In this document: in pieces, positions 1-45,314 of the stretch
Position numbering within the stretch: position 1 is the first letter of the stretch
Layout: each line of letters begins with the position of its first letter
Assembly: GCA_903832205.1 (NCBI GenBank)
Contig: CAILAH010000063.1
Span: 1-45,314, forward strand
Origin: an uncultured Microcaldota archaeon
GTDB taxonomy: Archaea; Micrarchaeota; Micrarchaeia; CAILAH01
DNA: 45,314 nt
Direction: 5' to 3'
Program-made: the position numbers and the translations under genes
Notes under the pieces: model-generated
Seen by the model: only the letters and a program-made list of their open reading frames with translations
The model's database searches: none
What the model was told of the DNA's origin: nothing

Positions 1-1
1 G

Positions 2-1370
<1,369 letters not shown>

Positions 1371-1446
1371 ATATCAGCAGCTATAATTAAAAATAAAACT
1401 AGCAGGATGAAATGCGAAGAATGAAAATTAAGAAAGAAAAAGGGAA

Positions 1447-2175
1447 TTAAATGTTTGACGGAACCTTGCAGGTATGCGCAGTCTTGTCGCAGTACTGCCC
1501 CGCACCGCATTCCTCATCAACGTTGCAGGAGCCCGCCTTTGCGGCGCACCTGTGCGTCTGCAGGCCGCAGTACTCCCAGGCCCTGCAGTCCTTCTCGTTT
1601 CCGCACAATCCTACCTTCACCTTGCAGCCGTGCAATTTTACGTCACAGTCCTCCCACTCGTTGCAGTCGGTTGCAGCGTTGCACCTGCCCGTAATGACCT
1701 TGCAGTTCTGTGTGGTAATGTCGCAAAGCTCCCATGCATTGCAGTCAAAATCGTTCAGGCATTTGCCCTTGAGCGGCTCGCAGGTGTGCGTGTCATCGCT
1801 GCAGAACTGCCAGTCTCCCTCGCAGTAATCGTTCGAGCTGCAGAACCCCGCCTTCACCTGGCACTGGCCGAGAACGGTGTCGCACTGCTGCCACGCGCTG
1901 CAGTCCGCATCGGTTGCGCAGAACCCTTTCTTGAAAATGCACTTGTGCGATGTCTTATCGCAGTCATACTTTTCAGAGCCGCAATCGGATGCGACGCCGC
2001 AGAATCCCTCGCGCACAACGCAGGTATTCTTGTCGCCGCACTTCTGCCATGCGCTGCAGCCAGCATCGCCGGTGCAAGTCTTGGTGGTGTCCCCGCCCGT
2101 GCATCCCATGAGCAGGATCGCCGCGGCAAACAGCACGAACGCACCAAATGCAAATATCATCTTGTTCTTCACCAT
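1447..2175 (-). CDS. Secreted Cys-rich lipoprotein with 8 tandem ~26-aa four-Cys repeats
   Basis: Signal/lipobox 'LLMGCTGG' then 8 repeats of the type 'xCxxxxDCxxWExCDxxxxxCKVKxG'. Confidence 0.8.
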   Translation of the reverse strand: MVKNKMIFAFGAFVLFAAAILLMGCTGGDTTKTCTGDAGCSAWQKCGDKNTCVVREGFCGVASDCGSEKYDCDKTSHKCIFKKGFCATDADCSAWQQCDTVLGQCQVKAGFCSSNDYCEGDWQFCSDDTHTCEPLKGKCLNDFDCNAWELCDITTQNCKVITGRCNAATDCNEWEDCDVKLHGCKVKVGLCGNEKDCRAWEYCGLQTHRCAAKAGSCNVDEECGAGQYCDKTAHTCKVPSNI

Positions 2176-2239
2176 ATCACTTCACCCGATAAACATCAAA
2201 CCTTTGCAATTCCACATTTCATATACTTTCCCATTTTGC

Positions 2240-3868
2240 CTACTCTTCCATCCATCTCCTGTAGAAGAGATAGAATACCGCCACGGCGAGCACAACGAGC
2301 ACGCCCAGCACTATAATTATCGTGTAATCATCGCCGACCGTGACATCCTGCCTGAACGGCACGTATCCGGTCCTTCGTACCTCAAGCCTGTACTTGCCCT
2401 TTGCGGGGGGAGTAATCTTCACGGAGCCCGTCACATCCGGGAACTTGAGCGTGCCGAACATCACCGTCGCCCTGTCAATGGGCTGGCCGCTCTCATCCGT
2501 AACCTTAACCGTGAACGATGAGCCGAACCCAACAGTGGTGGGCGCCTCAACCTTCATCTTCTTTCCGGTGCCGGTCCTTACTACATCAACGAATGAATAG
2601 GGCGGCAATTCCTCGCCGTCCTGGCTGATTACCCTGCACTCAATCTTGCTGCTGCCCATGGGCACCGCATCAATGGGTATTTTTCCCGTATACGTATTAT
2701 CAGTCTTCACCGCGTCAACCCAGGGGTTGCCCTCAGCCCTCACCTGCACATTGCTTATCTGCGTGTCGGCATAGGGGTCGACAACAACCTCAACTTCTTC
2801 CACGCCCGCCATGTCATCGCCCTTCTCAGGGAAATTAATATTGCACGATGATGTGGACAGCGCCGCCACAGTGCCGTTCTTTGATATGAGATAAATCATG
2901 CTACCCTTCTTTGCAATCTCCGCCTTTGTGGAGAATCCAGAATCATAAACCCATTTCACTTCGCCCTCATGGCTGATGCCGTACATTGAGCCAGAGTCGG
3001 AGAGCGCATAAATCCCGGTTTCCGTAACGACCGGCTGCGCAGCCACCTCGCTCTTTGTGTCCTTGCACCAGTTGGTGCTCCCGTCGCCGTTGAGCGAGCA
3101 TACCTTGCCGCCCACGGTTGTAACAATTATTTCCTGGGTGCTCGCAAACACATCCGCCGCAGTGCTCGTGCCGTCCGCGGTTGATTTCACCCAGAGCAGG
3201 CTCTTTGGCGATTTCGCGGATATCCCATAAATCTTCCCGCCAAAACTCCCCAGTATAACCCTGCTGTCCTGGGCCGCGGGTGATGATTTCCAGAACACGT
3301 CATCATACTTGGCCTGGTCGCTCACCACGCCGTTTGAGCGCGTCACAAGAAGCACGAGGCCATTATCACAGGGGACGAAAAGCTTGTCGCCCAGGCTTGC
3401 GGGCGTAACCTGCACCGAGCACTCCTGCGACTGCTTCCAGGACATTGTATTCGTCTGCGTATTAAGCGCCTGCACTCCCTTTGATGTCGGTATGTAAAGG
3501 TTGGGCGCAATCAGCAGCGGGTTGTTGAGTATCTCACCGCTCGTGTTGAGCGTCTTCAAAATGGATTTCGATGGCTCGTTAACCACGTAAATGCTCCCCT
3601 CTTTTGAGAGCACGATGATTGTTGAGCCCGCCTTCACCGGCCTCAGGAGCGTCCCCTTGAGCTGCAGTGTCCAGATGGTTTTTCCGTCAACGACATCCAG
3701 CTTGTAGAGCGTGTCCATTGTTGTGGCGTAAATATAATTCCCATCAACGATCAGCCCGCCGGTAACATCCTTGCCCAGGTCCGCGGACCACTTCATCCTG
3801 TCCGCAAACGCAAGTGAGGAGAAGAGAAGCAGAACAATAAGCAATGCCTTGCCTGCCCCTTTTAGCAT
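2240..3868 (-). CDS. Secreted PQQ-like beta-propeller protein with C-terminal Ig/carboxypeptidase-regulatory-like domain and TM anchor
   Basis: N-terminal signal; repeated 'G.IY.....G...W' blades; C-terminal TM 'YTIIIVLGVLVVLAVAVFYLFYRRW'. Confidence 0.75.
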   Translation of the reverse strand: MLKGAGKALLIVLLLFSSLAFADRMKWSADLGKDVTGGLIVDGNYIYATTMDTLYKLDVVDGKTIWTLQLKGTLLRPVKAGSTIIVLSKEGSIYVVNEPSKSILKTLNTSGEILNNPLLIAPNLYIPTSKGVQALNTQTNTMSWKQSQECSVQVTPASLGDKLFVPCDNGLVLLVTRSNGVVSDQAKYDDVFWKSSPAAQDSRVILGSFGGKIYGISAKSPKSLLWVKSTADGTSTAADVFASTQEIIVTTVGGKVCSLNGDGSTNWCKDTKSEVAAQPVVTETGIYALSDSGSMYGISHEGEVKWVYDSGFSTKAEIAKKGSMIYLISKNGTVAALSTSSCNINFPEKGDDMAGVEEVEVVVDPYADTQISNVQVRAEGNPWVDAVKTDNTYTGKIPIDAVPMGSSKIECRVISQDGEELPPYSFVDVVRTGTGKKMKVEAPTTVGFGSSFTVKVTDESGQPIDRATVMFGTLKFPDVTGSVKITPPAKGKYRLEVRRTGYVPFRQDVTVGDDYTIIIVLGVLVVLAVAVFYLFYRRWMEE

Positions 3869-3884
3869 TTACAATTCCCCCTGT

Positions 3885-4364
3885 TCACTCCCTGAAGAGC
3901 TTGTCGTGCACGCCCTGATTTATCTCTTCTATGACAGCCTTCGCGCTCTTGCCGTTGCACGTCACGTTCATGCTCACGCACGTGCCGAGCACCTGCAGCG
4001 CGCCGCTTTTCAGCGAGCCGGTGTTGAGCGCGTCGCGCTTCATCTTAACGAGCTTGATAACCTGTTCCATGGAAATGTCCCCTGCGACAGCCTCCCTGTT
4101 TCCCGCGCCCTTCTCAATGCCGATCTCCTTTATGATAAGTGCGCTTGTTGGCGGCGAGCCGACCTCAACATCGAACTCCTTTGTTGAAGTGTCCAGAATC
4201 ACTTTCACCGGGACCTGTATGCCCGTGAACTCCTTGGTCTTCTCGTTTATCGCAGAAATCACTTTCTGGATGTTGATTCCGGTGGGGCCGATTGCCGGGC
4301 CCAGCGGTGGGCCCGCGGATGCCTTGCCGCCTGAAACCAGTGCGTTTATCGTTTGTTTTGCCAT
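3885..4364 (-). CDS. rpl11: Large ribosomal subunit protein L11 (uL11)
   Basis: 'MAKQTINALVSGGKASAGPPLGPAIGPTGINIQKVI' is characteristic; start placed at MAKQTIN rather than the longer ORF start. Confidence 0.95.
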   Translation of the reverse strand: MAKQTINALVSGGKASAGPPLGPAIGPTGINIQKVISAINEKTKEFTGIQVPVKVILDTSTKEFDVEVGSPPTSALIIKEIGIEKGAGNREAVAGDISMEQVIKLVKMKRDALNTGSLKSGALQVLGTCVSMNVTCNGKSAKAVIEEINQGVHDKLFRE

Positions 4365-4369
4365 ATAAC

Positions 4370-4816
4370 TCATTCCTCTACTTTTTGGTGAACCTTCAGC
4401 CACGACAGCTTTGTCGTGATTGGAATGGGAACCGTAACCTCGAGCAGCTCAATGGTGACCTCTTCCTTTTCAAGGTCGATCTTCACGACCTTTGCGCGGT
4501 CGCCCTTGAACGGCCCGTTGATTACCTCGACTATGTCTCCCTTGGTGATGCTGAATATCTGCGGCTTGGCCTCAATCATCTTCTTGACCTCTTCCGCGGC
4601 AATCTCGCCCGGGAGCACTCCCTTGATGTTGGGCACCTGGAACGCGGCCCTCTTTGCGTCCGACTCTTCCGCGCCCTCAATAATCACGTATCCCTTGAAG
4701 CCGTCAAGCACAAGTATTGAAGAGATGTTAATCTTCAATTTGCCAACGCGGTTCCTGAGCAGGTCCGCAACTATCCTTTCCTGCCCCGCAGTGACGCGCA
4801 ATGCATAGTAACCCAT
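4370..4816 (-). CDS. spt5: Transcription elongation factor Spt5/NusG (archaeal)
   Basis: NGN domain 'YYALRVTAGQERIVADLL' and KOW 'ITKGDIVEVINGPFKGDRAKVVKID'; adjacent to L11 and SecE. Confidence 0.94.
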   Translation of the reverse strand: MGYYALRVTAGQERIVADLLRNRVGKLKINISSILVLDGFKGYVIIEGAEESDAKRAAFQVPNIKGVLPGEIAAEEVKKMIEAKPQIFSITKGDIVEVINGPFKGDRAKVVKIDLEKEEVTIELLEVTVPIPITTKLSWLKVHQKVEE

Positions 4817-4821
4817 AGCAA

Positions 4822-5013
4822 CTACCTTCCACCCATGAGGCCGAACAAAAGGCTTATGATAAAGCCAATCATGCCTATTGCAACCGCGGCCATCATGACG
4901 ACCCTGAACATCCTGTTGAACTCTGCCGTATCAGGCTTTTTAGCAACAGTCATGACCCTTCGCGACTGGTTTATGAAATCCAAGAGGAAAAACCCCATAC
5001 CATATACACCCAT
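4822..5013 (-). CDS. secE: Preprotein translocase SecE/Sec61-gamma
   Basis: 63 aa single-TM protein, 'F..QSRRVMTVAKKPDTAEFNRMFRVV', between ftsZ and spt5. Confidence 0.88.
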   Translation of the reverse strand: MGVYGMGFFLLDFINQSRRVMTVAKKPDTAEFNRMFRVVMMAAVAIGMIGFIISLLFGLMGGR

Positions 5014-5028
5014 GAATTTTTTTATTTC

Positions 5029-6288
5029 CTATATGACGTCGAGCTCAATTTCCATATTGCTGAGCTTCTCCTGCTCGAGCTTGTACTCGGGGAACTCGGC
5101 GCCCGCCAGGACCACCAGCACGTGGATGGTGTTCCTCGGCATCTCCTCGTCAACGCGCGCGCCCCAGATTATGTGCGAGTCCTTGGCAATCTTCGCCGAG
5201 ACCTCGGTGACCATAAGCTCCGCCTCGCGGAGCGTCATGTCCGCGCCGCCCGTCACGTTGATGAGCGCCCTGCTCGAGCCGACTATGTCCGCATCAAGCA
5301 GCGGCGAGTTCAGCGCCGCCTCAATTGCCATCCTTGCCCTCTCATTTGGCTTCGAGTCCGATGCCGACTCGCCGGTTCCTATGACCGCATAGCCGCCGTT
5401 CAGCAGGATGGTCTTCAGGTCCGCGAAGTCAAGGTTAACCAGGCCCGCCTTTGTGATGAGCTCAATAATGCCCTTTGAAGCGCCCGCGAGCACCTCATCC
5501 GAAATCCTGAACGCCGTGTTCAGCGGCAGGTCGGGCGCTATGGTGAGCAGCTTGTCATTCGTGATTATGATGGTCGTGTCCGCCTTCTTGCGCAGCTTTG
5601 CGAGCCCTTCGAGCGCGTTCTTCCTCCTCTGCCTTCCCTCCGAGAAGAATGGCAGCGTGACGACGCCTATGGTGAGCGCGCCCCCGTTCTTTGCGACCTC
5701 CGCAATGACGTGCGCCGAGCCTGTGCCCGTGCCGCCGCCCATGCCGCAGGTTATGAATACCATTGCCGCGCCCTCAATCGCCTTCTCAATCTCTTTTATG
5801 CTCTCCTTTGCGGCACTCTCGCCAATCTCGGGGTTGCTTCCCGCACCCATCCCCTTGGTGAGCTTTTTGCCCAGGAGCACTTTCTTGTCCGCCTTCACCT
5901 TGAGCAGGTGCTGCACGTCCGTATTGGCCGCAATAAGCTCGGCACCCTTGATTCCCATCTGTGAAAGCCTGTTAATGGTATTGCATCCGCTGCCTCCCGC
6001 CCCAATCACGCATATCTTGGGCATGCTTTCCTGCAGGAAATCCAGCAGCTCCCTGTCATCGCTTTTCTCAATGGGGAGGCTGGCGGCAATATTTTCCAGG
6101 TGTGCAGAATCCTCGCGTGATTCTGGCACGTTAAAAGGTGCATTTTCCGTGGAAAATGACTTGTCAGATGTGCTGAAACCTTGGGTTTCTGACGTATCAA
6201 AATCCTCTCGGGATTTTGTATAACCCTTCAAGTTTTGCACAACCCTTGGTTTTTGCGCGTCGCCATCCTTCTGGGGTGCATCAGACAT
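5029..6288 (-). CDS. ftsZ: Cell division GTPase FtsZ with ~90-aa N-terminal extension
   Basis: 'ICVIGAGGSGCNTINRL', 'FITCGMGGGTGTGSAHVIAEVA' tubulin/FtsZ signature. Confidence 0.95.
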   Translation of the reverse strand: MSDAPQKDGDAQKPRVVQNLKGYTKSREDFDTSETQGFSTSDKSFSTENAPFNVPESREDSAHLENIAASLPIEKSDDRELLDFLQESMPKICVIGAGGSGCNTINRLSQMGIKGAELIAANTDVQHLLKVKADKKVLLGKKLTKGMGAGSNPEIGESAAKESIKEIEKAIEGAAMVFITCGMGGGTGTGSAHVIAEVAKNGGALTIGVVTLPFFSEGRQRRKNALEGLAKLRKKADTTIIITNDKLLTIAPDLPLNTAFRISDEVLAGASKGIIELITKAGLVNLDFADLKTILLNGGYAVIGTGESASDSKPNERARMAIEAALNSPLLDADIVGSSRALINVTGGADMTLREAELMVTEVSAKIAKDSHIIWGARVDEEMPRNTIHVLVVLAGAEFPEYKLEQEKLSNMEIELDVI

Positions 6289-6363
6289 TAAACCTACCTC
6301 GCTTTAGACGTAAGAGATTAAACCTATCAACATTTTTAAACTTATAGATTAAACTATCTTCTT

Positions 6364-7266
6364 ATGGATAAGACGGCGCAGCGCATCGTGCGTGACATAA
6401 AATCCCTCAAGATTCAGGGCGCGCGCAATATCGCCAGGGCGGCCGTCGATGCCCTCGCGGCCGAATCATTCTCATTCAGGGGCTCAAGCCGCAACGCCTA
6501 TTTATCCGCGCTTCTCGTCGCAGCGGACGAGCTCGCAGCGGCGCGCGCCACGGAGCCGATGCTCCGCAACTACCTGCGCTACATCCTTAACTACGTGCAG
6601 AGGGATGAGGGCGCATCGGTGGGCGAGCTCAAGTCACTTGTCGCATCACTCCAGAAAAGCATCTACAGGGACATGGAAAAATCCAAGACGGCCATCGTCG
6701 AGTACGGCGCATCGCTCCTGCGCAGCGGCCACACCTACATGACGCACTGCCACAGCTCAACCGTCACGGGCATATTCACGGAGGCATTTGACGACGGGAA
6801 GGATTTCTCGGTTATTGCGTGCGAGACCCGCCCCCTCTATCAGGGCGTGAGGACCGCAAAGGAGCTCGCATCCCACGGCATACCCACAACGCTCATCGTT
6901 GACAGCGCGGCCCACTCATTCATCCGCCACTGCGATGCGGTATTTGTGGGCGCGGATGCAGTCACCGCATCGGGCAATTTAGTAAACAAGATTGGCACTT
7001 CGGGGATTGCGCATTTCGCGCACTCATTTGAAATCCCGTTCTACTCGGCAGCGGAGATGCACAAGTTCGACTACCTCACCAAGTGGGGCATGCTCGAGCC
7101 GATTGAGCAGCGCTCGCCAGATGAGATTCTCAAGGAATCAAAAAAGATGAAAAACCTCAAGATTGCAAACCCGGCGTTTGATGTCACGCCTGCGGATTAC
7201 ATCACGGCCTACATCACCGAGAAAGGCATAATCCCCCCGCAATCAATAATGCTGCTGGCCAAATAA
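6364..7266 (+). CDS. Ribose-1,5-bisphosphate isomerase (e2b2 / eIF2B-like family)
   Basis: 300 aa; eIF2B-alpha-like C-terminus 'VFVGADAVTASGNLVNKIGTSGIAHFAHSFEIPFYSAAEMHKFD'; next to AMP phosphorylase. Confidence 0.88.
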   Translation: MDKTAQRIVRDIKSLKIQGARNIARAAVDALAAESFSFRGSSRNAYLSALLVAADELAAARATEPMLRNYLRYILNYVQRDEGASVGELKSLVASLQKSIYRDMEKSKTAIVEYGASLLRSGHTYMTHCHSSTVTGIFTEAFDDGKDFSVIACETRPLYQGVRTAKELASHGIPTTLIVDSAAHSFIRHCDAVFVGADAVTASGNLVNKIGTSGIAHFAHSFEIPFYSAAEMHKFDYLTKWGMLEPIEQRSPDEILKESKKMKNLKIANPAFDVTPADYITAYITEKGIIPPQSIMLLAK

Positions 7267-7334
7267 GGAAATAGACGCCGTGGATGGGCCAGCACAAACG
7301 GGAATGGATGGGCGAAATAGAAATAGGAATAAGA

Positions 7335-7352
7335 TATGTTGCGTGCAACATA
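7335..7352. promoter_or_regulatory. Operator-like perfect dyad upstream of the AMP phosphorylase gene
   Basis: TATGTTGC-GT-GCAACATA. Confidence 0.5.
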
Positions 7353-7386
7353 GGATGGTAATGCAAGGGGCATCTCTGCCCAATTG

Positions 7387-8946
7387 ATGATTCATATGAA
7401 CACAAAAAGGGAACACGTGAAAGTGGAGTACAAGGTCAAGGTATTCGACATAGGGGCGGGCATGCCCATCATCGTCCTCAACGAGACCGAGGCAAAGCAG
7501 CGCGACCTTTTCGTCGGGGACCGCGTTGAGATGGAATTCAAGGGGAAGAAAACCTCCGCAATAGTAGACACCTCGCCAACAATGGTTCGTGAAGGCGAGG
7601 TGGGCGTATTCATTGAGATTGTTGATGCGCTCAAGTGCGGCCCGGGAGACAGGCTATTCATCGTGCCCCTGGGCAAGCCCGCATCCATCGACCACATTAA
7701 GAAAAAGCTTGACGGCGGCGAGCTGCGCCCCGAAGAAATCGATGAGATAATCCAGGACCTAATGGGCAACAAGCTCAGCGAGGCGGAGCTTGCGGTATTC
7801 GTCGCGGCGGTCTATGCAAAAGGCCTCAACGCCGAGGAGACGGTGGGCCTCACAAACGCGGTGATGCGCTCGGGCGACACGCTCGAGCTGGATGTCGCGC
7901 CACTGGTTGACAAGCACTGCGTTGGCGGTGTCGCGGGCAACAGGACCACCATGGTGGTCGTCCCAATCATGGCGGCAGCGGGCGCATACATGCCCAAGAC
8001 ATCATCGCGCGCAATCACATCTGCGGCAGGCACCGCGGACACAATGGAAACGCTCTGCAACGTCAACTTCAGCAAGGAAGAGATAAGGGACATGGTGGTC
8101 AAGACGCACGGCTGCATAGTATGGGGCGGCGGCGCGCACCTTGCGCCCGCGGATGACAAGCTTATCCGCATCCGCTACCCGTTCAGGCTGGACCCGCGCG
8201 GCATGCTGCTCGCGAGCATCATGGCAAAGAAGAAAGCGGTCGGCTCAAAATTCCTCGTGATTGACATTCCAATCGGAAGGAGCACAAAGCTGGAGGACCC
8301 GACAAAGGCGAAAGACCTCGCAAAGGATTTCATTGACATCGGCAACAGGCTCGATATCAAGACACAGGTATTCCTGACCGACGGCAGCGACCCCATAGGC
8401 TATGGCGTGGGCCCGGCGCTTGAGTGCAAGGACGTCTTTGAGGTGCTCCAGGGCGCGGGACCGCAGGACCTCTTCAACAAGAGCTGCCTGCTTGCAGGCT
8501 CGCTGCTTGAGATGAGCGCCATTGCACCCAAAGGCGAGGGCTACAGCATGGCCGTGGGCATAATCAAATCAGGGAAGGCGTTCGATAAACTGCGCGAGAT
8601 TGTGGAGGCCCAGGGCGGCTCGCGCAACCTGCGCATTGATGACCTGCCCGTTGGCAAGTACAAGGCTGAGATTTATGCAGAGGCGGACGGCCGCGTGGAT
8701 TTCGTAAGCAACACAAAGGTCTCAAGGATAGCGCGTGCGGCTGGCGCGCCAAAGGTAAAGGGCGCTGGCATCGTGCTAAAGGTCGAGCATGGCGACCGCA
8801 TCCGCAAGGGCGAGGTGGTCATGGAGCTCTATTCCGATTCCGAGGCCTCGCTGGATTACGCCCTCAAGGTTGCTGCGGAAGTCAAGCCAATCGAGCTCCA
8901 GAAAATCGTCCTTGGCGAATATGACAAGAACTCCGGCAACCTCTAA
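7387..8946 (+). CDS. deoA: AMP phosphorylase (archaeal DeoA-like)
   Basis: ~519 aa; 'LVDKHCVGGVAGNRTTMVVVPIMAAAGAYMPKTSSRAITSAAGTADTME' thymidine/AMP phosphorylase signature. Confidence 0.92.
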   Translation: MIHMNTKREHVKVEYKVKVFDIGAGMPIIVLNETEAKQRDLFVGDRVEMEFKGKKTSAIVDTSPTMVREGEVGVFIEIVDALKCGPGDRLFIVPLGKPASIDHIKKKLDGGELRPEEIDEIIQDLMGNKLSEAELAVFVAAVYAKGLNAEETVGLTNAVMRSGDTLELDVAPLVDKHCVGGVAGNRTTMVVVPIMAAAGAYMPKTSSRAITSAAGTADTMETLCNVNFSKEEIRDMVVKTHGCIVWGGGAHLAPADDKLIRIRYPFRLDPRGMLLASIMAKKKAVGSKFLVIDIPIGRSTKLEDPTKAKDLAKDFIDIGNRLDIKTQVFLTDGSDPIGYGVGPALECKDVFEVLQGAGPQDLFNKSCLLAGSLLEMSAIAPKGEGYSMAVGIIKSGKAFDKLREIVEAQGGSRNLRIDDLPVGKYKAEIYAEADGRVDFVSNTKVSRIARAAGAPKVKGAGIVLKVEHGDRIRKGEVVMELYSDSEASLDYALKVAAEVKPIELQKIVLGEYDKNSGNL

Positions 8947-9062
8947 TTGCATACGGCCATCAAATTTTCTTGCTTGCCCAAGCCCAATGGCATACCCACT
9001 TCAAATTCTTTTTGCTTTGCCCGCACTCGCTTTTATCCATATGGCTTCTCAGATTATTACGA

Positions 9063-10733
9063 ATGGTAAATCTGCAGCCTAAGCTTCTCAGCGATGCAAG
9101 GATGGCTGAACTGGCCAGGGACCTTAAATGCGCTGGCCTCAAGCCAGATGCCAATACCTATGCCAACTATGCAATCATAGCCTCCCTGTTGGCCGCAGCC
9201 CTGCTGGGCTGGCTTCTCATGGGCATGGTAAGCGATGCAATATTCCTGCCCCTCCTTTTTCTGCTGCTCTTTGTTGTGGCGTTCGTCATTTCCCTGCGCG
9301 TCCCAAAAATGGCCGCAAGGAACCGCGCACTAAAGATAGAGGCGGACCTTCCAATCCAGCTGCGCGCACTCTCAACAGAGCTTGCGATAGGCGTCTCATT
9401 TGAGAGCGCCCTGGAATCGGCGGCATCCTTTGGCGATTCCACGCGGCCCATCTTCCGCGGCATCCTAAGCGACCTGAAGAATGGCGTGAGCCCGCCGGAT
9501 GCGATGAACCGCGCCCGCACGCAGGCCGATTCGCGCATGCTGGACAAGGCCCTCTCCCATCTCACATTCCTCTACTCCTATGGGTATGAGGGCAGCGGAT
9601 TGAGCAAGCTTGTGGACGAAATCAGCTCCGAGCACAGGTCGCGCATAAAGGAGTTCGCATCACGCAGCTCCGTATTGGGCGTCATCCTAATCGCGCTCAC
9701 CTCCGTTATCCCGGCGCTCGCAACCACCTACATTCTTGTGGGCTCCTCATTCATGGACATCTCGCTGACACCGGGCTCGGTATATATATTATACATATTC
9801 CTCCTCCCTCTGCTCACACTCTCTTTGCTGCTCGCAATCCGTTTCCTCTCCCCACCAGTTTCAAAGCGGGGTGCGGACTTCCTCTCAAAAGATGAGCTGA
9901 CCAAGTTCACGGTCTTCCTTGGCAGGCACGGGATACAAATGCAGGCATCAAGATTCCTGCTCTACCTTGTCTTCGGCTCACTGCTCATCTCCATGCTCCT
10001 CTTCTTTGCCACATCATCCCCATTCTCATTCCTGTCCCTGCTCATCCCATTCCTGGTTTACGGCGTCTTCCTCTACCTGGACGACCTGCGCATCTCATCC
10101 ATGGAGGACTACATGCCCGATGCGCTCTTTTATGCGGCCTCGCTCCACAGCTTTGGCATGGAGAAGGCCATCAGCGAAATCTCAAACGCAAACTACGGCG
10201 AATTATCCAAGGAGTTCAAGCGCGCGGACAGGCAGGTTAACGCAGGGTTCTCGGTCCGCGTGGCGCTCCTGTCCATAATAGGCCGCAACAAATCCCCGAT
10301 AATAGAGCGCGGCATCTCCTTACTAATTAAAATCCAGGAGGTCGGCGCCTCCCTGGAAAAGGCGCTCAAGAGCACCGCGGAGGACATTCATGACATGTTC
10401 CTGCTTCTCCGCGAGCGTGAGACCATACTCTCGATGCAGAAGTACAACCTGATGCTTGCCTGCGTGCTTGTGCCCGCAATTTTCGGCGCTGTGCTCTCAC
10501 TTGTCTCCTCCCTTGACCTCTCTTATATAGAGACGCTCCTCGCCACTGCCTCTTCCCGCGGCCTGCTCCCAGTGGTGGAGTTCGCTATAAATATTTACTT
10601 GGTTGAATTCTCATTGCTTGCCAGCTTGTTCCTTGCGGATTACAGCGGCTCGTGGAAGCGTTTTGCCGTCTATCTGGTGTTTGTGCTTCCGACGGTATTC
10701 GGTGTTTTCTATGCGGCCCGCTTACTCCTGTGA
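9063..10733 (+). CDS. Type II secretion/archaellum FlaJ-TadC-like membrane protein (T2SSF domains)
   Basis: Two T2SF-like segments ('LPIQLRALSTELAIGVSFESALESAAS', 'MPDALFYAASLHSFGMEKAISE') with multiple TM helices. Confidence 0.75.
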   Translation: MVNLQPKLLSDARMAELARDLKCAGLKPDANTYANYAIIASLLAAALLGWLLMGMVSDAIFLPLLFLLLFVVAFVISLRVPKMAARNRALKIEADLPIQLRALSTELAIGVSFESALESAASFGDSTRPIFRGILSDLKNGVSPPDAMNRARTQADSRMLDKALSHLTFLYSYGYEGSGLSKLVDEISSEHRSRIKEFASRSSVLGVILIALTSVIPALATTYILVGSSFMDISLTPGSVYILYIFLLPLLTLSLLLAIRFLSPPVSKRGADFLSKDELTKFTVFLGRHGIQMQASRFLLYLVFGSLLISMLLFFATSSPFSFLSLLIPFLVYGVFLYLDDLRISSMEDYMPDALFYAASLHSFGMEKAISEISNANYGELSKEFKRADRQVNAGFSVRVALLSIIGRNKSPIIERGISLLIKIQEVGASLEKALKSTAEDIHDMFLLLRERETILSMQKYNLMLACVLVPAIFGAVLSLVSSLDLSYIETLLATASSRGLLPVVEFAINIYLVEFSLLASLFLADYSGSWKRFAVYLVFVLPTVFGVFYAARLLL

Positions 10734-10773
10734 TTACGGCATTTGCGACATCAATAACCGCAATTGCCGTAAT
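10733..10773. promoter_or_regulatory. Long inverted repeat overlapping the stop codon of the T2SSF gene, upstream of the S-layer gene
   Basis: ATTACGGCA-T-TTGCG ... CGCAA-T-TGCCGTAAT (9 bp + T.T + 5 bp). Confidence 0.6.
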
Positions 10774-10905
10774 ATAAACTGGAATATATATACCAAAATG
10801 AACAATACGGGTCTAGTTTTATAAATCTTCCCCGACAATCAGAATACTATCGGAGTGAGGCTAAGCCATAGCTTTCTCCAAGCCCCAAAAAATTGAGGTG
10901 AATTG

Positions 10906-13671
10906 ATGAAAAGTCTGAACACGAAGAAAATAGTCGCACTGGCGGCTGGCGCAACCCTTTTGGGAAGTGCACTGCTGGGCGCAGGCGCAGTATCCTTCGG
11001 GAACACTGAGCTGATAAACGCCAACGGTCAACCTATGGCGAAGGTTGTAGTTGGTGCTGCTGCAAGAGCGAGCGACGGAGTGGCGGCTGCAAATATTGCT
11101 GCTGTTATGGGTAACATGGCTTTCAAGTCTGCAGCCATTACTGCAAGCCCAGTCGGCCTTGACGGGTTGACATGTGCTGCAGGCGGTGCAGGAAGCTGTG
11201 AAGTGCTCAGCAAGTCGGTGACCCTCGAGGTTACAACCCCCGCAGGAGTTCTTCCCGCAGGTGCCTATGGGTTCGAGACATATATCTCAGACTACATAGA
11301 TGCCGCAACGAAGAATAGGGTACAGGACATGATTACAGGCAACCCATTTGCGCCTGGTGACACCACAGTCCCCTATACTGCGCTGAAGGTCACGGGAAGC
11401 AACTACCCGCCCCTGAAGGACTACGTAATCCACGACACGCACACTGGAACCTCATACGATGAAAACCAGTACCTGTACGTGAAGTCCGACAAGGTCTTTT
11501 TCTCGAACGATGTCGACGGCGACTTCAGGTCCGAGAACACTCAGGTTGCATACGAAATCGTCTTCGGGAACGATGGTCTGCCAGTCTGTGGTGACTCTGT
11601 AGCAGGTAACTGGGCGTACTGCAATCCATTGAACACCACCAATGCCAACGACGATAAGATGACTCCAAACCACAGGGTAAAAATCATGTACCTTGGTGAA
11701 GAGTGGGTCGTATCAGACATGAGCGGCATGCCAGCAGTCGGTGTTGGAGACACTATGGGCGGCAAGATAAAGCTTGCGAAGGAGAGTGCGTACTCACCCA
11801 AGCTGCAGATCGGAGAGTCCCTTGACCTCGGCGACGGCAACAAGCTCGTGCTTGGAGACCTTAAGCCCGCATCAGGTGGGCAGCCGAAAGACCTGGCAAT
11901 ATTCAGCATAAAGAATGCTGCTGGAGAGGAGATTGCAAACAAGGTCGTTGCACAGGGCGATACCACGGAGATTAATGCAGGCAGCAACACCTACAGGGTG
12001 CGTGTCTACCAGGCAGCTCCAGGTTATACCCTTGCTGAAAAGTGGGCAGAGGTTGCAGTGTTCGCCAATGAGCTGACCCTTGAAAGCGGCCAGAAGATTG
12101 ACGACACCGACAACAGGGACTACAAGGTCAGGCTCCTGTGGAAAGACAGGGATTCCGTCAGCCCAACGACTGACGCGCTGCACAAGATACAGGTCTACCT
12201 TACGAAGACTGGTGCATACACCAACCTGAACCCCGGCGACTCGATCGATTTGCTGAAGGTTCCCGCTAGGTGGAGGTTCACGTTCAGCGGCAACAAGCTG
12301 CAGGACAAGGACTACGACCAGCTGACCTACTCGCTTGAGGGTTCCAATTCGTTTGGCTTTAACGCATCCGCGACGGCCTCGAACCATGCAACAGTAGGTG
12401 GAATAGATTACTACACTGGTCCAAACACGACAACCAGCGCGAGGTCTATTCACGTTGTGGCATCATCCAAGATTTTCAAGTTCTTGGATGCGACAGGCAG
12501 CGAGATAACCACCGATGAGTTCATATATGCGCCGGTTTCGCATTATGCAACTGGAGTCACCGCTGTGGCAACGAATTTCCTCAACAGCCCGGTCGTTCTC
12601 GTTGACGTTAACGGCGACTATGTGCCTGTGCAGAACCAAGTTTCTGGAGCCATAACTACTCCGAGCTATGTCAACGGCTTCAAGGTTAAGTACAACTTTG
12701 GAGGCGCTGACTACCCGCTGTATTTCCAGGTTGGTGAGTACACCGCAGCTGGTGTTACCGACCAGGCATTGGCAGCGAGCGGTGTTCTGTCCGCAGATGG
12801 CTACTATACCGTATACACCAGCATGGGTGAAGACGCAGGCAACAGCAACGCTGACTGGCTTGGTATAAGGGCAATCCAGAAGACGAAGAATGTAGCAGCA
12901 ACCGTTCCTGGAAACTCTTCCATGGACTTTGAGTTCGACTTTGCGGGCACAACCGACGGCTCCGAGGAGAACTATGTGCTGTACAAGGCCTACAACCAGA
13001 TGAATGCGACAGCATGGTCTGGCACGAAGTCGCTGACAACCTCTGAAAACGACAACGACTGGAAGGTTATCGGCAACACCACTACGAAGATCGAGAAGGA
13101 CTTCTACTTCACAAGTAGGGGCTCCTATGTCGACTCTGGTGACACCGGCTCTAGCACATACGGCGTGAACCTCGCAAAGGATGTTGCGACTCTCGGGTTC
13201 ATGTGGCAGTCAATCAGTGCTGACTCGACAGGCGCGATGACCGAGACCTACTCTTCCCTGAAGGAGGGCGACGAAATCACCCTTTCTGACGGCGTGAAGG
13301 TCAAAGTGAAGTCGATCAACGTGGAGACTGGCTCGTGTGCATCAAGCGGTGCATCAGTTTCAGGCCTGGACAAGGTCTCATGCCAGCTTAATGTGGCAGA
13401 CACATCAAAGCTCGGCGAGAGGCAGAACGTCCCGACTGACCTGGTAGTGCTTGACAGCAACGCAGGCAGCCTTGAAACGGTTGTGGCAGTAGGTGGTGGT
13501 TCAGTGAACACCGTCACGCAGGCAATCCTCAGCGGCACAGGCGTGTCATTGACGAAAGCAGGCGATGTGGTGGTCCAGGAAGTCGAGAACGGCAAGATCG
13601 TTGTTGCCGGTTACACGGCTGACGACACTACGACTGCAGCAGGCCAGTTCATTGCCAAGCTGAAGGGCTGA
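10906..13671 (+). CDS. S-layer protein
   Basis: 922 aa; N-terminus 'MKSLNTKKIVALAAGATLLGSALLGAGAVSFGNTELINANGQPMAKVVVGAAARASDGVAAANIAA' matches the archaeal S-layer family; C-terminal 'LKAGDVVVQEVENGKIVVAGYTADDT'-like segment. Confidence 0.9.
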   Translation: MKSLNTKKIVALAAGATLLGSALLGAGAVSFGNTELINANGQPMAKVVVGAAARASDGVAAANIAAVMGNMAFKSAAITASPVGLDGLTCAAGGAGSCEVLSKSVTLEVTTPAGVLPAGAYGFETYISDYIDAATKNRVQDMITGNPFAPGDTTVPYTALKVTGSNYPPLKDYVIHDTHTGTSYDENQYLYVKSDKVFFSNDVDGDFRSENTQVAYEIVFGNDGLPVCGDSVAGNWAYCNPLNTTNANDDKMTPNHRVKIMYLGEEWVVSDMSGMPAVGVGDTMGGKIKLAKESAYSPKLQIGESLDLGDGNKLVLGDLKPASGGQPKDLAIFSIKNAAGEEIANKVVAQGDTTEINAGSNTYRVRVYQAAPGYTLAEKWAEVAVFANELTLESGQKIDDTDNRDYKVRLLWKDRDSVSPTTDALHKIQVYLTKTGAYTNLNPGDSIDLLKVPARWRFTFSGNKLQDKDYDQLTYSLEGSNSFGFNASATASNHATVGGIDYYTGPNTTTSARSIHVVASSKIFKFLDATGSEITTDEFIYAPVSHYATGVTAVATNFLNSPVVLVDVNGDYVPVQNQVSGAITTPSYVNGFKVKYNFGGADYPLYFQVGEYTAAGVTDQALAASGVLSADGYYTVYTSMGEDAGNSNADWLGIRAIQKTKNVAATVPGNSSMDFEFDFAGTTDGSEENYVLYKAYNQMNATAWSGTKSLTTSENDNDWKVIGNTTTKIEKDFYFTSRGSYVDSGDTGSSTYGVNLAKDVATLGFMWQSISADSTGAMTETYSSLKEGDEITLSDGVKVKVKSINVETGSCASSGASVSGLDKVSCQLNVADTSKLGERQNVPTDLVVLDSNAGSLETVVAVGGGSVNTVTQAILSGTGVSLTKAGDVVVQEVENGKIVVAGYTADDTTTAAGQFIAKLKG

Positions 13672-13675
13672 GTAG

Positions 13676-13712
13676 AAAGAACTTTTTTTCTTTCTTTTAA
13701 TTTTTCTTTTAA
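13676..13712 (+). terminator. T-rich archaeal-type terminator downstream of the S-layer gene
   Basis: Runs 'ctttttttctttcttttaatttttctttt' directly after the S-layer stop. Confidence 0.5.
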
Positions 13713-13757
13713 ACCCGCTTACTAAATTTAATGCTCTCTCTCAAACGATTAGATTGT

Positions 13758-14699
13758 TTACAGGATTAGCTCAACATCGCCCGCATTAATTATCGGTACC
13801 CTCAATTTGTTCTGGTCGTCAACCATCCTTGGGCACGCAGTGTTGATGAAGCACTCAATCTCCATGAAATTGTTCAATGATGTGAAATCGAAAGTGTTCC
13901 CAATTATGATTATCGCTTTCTTGTTCTTATTCTCCAGCTCACTCTTAATTCTCTCAGCAATCTGAAGCGCATACTGCCCTGCCTTTGTGCTCACCAGAAT
14001 TCCAAACACCTTGGCATCTGCGGCCTTTGCAAGCGCCGCCCTTCTCCTCTTTTGCATGCGCTTCAGTTCATCATCTATCCATTTTACTTCCCTTGAATAG
14101 GGGTCAACCCAGAGCACCGGTGGCAGATTATAATCCTCAATTGCACCTGGCGCAAGCGCATGGAAATGCCCAGTTCCGAAGTAAATTATGCAGTCCGCCT
14201 TGCCGCTGATAGCATTCAAAGCGCTCACATCACAGCCAAGGATCTGCCCCTCATTGTTGCACCTCAGGCTGCCTTTGGCAGTGACGGGCTCAAGCCCCTT
14301 CGCCTTGAGCATCTTCTTTATGTCATCCACCTGGTGCAAGTGGCTTGCATTCGTAATAATCCCCACCCTTTTGTAACCCCTCTCTCCAATCTCCTTAATC
14401 GCCTCCCCTTTCTTTCCCTTGATCTCCTCAATAGCTTTCTCCATCACGCCCTTTACATCCACATCTGCATCAATAATCACATATTCAATCTTAATCCCCT
14501 CAACATCAACAAACTTAGTGTGCCCGAAATGCACAATCTTATCGCACTTGAGCAGTTTTGCCTCGCAGATGGGCAGGTCGCACGCACCATAGGACGGCTC
14601 CGCAGAAACAATAATCTCATGCCCCTCCTTCTCATATTTGGCAGCATGCTTCATCGCGTCCTGTTTCAGCCCCTCGGGAAACTGCAGCAATATTCTCAT
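13758..14699 (-). CDS. dph2: Diphthamide biosynthesis enzyme Dph2
   Basis: 'LLQFPEGLKQDAMKHA', 'SYGACDLPICEA', 'CFINTACPRMVDDQ' typical of Dph1/Dph2. Confidence 0.88.
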   Translation of the reverse strand: MRILLQFPEGLKQDAMKHAAKYEKEGHEIIVSAEPSYGACDLPICEAKLLKCDKIVHFGHTKFVDVEGIKIEYVIIDADVDVKGVMEKAIEEIKGKKGEAIKEIGERGYKRVGIITNASHLHQVDDIKKMLKAKGLEPVTAKGSLRCNNEGQILGCDVSALNAISGKADCIIYFGTGHFHALAPGAIEDYNLPPVLWVDPYSREVKWIDDELKRMQKRRRAALAKAADAKVFGILVSTKAGQYALQIAERIKSELENKNKKAIIIIGNTFDFTSLNNFMEIECFINTACPRMVDDQNKLRVPIINAGDVELIL

Positions 14700-14805
14700 T
14701 GGGAACAATTGGAATCAATCTTATTTTAAATCTTATAGCAAAGGAGTTTGAAAGAAAAGAGAAAATAAGGGGTTAAGTTGCCATCTGTGTTTCCATCGGG
14801 CCTGC

Positions 14806-17151
14806 CTATCTGTCCTTACAATGCCCGCACTTGCATCCGCCGTGGCCCTCCTCATCATCCTGTATTTTCCTGAGCATCTTGAGCATAAGCTTCTGCTCCG
14901 CGGATGCAATCAGCTTCCTCGCCCTCTCGATCACGTCGGGGTTCACTGAGATGCTCGTAATGCCATATTCAACAAGCTTCTCTGCAAACTCGGGATAGAC
15001 GCTCGGCGCCTGGCCGCACAGCGACACGGTAATGCCGCACTTGTTGCACTCCTTGATTGTGTGCTTGATAGCCCTCAGCACGGCGGTGTTCCTCTCGTCG
15101 AAATCCCTCGCGAGCACCGTATTGTCCCTGTCAATTCCCATGATCAATTGCGTCAGGTCATTGCTCCCGATTGAGACTCCGTCCACATGCCTTGCAATCT
15201 CATCAATCATGAACACCGCTGACGGAACCTCCACCATTGCCCACAGCTTGAAGTCCTTGGTCCTATGCAGCCCGACCTCCTTCATCATCTCATTCACGTG
15301 AATAAGCTCGCCGACCCTGCGCACGAACGGAACCATAATCCAGAGGTTCTTGAGCCCGTATTTCTCACGCACTTTCTTAATCGCCATGAGCTCCATCTTG
15401 AAAACTTCGGGCTCGTGTATGTATCTCGAGCATCCCCTGTAGCCTATCATGGGATTGTTCTCCTGGGGCTCGTACTTCTCGCCGCCTTCAAGCGACCTGT
15501 ACTCATTCGTCTTGAAGTCGGTGGTCCTGTAGACAACAGGCCTTGGGTAGAACGCAGCGGCAATCCTCCTAATGCTCTCGGTTAACTGGTCTATGAATTC
15601 CTCCTGCCTGTTCTCCTCGAACATCTTGCGCGGGTGCGTCCCGATATCCGCAATCATGAACTCCGCGCGGAGCAGTCCCACTCCGTCAACATCCCTTGCC
15701 GCGACGCTCTCCGCAAGCGCGGGCTCCGCAAGGTTCACGTAAACCTTTGTGCCCGTGGGAATCTTCGCCTCGATTGCTGAAAGCGAGTGCGGCTTATCAT
15801 CTATCGCCTTCTGGCCCACATCAATCATTCCCTCGTAAACAAGGCCGTGGTCCGCATCCACGGTGACCATCATGCCGTCCTTTAGCACGCTTGTCGCGTT
15901 TGTAGTCCCGACAATGCAGGGTATGCCGAGCTCCCTGCTCACGATTGCCGCATGGGAGGTGATTCCCCCCTCATCCGTGACAATCGCGCTCGCCCTTCTC
16001 ATTGCGGGCACGTAGTCCGGCGATGTCATCTTCGCAACCAGGATATCTCCGCTCTCCACCTTGCCAATCTCCTTTGGCCCGCCTATTATCCTTACCTTTC
16101 CCCCGCTCGCGCCCGTCGTTGCGCCGAGCCCCCTCACAATAATCTTTGCGTTAGCGACCGAGCCGAGCTTCTGCTTTGCCGCATCGCCGCCTTTCTTCTT
16201 CATCGTGGTAACGGGCCTGCTCTGCACGATGTAGAGGCTGTTCCCGCTTATCGCCCACTCAATGTCCTGCGGCTTGCCGTAATGCCCCTCGATCTTTTTC
16301 CCGAATTCCGCAAGCTCGATTATGTGCTTGTCATCAATCTTCTGCTTGTCCCTCACATCCTCCTTCACGTTGACGTGTATGGTCTCATTATCAACCCTCG
16401 TAATCATGAACTTCTGCTCGGCGATGTGCTTGTCAAGCAGCTTCATTGTGCTCTTCTGGATTTTGTAGGTGTCCGGGGTGACCGCGCCCGAAACTATCGC
16501 CTCGCCAAGCCCGTAAACCGCCTCCACAACAATTATGTCCTCATCATTGGATTGCGGCTCGAGCGTGAACATCACGCCTGATTTCTCCGACTGCACCATC
16601 AGCTGCACTACCGCAGCGAGCCCGACCTTCTTGTCGCCGAACCCCTGCTCTTCCCTGTAGAATATTGCCCTCGCGCCGAACAGCGATGCCCAGCATTTTT
16701 GCACCGCCTCCACAACGCCGTCCTCATCCTCCACATTCACGTATGATTCCTGCTGCCCTGCAAAGCTCGCCTCGGGCAGGTCCTCGGCGGTCGCAGAGCT
16801 TCTCACTGCGACGAAGTATTCCTTCTCGTTTCCCCTGAGCGTTTTGTATGCCTTTCTCAATTCCTTCTCCACTTCTTTCGGCATCTTTCCGTTCATAATC
16901 AGCTGCTTGATATCATCGCTTGCGCGCTGCAGCTCGTCTGAATTGTAGACGTTTGTCTTTTTGATTATGCCCCTAATCTTCTGCTCAAGCCCCTCATTCT
17001 TAATGAAGTAAAAATACGCCTCGGCCGTGAGCACGAATCCCGGAGGCACGGGCAGCCCGGCCCCGGTCATCTCACCGAGGTTTGCACCCTTCCCTCCCGC
17101 AATGCCCACATCATCCTTCTTCAGGTCGCTAAACCATGCAATATAAGCCAT
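14806..17151 (-). CDS. ppsA: Phosphoenolpyruvate synthase
   Basis: 'GGKGANLGEMTGAGLPVPPGFVLT', 'TDEGGITSHAAIVSRELGIPCIVG', 'SIGSNDLTQLIMGIDRDN'. Confidence 0.95.
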   Translation of the reverse strand: MAYIAWFSDLKKDDVGIAGGKGANLGEMTGAGLPVPPGFVLTAEAYFYFIKNEGLEQKIRGIIKKTNVYNSDELQRASDDIKQLIMNGKMPKEVEKELRKAYKTLRGNEKEYFVAVRSSATAEDLPEASFAGQQESYVNVEDEDGVVEAVQKCWASLFGARAIFYREEQGFGDKKVGLAAVVQLMVQSEKSGVMFTLEPQSNDEDIIVVEAVYGLGEAIVSGAVTPDTYKIQKSTMKLLDKHIAEQKFMITRVDNETIHVNVKEDVRDKQKIDDKHIIELAEFGKKIEGHYGKPQDIEWAISGNSLYIVQSRPVTTMKKKGGDAAKQKLGSVANAKIIVRGLGATTGASGGKVRIIGGPKEIGKVESGDILVAKMTSPDYVPAMRRASAIVTDEGGITSHAAIVSRELGIPCIVGTTNATSVLKDGMMVTVDADHGLVYEGMIDVGQKAIDDKPHSLSAIEAKIPTGTKVYVNLAEPALAESVAARDVDGVGLLRAEFMIADIGTHPRKMFEENRQEEFIDQLTESIRRIAAAFYPRPVVYRTTDFKTNEYRSLEGGEKYEPQENNPMIGYRGCSRYIHEPEVFKMELMAIKKVREKYGLKNLWIMVPFVRRVGELIHVNEMMKEVGLHRTKDFKLWAMVEVPSAVFMIDEIARHVDGVSIGSNDLTQLIMGIDRDNTVLARDFDERNTAVLRAIKHTIKECNKCGITVSLCGQAPSVYPEFAEKLVEYGITSISVNPDVIERARKLIASAEQKLMLKMLRKIQDDEEGHGGCKCGHCKDR

Positions 17152-17238
17152 CTTAATACACCGAAACAAAATCAGCAAGAAAGCTTAAATGCAATCAGTA
17201 GATATTCCCAATGCTTCTCTGTAAAATAAAATACAGTC

Positions 17239-17264
17239 CTGCCACGAATGTGCTCCCGTGGCAG
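17239..17264. promoter_or_regulatory. Perfect 8-bp hairpin between two minus-strand genes (leader or terminator)
   Basis: CTGCCACG...CGTGGCAG. Confidence 0.4.
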
Positions 17265-17294
17265 AGGCTAAAATTGCACGCTCGAGAATCCAAA

Positions 17295-17795
17295 TTACTT
17301 CTTTTTCTTTCTCGCTCTCTCCATTTCTTCGAATGTTATTCTAGACGCCTTCTCCTCAGCAGGCATAGTAGTAACACCCTTTAAGGCGTTCTCAGAAGTG
17401 ATACTTCCGCCCTTTCCTGCCATGACTTGCTTAAGCGCGCCTTTACCCTCCCTAATGGACTTGATTATTTCCGTTCCCTGAACCTTCTTTCTAATCATTT
17501 CTTTATTGCTCACGGTAATGGTCTCTCCGGTTTTAAACTCAGTCACCTTGACAGGGATATCTTTTCTGCCCACTTTAATTTCGCCTGCCTCCTTCTCGCT
17601 AAAACCCAGGTGCTTAACCCTCCCCTTAATTGCGCCGGCTTCCTTCTCGCTGAAATCTGCCTGCTTAACCCTCACTTCAGTTGATTTGGCCTCCTTTTCA
17701 GTGAATTTTGCCTCTTTAATCCTTCCCTTAATTGCCTCGGGCTCATTGAATTTTGCTTCAAATACTGGTTTCTTCTTAAATTTCTCTTCACCCAT
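17295..17795 (-). CDS. Hypothetical protein with N-terminal 17-aa charged tandem repeats
   Basis: 'EAKFNEPEAIKGRIK/EAKFTEKEAKSTEVRVK/QADFSEKEAGAIKGRVK/HLGFSEKEAGEIKVGRK'. Confidence 0.65.
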   Translation of the reverse strand: MGEEKFKKKPVFEAKFNEPEAIKGRIKEAKFTEKEAKSTEVRVKQADFSEKEAGAIKGRVKHLGFSEKEAGEIKVGRKDIPVKVTEFKTGETITVSNKEMIRKKVQGTEIIKSIREGKGALKQVMAGKGGSITSENALKGVTTMPAEEKASRITFEEMERARKKKK

Positions 17796-17880
17796 GTTAC
17801 CACCAATAAGTAGTTCTCAGTCTGGATTTAAATACCTTACCATAACTTCGGTTTAAAAGCCCCCTCTCCTTTCCTTCGGA

Positions 17881-18531
17881 TTATTTTTGCTTTTCGTCTT
17901 CATAATCAATGATCCTGTGGCTGAACGCATCATCGTTGGGAATATAGGTGGACTTCATTGCCCCAATGACTTTCCCATCCTTCCCGAGAATGGACACGAG
18001 ACTGCCGCCAGTTGCCTCGATTGCAACCGCCCTTCCCTTGAAATTATTCCGAATCGCCAGTTTGCCATCCGAATCAAACAGCGTGAAAATAACAATCTCG
18101 CCGCTGTCAGCAAGAAGATATCCCGTGTCATTGCTTGGGTCAATAATCGCCTTCTTTACCTCTGAAATCCCATATTTCTCGAGCTTAATCATATACTCGT
18201 CGCACTTTCTCAGCGAAGTGAGAACTACCGAATTCCTGTTGCAGCCGCTTGCGAAATGCACATCCCTATTCGTCACCACGACATAATAATTCGACGTAAA
18301 TGCGGATTCAAGCACACTTTCGCCCTGATGGACCTTAATCTCTATCTTATCCTCTAAACCAACGGTCGGCGCGGGCGATAATTTCCTATGCTCAGTTTTG
18401 CATTCTTTGCTGCAAACAATATTTTCCCCGAGCTGTTTCATCCTGTTAAAATAAGCGTATGCACATGAGGGCGTAGCTACAATCGCGAGTGCCACGCCCA
18501 ATGCAACGGCCTTTTTCTTCAGCTCAGACAT
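17881..18531 (-). CDS. Hypothetical exported protein
   Basis: N-terminal hydrophobic segment 'KKKAVALGVALAIVATPSCAYAYF'; clean ORF with upstream spacer. Confidence 0.6.
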   Translation of the reverse strand: MSELKKKAVALGVALAIVATPSCAYAYFNRMKQLGENIVCSKECKTEHRKLSPAPTVGLEDKIEIKVHQGESVLESAFTSNYYVVVTNRDVHFASGCNRNSVVLTSLRKCDEYMIKLEKYGISEVKKAIIDPSNDTGYLLADSGEIVIFTLFDSDGKLAIRNNFKGRAVAIEATGGSLVSILGKDGKVIGAMKSTYIPNDDAFSHRIIDYEDEKQK

Positions 18532-18560
18532 TCAAAACACCATTCTTTTCCAATGCTCAA

Positions 18561-19049
18561 CTATTTCTTTTTCCCTTTTCTTCCCTTTCCCTTCTCCTCT
18601 TCTCTTTCTTCTGCTTTTACCCAGGGCGTACGATCAGCCACTGTTGAGGAAAAATCTTCCCTTTTTAATTTGATATCTTCTACTATGCCTTTTTCTACAT
18701 CAAGAGAAGGGCCCTTTTCTTCTTCCGCAATATATTTGTTGCTCTTTTCCACATGCGTGTTCTGAAGCGCATCCTGCGTCCCTGGATTAAGATGGAATCC
18801 CACCTTGCTTGAGATGGTGCGGTCATAAACATCCCTAATCATGGTCTTCCTTTCCAAGTTGCTCTCGTCGATTATTCGCTCTCCAGCTGTCCTGTCGCCG
18901 CTTGCCCTTTGCCTAAGCGCTTTCACGAGAAGCATCATTTCCTCAGGGCTCAAGTTAAGCCTGCCCAATAGGAATCTTTCAGTATCTTTTGAAATCTCCA
19001 CTTTAACCTGTTTTTTTTCTATTACCGATCCTTCAACCTGGAATATCAA
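18561..19049 (-). CDS. Hypothetical charged protein
   Basis: 162 aa ORF, Lys/Glu-rich C-terminus; no family recognised. Confidence 0.5.
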   Translation of the reverse strand: MIFQVEGSVIEKKQVKVEISKDTERFLLGRLNLSPEEMMLLVKALRQRASGDRTAGERIIDESNLERKTMIRDVYDRTISSKVGFHLNPGTQDALQNTHVEKSNKYIAEEEKGPSLDVEKGIVEDIKLKREDFSSTVADRTPWVKAEEREEEKGKGRKGKKK

Positions 19050-19117
19050 TCATATCACCTTTGTATGTTAATTGCATATGGGGATTTATATACCTTTTCC
19101 TGACGGCAGAACCGCAA

Positions 19118-19870
19118 TTATTGCAGTGCCGCGGCAGCCTCCCCGTAGTCCTTCACATCATAGTCAAACTTGTCCTTTATCGGGTTGAACAGGTAATCTA
19201 TCATCCCGATTGCAGCGCCGTTTGCGTCATAAACCTTGAGCGAGCCATCTTTCTGGAGCTCAATCTTTTCAGCCCTTTGTGAGAACGTGTACTCAGAAGC
19301 AATGTTGCTTTTCCCATTCCAGATTGCGAGGATGAGTATCTTGCCGTTCTTATCGAGAAGATAGATGGTGTCCCTCTCCTCGTCAATTGCAACGTCCGCA
19401 ATATTCCCTATCCTGCCCCTAAGCTGCAGCATGTTCTCCTTATCATTTTCCGTATCGCTCAAGGCAAGAAACAGCATGGAAACCCTGTCGTAAGGGATGA
19501 ATATCACCTTGCTTTCAATGAGATTTTTTGCAACAATAACCAGGCTACCTTTTGTGCAGGCGGTTTTGATTATCTCATCGTTCTTTCCGAAATAATCAAA
19601 CTTCGGGTCAAATGAGCCCTTGAATTCTTTTCCGTTCCACTGAAGTTCGACGTATACTCTTCCGTCTTCAGCATTATAGCCGCACTTAATATTATCATAA
19701 ATCGGGTGCCAGTTGGCATAGCTTACGTTCTTGTAATTCATCTCAACCTTCGCGGGCGGCTCGGCCGCCGGCTTGGCTTTCTTGAACCCCTTTGCATCAG
19801 AACTGCAAGGCGTGAATGCGATGGCTGCAGAAATGCCCAATACTGCAATGCCATAACCTATTTTATTCAT
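19118..19870 (-). CDS. Hypothetical exported protein, probable paralogue of 17881-18531
   Basis: N-terminal signal-like segment; 'AIDEERDTIYLLDKNGKILILAIW' resembles 'AIIDPSNDTGYLLADSGEIVIFTLF' of the neighbouring ORF. Confidence 0.6.
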   Translation of the reverse strand: MNKIGYGIAVLGISAAIAFTPCSSDAKGFKKAKPAAEPPAKVEMNYKNVSYANWHPIYDNIKCGYNAEDGRVYVELQWNGKEFKGSFDPKFDYFGKNDEIIKTACTKGSLVIVAKNLIESKVIFIPYDRVSMLFLALSDTENDKENMLQLRGRIGNIADVAIDEERDTIYLLDKNGKILILAIWNGKSNIASEYTFSQRAEKIELQKDGSLKVYDANGAAIGMIDYLFNPIKDKFDYDVKDYGEAAAALQ

Positions 19871-19919
19871 AACCGTCAGATAATTAAGACCGTTTCCCCT
19901 TTATATACCTTTCTTTTGA

Positions 19920-20021
19920 CAGCCCAAGGGGGAGCGCCGCATTTTCGCAGCGGCGAAAAGCGACGCCTTTTGGCTCTCAGCCAAAAGAGCGCCCCCTTAG
20001 TCCGTCACCGCCCAAACCCCC
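19920..20021. repeat. R2 dispersed repeat, intergenic copy, 5 nt downstream of the argS stop
   Basis: CAGCCCAAGGGGGAGCGCC...GCGCCCCCTTAGTCCG..ACCGCCCAAACCCCC; about 99/102 identical by eye to 27802-27903; outer AAGGGGG/CCCCCTT stem with two inner hairpins. Confidence 0.92.
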
Positions 20022-20026
20022 CGTCA

Positions 20027-21877
20027 TTACATGTTACGTATGACCGGAATCCCAAGGATGTGCAGGCACGCCTCAAGGGCCTCGGCATATTTTTTCACGA
20101 GCCTTTTCCTGCTCTCGCTCACGCCCTTTTCCTCGCCGATAACCCTGCAGGCCGCATAAAACGAGTTGAATGCTGAGCACAGCTTTATTGCATAATCTGC
20201 CATGTTCTGCGGCGCATAGGTGTCCACCGCCCTGGCGCACACCTCGGGGAATTTTGCAATCTCCCGTATGAGCTGCAGCTCGCTTTTCTCCGTGAACACC
20301 AATTTTCCGTCCCAGTAATCGTCAATTGTTTCCTTGTCCAGGATGTGCACCGCGCGCGCATATGCGTACTGCAGGTAGGGGCCGCTGTCGCCCTCAAAGC
20401 TGAGCGCCTTTTCCCAGTCGAACACCAGCTCCTTCTCCGGGCCGAGCCTGATGAACGAGTACCTGATTGCGCTAATCCCGACAGCCTCGCTTATGCCTTT
20501 CTTCTCCTCCTCGCCGTAATCCCTGAACTTATCGCTGATGAGCGCGTGCGCCCTGCTCACACTCTCTTCCACCAGCTCATCCGCTGAGAATCCAATCCAA
20601 GTCCCCTTCCTGCCAGATAACTTTTTCCTATGAGAGGTCCTTTCCGCCTTGAGCGTCGCATGCCCGTATGAGATGTGCCTGTAATTGTTCGCCTCCTCTT
20701 TGAACCCGGCCATATCCAATGAAACTTTTATGACGTTCTGCGGGTACTCCTGCTCGACACCAATAATATTGACGACCTTTTTCGCATTGCTGAAGTTTGC
20801 CTGCTGCCCCTTTGCATTGCTCGTGAAAAGCAGCGCGCCGTTCTTCTGCATTGAGAACTTGTCAAACAGCAATTCATCCTTAATGATGCCCAATTTCCAC
20901 ATCTGGAACGCAATATCTTTTGCCGTATAGGTCGCAACGCCGTTCGCCCTCACCAGCACCTTGTCCGCATCCGTGAGATGCTTGAACATGGGGTGCCCGC
21001 TCAGCTCAATGATCTTGCACCCCGCATACTTGCTGTCCCCGCCGGCAGTTTTGAGTATTCCCTTCTTCTCCAGTAAGTCAAGCCCGTTCCTCATTAGCTT
21101 CGCGTGCACGATATCGCTTTCCCACACGAGCACGTTCTGAAATATGTTCAATCTCTGCAACGTAATCTTTTGCGCCTCAACGCACTGCACAGCCATCTCC
21201 CTGCCCATGCGCGATACCGTCTCGTCGCCCTCCTCCAGCTTCCTCATCAGCTCTTCCACTTCCCTCTTTACATCCGCGCTCTCCTCATACATCCTGGCGG
21301 CTTCAACATACTTCTCGCCGAGCCACATATCATATTTCTTCCCCTTCTCAACCGTGGCACCGCGCATGCACGCCCACAGGCTCTGTGCCACCTGCAGCCC
21401 CAGGTCGTCGATGTAGTCCATCCTCACCACATCAAAGCCGCCATAGTCAAGCAGGTTGGCAATGCAGTCGCCTATAATCCCATTCCTCAGATGCCCGATG
21501 TGCAGCGGCTTGTTCGGGTTAACAGAAGGGTACTCGACAATGACCTTAACGCCGTTCTTTGCAAACCTGTGCTCATACTTCCCTACAAAATCCGTATAGA
21601 ATTTTTCAGTGAGCGTGAAATTGATATAGCCGTTCGCATTCTTCATCGTATAATGCCCGCTCTCCAAATGCGGCATAATCTTCTCCGCAATCTCTGCGGG
21701 CTTTGCCTTTGCATCCTTTGCAACCCTGAACGCTATCCTGCACTCAACATCAACGCCCTCGACTCCCCCGTCCTGCACAAGGTTGAGCACCTCCTCCTTT
21801 GCAATCGCTATCCCGTACTCCTTCTCAAGCGCCACGCTTGCCTTCCCTGAAATTTCCTTCTTGATTTCAATAATCAT
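20027..21877 (-). CDS. argS: Arginyl-tRNA synthetase
   Basis: 'VEYPSVNPNKPLHIGHLRNGIIGDCIANLL' class I HIGH motif; 'SFEGDSGPYLQYAYARAVHIL'. Confidence 0.95.
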   Translation of the reverse strand: MIIEIKKEISGKASVALEKEYGIAIAKEEVLNLVQDGGVEGVDVECRIAFRVAKDAKAKPAEIAEKIMPHLESGHYTMKNANGYINFTLTEKFYTDFVGKYEHRFAKNGVKVIVEYPSVNPNKPLHIGHLRNGIIGDCIANLLDYGGFDVVRMDYIDDLGLQVAQSLWACMRGATVEKGKKYDMWLGEKYVEAARMYEESADVKREVEELMRKLEEGDETVSRMGREMAVQCVEAQKITLQRLNIFQNVLVWESDIVHAKLMRNGLDLLEKKGILKTAGGDSKYAGCKIIELSGHPMFKHLTDADKVLVRANGVATYTAKDIAFQMWKLGIIKDELLFDKFSMQKNGALLFTSNAKGQQANFSNAKKVVNIIGVEQEYPQNVIKVSLDMAGFKEEANNYRHISYGHATLKAERTSHRKKLSGRKGTWIGFSADELVEESVSRAHALISDKFRDYGEEEKKGISEAVGISAIRYSFIRLGPEKELVFDWEKALSFEGDSGPYLQYAYARAVHILDKETIDDYWDGKLVFTEKSELQLIREIAKFPEVCARAVDTYAPQNMADYAIKLCSAFNSFYAACRVIGEEKGVSESRKRLVKKYAEALEACLHILGIPVIRNM

Positions 21878-21887
21878 TTGAGCACCT

Positions 21888-21990
21888 CACTGATGGGGAA
21901 CCTAGGTTCCCCCTGTGCATCTTCGCCGTGCGAAGATGATGCATCATTCGGCTCCGCCGAATGCATGTCGTGTGGTCTACACCCCTTCCT
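21888..21990 (+). repeat. R1 dispersed repeat, intergenic copy A
   Basis: CACTGATGGGGAACCTAGGTTCCCC...CGTGTGGTCTACACCCCTTCCT; about 100/103 identical by eye to 27462-27564. Confidence 0.93.
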
Positions 21991-22020
21991 ATTTACAATG
22001 TATGGTCCACACGTTTCCAT

Positions 22021-22668
22021 TTATTTTAACACCTTGTTTGTCTTGAAATACCACAGGTACATATCTAATTTGCCGTTAGGCATTTTAGCCTTTTTCGCAA
22101 TGCCTTTTAATATACCCTCAATTTCCATATATCTTTGCCTGTTCATGGAAGTGAAATGCCCAATCAATCCATACTCCCTCATGAGCCTTAATACATGCAA
22201 ATCGATAATCGCAACGTCCTTTCCCACACCTACATTCCTGAGGAAATGGCTGGCCTCCTTGTATCCCATGCCTTTCACGTTCTGCACGAGCCACTCGCGC
22301 GCCTCATCAACCTCTGTAAAATCCATAATTATGTCTTTTAATTTCCCGTCGAACCTTCTCGCGCCGATGATGAATTCCGCCCTCCTGTTGTAAAACCTGG
22401 AGCCCGCAGCCCTCAATTCAGCAGCGAGCTTTTTCTCAGGCGTTTTTGCAAACCCCTCATAGCCGAGCGCATTCTGCACGCGCATCCCCATCTCCGCGGA
22501 TGTATTTGCAGTTAGTATGCAGAAGCACAGCTCGGAAAACCATTTCTTCTCCCCTGCGTTAAGCATCCCCTGAAAATCCTCCCACCTATCTTTTATTGCT
22601 TTTATTGTTTCATCGTCAGTGCCAGCAATCCTTTTAAGCAGTGGGTCCATCGTAAGCTTATGCCTCAA
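22021..22668 (-). CDS. ogg: N-glycosylase/DNA lyase (archaeal 8-oxoguanine DNA glycosylase)
   Basis: 'VKGMGYKEASHFLRNVGVGKDVAIIDLHVLRLM' HhH-GPD motif with catalytic Asp. Confidence 0.88.
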   Translation of the reverse strand: MRHKLTMDPLLKRIAGTDDETIKAIKDRWEDFQGMLNAGEKKWFSELCFCILTANTSAEMGMRVQNALGYEGFAKTPEKKLAAELRAAGSRFYNRRAEFIIGARRFDGKLKDIIMDFTEVDEAREWLVQNVKGMGYKEASHFLRNVGVGKDVAIIDLHVLRLMREYGLIGHFTSMNRQRYMEIEGILKGIAKKAKMPNGKLDMYLWYFKTNKVLK

Positions 22669-22709
22669 AACCTTTTTAAAGCGGAATTAAGAGAATACTT
22701 ACGACACAA

Positions 22710-23423
22710 ATGAAAATGCTCAAGCCCAAAAGGCAGACAATCCGCAGGCATTCTGCCTGGGACGAGTTCGACCGCAGGAAAACAAGAAGGGAGCGCAATA
22801 TTGACGAGTACCTGTGCATTGTCAACCACTTACTGTTCGATTCGGTCCGCAAGTCTTATGCTGCGGGTGTAAGGGAGTCGCTGGCTGAGGGGGCAAACGT
22901 CGATGCCAAGGGAGATTATAACCTGACACCGCTCATGATTGCTGCGCAGCGTGGCGATGTCCTGATGTCAGAGCTTCTCCTTTCATTCAATGCAAACATA
23001 AATCAGGGCGACAAGTACGGCCTCAGCGCATTGATGTTCGCTGCGATGAAGAACCGCCTCGATGTTGCCCTGCAGCTTCTGAAAAAAGGCGCATACGTGA
23101 ATGCGGAGAGCGAGGACGGCAACACTGCGCTCATCTTTGCCGCCATTGAGGGCAACGTGAGCATGGCGCGGCTCCTCATCAGCAATGGCGCCTCAGTAAA
23201 CCAGGTCAACGATGATAAGGTTACGACCATAATGCTCTCGTCCTACAAAGGCCACAGGGGCATGGTCCTGCTGCTTGTGGAGAGCGGGGCGGACGTGAAC
23301 CTATTGGATAACGAGGGAAATTCCGCACTGGCATACGCGCAGCGAAAACACCATTTGGAAATCATGAATATACTAATCAATGCGGGCGCACTCTACGTCG
23401 TCAAAAAATCCGGAAAGGCGTGA
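22710..23423 (+). CDS. Ankyrin-repeat protein
   Basis: At least five ANK units, e.g. 'DGNTALIFAAIEGNVSMARLLISNGASVNQVN'. Confidence 0.85.
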   Translation: MKMLKPKRQTIRRHSAWDEFDRRKTRRERNIDEYLCIVNHLLFDSVRKSYAAGVRESLAEGANVDAKGDYNLTPLMIAAQRGDVLMSELLLSFNANINQGDKYGLSALMFAAMKNRLDVALQLLKKGAYVNAESEDGNTALIFAAIEGNVSMARLLISNGASVNQVNDDKVTTIMLSSYKGHRGMVLLLVESGADVNLLDNEGNSALAYAQRKHHLEIMNILINAGALYVVKKSGKA

Positions 23424-23425
23424 AA

Positions 23426-23887
23426 TTATTCTTCCCTCTGCGCCACGCCAATGTCTTTTACCCTTTTCTTTATTTCCACTTCGCTTGGCTTAAGCCTGAA
23501 CGCCAGCGGCACTCCTGTCTTTCGGTCCATGGAATCGTCGGCATTGCGCCTCAATTCACTCAGCATGGACCGCCTGAGCTCTGTCTTTATTTCGGTCCCG
23601 TCACTTCTAATTATGGTGCCGTCCCTGAGCATTTCCCTCAGTGCGGCGTATTGCTCTGGCCCTGACTTGAGGTTCAGGGGCACGGGCTTCCCGTTCTCAT
23701 AAAATTCCTGCTTGGGAACATTATTGGTTTTTATCGTATAAGCAGCATTCCCCCACGTGAGCGTAAACTCGTGGGCATAGTTAACCTGCTCTTTTTCCTT
23801 CTCCTTATATACCTGCGATCCCTTGTCTACCATTTCTATCCCCAATAACAATTGGGTATATGGCTTTAAATATTTTCCGAAATCCAT
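23426..23887 (-). CDS. Hypothetical protein
   Basis: 153 aa ORF between the ankyrin gene and gatE; no family recognised. Confidence 0.5.
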   Translation of the reverse strand: MDFGKYLKPYTQLLLGIEMVDKGSQVYKEKEKEQVNYAHEFTLTWGNAAYTIKTNNVPKQEFYENGKPVPLNLKSGPEQYAALREMLRDGTIIRSDGTEIKTELRRSMLSELRRNADDSMDRKTGVPLAFRLKPSEVEIKKRVKDIGVAQREE

Positions 23888-23907
23888 GTTTTTTAATCAG
23901 ACGCGAA

Positions 23908-25680
23908 TTATTTCTTCCCAATCAGCTGCATGAGTTCCTCAGCCTCAATCCTCAGCCTGTATTTTGCAAGTATCTTTTGCGCATCCCCGCCCTCTTCTTC
24001 AATTATTTTCTTGAGTGCTGCTCCTGTAATCCTCCCAAGCCCCTTTTCCTTGATTATCACATCAATCCCGGCTTTTGGGTTTTTGCACAATTCTCTGATA
24101 AGCTCCTCAATCGCCTTTTTTGTTATCCTGTTATGCGCATACTGCTGCAGCACCTCAATTAACCGTTCGTCATCAATCCTGTCAACGGGAATCCCTTCCC
24201 TTGAAATCGTCTTGAGCGAGCTCACGAACGTAACCGCGGCAACCTTGGCGTCAACGCCCATCCCAACCGCCCTGTTATATGCGCCAAGATGCGGCGAGCG
24301 CAGCAGCTGCGGCGCCAAATCCTTATTTGTCTGCCCCTCCAGCTCGCGCAGCACATCCTCTGGGTTTCTCGGAGCATATTTCTCCGATTCCCTAATCAAA
24401 TCCTCTGTTACGATGATGGGCTCCACATCCGTTTCAGGGTACATCCTTGCGCCAGTGGGCATGGGCCTCATGAACTGGCTCTCCCCGTTCTTGAGCGGCT
24501 TTCTTGTCTCGCTGGGGATCTTTTTCATGTACGCCCTCTCAACAACGCTCTGGAACGCGAGCCTCATCTTCTCGTCAAAATCTCCAATCAGTATTGCGTA
24601 TGAGCTTCTCAGGCCGGCCTTCAATTCCTTCTCAACCGCATTCTTGTCAACGCCGTATTTCTCGAAATCCTCATCACCGTGAATCATCCCGCCGAACCCA
24701 AACGTCCTTGCATAGTCCGCAAGCTCCGTCCCGTATCTCCTGTTCTCGTACAATTCAAAGCCGAGCATTCCCTTCAATCCCGGAAGCAGTATGCCAATTA
24801 CGCGCGCCCCATTTCCTATCGCTTTTGGAATGAATCCCTTACCGCTCTTGAACAGCTCGGTCAAATCAACATAATCCGGCTCTTCAGGGTTTTTCGGCTT
24901 TTCCTCCGCAGGAATTTTCCTGATGAGCTCAATCAGCCTCTCCTGCCTCAGCACTTCCCTGTTCACGATCAGCGGGATGTCATCGAGCTCCTGCACGCCC
25001 TTGATTTCACAGCGCACACCGCCGTCCACAGAAATATTCATGTCCTGCCTTATTGTCCCGATTCCTCTCGCAGCCATCCCGGTCATGCGGAGCATCATCC
25101 CGATTGATTCGGCAACCTCGCGCGCGTGCTCCCCGTCCTTAATGTCGGGCGCGGTGGCAATCTCTATGAGTGGCACACCCAATCTGTCAAGCGAAAACCT
25201 CGCGCTCCCCTTTTCCTCCAAAATCCCTGCGCTTTCCTCCTCAACGAACAGCGCCTGGATTCCTACCTTTCCACCTTTGCAATCTAAGTGCCCGCCAAGC
25301 CCCACAAGCCCGGACCTTTGGAACCCGGATGTGTTGCTCCCGTCAATCACAATCTTCCTCATGAAGAAAATCTCATCCGCGATTGCCATGCGCATGTGCC
25401 TTGCAACCGCAACTGCAACCTCCAGCGCAGCAACATCCGCATCGTGGGGCGGCTCCTCATCTGTCTCCACAAGGCATGAGTTGTCATATACAGAATACAC
25501 AAAATTTGCGCTCTTGAGCTCCTCCCTTACGGCGGCAATGTCCTTCTCGCCCATCTCGCTCTTCACCGCGTGCAGTCTCCGTTTTATCTCGCCTTTCACA
25601 ATGCCCGCAGAATGGGATGGGCACCTGCAGAACAGCTTGCCCGTGTTGAGCCTCTGGTGTATTTCAATCCCGACCTTCAC
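23908..25680 (-). CDS. gatE: Glutamyl-tRNA(Gln) amidotransferase subunit E
   Basis: 'VGIEIHQRLNTGKLFCRCPS', 'GRITGAALKKIIEEEGGDAQKILAKYRL' C-terminal YqeY-like tail; archaeal GatE. Confidence 0.93.
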   Translation of the reverse strand: MKVGIEIHQRLNTGKLFCRCPSHSAGIVKGEIKRRLHAVKSEMGEKDIAAVREELKSANFVYSVYDNSCLVETDEEPPHDADVAALEVAVAVARHMRMAIADEIFFMRKIVIDGSNTSGFQRSGLVGLGGHLDCKGGKVGIQALFVEEESAGILEEKGSARFSLDRLGVPLIEIATAPDIKDGEHAREVAESIGMMLRMTGMAARGIGTIRQDMNISVDGGVRCEIKGVQELDDIPLIVNREVLRQERLIELIRKIPAEEKPKNPEEPDYVDLTELFKSGKGFIPKAIGNGARVIGILLPGLKGMLGFELYENRRYGTELADYARTFGFGGMIHGDEDFEKYGVDKNAVEKELKAGLRSSYAILIGDFDEKMRLAFQSVVERAYMKKIPSETRKPLKNGESQFMRPMPTGARMYPETDVEPIIVTEDLIRESEKYAPRNPEDVLRELEGQTNKDLAPQLLRSPHLGAYNRAVGMGVDAKVAAVTFVSSLKTISREGIPVDRIDDERLIEVLQQYAHNRITKKAIEELIRELCKNPKAGIDVIIKEKGLGRITGAALKKIIEEEGGDAQKILAKYRLRIEAEELMQLIGKK

Positions 25681-25732
25681 TCCTTATTCTCCTCGCAAAA
25701 TGCTTTAAATATTACGCATTATTAATACATCC

Positions 25733-26359
25733 ATGTCTTCAGACCAGCTCATACCGACTCGCATGGAGCTCATGAAAATCAAGGACAGGAAGAAGCTTGC
25801 CGAGAGGGGGCACAAACTGCTTAAGCAGAAGCGTGACGCCCTGATAATCGAATTCTTCAAGATATATAACCGCGCCAGCGATATGAGGGAGAGGCTGAAC
25901 GGGGAGCTCTACAAGGCATACATGCAGATGGCCACTGTTGAGATTCGCCACGGCCCGCTAATGCTCAACGCCGCCGCTGAAGGCATGCCCGAGCCCTATG
26001 TCATAGAGGTCAGGGAAAGGAACGTGATGGGAGTCCGCATACCCGAAGTGAAGAAGGAAAAGAAGGAAACCGGCTATGCCTACAGCGTCATGACGACCGA
26101 TTACAGCATGGATGAGACCGTTGCCGCGTTCCAGAAAGTGTTAACGATGATTCTTGAGCTTGCGGAGACCGAAAATGCGCTCAAGAGGATAATCAAGGAC
26201 ATTGAGAAGACCAAGAGGCGCGTCAACGCGCTCGAGTACATTCTTATCCCGAGGCTTGAGGGGCAGGGAAAGCTGATTACGCTCAGGCTTGAGGAGATAG
26301 AAAGGGAAAGCTTCTTCGTGCTCAAGCAGCTGAAAAGAAAGGCAAACGCCAACGGCTAA
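25733..26359 (+). CDS. atpD: A/V-type ATP synthase subunit D
   Basis: 'LIPTRMELMKIKDRKKLAERGHKLLKQKRDALIIEFF', 'RRVNALEYILIPRLEGQGKLITLRLEEIERESFF'. Confidence 0.92.
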   Translation: MSSDQLIPTRMELMKIKDRKKLAERGHKLLKQKRDALIIEFFKIYNRASDMRERLNGELYKAYMQMATVEIRHGPLMLNAAAEGMPEPYVIEVRERNVMGVRIPEVKKEKKETGYAYSVMTTDYSMDETVAAFQKVLTMILELAETENALKRIIKDIEKTKRRVNALEYILIPRLEGQGKLITLRLEEIERESFFVLKQLKRKANANG

Positions 26360-26415
26360 TTCTGTTGCATTATCTATTTTTCAACCGCACAGGAGAATAA
26401 AACAGAAAGAAATAG

Positions 26416-27432
26416 TTAGCCTGTCCTGGCCCTCTGGTAGCATTGGTTCTGCCAGTCCCTGTAGAGCGGGTCGGTTATCTTGTCGCATTCTGACCTTAGC
26501 GTCTCATTATCAACTATGCTGTCCGCGAAGCAGCCCCAGATATAGCCGGACTCATTTATGTCCTGGCAGATGGACGGCATCAGGTTAATCTGCGCAACCC
26601 TCACCTTGCAGTATGCAATGTCCTTTGCAGCGGAAGCAAACGTGCCGCTATATTCGCAGAGGCTCGGGTCTTTGAGTTTTCCCGCAACATCGATAAGACA
26701 GTCCTTCCTTGTCTTGTAGGAGGTTATGGGCAGGCACTCGGAATAATTGCCGCTTGAATAGGCGACACTCGACTGGCAGTCCTCCCTGTAGATTTGGTCA
26801 CTTATCTGGTTGCATATGTTTCCATTCGTTCCCGTAATCCTCGCGAACGTCTTTATGCACTCTTTCCTGGAGGCGTCATATTGCTCATAAACATAGCACC
26901 TGTAGGGGTCCATCAGCAGTATTGAATTGCACGCGCTCTTGTCCATGCTTCCGGAAGTAATCGCATCACACGCCTTGCTGCTGTTGGTCTTGAATGCGAA
27001 TTTCAGCAGGCATTCGCTGTTTGTGCCGCAGTAAAACAAGTCATTTGAGGCAAGCGCCTTGCACAATGACTGGTCCGGGTCGTTGGCGCACATTGAGAAC
27101 CCGACGCTGATCTGGCAGTTGTGCCTCATCTCATCATTCACAATCCCGCTACAGTTAGTCGCAGTGAAATAACAGGAGTCCTTAAGTGAGGCATCCTCAA
27201 TATAGGAGCATAGTGACTTGTTCAGCAGGCAGGCATCCACATCCGCCCTCGTAAGCCCCCTGCACGGCCCGACCACAATCTCCTTTGTTACGTTTTCCAC
27301 TGTTTGGTTCTCCGTCAGGTTTTCCGTCACATTTGGCTTTGGCGGCTTTGGCGGCGTGGGCGGCTCAAAGCATCCGGCCATGAACGAAAACAACAATACT
27401 GCGATAATGAACACGAAAATAGCTCCCTTCAT
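26416..27432 (-). CDS. Cys-rich lipoprotein with irregular helical Cys-pair repeats
   Basis: Lipobox 'FSFMAGCFEPP'; more than 20 Cys in motifs such as 'CNQISDQIYREDCQSSVA', 'CDKITDPLYRDWQNQCYQRA'. Confidence 0.75.
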   Translation of the reverse strand: MKGAIFVFIIAVLLFSFMAGCFEPPTPPKPPKPNVTENLTENQTVENVTKEIVVGPCRGLTRADVDACLLNKSLCSYIEDASLKDSCYFTATNCSGIVNDEMRHNCQISVGFSMCANDPDQSLCKALASNDLFYCGTNSECLLKFAFKTNSSKACDAITSGSMDKSACNSILLMDPYRCYVYEQYDASRKECIKTFARITGTNGNICNQISDQIYREDCQSSVAYSSGNYSECLPITSYKTRKDCLIDVAGKLKDPSLCEYSGTFASAAKDIAYCKVRVAQINLMPSICQDINESGYIWGCFADSIVDNETLRSECDKITDPLYRDWQNQCYQRARTG

Positions 27433-27461
27433 GCCTTACCCTTCGTTAATAATATTTAAAT

Positions 27462-27564
27462 CACTGATGGGGAACCCAGGTTCCCCCCGTGCATCTTCGC
27501 CGTGCGAAGATGATGCATCATTCGGCTCCGCCGAATGCATGTCGTGTGGTCTACACCCCCTCCT
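27462..27564 (+). repeat. R1 dispersed repeat, intergenic copy B
   Basis: CACTGATGGGGAACCCAGGTTCCCC...CGTGTGGTCTACACCCCCTCCT; near-identical to 21888-21990. Confidence 0.93.
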
Positions 27565-27646
27565 GCGAATATTTAAATTTGTTATCTACTCAAAGAACGT
27601 CATAGGGCTCCTGTAGTCTAGCCCGGTTAAGGACATTGGCCTCTCA

Positions 27647-27777
27647 AACACTGATGGAAGGGGGCACATCCCCCTTCCCTCGTGTGGCGTCAACCTATGG
27701 TTGACGACTTGCACAAACCTCGTTTGTGCAATGGTCTACACCTAACCCCCTGCGGGTTTGGGTTGTACTAAAGAGAA
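27647..27777 (+). other. tRNA-Glu intron 1 (position 37/38)
   Basis: Flanked by TTGGC/GCCGA stem, CTCT/AGAG central helix and 3-nt bulges. Confidence 0.88.
27649..27742 (+). repeat. R1-family repeat inside tRNA-Glu intron 1
   Basis: CACTGATGGAAGGGGG-CACAT-CCCCCTTCCCTCGTGTGG + two extra hairpins + TGGTCTACACC. Confidence 0.8.
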
Positions 27778-27798
27778 CGCCGAAAGCCCGGGTTCGAA

Positions 27799-27927
27799 TC
27801 TCAGCCCAAGGGGGAGCGCCGCATTTTCGCAGCGGCGAAAAGCGACACCTTTTGGCTCTCAGCCAAAAGAGCGCCCCCTTAGTCCGAGACCGCCCAAACC
27901 CCCAATGGTTTGGTGGTATTTCGAAAA
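27799..27927 (+). other. tRNA-Glu intron 2 (T-loop, position 59/60)
   Basis: CCGGG-TTCG-AA^T ... CGAA-AA^T-CCCGG; 4-bp central helix and two 3-nt bulges. Confidence 0.88.
27802..27903 (+). repeat. R2 dispersed repeat copy inside tRNA-Glu intron 2
   Basis: About 99/102 identical by eye to 19920-20021. Confidence 0.92.
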
Positions 27928-27987
27928 TCCCGGCAGGAGCTTTCTTATTCTTTTATTTCTTGCTGCAGATACCCTAGTGGTGAGCCT

Positions 27988-28293
27988 ATGGGTATAATAC
28001 AAGAGTTCAAGGATTTCCTGAACGAGTACAAGGTTGTTGGCCTTGCCGTCGCTTTCATAATGGGCGCCGCCACAACAACACTCGTGCAGTCGCTTGTCAA
28101 CAGCATCATAATGCCAGTTATCGGCATATTCCTGCCCGCGGGTGACTGGCAAACGGCAACGATAATGGTTGGCTCGGCAAAAATAGTGTGGGGCGCATTC
28201 GTTGCGGCACTGATTAACTTCATCATCATCGCGGTCGTGATTTTCCTGATTGCGAAGATAATGCTTAAGGAAGATAAGGTCTCGAAGAAATAA
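27988..28293 (+). CDS. mscL: Large-conductance mechanosensitive channel
   Basis: 'MGIIQEFKDFLNEYKVVGLAVAFIMGAATTTLVQSLVNSIIMPVIG'; ATG start chosen over the TTG at 27910, which lies in tRNA-Glu intron 2. Confidence 0.88.
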   Translation: MGIIQEFKDFLNEYKVVGLAVAFIMGAATTTLVQSLVNSIIMPVIGIFLPAGDWQTATIMVGSAKIVWGAFVAALINFIIIAVVIFLIAKIMLKEDKVSKK

Positions 28294-28295
28294 GG

Positions 28296-28332
28296 CATTT
28301 TTCTTGCCCTTTTTTTTGATTTTCTTTATTAA
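28296..28332 (+). terminator. T-rich terminator after mscL
   Basis: 'catttttcttgcccttttttttgattttcttta'. Confidence 0.45.
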
Positions 28333-28354
28333 TTTCACGCGAGATTATAGCCTT

Positions 28355-29719
28355 ATGGTAAAAGTCGTTTCCACTTACGGCCCAATGCTTGAGCAGAAAG
28401 GCCTTCTAGAATCGGTGTGCACCGAAAGCGACGTCCTGCGCATTAACATCTCGCACACCACCATTGAGCAGGGCATACACCAGTATAATCTTCTCAGAAA
28501 ATTCGGCAAGCCCATCATGATAGATACCTGCGGGCCCGAGGTGCGCATCCGCACAAAGGAGAAATTCCTGCTCAAAAAAGGCCAGCACATAAAGATAGGC
28601 AGGCCAAACTCATCGGCGAAGATATGCCTGGACCAGGACATCTATCCTCACATGAAGGCCGGTGAGATGATTTATTTCGACGATGGAATGGTGGCAGTTT
28701 CGCTGGTATCAAAATCGAAGGGCCTGATGGAGTTCCGCACGCACGAAGATGTTGAGATAAGGGACCATATGGGCGTCAACATGAAGGGGCGCTCGTTCAA
28801 CTTTCCCGCGCTCAGGAAATTCGACATTAGCGTGCTTCGCTCCACTGCGCCCACATTTGTCGCGCTCTCATTTACCAGGACGGCAGCGGACATAAAGGAG
28901 GCGCGCAGGCACACCGATGCAAAAATAATCGCGAAGATAGAGAATTGGGACGGCGTGAAGAACATAGGATCGATAATGGATGAAGCGGACGGTGTCATGA
29001 TTGCCCGTGGCGACCTGGGCGTTGAGGTCCCGGCCGAAGAGGTTCCCATAATACAAAAGGAGATAATCGAGCTTGCAAACAACCACGCAAAGCCCAGCAT
29101 AGTCGCAACCCAGGTGCTATACTCAATGGTTGAGCACCCGGTCCCCACGCGCGCGGAGGTGAGCGACATCGCAAACGCAGTGCTTGACGGCACCGATGCA
29201 ATCCTGCTTTCCAACGAGACCGCAGTGGGAAAATATCCGCTGCAGGCGGTACGCGAGGTGAAGAAGGTGGGCAAGCGTATCGCATCCCACGTCTGCACGA
29301 AAATCCAGGGAAATTTGCACATTAAATCCCTTGACACGGCATCTGAAATTCTCAGCAACACCATCTACTCAATAGCATCCAAAAGGGAAATCGACAAGAT
29401 AGTCGTGATAACGCGCTCCGGCTACAACGCGCACATGCTTTCCAGGTTCAAGCTGCCCAAGCCGCTGCTTGCGATAACCACTGAAGAAAAGGTCGCGCTT
29501 GAGCTCAACCTGCTCTACAATGTCACCCCAGTCAAGTGGGAAGCCCTGCCGAAGAAGAACGTCGTGCCAAGGGCTGCCCTATTCTGCCTTGAGCACGGGC
29601 TCATAGATGAGACAGACACGGTGGTGTTCACCGCGGCGGTGAGGACGCAGAAGAAGGACATAATGAACCTTATCGAAGTGCACGACATGAAGGACATGCT
29701 GCAGTATCTCGAGTTTTGA
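28355..29719 (+). CDS. pyk: Pyruvate kinase
   Basis: 'MVKVVSTYGPM', 'IIAKIENWDGVKNIGSIMDEADGVMIARGDLGVEVPAEEVPIIQKEII', 'DAILLSNETAVGKYP'. Confidence 0.95.
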   Translation: MVKVVSTYGPMLEQKGLLESVCTESDVLRINISHTTIEQGIHQYNLLRKFGKPIMIDTCGPEVRIRTKEKFLLKKGQHIKIGRPNSSAKICLDQDIYPHMKAGEMIYFDDGMVAVSLVSKSKGLMEFRTHEDVEIRDHMGVNMKGRSFNFPALRKFDISVLRSTAPTFVALSFTRTAADIKEARRHTDAKIIAKIENWDGVKNIGSIMDEADGVMIARGDLGVEVPAEEVPIIQKEIIELANNHAKPSIVATQVLYSMVEHPVPTRAEVSDIANAVLDGTDAILLSNETAVGKYPLQAVREVKKVGKRIASHVCTKIQGNLHIKSLDTASEILSNTIYSIASKREIDKIVVITRSGYNAHMLSRFKLPKPLLAITTEEKVALELNLLYNVTPVKWEALPKKNVVPRAALFCLEHGLIDETDTVVFTAAVRTQKKDIMNLIEVHDMKDMLQYLEF

Positions 29720-29804
29720 GCGAAAAACAAATATTAAAAAGCTATTACAACCGAAGATATATTCGTGCCGAGGTGGCAGAATCCGGTAATGCGTACGCCT
29801 TGAG

Positions 29805-29950
29805 TATGGGTGAGGGAGAAGCGTCTCCCTCTCCCATAAGACCCAACTCCCTCTCAAGAGGGTTTTGGACTCCTGTGGATTGAAATTCTCCTTCGTATGA
29901 GGGGGAGGTGTAGACCACACGAGGAGGGGGATACTTCCCCCTCATCAGTG
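29805..29950 (+). other. tRNA-Ser intron (position 37/38, ends +/-1-2 nt)
   Basis: Bounded by TACGC/GCGTA anticodon stem; TTGA/TCAG can form a central helix; internal TATGGG-T-GAGGGAGA...TCTCCCTC-T-CCCATA hairpin. Confidence 0.8.
29907..29950 (-). repeat. R1-family core repeat, reverse orientation, at the 3' end of the tRNA-Ser intron
   Basis: Reverse complement reads CACTGATGAGGGGGAAGTATCCCCCTCCTCGTGTGGTCTACACC. Confidence 0.8.
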
Positions 29951-29984
29951 AGCGTATGTCCGCAAGGACTCAGGAGTTCAAATC

Positions 29985-30082
29985 TCCTCCTCGGCGCTTT
30001 CTTTTTTAATTTTTCGCCTCGTCGGTTTTGCCTTCGGCAAAATCTCTGCAGCAAAGAGCTGCAGATTTCCTCCTCGGCGCTT
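29985..30082 (+). repeat. 15-bp direct repeat of the tRNA-Ser 3' end flanking a hairpin-rich 68-bp segment
   Basis: TCCTCCTCGGCGCTT at 29985-29999 and 30068-30082; between them TTTTGCC-TTCG-GCAAAA and CTGCAGC..GCTGCAG hairpins. Confidence 0.85.
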
Positions 30083-30086
30083 ATAA

Positions 30087-30683
30087 TCACTTAAGCGAAT
30101 CCCTAATTTTCCTCAATAATTCGTCCGGCTGGGCAGCGCCCCTAATCCTAAGCCTGTTGTTTATATTGGTCATGGGCGTCGCGCTAATGTCATACTTTGT
30201 CGCCAATTCCGGGAAGAAAGTAACATCAATAATCCGCACCTTGATCTTATCATTGAGCGCTGCAAGCTCATAGGCCCACCTTACCTGCGGCGGCGAGTAG
30301 TCGCAGTTTGCCATTACAAAAACGTCAATGTCAACCGGCTCACCAATGGCCATCACCGCAACCCTTGCATCATTATCCATGATATATCTCGCGTTTGACA
30401 AATCAACGAGATAATTCACGAGCACCCACATCTGCTTGCCCATGGGGAATCCCATGTAAGTCAGATTGTCTAATATCCTAACCCCTGGATATCCCTCGGC
30501 CACCCTTGTTTCCTCAACAACAATCTGGCCCTTGGATGCCTCGCCGATTTTCCTCCCGAATTGCCTGAGCGAATCGCAGAGGTTGCAGTTGGGCCCGGTC
30601 AATATCTGCAGCTTCAGCCCCTTATTTAGCTTTGAGAATTCCTTCTCAAGCAGTGAGAACGTGATGTCGTCAATGGCGGGCAT
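30087..30683 (-). CDS. Protein disulfide oxidoreductase/glutaredoxin-like protein, two thioredoxin folds
   Basis: 'LTGPNCNLCDSLRQF' and 'VFVMANCDYSPPQVRWAYELAALNDKIKVRIIDVTFFPELATKYDISATPMTNIN'. Confidence 0.8.
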   Translation of the reverse strand: MPAIDDITFSLLEKEFSKLNKGLKLQILTGPNCNLCDSLRQFGRKIGEASKGQIVVEETRVAEGYPGVRILDNLTYMGFPMGKQMWVLVNYLVDLSNARYIMDNDARVAVMAIGEPVDIDVFVMANCDYSPPQVRWAYELAALNDKIKVRIIDVTFFPELATKYDISATPMTNINNRLRIRGAAQPDELLRKIRDSLK

Positions 30684-30686
30684 TTT

Positions 30687-32816
30687 TTAGGGCACCCCCT
30701 GAACGTTAGGAACATTATTTGTTGCAGGCACGTTGCCTGTATTTGCCGCAACTTGGTTCTTGATAAGGTCCTGCTTCTGCTCCTTTATCTGCGCCTGCAG
30801 CTTCCCCATATCGCACTCGTTCCTGTAATCATGGTACGCCTTGAGCACTTTGCAGGGCAGGTCATTCTTCACGGTTTCGCTCTCCCCATTGCCCTTCTTT
30901 ATGGTCACACCGTTGCAAATGGAAACCAGGTTGTAGCTCGGAACATTCATCGCCAGGTCAGATTTTTTGTCAAGCAATTCAGAGTACATGTCAGGGCTGT
31001 TCTTCAAGAGCACATACATGAACGCGGCCTTGCCAAGCTCGCTCTCATAGCTCTTGGTCGGGTCGATATTATTGCGGTTTATTATGCCGGCCGTGTTCAG
31101 CCGGTCCTCCATATCATACCAGTCCTTGCAGTTGTCAATCTCCACGCCGAGCGTCATGAACGCATGGACGAGATGCCTGCTCAATCCGCATCTCTCCGCA
31201 ATCACTTCTGATTTTGGGTAGAATTCCAGGCATCTTGGCAGGTAGATAATCTTCGGCTTCACTCCCGAGTCAGTGCTTCCCGAATCCGTTTTCTGTTGTT
31301 CCTCCTGTGTGGGCATTCCGGGGGCAGTATAGCTGTCCCAGCCTGTCCATCCCTTTGCAACATCCTCCATTGCCCCGAAATCAATCTCCGGGATGCAGGG
31401 CTCATAGGAAATGGCCCCAGTGTTTGTTGTGCTAAGCTGGTCCGCAGAAAGCTTGTTTATCTTGTCCAGCTCTTCCTGGCCAAGGTAAAGCATTGGATAA
31501 TCCGTGAGGTAATCGCACTCCTGCGTTAAGTTAACCCCGTTGCTTTGGAACGTGATTGGCTCCTTTTTGTAAGGGGGGCTGTTGTAGTATTTGCACAGCG
31601 CAAACCAGTCGCGCATATCCCCGTTCAGGGCCGATGCCCCCGCAGTGGGCGATGTTGAGAGAGTTGACATGCTGTATGCGTTCTTGCTGGGGTCATTGTT
31701 AAGCGGGTTTTCCGGATAATCAAAATACTGCGAATATGCCGCGCCGAAAATTCCCGTCATTCTCATCATCGTTATTCCGCTATAGAATTCCAACACAATG
31801 TTGTTTGTCTGGCCGCTGCAGGCCTGGTCAATGGAGAAGATGAGGAATGACGGCTTCCCGTACCTGTTCAGCACGAACCTGCTCCTGTTTGTTGTATCTA
31901 TGATTGCAAGCCCGGCATCGCAATTGTACTTTTCCTTGTCCACGTTGACCGTAAGTATTACCGCGCTGACCTTTGCCATTTGCGTCTTATAGTTGGTGTT
32001 TAGCGCATCCAGCGTCTCAAATATCTCCGCATCGGTCTCCTGCTTTGGGAACACTGCCACCTTGCACCCTTTCACGCTCTTCGTTTCGTATTTGTTGCAA
32101 GCCCCGTTTACATCGGTGTCAATGCAGTACTTCTCAGTGGAGCCTACGCACCCCTCGTAAATCGCATCAATCTGCGCGCTAATCTCCTTCACTTTGCTTT
32201 TATCAAACCTCGCTTCAGGCGACATGAACACCGGCGCGGTTGGGTACATCGTGTCAGTGAATGTCTGCTTCATGAAATCCTTAATCCACGCGCTTTCATA
32301 ATACGTGCCTTCGGTGTAAATGACATAGAACGGTATTGCTCCCTTGCTCAGCGCGCATTCCACCGTATCCCCTTCGCTTGAGTCAAAAGTGCCGAACTTT
32401 TTCTGGTTATAGAACGGCGGCCTGTACTTTGAGTAGAGCACCTTCACAACATATCCCTCGCCCATATTGCAGCGCAGGTTTGCCTGCTCATACTCGGTGT
32501 AGGTGGCCCCCTGCCCTATCTCGAACTCCCTCACATAATTTCCCTTGTTATTGGTGAGGTAGGAATAGAGATAATCGCGCGAGCAGTTCTCAACAAAGAA
32601 GCAGGAGCCGCTATCAAGGCCCGTTGTGAACATTCCAAGGAACGCATTGCTCGACCCGTTTGTGCACATCATGCAGGTGCACTGCTGGTCCTTTATGACG
32701 CTAATGGATGCGTTCAGCACATACATTTTGTAATCACTAGGATTCTGAAGGCATCCCGCAAGCATCACTACTGATGCCAGAATGAGCACTAAAGCCAAGC
32801 TGAAATTAATCTTCAT
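30687..32816 (-). CDS. Large Cys-rich lipoprotein, unknown function
   Basis: 'MKINFSLALVLILASVVMLAGCLQN' lipobox; many Cys; start overlaps the stop of the upstream giant gene (ATGA). Confidence 0.75.
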   Translation of the reverse strand: MKINFSLALVLILASVVMLAGCLQNPSDYKMYVLNASISVIKDQQCTCMMCTNGSSNAFLGMFTTGLDSGSCFFVENCSRDYLYSYLTNNKGNYVREFEIGQGATYTEYEQANLRCNMGEGYVVKVLYSKYRPPFYNQKKFGTFDSSEGDTVECALSKGAIPFYVIYTEGTYYESAWIKDFMKQTFTDTMYPTAPVFMSPEARFDKSKVKEISAQIDAIYEGCVGSTEKYCIDTDVNGACNKYETKSVKGCKVAVFPKQETDAEIFETLDALNTNYKTQMAKVSAVILTVNVDKEKYNCDAGLAIIDTTNRSRFVLNRYGKPSFLIFSIDQACSGQTNNIVLEFYSGITMMRMTGIFGAAYSQYFDYPENPLNNDPSKNAYSMSTLSTSPTAGASALNGDMRDWFALCKYYNSPPYKKEPITFQSNGVNLTQECDYLTDYPMLYLGQEELDKINKLSADQLSTTNTGAISYEPCIPEIDFGAMEDVAKGWTGWDSYTAPGMPTQEEQQKTDSGSTDSGVKPKIIYLPRCLEFYPKSEVIAERCGLSRHLVHAFMTLGVEIDNCKDWYDMEDRLNTAGIINRNNIDPTKSYESELGKAAFMYVLLKNSPDMYSELLDKKSDLAMNVPSYNLVSICNGVTIKKGNGESETVKNDLPCKVLKAYHDYRNECDMGKLQAQIKEQKQDLIKNQVAANTGNVPATNNVPNVQGVP

Positions 32817-35800
32817 GGTGTTCCCCCTGTCCCGTACATTCCCATGTACATATTCCTGAGCCTTTCGCTCAGGGTCTCGTAAGTCTTCCACGAGTCGCCG
32901 CGCCAGGGCGGCCTCGAGATGTAATTCTTCGCCCTAATGGCAGAATACTTCATGTGGTTGCGGTACTTGTATGCCGAGCCCAAGCCGAAAAGTCCCAGCA
33001 ATGCCGGTGCGGTTAACATCGGCATGAAATACATCGCTATCGCAGGTACGAGCGGCTGCCACCTGGTCTCCTCGGCGAACTCCGTCATGCGCACAATCTC
33101 CGTTGCAACCTCAGTGGGCTTCATCGTCCTCTTGTAAAAGTCCGCATATCCTGAATACCTCATTGCGGGTGTTGAGAGCTGCGGGTTGTAATGCATAATT
33201 CCCCAGCCCCTGTTCGGGTACATTGATTCCGGCCCGCCCAGCGCGGTCTCTATGAAGTTAATCTCCCTCCCCGCAATGAAGCCGGAGTTGGCCACAACGC
33301 CGTATATGCCCACATCCATGAGGTGCTCGGGCGTCTTCTTCATCGACCTGCTTTCCTTCATGGAGAATAGGATGTCCTGGAAGTCAATCACAATATCATT
33401 GGGCTTGTAGAGCAGGTAGTTGAGGCAGTCCCTCGGCCCCCTCGCAGTGGCGCGGAAGTCATCGGTAAACATCTCCAGCAGTTCAGAAATCCTCATCTCA
33501 CCGTAGGGATTCCTGCTCAAAAGGTAGGGCGCAAAAACCGGCGGGCTCCTGTCCTTTGCAGTTGTCCTGATTACTTCGCCGAATTTAGCAAGCCTGTCCT
33601 TGAACTTCATGTACATCATTGCCTTTACCGAGTTCATCTTGTCGCCAAAAAAGCCGCCAGTGCCTTTCATCGGCTCGTATACCGCGGGCACGCCGGTCAT
33701 GAGCCGGGTCACCGAATATCTCTGGGCATACGTTCTTTGCACCTTCCTGATTGGGTGCGCAAGCATCATTGAGGTGAACCAGCCGGCATTGCCGTGCCTG
33801 CCGTAAGTCACCAGCTGCTGCATCAGGGTTGATGGCAGCGGCCCTGCAAACTGGTATCCCGCCTGCCCTGAAAAGTTGAGGCCGTACCCCTTCATGCGGG
33901 TGTGCGCCTGGGCGGCGAACGTTGAGTACAGTGTGTATGCCCTCATGAGGAATTTCTCCGATATGAACGCGGAGTTTCTCAGGTGCGCAATCATCAGATT
34001 CTCAAATTCGGTCCTCTCCTTGGCCTTCGTCTTGACAGCCTCAGAATATAGCTTTATCTCATCAACAATGCTGAACGGCGTCTTAGCCCTAGCCGAAGTT
34101 TTTCCTTTCCATTTGGCCATCTGGAAGTTGCCGAATCTCATCAGCTTTAATGAAAGGTCCCTGCTGATTTCAGAAAGCGTGAGGTTCCAGAATCTCTTGT
34201 ACTTCGCCCTCTCCATGTTGATTGGCTCAAGCAGCTCATCGACCTTCATGCCCGCGGAGAGCTTGTCTTCAAGGCCGTGCATGCCGTCATACCTCTGCAG
34301 GTAATCTTTCACTTTCGCTTTCATTCCTATTCTCAGAGACTTAATTTTATGCGATATCTCCTCATTGTTCCTATGCAGTGCGCCTACCCCATAGCTTCCA
34401 TTAAGCAGGTGATGAAATGCCTGCGCAAATTCGATTGCATTTTCAGATGACCTAAGCCTCTTGGTGATTATTTCCAGTGCGCCTGGCGGCAGGGAAGACA
34501 GTGCTGACCTAACCTCGCTGTCCGCAAGAATTTCATCTGCAAGCGTTCTGAAATTTGCTGGAGTGGCCGCACTCCTAATCTTGCCTGCATATCTCATTTC
34601 GACTCCCGCTGCGTTTATGGTGAATCCGGCTTCTTTGTACACTCCTGCATCCACAAATACCGACTCAAACATGCTATTGAACGCGCGCTCCAGCTCTGCC
34701 TTGCTTTTTGCGCTTGTTATCTTTGCCTCAATTCCCCTCATTTTGCTTGCCCTATAAGTTACATCTTGGGATGCTGTCAAGGCAGCACTTATTTCAGGGT
34801 CGGCAAGGATTGTTGCTGCCACTCTGCCGCAGTCTGCAGCGTTCGCAATTGCGCTTATCTGCGGCCCATACTTGGCTTCCAGGGCGGCCTTATCAATAAT
34901 CAGGTTTTCCATTGATGGAAGTGCGGCCTGCACCCTTTGCTTTGCCCTATCAAGCTTGCCAATGAGCTCATCAACGGCAGTGTCAACCAGCGTAAGGTCC
35001 TTCTTCGTCTCCTTGGCTGGATCCTTTGACGCCTCAATCTTGCTCTTTATGTCTTTCAGCAGGTCATCAATTTCCTTCTCGGCATCCGGCGGCAATGTAA
35101 GGCCCTTGAGCTCACCCTTCAGCTGCTTCACGAACGTGCTCTTGGAAACGTTCTCAATGAATCCGATTTCTTTCCTCGCGTAATCAAGCTCGTGCTGGCC
35201 TTCCTCCTTTCTTAGCCTGCTCTTGCTCATAAGGTCTAGCAGATTCTCCTGCATCACGAATTCCCCGACCAAATTCTTGCAGGTGTCTATCACTTTGTCT
35301 AGTTCTATGAGTTCGTCTGGTTTTTTCGGGTTACGGTAACGCAAATCTCCTGCAGTTTCCACAACATTGATTGCATCAAGCACCTTCAGGTACTCCCCAA
35401 GAATTTCCATCTTCTTTCCTTGCCTGTCATAGTCCTCAGGGCTTATTGTGGGGCTCTTGAGCATCCTATCAATCGTTGTAATCTCCGCTTTAATTCCCGG
35501 GATACCCCTGATGTTGTTTATATCACTCAGCTTAAGCTCGCGCCCTGCCAAATCCGTTTCCATTTTTTCCTTTATGTTGATGAGCTCGGTTTTCAAATTC
35601 TCTTTGATTTTTTCCGGCTTGAGCATGATCTTGAGTATCTTGTTAAACTCCTCCTTGTCAATCTCGGCCTCCCTGCTCATCAAATATTTCAGCTTGTAGG
35701 CCTCGACAAGCTTATTCGCAAGCTGCTCATTCCTTGTAACGTCTTTTGTGAACTCGGTATTGCCGCGGAATGCGCCAAGCACGTGCTTCTTGAGATATCC

Positions 35801-38800
35801 GCCGTGCCTTGTGAATGTTACCGTTGTGGTCTTTGCCTCCGCCATAATCCCGATGTAAGAGCCGTGCAGGAAGTTGTTTGACCTTGCAGCAAGCCAGGTG
35901 TTGACCCTTCTTGTGAGCGTCTCCTCAATGGGCGAAACTATCGTCCTTCCTTTCTCGTCAATTGCAAACCCTGCATTGACCATTGTGTCCGCACTGCCCA
36001 TGGTCTCATATTTCGGCATGTACTTGGGGCAGGCCAGATATTCTCCCTTGGATTCCACTATCCAGGGCACCTTTGCAAGCGCCTCACCGGGGAGATAGGC
36101 GCCTACGTGCATGATTGCGTTGCTGCCAAGCAGGTCATAGAATTCTATGTACTTCTTTGCCTGATCCGCGGTTATTGTGATACCCTTCCCCGCTGCCCTC
36201 GCGATTACCTTGGCTGCCAGGTCATTTTTCCTATTCGGAAGCTCTTTGTTCGCTATGACAATAAGGTTCTGCGTCTCCTCATACGAAACCCTGCCATAAT
36301 CAACATTGCCCGCGCTATCGCGGGTGACTGGCACCTCAAATGCCTTTACGAAAATATGCTCCTTCCCGTTAATCTTATCCTCAACGAAAAGGTCATAATA
36401 TGCCTCGCTCTCCTTGGAGACGTCCTTGAAGAAGTCCATCATCGCGGGGAACATTACGCCCTTCCATTTCTTGTCCATCTCAAGAAGCAGGTCCTCCGCC
36501 TCCATGTTTTGTGCCTTGCCTTTCTCGATTATGAATCCCATGCTCTCGTTTATTTTTACCATCCTGTTTTTCTTGTCCTTGTTGAGCACCCTGCCGTGGT
36601 CTTCGGTAACCTTTATGCAGGTGTTCTCCCACTCTGCCGTGTTTGCCAAATCGCCAATGTTCTCCTTGAGCCCGACGCGCCCCATCACTCCCGTCGCCCT
36701 GTTGAGCGCCGCAGTGGCCGACCACTCAATCACCGCTTTCTCAACGAGCGTAGAATCGTTGCTTAGCTTCACAAGGTTTTCCTGTGAGTTGGCCTGGGCC
36801 TCATGGGTCTCCATTGCGGTCCCCATCCTATTGCTGAAATTCGTGTATGTGGCCTCATCCATCTTGAGATGATAAATATCACGCAGCGAGTTTAGTGTGC
36901 GCTGCCTTATCTGCCCAAGCCTGTATTCGCGCTCCAAATCAGGCATCTCGTGGCCCTCAATCTGCCCCATCTCGCGTATGCGCATCTGCAGGTCCGACAT
37001 CTGCCTGGAATAATGCCTGCGCACGTTCTCAAAGTCATTCCCCATATTTGTATCCCTAACTGCCTTCTTCTTGGTCATGTTATGCGCTTCCTTTTCGAAA
37101 CTGCCAATCATGTAATGGAACGCTTCGCTGAACGCGAGGAAGCCCATCTCCTCCCGTGTTATGTCCTCAACTCTCCTCTTGTACCTTTCGGGCCTGTTTG
37201 TGGCGCCAATGAGCGAGAAGAGCTCGTCATCACCCACATACCTGGCGTGCGTTTCGCGGATCTTCTCGGGCGTCTCGAACTTCTCCACATTTGACATCAT
37301 GCGCACGGCCGCGTCAAGCCCTTCGTTTTTTGCCTTTATGAGAACGTCCTCCCTGACGAAATCATCCAGCTCCAAATAGCGCCTCAGCTGCTGCTGCTGC
37401 GTCTCGATTATCGCGTCATACTTCAGCGGGTCCTGGCCGATTGCCCTGCCCGCGCCAATTATGAATGCCGCCTCTTCAGGATCAGAAATGGAAGTCAAAT
37501 TGTCAGTTGCAATGCCGTAAACTTCATTGAGTGCATATCTCTTTGAAGTGTATTTTCCGTCGCTTGGCGTGAGCACCTTGTAGAATCCTTCCCTGGTGTA
37601 CTCATCATACTTCTGGACCTCAACAAACAGCCCCTCCTCTTTCTTCTCCATGGTGTCCCTGTAAAGCTGCCCCCAGCCGTTGTCATAAAATTTATCCTTA
37701 ATCTTCTCGTGCCTCTCCACAACCTCCCTGGTCTCGCCAATGAGCTCGCCGCGCCACTTGTCCATCTCCTCATCGATTTTCTTTAGCGCACTCGTGCCCG
37801 TAATTCCCTCCTTTGATTTCTCAATGAATTCCTTGAGCAGCCGATTGTTTATGTCGTTGATAAGCTCCTTCGACAGGTTGGTCGTGGCGATGACTGCCTC
37901 CTGTGCGGGCTTGATCAGGTCAGGCTTTAATGTTCCGGACTCTTTTGCCAGAGCCCATTTTTCCTTGGCCTCATCCAACTTTATCTCTGCAAAATCAATC
38001 TCTGCCTGAATGTCGGTAAGCTTCTTATTATGCGCCTTTTGCGTCGCTATTGGCACTGCATAGCCGAGCATTCTTGCATCTGCCTGTATCTGCTCGAAAT
38101 CCTTGTATTCCTTGAAATAGTTCTGCTGCAGCTTGTCAACCTCGCCTTTTGAGGACCTGTACTTCATTCCGCTTCTTGCATATTCTGCAGCGCGCAGGGG
38201 TGTCTCCACGGACATCTTAACCCAGCCGCGCAAGTCGTCCGCAACCCTGACCGCATATCCGACTCCTGTAATCGATTCCGCCCTTCTCCTTAGCGGCGAG
38301 ATGGTTCCGGTTTCTGAAAAGAGCCCCTCGCGCCCAGATCTGCCTTTTGCAATCTCATCGATGGTCTTATGATAGCTTTCTGGCAAGACTGCTTTCACCT
38401 TGCCCACGGTGCCGCCAACTCCAACCACTCCCCTGTCTACCAGGGAAGCAAAATCTGAGACCAACCTTTCGGAGACATACTTATTGGCAAGCATGATGCC
38501 GGGACTCTCTCTTCGCGAATTTCCGCTGCCCTGCATTTCCCACATATCCTTTATTTTTTGGCGTGCCCTTATGGCAGCGGCATTTTTATCGCTTGCAATT
38601 ATTCCCTTATTCGCCGCGTTCACAAGCTCCGCGCCGATGTTCGCGTACATGCCATATGTCTGGTTGTAATCAATCACAATCGCCCTGTTGATTGCGATGC
38701 CCTTGACCGAATCGCTAATTTTCTTGAGCGCCTCCCTCTTTTTGTCCTCAACCCGCTCCATTATTTCCCTGTAAATCCTCTCTTCCTCTTTTTTCCTGGC

Positions 38801-39676
38801 AGTATCGTTGGGCGCGCTTCTTACCGAGTCAGAGCTCTTCGCGATGCTGCGTGCAGTCCCCTTGATTGAATTCTCCAGCTCCCTCTCGTGCTCATACTGC
38901 TGCTTCCTCAGCACCTTCATCTTATCCTCGCTTATGCTGATTTTTATCTCCGGCTTCCTGCGCGCACTTGGCAGCCTGGGGGTGGTAATATCCAGCAATT
39001 TTAGCGGGTCCTTTCCGGATGCGTAGAGCCCGGCCATCAGGAACCCGATTACAACGAAGAAGTAAATGCACGTGTTCTGGAATCCCGGATTTTTGCTTAT
39101 CGTCTCGATGACTTTCGTCAGCGGCACATCCAGCGGTATGAGTGAGTTCTGGCATATCTTCTGCCGCCTGCCCTGGGATGCGAGCAGCGTGTTATCGCCG
39201 AGGAATTCCCCGTAAATCTCAATGCACCCGTTATCGAGCGACATCTTGTCAATGTCAAATGTGAAGGTTGTCTGCCCGTTTGAGTCCGTTGTATTGGTTT
39301 GGGAAGAACCCCCCGACTTGAGATTAATCGCCTTTCCCTGCAATGGGAACGCCATCGTTCCCGGCGCAACTATTTTCCCCTCCATGCTGCCCGAGCCGGG
39401 CGAGTTGGTCCCGCTTATCTGAAGGCCGGAAGGCAGGGCGCCGACATAATTCGGGCTCTGCGAGTTGTCGCTCCCGAACGACTGTGTGATTTGGTAAAGC
39501 GTGAGCGTTGCGGTGAATGTGGTGTTGCCGGTCTGTATTATAAACATCTCAATGCTTGTCGCGTTCTTGTCCCCGTATGGGCTCACGAGCTTTGCGGACG
39601 CAGGCGTAACAATCAAAATTAGGGCTAGCATTACCAGTGCGAGCATCCGCCTACATATCATGGTAACCAATAACAA
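32813..39676 (-). CDS. 2287-aa membrane-anchored protein of unknown function, mostly charged/coiled-coil
   Basis: Single uninterrupted 6.9-kb ORF; N-terminal signal, TM 'CIYFFVVIGFLMAGLYASG', long charged cytosolic-looking region, C-terminal hydrophobic 'PAIAMYFMPMLTAPALLGLFGLG'. Confidence 0.8.
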   Translation of the reverse strand: MLLVTMICRRMLALVMLALILIVTPASAKLVSPYGDKNATSIEMFIIQTGNTTFTATLTLYQITQSFGSDNSQSPNYVGALPSGLQISGTNSPGSGSMEGKIVAPGTMAFPLQGKAINLKSGGSSQTNTTDSNGQTTFTFDIDKMSLDNGCIEIYGEFLGDNTLLASQGRRQKICQNSLIPLDVPLTKVIETISKNPGFQNTCIYFFVVIGFLMAGLYASGKDPLKLLDITTPRLPSARRKPEIKISISEDKMKVLRKQQYEHERELENSIKGTARSIAKSSDSVRSAPNDTARKKEEERIYREIMERVEDKKREALKKISDSVKGIAINRAIVIDYNQTYGMYANIGAELVNAANKGIIASDKNAAAIRARQKIKDMWEMQGSGNSRRESPGIMLANKYVSERLVSDFASLVDRGVVGVGGTVGKVKAVLPESYHKTIDEIAKGRSGREGLFSETGTISPLRRRAESITGVGYAVRVADDLRGWVKMSVETPLRAAEYARSGMKYRSSKGEVDKLQQNYFKEYKDFEQIQADARMLGYAVPIATQKAHNKKLTDIQAEIDFAEIKLDEAKEKWALAKESGTLKPDLIKPAQEAVIATTNLSKELINDINNRLLKEFIEKSKEGITGTSALKKIDEEMDKWRGELIGETREVVERHEKIKDKFYDNGWGQLYRDTMEKKEEGLFVEVQKYDEYTREGFYKVLTPSDGKYTSKRYALNEVYGIATDNLTSISDPEEAAFIIGAGRAIGQDPLKYDAIIETQQQQLRRYLELDDFVREDVLIKAKNEGLDAAVRMMSNVEKFETPEKIRETHARYVGDDELFSLIGATNRPERYKRRVEDITREEMGFLAFSEAFHYMIGSFEKEAHNMTKKKAVRDTNMGNDFENVRRHYSRQMSDLQMRIREMGQIEGHEMPDLEREYRLGQIRQRTLNSLRDIYHLKMDEATYTNFSNRMGTAMETHEAQANSQENLVKLSNDSTLVEKAVIEWSATAALNRATGVMGRVGLKENIGDLANTAEWENTCIKVTEDHGRVLNKDKKNRMVKINESMGFIIEKGKAQNMEAEDLLLEMDKKWKGVMFPAMMDFFKDVSKESEAYYDLFVEDKINGKEHIFVKAFEVPVTRDSAGNVDYGRVSYEETQNLIVIANKELPNRKNDLAAKVIARAAGKGITITADQAKKYIEFYDLLGSNAIMHVGAYLPGEALAKVPWIVESKGEYLACPKYMPKYETMGSADTMVNAGFAIDEKGRTIVSPIEETLTRRVNTWLAARSNNFLHGSYIGIMAEAKTTTVTFTRHGGYLKKHVLGAFRGNTEFTKDVTRNEQLANKLVEAYKLKYLMSREAEIDKEEFNKILKIMLKPEKIKENLKTELINIKEKMETDLAGRELKLSDINNIRGIPGIKAEITTIDRMLKSPTISPEDYDRQGKKMEILGEYLKVLDAINVVETAGDLRYRNPKKPDELIELDKVIDTCKNLVGEFVMQENLLDLMSKSRLRKEEGQHELDYARKEIGFIENVSKSTFVKQLKGELKGLTLPPDAEKEIDDLLKDIKSKIEASKDPAKETKKDLTLVDTAVDELIGKLDRAKQRVQAALPSMENLIIDKAALEAKYGPQISAIANAADCGRVAATILADPEISAALTASQDVTYRASKMRGIEAKITSAKSKAELERAFNSMFESVFVDAGVYKEAGFTINAAGVEMRYAGKIRSAATPANFRTLADEILADSEVRSALSSLPPGALEIITKRLRSSENAIEFAQAFHHLLNGSYGVGALHRNNEEISHKIKSLRIGMKAKVKDYLQRYDGMHGLEDKLSAGMKVDELLEPINMERAKYKRFWNLTLSEISRDLSLKLMRFGNFQMAKWKGKTSARAKTPFSIVDEIKLYSEAVKTKAKERTEFENLMIAHLRNSAFISEKFLMRAYTLYSTFAAQAHTRMKGYGLNFSGQAGYQFAGPLPSTLMQQLVTYGRHGNAGWFTSMMLAHPIRKVQRTYAQRYSVTRLMTGVPAVYEPMKGTGGFFGDKMNSVKAMMYMKFKDRLAKFGEVIRTTAKDRSPPVFAPYLLSRNPYGEMRISELLEMFTDDFRATARGPRDCLNYLLYKPNDIVIDFQDILFSMKESRSMKKTPEHLMDVGIYGVVANSGFIAGREINFIETALGGPESMYPNRGWGIMHYNPQLSTPAMRYSGYADFYKRTMKPTEVATEIVRMTEFAEETRWQPLVPAIAMYFMPMLTAPALLGLFGLGSAYKYRNHMKYSAIRAKNYISRPPWRGDSWKTYETLSERLRNMYMGMYGTGGTP

Positions 39677-39711
39677 TTAGATAGATTTCATTATATATAT
39701 TTTGTTATTCG

Positions 39712-39845
39712 TGCATCCTTGTCTTTGCGAAGATGGCGTGCCATATCGCCTATGCGAATGCGCATAGCTCCGTCTGATGCTCTCCCGCTACAGGCGTGCC
39801 ACGCCTGAAATAAAATTAGGCCTAGCCCGCCCCTGCGGGCAGATA
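39712..39845. repeat. Intergenic cluster of consecutive short hairpins
   Basis: ATGGC-GT-GCCAT; CTATGCG-AATG-CGCATAG; AGGCGTG-CCA-CGCCT; GCCCGC-CCCT-GCGGGC. Confidence 0.65.
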
Positions 39846-39853
39846 TCCAAAAG

Positions 39854-40588
39854 TTATTTTTTACGTTTTCTCCCTCTCATTCCGGGAAGCTTCAGCTCCG
39901 GGAACGCCTTCTTGATTACATTCTGGCCCGGGGTAAGCGAGTATCCAAGCAATGCGGCGCCCGCCAAAAATGCGCAGACATCCTTTCCGCTCACGTCATA
40001 GACGTCCTTGAGTGTGGCAAGGCCCTTCCTTTTTCCCTTGAGCGCCTTTAGCATGGCGTCCGTATCCGCGGCGCGCGTTGGGAATTTCAGTGAAAGATAT
40101 TTCGATAGCACCGCGGTTTTCACGCCGAGCAAAAATGCAGCCGCCTCGCGCGGTGTTGACTCCGGAGTCAGGCTGGTCTTCTTCACGATGACCCAGTCCT
40201 TTAAATCGCTCATGAACACAAGCTTGCCTTTCATCTTCGCAGCGGCGGTTGCGGCATTTTTCTTTGGCACAACCTCGCCCAGGTATTTCTTCACGAGCTC
40301 GTCAACTATGAGCGCCTCGCACAGGTGCGTGTACTCGCCGCCGTTCGCGCTTTTCACCAGCTTGCCGACCTTGATTTGCGCAACCGCGCCTCCCATATCC
40401 TTTGCGGACAGGCTCGCCACTTCGCCGCGGATCTTTTTTGCATCCACGCCCAGTAGCCCAAAAGGCAGGTCGCCAATTGCGTTGTAGGTTCCCACCAGGC
40501 CCTCCTGCATATCAGCGCTCTCGTAATAAAAGCCGCCGTTTTTTCCAAAGTCAAAGTTCAGCCTCATCATATGCTCCACCGTTATCAT
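39854..40588 (-). CDS. Conserved hypothetical protein
   Basis: 244 aa ORF with basic tail 'MRGRKRKK'; immediately upstream of the 32813-39676 gene. Confidence 0.6.
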   Translation of the reverse strand: MITVEHMMRLNFDFGKNGGFYYESADMQEGLVGTYNAIGDLPFGLLGVDAKKIRGEVASLSAKDMGGAVAQIKVGKLVKSANGGEYTHLCEALIVDELVKKYLGEVVPKKNAATAAAKMKGKLVFMSDLKDWVIVKKTSLTPESTPREAAAFLLGVKTAVLSKYLSLKFPTRAADTDAMLKALKGKRKGLATLKDVYDVSGKDVCAFLAGAALLGYSLTPGQNVIKKAFPELKLPGMRGRKRKK

Positions 40589-40591
40589 AAT

Positions 40592-41152
40592 CTACCTATC
40601 TTTCATCTCGCCAATTATCCTTTTGCATTTATCCACATACTCCTTGATTGGGCCCTCGTTGATAATCATCTTGTCCGCAAGCGCGATGGCCTTGGCCATG
40701 CCGAAGCCCAGCTCCATCTCATCGCTCCACAGGAATTCCTCATAGCTCTTCGGGTCATCTGCCTTGGTCTCCCTCTTCATCACGCGTTCATATCTCATCC
40801 TGGGCGGCGAGTGGATTGCGAGCAAAACCAATTTTTTCTCGCCGAAGGCCTGCCTGAATTCCCTGATCTCGTACATACCCCTTATGCCCACAATTATTAT
40901 TACACCGCTCTTTTCGCTTTCGGCACCAATCCTCTCAATCATTTTCTTCGCGACAATCTCCTTGCCGTACTGTTCCCTGATGCTCTTTGCGAATTCGCGC
41001 ATGTTCCTGTTGTCAATCTGGATGCCTTCCCTGTCCATCATTTCCACGACAATGGAGCGCATCTCGTAAATTGGGAGCCCCGCAGCCCTGGCCACCTCTC
41101 CCAGCACGGTCTTGCCGCATCCCCTCATTCCGGTAACACAGATAATCTTCAT
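40592..41152 (-). CDS. UPF0200 / dephospho-CoA kinase-like P-loop ATPase
   Basis: 'MKIICVTGMRGCGKTVLGEVARAAGLPIYEM' Walker A; archaeal UPF0200-like layout. Confidence 0.8.
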   Translation of the reverse strand: MKIICVTGMRGCGKTVLGEVARAAGLPIYEMRSIVVEMMDREGIQIDNRNMREFAKSIREQYGKEIVAKKMIERIGAESEKSGVIIIVGIRGMYEIREFRQAFGEKKLVLLAIHSPPRMRYERVMKRETKADDPKSYEEFLWSDEMELGFGMAKAIALADKMIINEGPIKEYVDKCKRIIGEMKDR

Positions 41153-41157
41153 TGGAA

Positions 41158-41670
41158 TCACCAGGGCACCTTTTTCAGCCCGAGCAAGTTTGCGATGATG
41201 TTCATCACCCTGTGCAGCACGTAGGTCACTACCAGCACCAGCACGACGGCCTCAGGAAGCAGCACCTGCGGGAGCATGGCCGCGAGTATGAAGTAGGGCA
41301 GCAGAAGCGCAACTATGATGAACAGCAGCTGGTCCATGAGCAGCGACGGCCTGCCCCTCTCGTAATTCAGCCTTCTCTTGATGAAACTGCCGAGCATGTC
41401 CCCGAGCATTGCGCCGGAGCTCGAAAGGAACGCGAGGAACGCGAATGCGGAATTGCCCGTAACGCCTGCCTCTGCATAGCCTACAATTACTCCCGCAACA
41501 ATGCCCACAATAAGCCCCTTCCAGGTCTTGCCGTCACCCAGCCATCTCCTCCCATCCCAGGCACTCATGCCGAAATCAACGGGCGCACCGCCGCCGAAGA
41601 TTACCGGCACCGCGTTTGCTACGTATGGCGGAAGCAGGAACAGGATGATTGCAATCAGGTCAAATTGCAT
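41158..41670 (-). CDS. carS: CDP-archaeol synthase
   Basis: 'LPPYVANAVPVIFGGGAPVDFG....GDGKTWKGLIVGIVAGVIVGY', DUF46/CarS pattern. Confidence 0.88.
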   Translation of the reverse strand: MQFDLIAIILFLLPPYVANAVPVIFGGGAPVDFGMSAWDGRRWLGDGKTWKGLIVGIVAGVIVGYAEAGVTGNSAFAFLAFLSSSGAMLGDMLGSFIKRRLNYERGRPSLLMDQLLFIIVALLLPYFILAAMLPQVLLPEAVVLVLVVTYVLHRVMNIIANLLGLKKVPW

Positions 41671-41724
41671 AATACTTTTTTCTAAAGGATGAAGCTTATA
41701 TTTATTGTATGCCCGAACTCACTC

Positions 41725-42666
41725 ATGAAACGGCCAACGGGTATCTCGTTAATCGGCATGATTGCAATTGTGGTTATTGTTGCCGCGGTCGGCATTGTCA
41801 TTCTCGCATCAATCGGCCAGGCGGTGGGCGTGATGCTCTTTTCAAAGCCGTGCATTGCGGAGGTCAGGATCGGCTCCGAGATTGTCGACAGCGCACCTGC
41901 AGCCAGCCTGCTCTCCCCGGAGTCGCCGCCATCCGCGAGCGAGATTAACGCGATGATTGACTCAGCCAACGAGCGCGAGGACATCAAGGCCATTGTGCTT
42001 TACGTGGATTCGCCGGGCGGCGAGGTGATACCCAGCAGGGAAATATACGAGCACGTTAAATATTCAAAGAAGCCGGTGGTCGCATATTTCCGAAGCATGG
42101 CCGCATCCGGAGGCTACTACGCCGCAGTGGGCTCAGATTATATAGTGTCCGAGCCCGAAACGATTACAGGCAGCATCGGCGTGCGCACCACTTCCGTTTC
42201 CATGTCGGGCCTTTTCGATAAGCTCGGCATCAACTACACAAACGTGGTGTCAGGAAAGATGAAGGACATGGGCGATGTGAACCACAATCTCACCGATGAT
42301 GAGCGCGTCGTCCTCCAGTCTTTCATTGATGAGATATTCACGGAGTTCAAGGACACGGTCTATGAGAACAGGCACGGCAGGCCCGGATTCTCAGATGAGG
42401 AGTTCAACAAGATTCTGGACGCGCGCGTACTGACCGGCAGGCAGGCCTACAAGATCGGCCTCGTGGACGAGCTGGGCAATGAGACGCGCGCATTTGAAAA
42501 GGCCGCATCCCTTGCCCACGTAACCGAATATGACAAGTGCGAAATCACGCCGGACCGCGGCATACTGCGCTCATTCATACAGGAGCTCGCCAGGCCATTG
42601 CAGGTTAACGTCAACGTCAACACCGGGCTTGAACCGAATTCAAAGATGGGCGTAAGTTACACGTAA
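41725..42666 (+). CDS. sppA: Signal peptide peptidase SppA
   Basis: 'AIVLYVDSPGGEVIPSREIYEHV', 'VAYFRSMAASGGYYAAVGSDYIVSEPETITGSIGV'; N-terminal TM. Confidence 0.9.
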   Translation: MKRPTGISLIGMIAIVVIVAAVGIVILASIGQAVGVMLFSKPCIAEVRIGSEIVDSAPAASLLSPESPPSASEINAMIDSANEREDIKAIVLYVDSPGGEVIPSREIYEHVKYSKKPVVAYFRSMAASGGYYAAVGSDYIVSEPETITGSIGVRTTSVSMSGLFDKLGINYTNVVSGKMKDMGDVNHNLTDDERVVLQSFIDEIFTEFKDTVYENRHGRPGFSDEEFNKILDARVLTGRQAYKIGLVDELGNETRAFEKAASLAHVTEYDKCEITPDRGILRSFIQELARPLQVNVNVNTGLEPNSKMGVSYT

Positions 42667-42702
42667 GAGAAAAAGAGAATGGGATAAATCCCAAATTTAT
42701 TT

Positions 42703-45314
42703 TTACTGCTTAATCTTCTTGAGCTCGTCAACGGCCCTGCTTACCTGCACGCTGGTCCTGTTGCCGAAATCCTTTATTCCCTTTGCCTTTGCGCCTACGG
42801 ACTTGACCGCATCGTTTGCAATGCCCTCGCTTTTCATAATCACATAGCCTACGGTCGCGTTCTTCTGCACCAACGGCTTGCCGTACATCCAGCCGAATGT
42901 TGCCGCTGCGGCAATCACGGCTGCAGCCGCAAGATACTTGAGAGTCCTCTTCATTTCTGTCCTCTCTTTTCTCACAGCAACTTTTCTCGGCAGCTCATAG
43001 AACGCCCTGAGCAATACCTTTTCGAACTCATATGCGTTCTCCTTTATCTTCTGCTCCGAAACGAAAGGCACCCTGGACTCAATTGCGATTTCCAGAATGT
43101 CCTCGTGGCCAACGCGCTCGCCCGCAACCACATGCCTGAGGATGTCCTTTGTAAGCAACATTGTCCTCTCAAACGTGTTCTGGCCCGGGTAGAAGCACTT
43201 GTCAATGACTTGGTTGAGGTCAAAGGTTATCTTAATGTCCTCTTCCGTTCTCATCTCAACGCGCATCTTCTCGCTCGCCTTTGGCGCTTCTGCCGCAGGT
43301 TGCGGTGCAGCCTGTGCTGCTGGCACGGCGGGAGTCTCAAACAAGACATCTTCCTTTGGTGCCGGCTTTGGAGGCACTGTGTGCGCATGCCTCTCCTCAT
43401 CTTTATTTCCTTTCATAGTATCTACCATAGTAACATCCTCCTTTTTTTCTCCTCTTTTTTTCTCAGCGTCAATAATTTCCTGAGGAATATCATACTCTTC
43501 ATCAGTTGTTTGTATTGGTTCATTGAGTGCGGGCGCATCACCGCTAAGCATGCGCACTTCCTCATCGTTCAATACCTCTCCGGTTGTTTGTATAGGCTCA
43601 TCAGTGGCATCATATGCCTCTTCCCCACCGTACATTGATTCCACATGTATTGGCTTATGGAATGAAAATGCCCTCTGTACTGCCGGCTCAGGTACAAATA
43701 CTAGCGGCTCTACACAAAGATCCCCATCCATCATAATCTCATTGCCCGCGCTGGTTGTCTGCCTTTCGTAGGGGAACAATGGCGCACTTTCAGTGCCATA
43801 ATATGTAATGTTCGCGCCCTCATGGAACGGGAATGATGCCTGCCCTTCCTTGAAGACCCTTGCCACAACACTGCCGGGGTGGGCTTTTGACAAAGACCTG
43901 TTAACCGCAGCAGCTAGCGATTCATCCGCAGGGCGTGCTGCCTCTTCGGGATGAACTGCTTCCACCAATCTTGTTTCAGCAGCATGCACATCAGCCGCGG
44001 CAAGCGGCGTATCCTGAATTGCAGGCTCAGCTGCAACAAACGGGACATCCTCATACAGCGCCATCACCGGAGCCCTGGCTTCCATCACAGCATTTTGCTC
44101 AGCAATAAGTTCAGCTGCATCTGGCTCAGTAATCGCAGCGGGTTCAGCAAAAACCTGCTCAACATCAGCCTCGGTAACCAGCGGCAATTGTTCTTCCTTC
44201 ACTGGAGGCACAACCTCCACAATCTCTGCCGATGCTATCATAGGAAATTCATCAGTTACCCGCTTTGAAGCAGGAACCTCAATAACGTCAGCCGGTGCTG
44301 CCATGGGCAACTCATCTGCAATTGGCCTTGCCTCTGCAGCAGGCTGTGCAATAGGAATTTCTGTTTGTGCCACAACTGGCTTTTCAGCAGCAGGTGCAAC
44401 AACAGGCTCTTCCGCCTTTGGTGCCTCAACCGCATCATGCGGCACAGCAGTGTGAACAAGCAGCGGTATTTGCGGCTCTTCAACAACAGGCGTGTCATTT
44501 GCAGCCGCATCAATCAGGTGCTGCGGTATTGTAACAGGCCTTGTAACTTCCTGTGAGAACATTGGCGCCTTTCCAGGCACAATAATATCAACAGGCGGCT
44601 CTGGGGCACCGTTATCGCCCGCGGCCAATGCCTCATTCACCGCATCATGATCAATTATGAATGAAGGCTCACTGCTTCCTTCGCCTTCAACAATATTAAT
44701 GCCGGGCATCTCAGCAGTCTTCCTCTTCTGCGAATCCGGGCGCACAGCATCGCGAATCTCACTCACGGCGCTCTGCACCACTTCATCCGCAATTGTTTCG
44801 CCATCCATTTCCGCCTTGGCGTCAACGGGCTTAAACACCCCATTGAATACCTCATCGCTTTTTGCGGAAATGCCAAAGAAGCCGGCATTGAGCCCGGCCA
44901 TCTCCTGTGGCACTGATTCCCCGGGAACGGCTCCCTTGGGCCTCTCACCATCAATTTCCACTCCCATCAACGAATGGGTAATTGCGGTCTGGTCCTCATC
45001 ATTAACATAAACCCCGCTTTCCTTCCTGCTGCCGACCGCCTCAATCTTTCCAAGCACGCCCCTTGGCATGTACCACTTGTCTTTTCGGTTCCCGAAGTCA
45101 ATTATGCGCTGCAGGCGGCCCTTCCTGTAGTAGGAATCTATGGCCCGCTTTCCCGCCTCAATTCTCACAACATCGGGAATATCGGCATAGACAGCACAGA
45201 TATCCTCGAGCTTGAATTCCATGTCAGCTTTCACGCACAGGTTCACGCATTTCATGCCCGCGGCAATCCTGGCCATCCCAGGCAGATTTACATCCTGCGC
45301 GTATTCAATAAGCA
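42703..45314 (-). CDS. Large Ala/Pro/Glu-rich protein with C-terminal TM, 5'-truncated by the window edge
   Basis: 857-aa ORF; the frame stays open to the right edge ('LIEYAQDVNLPG' precedes the listed Met); C-terminal TM 'LKYLAAAAVIAAAATFGWMYG'. Confidence 0.65.
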   Translation of the reverse strand, partial: LIEYAQDVNLPGMARIAAGMKCVNLCVKADMEFKLEDICAVYADIPDVVRIEAGKRAIDSYYRKGRLQRIIDFGNRKDKWYMPRGVLGKIEAVGSRKESGVYVNDEDQTAITHSLMGVEIDGERPKGAVPGESVPQEMAGLNAGFFGISAKSDEVFNGVFKPVDAKAEMDGETIADEVVQSAVSEIRDAVRPDSQKRKTAEMPGINIVEGEGSSEPSFIIDHDAVNEALAAGDNGAPEPPVDIIVPGKAPMFSQEVTRPVTIPQHLIDAAANDTPVVEEPQIPLLVHTAVPHDAVEAPKAEEPVVAPAAEKPVVAQTEIPIAQPAAEARPIADELPMAAPADVIEVPASKRVTDEFPMIASAEIVEVVPPVKEEQLPLVTEADVEQVFAEPAAITEPDAAELIAEQNAVMEARAPVMALYEDVPFVAAEPAIQDTPLAAADVHAAETRLVEAVHPEEAARPADESLAAAVNRSLSKAHPGSVVARVFKEGQASFPFHEGANITYYGTESAPLFPYERQTTSAGNEIMMDGDLCVEPLVFVPEPAVQRAFSFHKPIHVESMYGGEEAYDATDEPIQTTGEVLNDEEVRMLSGDAPALNEPIQTTDEEYDIPQEIIDAEKKRGEKKEDVTMVDTMKGNKDEERHAHTVPPKPAPKEDVLFETPAVPAAQAAPQPAAEAPKASEKMRVEMRTEEDIKITFDLNQVIDKCFYPGQNTFERTMLLTKDILRHVVAGERVGHEDILEIAIESRVPFVSEQKIKENAYEFEKVLLRAFYELPRKVAVRKERTEMKRTLKYLAAAAVIAAAATFGWMYGKPLVQKNATVGYVIMKSEGIANDAVKSVGAKAKGIKDFGNRTSVQVSRAVDELKKIKQ

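Follow-up and report, generated by a model that had tools for sequence, protein, structure and literature searches.

Dispersed, putatively mobile elements in the two introns of a micrarchaeal tRNA-Glu(CTC) gene

Both introns of a tRNA-Glu(CTC) gene from an uncultured Microcaldota archaeon (Micrarchaeota; assembly GCA_903832205.1, contig CAILAH010000063.1) hold elements that are dispersed, occurring in other tRNA genes and also outside tRNA genes, the main point that the original prediction for this locus had missed. The stretch of DNA analysed, hereafter the window, is 45,314 nucleotides long. We consider it fairly probable, at roughly three chances in four, that non-autonomous mobile elements enter tRNA genes and that those inserted into the T-loop persist as introns excised by a relaxed EndA. 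According to this proposal, tRNA-Glu(CTC) would be a single-copy, working gene, of which both introns are cut by the epsilon2 EndA at relaxed BHB motifs and the exons presumably ligated. The introns would carry short (about 50-170 bp) non-autonomous mobile elements, A in intron 1 and B in intron 2, which would insert either way round, often leaving a direct repeat of the sequence just upstream. The tRNA genes would be favoured targets, B entering repeatedly right after TTCRAA at position 59/60. Such T-loop insertions may be tolerated because TTCGAA is self-complementary: a copy of TTCGAA at the far end, or a few mutations, would provide a TTCR/YGAA helix accepted by the relaxed EndA.

The gene consists of the following parts, read 5' to 3'.

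27607..27646, + strand: exon 1 of tRNA-Glu(CTC), 40 nt, tRNA positions 1-37 (ARAGORN)
27647..27777, + strand: intron 1, of 131 nt, located at 37/38, with 27641-27644/27772-27775 as the central helix of its BHB (ARAGORN)
27778..27798, + strand: exon 2, 21 nt, tRNA positions 38-59, ending in the T-loop TTCGAA
27799..27927, + strand: intron 2, of 129 nt, a T-loop intron at 59/60, with TTCG 27793-27796/CGAA 27922-27925 as the central helix of its BHB
27928..27941, + strand: exon 3, 14 nt, tRNA positions 60-73

The three joined exons make a 75-nt RNA that ARAGORN calls as tRNA-Glu(CTC) with a complete cloverleaf, so that the exon borders and the standard tRNA proposed in the original prediction were exact; when only intron 2 was removed, ARAGORN called tRNA-Glu(ctc) with a 131-nt intron. 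On the unspliced window neither an ARAGORN call nor an Rfam gathering match for a tRNA was obtained, as expected because the T-loop is interrupted. The acceptor stem (7/7) and the T-stem (5/5) are perfectly paired, as had been claimed, and so is the anticodon stem (5/5, one G-U). At both junctions a BHB or relaxed BHB with 3-nt bulges is present, and the reading of intron 1 at 37/38 (CTCT/AGAG, bulges CAA/AAC) and of intron 2 at 59/60 (TTCG/CGAA, bulges AAT/AAT) agrees with the sequence. The exon-side helices are the anticodon stem for intron 1 and the T-stem for intron 2, while the intron-side helices are weak at both sites, in agreement with the relaxed form suggested earlier.

An endonuclease of broad specificity had been predicted from these sites, and the genome indeed encodes an EndA of a type known for it. 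Typing identified the host EndA as a single 390-aa epsilon-type protein, of which residues 13-390 align with the ARMAN-2 EndA 4fz2 (E 1e-120), that is, an ARMAN-2-like epsilon2 enzyme. According to PMC4033280 and PMC12397907, epsilon2 EndA is of broad specificity and is linked to non-canonical introns. Beside the main EndA gene, a 161-aa protein (L136:1471-1956, - strand) gives a weak tRNA_int_endo match (24.6 bits, below the cut-off).

The same tRNA-Glu(CTC) gene was found in four relatives, G001 to G004, all with an intron at 37/38. The congener G001 (L051) has introns at both positions and MscL downstream, and G003 (L047) and G004 (L050) also have both, with contents unrelated to those in the window. 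The T-loop is uninterrupted in G002 (L053, C17), where the frame downstream starts like pyruvate kinase, the window pyruvate kinase lying at 28304-29719; about 90 bp past this G002 gene lies a duplicated tRNA 3' end (ATCCCGGCAGGAGCACTCACTTC). Within family f1, the T-loop intron lacks B in G001, G003 and G004, and hence B did not create the T-loop intron of the window. That intron is probably older than its B copy; B was probably inserted at the 5' edge of an intron already present, or took the place of what that intron had contained. One further locus (L137, G198 C105), called tRNA-Asp by ARAGORN, looks by eye like a tRNA-Glu(CTC) with three introns, located in the D-loop, at 37/38 and in the T-loop, the last with B.

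Since the source is a metagenome-assembled genome (MAG; 82% complete, 70 contigs), the gene might be dead, or its introns an assembly artefact. This seems most improbable: the tRNA stems are all intact, the gene and its intron positions recur in independent genomes, and central-helix complementarity is kept across the 17 T-loop genes described below. Nor did the 82%-complete assembly yield a second tRNA-Glu(CTC), one part of the finding that was to mark this gene as dead; apart from the present gene, the search of the assembly found tRNA-Glu as the TTC isoacceptor only. That gene (C60, L042) has a T-loop intron and lacks the canonical one. T-loop introns are not peculiar to tRNA-Glu(CTC). The original prediction, which placed multi-intron and non-canonical tRNA genes mainly in Thermoproteales, was thus right on the two-intron gene, and in part incomplete: the host belongs to Micrarchaeota and T-loop introns are more widespread.

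Elements A and B are built alike: their 5' end is fixed, a G-run and a C-run form a hairpin, and another C-run lies close to the 3' end. Element A and its flanks in the window are as follows.

27649..27751, + strand: element A in intron 1, CACTGATGG-hairpin-CCCTCGTGTGG-two extra hairpins-TGGTCTACACCTAACCCCCT, by BLAST to dispersed copies in the own genome and G003
27462..27567, + strand: element A upstream of tRNA-Glu, where G001 has the AATATTTAAA motif once (empty site)
27451..27461, + strand: left copy of the 11-bp direct repeat AATATTTAAAT flanking the upstream A insertion
27568..27578, + strand: right copy of the 11-bp repeat, resembling a TATA box and located about 28 nt before the tRNA
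21888..21983, + strand: further element A, from its start to TCTACACC
29907..29950, - strand: element A, opposite in sense to the tRNA-Leu-like gene whose anticodon-loop intron contains it, flanked on either side by CATACG

The TATA-box-like repeat upstream of tRNA-Glu would presumably serve as promoter. The tRNA-Leu-like gene with the antisense element A in its anticodon-loop intron spans about 29750-29997 (+ strand), together with 30065-30080; its 3' end ATCTCCTCCTCGGCGC recurs about 83 bp downstream as ATTTCCTCCTCGGCGC, which may mark the border of a T-loop intron or a duplicated 3' end.

A DNA search with the whole locus gave, unexpectedly, matches that covered just the introns; window positions 27649-27698 with extensions recurred on C24, C10, C38 and C57 and in G003. 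The 3' core of element A occurs exactly 15 times in the own genome, against 2 matches in all for the reversed control at up to 2 mismatches. Of four inexact matches to the core, those on C41 and C60 are A by inspection and those on C31 and C59 look like coding DNA. Counting the intron-1 copy, of which the core is split by the two extra hairpins, the genome contains about 18 copies. By inspection, about 13 of the 18 are located within about 150 bp of a tRNA or SRP RNA gene (C38, C25, C37, C60, C57, C10, C13), and several of these adjoin a duplicated tRNA 3' end. On C26 (L090:1202-1471), A starts at the 3' end of the SRP RNA gene, which scores 93.8 bits in Rfam against a curated cut-off of 96.5. 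The CACTGATGG/CTCGTG part of A was considered by eye as a K-turn or box C/D motif and this reading was dropped, as the D-box partner was not seen. The single viral match to the A motif (L084) shows nothing else of the element and was taken as chance.

Two copies of element B were identified in the window.

27799..27904, + strand: element B, making up the 5' part of intron 2 and directly adjoining exon 2 (R1 model, 65.2 bits, E 8.9e-12)
19917..20022, + strand: second element B, intergenic, matching the intron copy at 97% identity over 102 bp, its stem being TGAC/GTCA

The core of B reads TNNC AGCCCAA GGGGG [variable hairpin] CCCCC TTAGTCC GNNA CC GCCCAAACCCCC; in the intron-2 copy, a TCTC/GAGA stem and a 5-bp G/C hairpin are followed by the GCCCAAACCCCC tail. 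Window positions 27802-27903 recur at 97% at 19920-20021 and on C51, and partly on C49 and C14; copies in the own genome outside tRNA genes are 96-99% identical. No Rfam family reached its gathering threshold in the window, introns included; the matches over the tRNA locus were all sub-threshold. The B core was found in 30 stretches of GTDB 220, all with titles of Micrarchaeota, Candidatus Ainarchaeum or just archaeon; these records also belong to the class sample of the own genome, in line with a micrarchaeal host. A covariance model detected B in 22 of 303 Micrarchaeia genomes. None of the viral contigs carries B. A viral origin of the region was also probed with the S-layer-like window protein at 10903-13671, of which no relatives were found in the viral contigs.

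The middle letters of the TNNC/GNNA stem vary (GA, GT, CT, GC, CC) and GNNA follows them: 69 of 72 variable cells are paired against a shuffled mean of 40, and none of 10000 shuffles was as high. Covariation in alignment A1 is 0.247 against 0.055 for shuffled and at most 0.045 for slid controls. Relatedness inflates such scores, but one pair occurs as G-C, C-G and A-U and the other as U-A, A-U and C-G. B forms a covarying stem, which may act either in RNA or in single-stranded DNA. Strong structural covariation would also be expected if A and B were not mobile and instead served as structured RNAs with a function, be it as terminators, processing signals or guide-like RNAs, retained where genes and stable RNAs end, as would the A copy at the SRP RNA 3' end and the several copies that follow stop codons or tRNA 3' ends. 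We regard this as very unlikely, since a conserved cis-signal would not be expected to show long flush repeats, to differ in presence between orthologous sites, to lie antisense within tRNA genes or to be spread so patchily (22/303).

A total of 74 B copies were classified by location, with a seed pattern and model that contain no T-loop sequence. Seventeen start directly after TTCRA, TTCRAA or TTCRAAN in a tRNA T-loop, being counted where the tRNA acceptor pairs 7/7 and the T-stem 5/5 across the intron; random placement would give far fewer, the genome measuring about 1 Mb and having a few dozen tRNA genes. The T-loop copies cover at least 9 isoacceptors, Glu(CTC), Lys(TTT), Lys(CTT), Thr(TGT), Arg(GCG), Arg(TCG), Gly(GCC), Ala(TGC) and Tyr(GTA); in the remaining genes additional introns break up the sequence, which makes the anticodon calls tentative. 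Two copies lie antisense after the T-loop motif (L162, L125), and single copies follow a D-arm (L157), an anticodon loop (L144) and a tRNA 3' end (L175). The remaining copies lie outside recognisable tRNA genes, mostly following A/T-rich sequence.

Across the 17 T-loop introns that bear B, the T-loop and the 3' splice region are complementary, TTCG being accompanied by CGAA, and TTCA by TGAA or TGGA. The central helix TTCR/YGRA is perfect in 13 of the 17 and has 3/4 pairs in the others. This co-variation of the T-loop and the 3' splice region argues that the B-bearing introns would be cut as BHBs. In intron 2 of the window, TTCGAA is present at both ends (27793-27798 and 27920-27925) and, being self-complementary, could give the central helix by its duplication alone, an attractive route to a spliceable intron if such a duplication was its origin. 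In TTCAAA genes, the 3' copy is complementary to the T-loop motif and not identical with it, so selection alone could also build the helix.

On their 3' side the T-loop copies of B have an additional segment (GGTTTGnGGC..TGAAA), which is missing from many free copies, and therefore whole introns may also move between tRNA genes. Since this segment beyond B is common to the T-loop introns of families f1, f6 and f12, and since T-loop introns without B are alike within one genome, for instance G000 (C37 and C60), EndA-spliced introns might only be copied among tRNA genes by conversion or reverse splicing, the copies outside being by-products; a similar spread is published for Thermoproteales (reviewed in PMC4090602 and PMC4033280). 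We judge this unlikely as the sole process, because 57 of the 74 B copies are not sense T-loop introns, some being antisense, because some B copies with repeats of 13-38 bp lie outside any recognised intron, and because A is inserted upstream of tRNA-Glu at a site that is empty in G001. A short T-loop intron pattern was found in 98 of 118 genomes of the class (8 matches in G000 against 0 for the reversed control, some matches being coding DNA). Other T-loop introns are also alike within one genome (G062, G046, G000 C17/C20), with types CTTTTCTTT..AAGAAAAGCG..GAAAATCCC, which suggests that intron families beyond A, B and C (the last described below) exist.

Direct repeats at some copies are a possible sign of target-site duplication. 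At ten A or B copies, a repeat of 9-38 bp was found, of which the upstream copy ends at the first base of the element (within 1 nt). For B these measure 31 bp (L144), 20 bp (L162), 33 bp (L165), 38 bp (L172) and 13 bp (L176), and for A 30 bp (L092), 13 bp (L089), 11 bp (L041), 11 bp (27451-27461/27568-27578) and 9 bp (L042). In the control, 12 of 280 shifted positions reached 9 bp, 9 of the 12 being the same repeats cut back. The inserted unit has the order repeat, element, short spacer, repeat; repeat length, spacer and 3' end vary, in which the unit differs from a classical transposon, and most copies are without a recognisable repeat. Several repeats are pieces of tRNA (L144, L157, L162, L092), so insertions leave partial tRNA copies beside intact ones. 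At L144 (G179 C11), a copy of the 5' half ending in the anticodon loop, followed by B, lies upstream of a tRNA-Arg(GCG)-like gene. The upstream acceptor GCCCTCG pairs with the 3' acceptor better than the adjacent GCCCACG does, and therefore the long insert may itself be spliced. A 2025 study (PMC11782384) reported that many intron borders, also in archaea, have direct repeats close by; this agrees with an origin by insertion and is not specific to A and B.

Near-identical copies of the elements are dispersed at non-homologous sites, and empty orthologous sites were found among the compared genomes (incomplete MAGs), namely the tRNA-Gly T-loop in G199 and the site upstream of tRNA-Glu in G001. 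In genus g19, the T-loop of tRNA-Gly(GCC) is uninterrupted in G199. G161, G114 and G103 have introns of about 14-17 nt there, and G200 has one of 36 nt with a B-like beginning; G138 carries B, and G112 a B that has diverged. In G201, the tRNA-Gly(GCC) T-loop holds another G-run/C-run element, C, starting ACCCTAGGGGG, and in G021 two tRNA genes next to each other contain a C sequence much like it. A single intron passed on vertically does not account for these states. It is possible, though somewhat less likely than not, that A, B and C form a superfamily of minimal mobile elements in Micrarchaeota inserting at tRNA loop motifs, and that T-loop insertion is (nearly) automatically spliceable by EndA, TTCGAA being self-complementary.

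Candidate drivers of insertion were examined. An IS200/IS605 transposase was rejected, being absent from the own genome and several B-rich genomes: no Y1 transposase was found in the incomplete genomes G000, G088, G189, G014 and G130. Reverse transcriptase was also rejected, as its occurrence is patchy (9/40); the own genome encodes a reverse transcriptase domain on C26 (45301-45948, - strand; 442-aa open frame), about 6 kb from the SRP RNA/A site. A search for larger, autonomous copies in the loci examined found no second repeat copy lying further downstream of B than about 130 bp.

Archaeal introns at 59/60 are already listed in PMC4090602, and the 59/60 intron is therefore not new in itself. 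Non-canonical and multiple tRNA introns of archaea, including ARMAN-1/2 (PMC4090602, PMC4033280, PMC12397907), share with the present case the position, the relaxed BHB, several introns per gene and the epsilon2-type EndA, whereas neither dispersed structured elements within introns nor a single element recurring in many tRNA genes at one T-loop position is described in the available parts of these papers. The new part is the intron content, namely that A and B are dispersed elements recurring in tRNA genes and outside, although an earlier description is possible. If true, the superfamily reading of A, B and C given above would be a direct explanation of intron gain in archaeal tRNA genes. Since one orthologous T-loop shows several states within a genus, this gain is traceable at the sequence level and testable with a broad-specificity EndA of solved structure.

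In Thermoproteales, similar introns likewise occupy different tRNA genes (reviews PMC4090602 and PMC4033280), whereas here they occur also outside tRNA genes, with direct repeats and empty sites, in an unrelated phylum. The disruption of tRNA-Thr by an integrating element in Caldiarchaeum (PMC3293823) is alike in that a tRNA fragment is duplicated beside the intron-gaining tRNA; in contrast to its 1.8-kb recombinase-coding insert, the inserts described here are short (about 80-170 bp) and non-coding, at many loci of many genomes. MITEs and palindromic elements derived from IS200-IS605 are also short, non-coding, hairpin-rich and dispersed, with target preference, but long variable direct repeats are present here at some copies, and the Y1 transposase was not found in the own genome. 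In IStrons (group I intron plus insertion sequence; PMC4227781), a mobile element is likewise made harmless by splicing; here, there is no ribozyme or transposase gene, and splicing would rely on the host EndA. If the superfamily reading is true, A, B and C would be the counterpart of IStrons that relies on the protein splicing enzyme of the host.

Follow-up and report, generated by a model that had tools for sequence, protein, structure and literature searches.

A family of short palindromic DNA repeats, here called R1, probably serves in Micrarchaeaceae as an archaeal introner-like insertion element that founds tRNA introns or takes over existing ones. The window in which we found it is the whole 45,314-nt contig C63 of the host assembly GCA_903832205.1 (G000; 1.11 Mb in 70 contigs), and we compared it with a genome of the same genus (G001), two of the same family, Micrarchaeaceae (G003 and G004), and one of a sister genus (G002). 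The metagenome assemblies used most are 64–93% complete. An earlier note on the window had reported four copies of the repeat, three on the forward strand and one inverted, and all four were recovered (Table 1); it had also suggested that a MITE-like element with ends at splice sites would be a route to intron gain.

R1 was counted by pattern searches together with a covariance model trained on 11 short copies, the contexts being read stretch by stretch. The genome scan with such a model, proposed in the earlier note, gave 24 matches in G000, 10 in G003, and 3 each in G001 and G004, and none in the sister genus G002. The G003 matches are identical to those in the record of Candidatus Micrarchaeum sp. 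SulCav_AS07-7, which places the source of the window among Micrarchaeaceae-type archaea. After model and pattern matches were merged and reverse readings dropped, 22 distinct copies remained in G000, with further copies in the three Micrarchaeaceae relatives. Several G003 loci are N-masked. Outside Micrarchaeaceae the model gave weak matches only, the highest (28.6 bits) in f15, another family of the class; the R1-like matches there (L072, L073, L081, and L091) were excluded from the R1 count. The family stands well above chance: CACTGATG occurs 55 times in G000 vs. 10 for the reversed control (matches within ORFs were excluded as chance). The sequence GGTCTACACC was found 16 times (6 in the control), in all 16 cases downstream of a CACTGATG of the same orientation. 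Two copies (L018 and L057) begin at the base right after a TAA stop codon, and one (L042) directly after a tRNA 3′ end.

R1 is about 44–155 nt long, non-coding, and palindromic, with the layout CACTG, hairpin, CTCGTGTGGTCTACACC, and TAYCCCCCTCAT: the hairpin is followed by GTGTGGTCTACACC and then by the C-rich tail TAYCCCCCTCAT of variable length. The termini had been described as conserved, and this holds for one of them: the exact CACTG is the only fixed end, whereas the opposite end varies, and GGTCTACACC is not the 3′ terminus, as the C-rich tail continues beyond it. The hairpin extends to the extreme end of the element, CAC being paired with GTG. An alignment made without fitting to the structure had 96.9% of its cells paired and six pairs (18 cells) altered on both sides, as in compensatory change; neither the paired fraction nor the covariation score was equalled by any of 500 shuffles, and the pairing was lost when the partner strand was slid along. 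Folding of R1 as single-strand DNA gave z values from −3.1 to −8.4. Longer copies carry a nested double hairpin in one of two alternative places, either between the hairpin and CGTGTGG (copies 21888, 27462, L025, and L040) or within GTGTGG^TCTACACC (copies 27649, L021, and L061, the last in G003), and L047 has double hairpins at both. The nested unit of the tRNA-Glu copy is found again in G003 with few changes, and the first 39 nt of the same copy are exactly those of the intergenic copy L024. The copies at 21888 and 27462 are 97% identical across 104 nt. A partial terminal inverted repeat, CACTGATGAGGGGG/CCCCCTCATTAG, is clear in L025 and L040 and absent from other copies, and a second subfamily reads CACTGCGG...CCCCGTGTGGTCTGCCCC.

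Table 1. Repeats and predicted tRNA genes in the window (positions in nt from its first base)
Feature	Position	Strand	Remark
R4 repeat, intergenic copy	19920..20021	+	
R1 copy, intergenic, nested double hairpin	21888..21990	+	10 nt 5′ of argS start codon; weak possible flanking repeat ATTTGAGCACCT/ATTTTAACACCT
Direct repeat AATATTTAAAT, first copy, adjoining CACTG	27451..27461	+	single in syntenic G001 empty site
R1 copy between lipoprotein gene and tRNA-Glu, nested double hairpin	27462..27567	+	
Direct repeat AATATTTAAAT, second copy	27568..27578	+	
tRNA-Glu(CTC)	27607..27941	+	two predicted introns: 27647–27777 at 37/38, 27799–27927 in T-loop
R1 sense copy in tRNA-Glu intron 1, double hairpin nested in GTGTGG^TCTACACC	27649..27742	+	begins 2 nt inside predicted 5′ splice site
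R4 repeat (CAGCCCAAGGGGG...) in tRNA-Glu T-loop intron	27802..27903	+	97% identical to 19920–20021
tRNA-Ser(TGA)	29767..29996	+	one predicted intron, 29805–29950
R2 repeat (TATGGGTGAGGG...CCATAAGACCCAAC...), 5′ end of tRNA-Ser intron	29805..29867 (approximate end)	+	
R1 copy inverted, CACTGATGAGGGGG...GGTCTACACC	29907..29950	-	ends exactly at predicted tRNA-Ser 3′ splice site
tRNA-Ser 3′ end TCCTCCTCGGCGCTT, second copy	30068..30082	+	first copy 29985–29999; double hairpin between copies

Two syntenic empty sites could be aligned. Between the same lipoprotein gene and tRNA-Glu, G001 reads AATAATATTTAAA where G000 has R1, the window copy at 27462, between two copies of AATATTTAAAT. Beside tRNA-Ile(GAT), with the same gene downstream, G003 and G002 are without R1, and G000 has R1 plus a repeated tRNA 3′ end. 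When the upstream flanks were anchored at this end, direct repeats adjoining CACTG were found at 7 of the 17 non-intronic copies tested, with lengths of 30, 21, 19, 17, 11, 11, and 9 nt (two with one mismatch), compared with at most 10 in a crossed-flank control and up to 12 in crosses between similar tRNA ends; the other 10 copies showed no clear direct repeat, and none was seen at anticodon-loop R1 copies. Six of the seven repeats are tRNA 3′ flanks (Gly-GCC, Glu-TTC, Thr-GGT, Ile-GAT, Val-GAC, and, in G003, Ile-TAT), and in all six R1 is inverted to the tRNA and the repeat begins at tRNA position 63–65. As R1 occurs in both orientations, it is DNA, and not only sense intron RNA, that appears to move. 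The comparison of these flanks supports R1 as an inserted and multiplied, MITE-like palindromic element. Of the MITE reading, the palindromic insertion thus stands, and so do its placements at predicted splice sites; only the CACTG end is involved, and the repeats have no fixed length. Because a fixed-length target duplication was tested for and not found, we do not class R1 as a MITE.

Standard tools miss multi-intron tRNAs, and we therefore wrote a finder that permits one anticodon-loop and one T-loop intron. It found 91 tRNAs across the five genomes, including both window tRNAs; ARAGORN in bacterial mode reported no tRNA in the window, and a search of the window against Rfam at the gathering threshold gave no family, intron-split tRNAs being missed by that same search. 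Thirteen of the 22 G000 copies lie inside or within 60 nt of tRNA genes. About 1% of G000 is equally close to a tRNA, assuming 46 tRNAs, and although the exact probability depends on that assumption, the association is far beyond chance. Six of the copies are within tRNA genes, namely Glu, Ser, Tyr (two), Phe (our own reading; the finder output there is Met-CAT), and a Thr/Asn chimera, and six are directly 3′ of a tRNA; the 27462 copy ends 47 nt upstream of one. The chimera (L051, G000 C57:7971) consists of a Thr 5′ half, R1, an Asn-type intron end with the Asn 3′ half, and a Thr 3′ end, and is the product of either gene conversion or misassembly.

In a scan for bulge–helix–bulge motifs, almost every anticodon-loop intron fell into a common register that follows nucleotide 37, and the T-loop introns followed nucleotide 59. 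The CACTG end coincides with predicted bulge–helix–bulge splice sites in at least 10 tRNA introns from four genomes. In the sense copies (Glu in two genomes, Leu-TAG, where the end reads CGCTG, Lys, Arg-GCG, Arg-CCT, and Tyr), CACTG begins at intron nucleotide 1 to 3, i.e., 0–2 nt from the predicted 5′ splice site. The inverted anticodon-loop copies (Ser and Phe in G000, Phe in G003, and Cys in G001) close the intron with CAGTG, exactly at the predicted 3′ splice site. The two placements given in the earlier note agree with the bulge–helix–bulge model: for tRNA-Glu(CTC) the predicted intron begins at 27647, 2 nt ahead of CACTG at 27649, and in tRNA-Ser(TGA) the predicted intron end, 29950, is the last base of CATCAGTG. 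In the inverted copies TCAG (once GCAG) pairs with C32–U33 and the two bases that follow, TG^A forming the predicted bulge; the 3′ half of the predicted motif thus comes from R1 itself. As C/U32–U33 is common to tRNAs, the half-site is probably nearly generic. In one Tyr T-loop intron, a sense R1 stands at the start and an inverted one close to the end, and nearly all T-loop introns of G000–G004 end in TGAAA, pairing with TTCA of the T-loop. Compared with shuffled introns, several single motifs are not significant (Ser P = 0.30, Glu P = 0.06), and the register common to the genomes is a stronger argument than the significance of any single motif.

Among orthologous tRNAs, elements come and go at fixed structural sites. 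The Leu-TAG intron contains R3 in G000 and R1 in G001, with an identical intron 3′ end, and G002 has neither; Lys-CTT has a diverged R1-like sequence in G000, R2 in G001, R1 in G004, and none in G002. Phe carries an inverted R1 in G000 and G003 and a 35-nt intron without R1 in G001, and Asp-GTC has a T-loop intron of the R5 family in G001 that is absent from G000 and G003. In Arg-GCG, an anticodon-loop R1 is present in G001 and a T-loop R1 in G003 only, with neither in G002. For T-loop introns, the idea of intron gain is supported, as the Arg-GCG T-loop R1, absent from G001 and G002, points to the gain of a whole intron. At the anticodon loop the claim has to be weakened: a short intron is frequent at tRNA position 37/38 in the sister genus G002, and R1 may therefore have joined or replaced an older intron there.

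The sequences themselves show the family and its hairpin, DNA insertion with one exact end, the empty sites and duplications, the placement at predicted splice sites, and the differences in presence among relatives; splicing, current mobility, and the copying mode of R1 are what we infer from these features of the DNA. The fixed CACTG end joins the target precisely and the other end is variable, in either orientation and often with a target duplication of 9–30 nt. The preferred targets are tRNA genes, at position 37/38 of the anticodon loop, position 59/60 of the T-loop, and the T-stem/acceptor boundary at 63–65, and at the last of these the duplicated 3′ end keeps the tRNA intact. In the mechanism that we propose, R1 inside a tRNA would be tolerated because the tRNA splicing endonuclease presumably excises it at the predicted bulge–helix–bulge, whose intron side would be provided in part by the R1 end, as CACTG after the 5′ site or as TCAG-TG^A at the 3′ site. 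R1 could thereby found new introns or take over old ones. A T-loop intron might arise if R1 landed at 63–65 with the tRNA 3′ end duplicated and the first 3′-end copy were then deleted, making R1 the intron and the second copy the 3′ exon. In a fuller version, R1 would be a mobile archaeal introner with a portable bulge–helix–bulge half-site (CACTG or TCAG-TG^A) at its terminus, such that insertions at 37/38 or in the T-loop are born spliceable; it would move by a novel mechanism with a single fixed end and variable duplication, and would belong to a set of about seven such hairpin families within one archaeal family. This version we offer tentatively, at slightly less than an even chance of being right.

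The same observations could be read as tRNA introns being copied between tRNA genes, either at the RNA level, by ligation of an excised intron into a cleaved tRNA followed by reverse transcription and recombination, or by gene conversion, with the intergenic copies as strays. Intron families are indeed common to many tRNAs at the same structural positions, some intergenic copies resemble introns truncated in their 3′ part (R4 at 19920 and the window copy at 27462), the joining of Thr and Asn parts in L051 fits gene conversion, and G000 has a reverse transcriptase. We consider this reading unlikely, since the inverted intron copies of Ser, Phe, Cys, and Tyr are antisense to the tRNA transcript, the 27462 copy has a target duplication in non-tRNA DNA, and G001 and G003 carry R1 without a reverse transcriptase. 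The G000 gene (L146, C26:45301–45948) is the only RVT_1 match among G000–G003 and falls under the cut-off for group II intron reverse transcriptases; its apparent template and variable repeats, identified by eye, suggest that it belongs to a diversity-generating retroelement.

The tRNA-flank copies could instead be attachment-site relics, left when a viral or plasmid integrase recombined small R1 circles at tRNA 3′ ends with R1 as a passive passenger. A duplicated tRNA 3′ end with a restored gene is the hallmark of archaeal integrase sites, and the onset of all six duplications at 63–65 agrees with it, as do comparable arrays with different hairpins in the window and in G001–G003. This origin is improbable, as G000–G003 are without a tyrosine integrase and R1 has no cargo, and it leaves the splice-site copies, the 27462 insertion, and the copies after stop codons unexplained. 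Least probable of all, and by our estimate very improbable, is that R1 is a functional structured RNA, such as a guide RNA, a terminator, or a processing signal, held in place by selection. The conserved sequence, the covarying hairpin, and the copies that directly follow a stop codon or a tRNA 3′ end (L018, L057, and L042) would suit such an RNA; the occurrence in both orientations to the host gene, the target duplications, the empty sites, and the host genes that change between genomes argue against it, as does the lack of an Rfam family in the window at the gathering threshold. Individual RNA classes were also rejected: CTGATG resembles part of a hammerhead core, but the GAAA part is absent, and for a box C/D guide RNA the D box is missing and R1 occurs in both orientations.

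For R1 as an inserted DNA element, the search for a matching transposase, also proposed earlier, found none: the Y1 HUH transposase (PF01797), the tyrosine integrase (PF00589), and Cas1 (PF01867) are absent from the G000–G003 assemblies at their 64–93% completeness. Three candidate origins thus lack their expected gene in these assemblies: the Y1 transposase for an IS200/IS605 derivation (PATE and REPIN), Cas1 for a casposon or Cas1-driven insertion, and the integrase for a tyrosine-integrase att relic, although for the last an element not seen here may provide the enzyme in trans. No autonomous transposon with R1 ends was seen among the families searched (Y1, tyrosine recombinase, and Cas1). 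The inverted pair of R1 copies at G000 C26:51734–53589 (L147) surrounds tRNA-Ser(GCT) and a gene for metallophosphoesterase and RNase H-like domains, with no transposase between them. A virus or plasmid not seen here may provide the mobilising enzyme in trans; the viral contigs searched gave no R1 match.

Transposition of tRNA introns was inferred in Thermoproteales in 2010, as later papers describe (PMC4090602, PMC4033280, PMC10714607), with the mechanism called unknown (PMC4090602) and such introns already termed transposable elements by the Kanai group (PMC10714607). Compared with the system as described there, R1 is alike in occupying different tRNAs at predicted bulge–helix–bulge sites and in its turnover between close relatives, and differs in its free intergenic copies with target duplications, its empty sites, and its inverted orientation, as well as in its host, which belongs to another phylum with another, three-unit type of endonuclease known from ARMAN-2. 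R1 is best read as an extension of the Thermoproteales type of transposition, to which the genomes compared here now add free copies, empty sites, and target duplications. The tRNA-Thr locus of Caldiarchaeum (PMC3293823) similarly ties tRNA intron gain to a mobile element, with tRNA sequence duplicated at the border of the insert, but there the insert is 1.8 kb long, has a recombinase gene, and is found at one locus, whereas R1 is a coding-free hairpin at many. With eukaryotic introners R1 has in common the many copies per genome and an insertion that yields an intron at the element's own edge, as in the predicted Arg-GCG T-loop intron found only in G003, the edges of which are at predicted splice sites; it differs in having one fixed end and in residing in tRNA introns of the bulge–helix–bulge type, predicted to be spliced by protein, rather than in spliceosomal mRNA introns. 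Like MITEs, PATE, and REPIN, it is short, non-coding, palindromic, and multi-copy, in some copies with a partial terminal inverted repeat; unlike them, it has a variable target duplication, and neither a matching nor a Y1 transposase was found among the families searched. Casposons and Cas1-type integration also target tRNA 3′ ends with target duplication. R1 differs from them in its variable duplication length, its lack of cargo genes, and its occurrence in genomes (G000–G003) without Cas1. Searches of the open-access literature gave no report of an archaeal intron-forming element with free copies.

With one end at the predicted splice sites, R1 offers a visible candidate for the way in which archaea acquire tRNA introns. 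Since free copies, empty sites, duplications, introns of both orientations, and orthologous tRNAs that carry or lack R1, the stages otherwise missing, are visible in one lineage, tRNA-intron gain becomes directly testable by RNA-seq and in vitro cleavage. The Micrarchaeum splicing endonuclease, with a solved structure and an acceptance of relaxed motifs (PMC12397907, PMC6379350), suits in vitro cleavage of R1 introns.

R1 is not the only hairpin family in these introns. About five more (R2, R3, R5, R6, and R7; R2–R7 are labels given by eye while reading introns) are common to introns of different tRNAs in G000–G004, and the R4 family occupies an intergenic site and the tRNA-Glu T-loop intron. 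The R2 module of the tRNA-Ser intron is also found in Thr-CGT (G000), Lys-CTT (G001), and Thr-TGT (G004). At several loci a tRNA 3′ end with part of its trailer is repeated at least once downstream, with hairpin spacers of ~45 nt between the repeats (G002 L162, L165, L166, L176, L180, L181, and L186; G003 L124; G001 L118; window 29985–30082); in G002 a near-identical hairpin spacer follows several different tRNAs, and the window tRNA-Ser has one such repeat. In f15, the excluded loci L072, L073, L081, and L091 contain a similar hairpin element, CACCA...TGGTGGAACC, also written CACCA...TGGTGGAACCTACCCCCCTCAT, which in L073 (G045) lies between direct repeats of ~50 nt.

Follow-up and report, generated by a model that had tools for sequence, protein, structure and literature searches.

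The window, which is the whole stretch of 45,314 nucleotides analysed here, derives from contig C63 of the MAG G000 (81.8% complete, 1.11 Mb, 70 contigs) and carries a tRNA-Glu(CUC) gene interrupted twice. The gene lies on the forward strand and comprises (i) exon 1, nucleotides 1-37 (27607-27646); (ii) an anticodon-loop intron at 37/38 (27647-27777); (iii) exon 2, ending in TTCGAA, nucleotides 54-59 (27778-27798); (iv) a T-loop intron at 59/60 (27799-27927), which contains the repeated element R2 and is flanked by the T-stem CCGGG/CCCGG and the acceptor stem; and (v) exon 3, from nucleotide 60 to the discriminator (27928-27941). ARAGORN did not detect the interrupted gene as it stands in the window, and called tRNA-Glu(ctc) when exons 27607-27646, 27778-27798 and 27928-27941 were joined, which identifies the intervening segments as an anticodon-loop intron and a T-loop intron. 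Position 59/60 is a known non-canonical location of tRNA introns (PMC4090602).

R2 is present twice in the window, both times on the forward strand. The T-loop copy (27799-27903) extends from the P1 strand TCTC to the tail CCCCC, is one of five genomic copies, and matches the covariance model with 64.7 bits. The intergenic copy (19917-20022) is situated 4 nt past the stop of a minus-strand open reading frame of 616 aa (20027-21877) with an argS-like HIGH motif; the preliminary description had placed this copy between argS and an unrelated gene. That description had also estimated 27802-27903 and 19920-20021 to be about 99/102 identical, and alignment gives exactly this value (97% in the genome search); an E value of 4e-44, together with three further copies in the genome, excludes chance similarity. 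Folding reproduces the AAGGGGG/CCCCCTT stem enclosing two inner hairpins that had been proposed. The three mismatches comprise one loop base and two bases of the P1 3' strand, and the 5' strand carries matching changes just upstream of the repeat as first delimited (TCTC at 27799-27802 versus TGAC at 19917-19920), so the P1 differences are compensatory: TCTC pairs with GAGA (27886-27889) in the intron copy, and TGAC with GTCA in the intergenic one. The P2 strands, AAGGGGG (27808-27814) and CCCCCTT (27874-27880), were assigned, as was P1, by pairing and covariation analysis. The conserved right end CCGCCCAAACCCCC (27890-27903) is nearly invariant among copies, and within the intron, folding pairs it, as P3, with GGTTTGGTGG (27907-27916).

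Across copies, the element displays a constant order of TNNC (P1), AGCCC, AAGGGGG (P2), a loop, CCCCCTT, AGTCCG with the second P1 strand, and the right end. The left end is the hairpin TNNC-AG-CCC-AAGGGGG...CCCCCTT-AGTCCG-GNNA and the right end is GCCCAAACCCCC, with variable inserts between the two, which are not inverted repeats of each other. The P2 loop ranges from a few nt to more than 100 nt, and inserts are also possible between the second P1 strand and the tail, as in two G000 copies (C49 and C14), where an extra hairpin block of ~53 nt precedes the tail, and in the G088 copies (~150 nt), the non-coding element measuring about 50-290 nt altogether. In G000 and G088, the copies have no sequence in common past the C-run, which is accordingly taken as the right end; in the G071 copies, the shared sequence extends to GCCAGTTGAC. 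The latter (L011, L014, L017, L019-L024) have 3' extensions that are modular and come in three shared versions, and their units look mosaic.

In the alignment of R2 copies, 29 of 51 positions are invariant. P1 and P2 are paired in 98% of cells, five pairs having changed on both sides, and their covariation score is 0.258 versus 0.076 after shuffling, with 0/500 shuffles reaching the real value. A P1 register shifted by one column was discarded, only 65.6% of cells being paired, and no other register fits. Near-identical copies within one genome can bear different yet complementary P1s (G000, G014); rapid compensatory change is the sole account that we can offer for this pattern, which we cannot explain further.

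R2 is dispersed well beyond the window. The MAG contains five copies, one of them at a contig end, and 8 of 99 relatives match the element, mostly through its 3' 30 nt alone. When 303 Micrarchaeota-class genomes were searched at E <= 0.01 with a covariance model derived from 25 copies, 28 of them yielded ~95 matches, the weakest being marginal; all copy counts derive from sequence searches of genome assemblies. The count of copies in the genome and its relatives that had been suggested as a check thus came out in favour of a dispersed family, and the situation regarded beforehand as refuting mobility, i.e., R2 confined to two loci or an assembly artefact at one of them, was not encountered. 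A degenerate pattern run against GTDB contigs recovered 32 stretches, all from Micrarchaeota, Ca. ainarchaeum or unnamed archaeal records. In viral contigs, the strict pattern had zero matches, and relaxed patterns returned seven stretches, weak, tail-less or GC-rich, and chance-like. The Rfam covariance models include no family matching R2 itself at gathering or relaxed thresholds; as regards group I introns, the window gave no Rfam match at gathering scores, and the group I covariance models matched none of 15 loci at E <= 1. No account of R2 was found in the literature searched, subscription journals being mostly beyond reach.

The T-loop is a recurrent site. Of the 19 T-loop insertions picked out among 88 distinct matches, 18 are retained, L024 being discarded as a false call; the 18 copies are spread over several different tRNAs and several families of the class. 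All of them are sense-oriented, a result of a script that tested sense orientation only. Two weaker R2-like matches were noted by eye, L160, which appears antisense in a T-loop intron, and L186 (G145, contig C39), apparently in a tRNA anticodon-loop intron. The 64 non-T-loop copies display the 5' flank consensus TTTCAAAT (frequencies T.53, T.52, T.58, C.41, A.58, A.64, A.50, T.64), resembling the universal T-loop GTTCRAAT; the frequencies count related copies too, without a formal background test.

In the T-loop copies, the 3' part of the intron retains the potential to pair with the exon. In 13 of the 18 copies, versus 1.95% of control positions, the 4 nt located three nucleotides ahead of C61 show full pairing with TTCR (nucleotides 54-57); four of the remaining copies pair when shifted (by eye), and L016 retains 3/4. 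In the tRNA-Glu, TTCGAA at 27920-27925 (forward strand) pairs with exon nucleotides 54-59 in a relaxed BHB, the TTCGAA/TTCGAA helix showing a 3-nt bulge and the 5' bulge side opening into a multibranch loop. The BHB criterion is met by the 27799-27927 insert in relaxed form only, and its excision in vivo is only inferred. The inference rests on the pairing and on the broad specificity of archaeal splicing endonucleases, including that of ARMAN-2, as reported in PMC12397907. GGTTT, the partner of the tail, lies downstream in 12 of the 18 T-loop copies; the GGTTTG partner is common to T-loop copies and mostly missing from intergenic ones.

Introns also occur at the T-loop site without R2. The syntenic tRNA-Glu of G001, from the same genus, has a T-loop intron that lacks the element, with both neighbour genes kept (by eye); G003 and G004 also have T-loop introns without R2, and G002 has no T-loop intron. 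Within genus g19, one tRNA has an intact T-loop in G108, short T-loop introns in G111 and G113, an R2-less intron in G115, and R2-type introns in G110 and G114. The preliminary description held the T-loop intron to be built around R2, a view contradicted by orthologous tRNAs whose intron in this position has no R2 (G001, G003 and G004; G111, G113 and G115); in the comparison of tRNA-Glu orthologues, which the description had proposed, the syntenic G001 intron lacks R2. Given that T-loop introns exist without it, R2 was most simply inserted at the 5' edge, sparing the 3' pairing partner. We infer that R2 most likely moved into an intron that already existed and was probably BHB-spliced, the reverse order, namely loss of R2, not being excluded. 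R2 shares its site with archaeal BHB introns at 59/60, where the R2-less introns show the conserved domain to be dispensable, and it looks like a passenger in the intron.

All copies were screened for direct repeats in which the left copy terminates at the element or no more than a few nt from it. Eleven of about 80 copies possess such repeats, which measure 17-53 nt, are mostly identical and score >= 15; about 370 random flank pairings never scored above 12; most R2 copies have no direct repeat. The right repeat copy begins 9-98 nt past the tail, and the intervening filler is unexplained and atypical for a target-site duplication. The native sequence that follows the right repeat copy has no P1 strand, which makes P1 part of the insert. 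P1 itself as a target-site duplication (G071 ends TGAC...TTGAC) was ruled out on the same ground. An empty-site query made of the joined flanks of L141 gave partial matches only, in three sister genomes, and no exact pre-insertion sequence for this intergenic copy.

These observations bear on whether R2 is instead primarily a functional structured RNA domain (for example, protein-binding, guide or small ribozyme) that acts in the tRNA intron or in the RNA excised from it and spread by ordinary duplication, its dispersal as DNA being secondary. The 29 invariant positions, the strong P1 covariation and the pairing of the tail with the conserved GGTTTG of the T-loop copies would suit such a domain, and the absence of an Rfam match would permit a new RNA family; its patchy presence in 28/303 genomes, the position-specific TTTCAAAT flank of non-T-loop copies, the direct repeats at the left end and the orthologous T-loop introns without R2 point the other way, and we consider this explanation unlikely.

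Five of the repeat cases involve a tRNA and share the layout of tRNA fragment, R2, filler and intact gene (L057, L178, L075, L179, L015), the repeat beginning at the mature tRNA end in four of them (by eye). A simple target-site duplication does not predict such a start, and an RNA or att-type route consequently stays open. In the former, excised intron RNA would be reverse-spliced or reverse-transcribed into new sites. Besides the repeats starting at mature tRNA ends, the known intron positions among the insertion sites and the variable 3' filler, reminiscent of 3' transduction, agree with this route; nevertheless, RVT_1 is found in only 2/16 carriers, and the copies are not cut to exact intron ends, most intergenic copies being devoid of the T-loop 3' segment, which renders it quite improbable. 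That copies move as DNA is our inference, and the choice between a DNA and an RNA route is not settled. In the att-type explanation, the tyrosine integrase of tRNA-targeting integrative elements duplicated the tRNA ends, and R2 is an att-proximal sequence left behind. The five layouts named above are compatible with it, as is a precedent from Caldiarchaeum, where the tRNA-Thr likewise occurs as a fragment plus an intact copy and integration of mobile DNA was proposed, although the 1.8-kb sequence there is predicted to encode a recombinase and R2 is short and non-coding (PMC3293823). The presence of the same repeats where no tRNA was called (L141, L176, L163, L175), the viral contigs, devoid of strict-pattern matches and with weak, chance-like relaxed ones, and the lack of an integrase in six carriers, G000 among them, leave this explanation little credit.

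The survey of enzymes in carriers, all draft genomes, comprised three families, none of which is common to all carriers, and disclosed no autonomous partner. The tyrosine integrase occurs in 9/16 carriers and is absent in G000, G071, G088, G140, G156 and G063; RVT_1 occurs in two of 16, one being G000; and the Y1 transposase (PF01797) occurs in 9/24 and is missing in 15/24, including G000. The RVT_1 domain of G000 (C26:45301-45948, E 1.7e-21) lies in a 442-aa open frame. An imperfect end hairpin, a fixed target flank, small size and intergenic dispersal are features that R2 shares with IS200/IS605- or REP/RAYT-type elements moved by a Y1 HUH transposase, but the distribution of PF01797 and the presence of direct repeats of 17-53 nt, which to our knowledge are not expected for these families, make this affiliation scarcely tenable.

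MITEs and REP elements are small, non-coding, dispersed, hairpin-forming sequences between genes. R2 resembles them as a small, non-coding, dispersed hairpin in intergenic gaps, and differs from them by the lack of terminal inverted repeats joining its ends, the lack of a detected partner transposase and its tropism for the tRNA T-loop. On balance, we regard it as probable that R2 belongs to a Micrarchaeota family of small, non-autonomous mobile elements, MITE/REP-like hairpins for whose movement an as yet unidentified enzyme is responsible. Movement of the element, suggested in the preliminary description, is borne out by the dispersed copies, the target motif, the duplication-like direct repeats and the syntenic R2-less intron. 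In the mechanism that we propose, the enzyme, inferred to be supplied in trans, would recognise the R2 end hairpin, and insertion takes place in one register after TTTCAAA, a preference that makes the universal T-loop GTTCRAAT a prime target. Within T-loops, R2 occupies the 5' edge of the 59/60 intron, whose 3' end still pairs with nucleotides 54-57; a tRNA splicing endonuclease of relaxed specificity should then excise the whole insert, which would allow the tRNA to tolerate R2. Outside tRNA genes, the element persists in gaps between genes.

Near-identical sequences in introns of different archaeal tRNAs have been described before, their transposition mechanism being called unknown in a 2014 review (PMC4090602). 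R2 shows the same distribution among introns of different tRNAs, and differs in being a defined unit, found also outside tRNA genes, with ends, a target motif and repeats. How archaeal tRNA genes acquire non-canonical introns is still open, and R2 provides a specific means by which sequence could spread into them: its occurrence inside and outside tRNA genes, a target motif that matches the T-loop sequence and the duplication-like repeats render intron invasion testable.

A second dispersed element of like architecture, R1 (27649-27750, forward strand), sits in the anticodon-loop intron of the same tRNA-Glu and at six more places in G000 (on contigs C24, C10, C38 and C57), as well as in G003. 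Its layout is CAC-TGATGG-AAGGGGG..CCCCCTT..GTG followed by the tail CCTAACCCCC. Matches to R1 (CACTGATGG-AGGGGG..CCCCCT-CCCTCGTGTGGTCTACACCTAYCCCCC) at L103-L108 and L113-L115 are located within anticodon-loop introns, next to tRNAs and in intergenic positions; by eye, L108 also carries an 11-nt tRNA-end repeat on its left side. A further element, R3 (TATGGGCAGGGGG..CCCCCTTCCCATAAGACCCAATCCCCC), lies within tRNA introns at L106 and L117, the latter with a tandem pair. By eye, R1, R2 and R3 have in common the P1 stem, a P2 of G-run and C-run, and the C-run end. One may speculate, as a doubtful extension of the preferred reading, that R2 represents an undescribed class of mobile element which inserts at TTTCAAA|T under the guidance of its folded end hairpin, has spliced safe havens in T-loop introns and moves without any of the known families of transposase, integrase or reverse transcriptase, the related R1 and R3 behaving likewise in anticodon-loop introns.

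Elsewhere in the window, a tRNA-Thr(tgt) containing a long intron is called at 29767-29997 when ARAGORN is run in intron mode. At L118 and L119 of G002, ~80 nt separate an intact tRNA from a second copy of the 3' tRNA end, which begins at the T-loop AT; the site thus seems to be a target for another repeated sequence as well.
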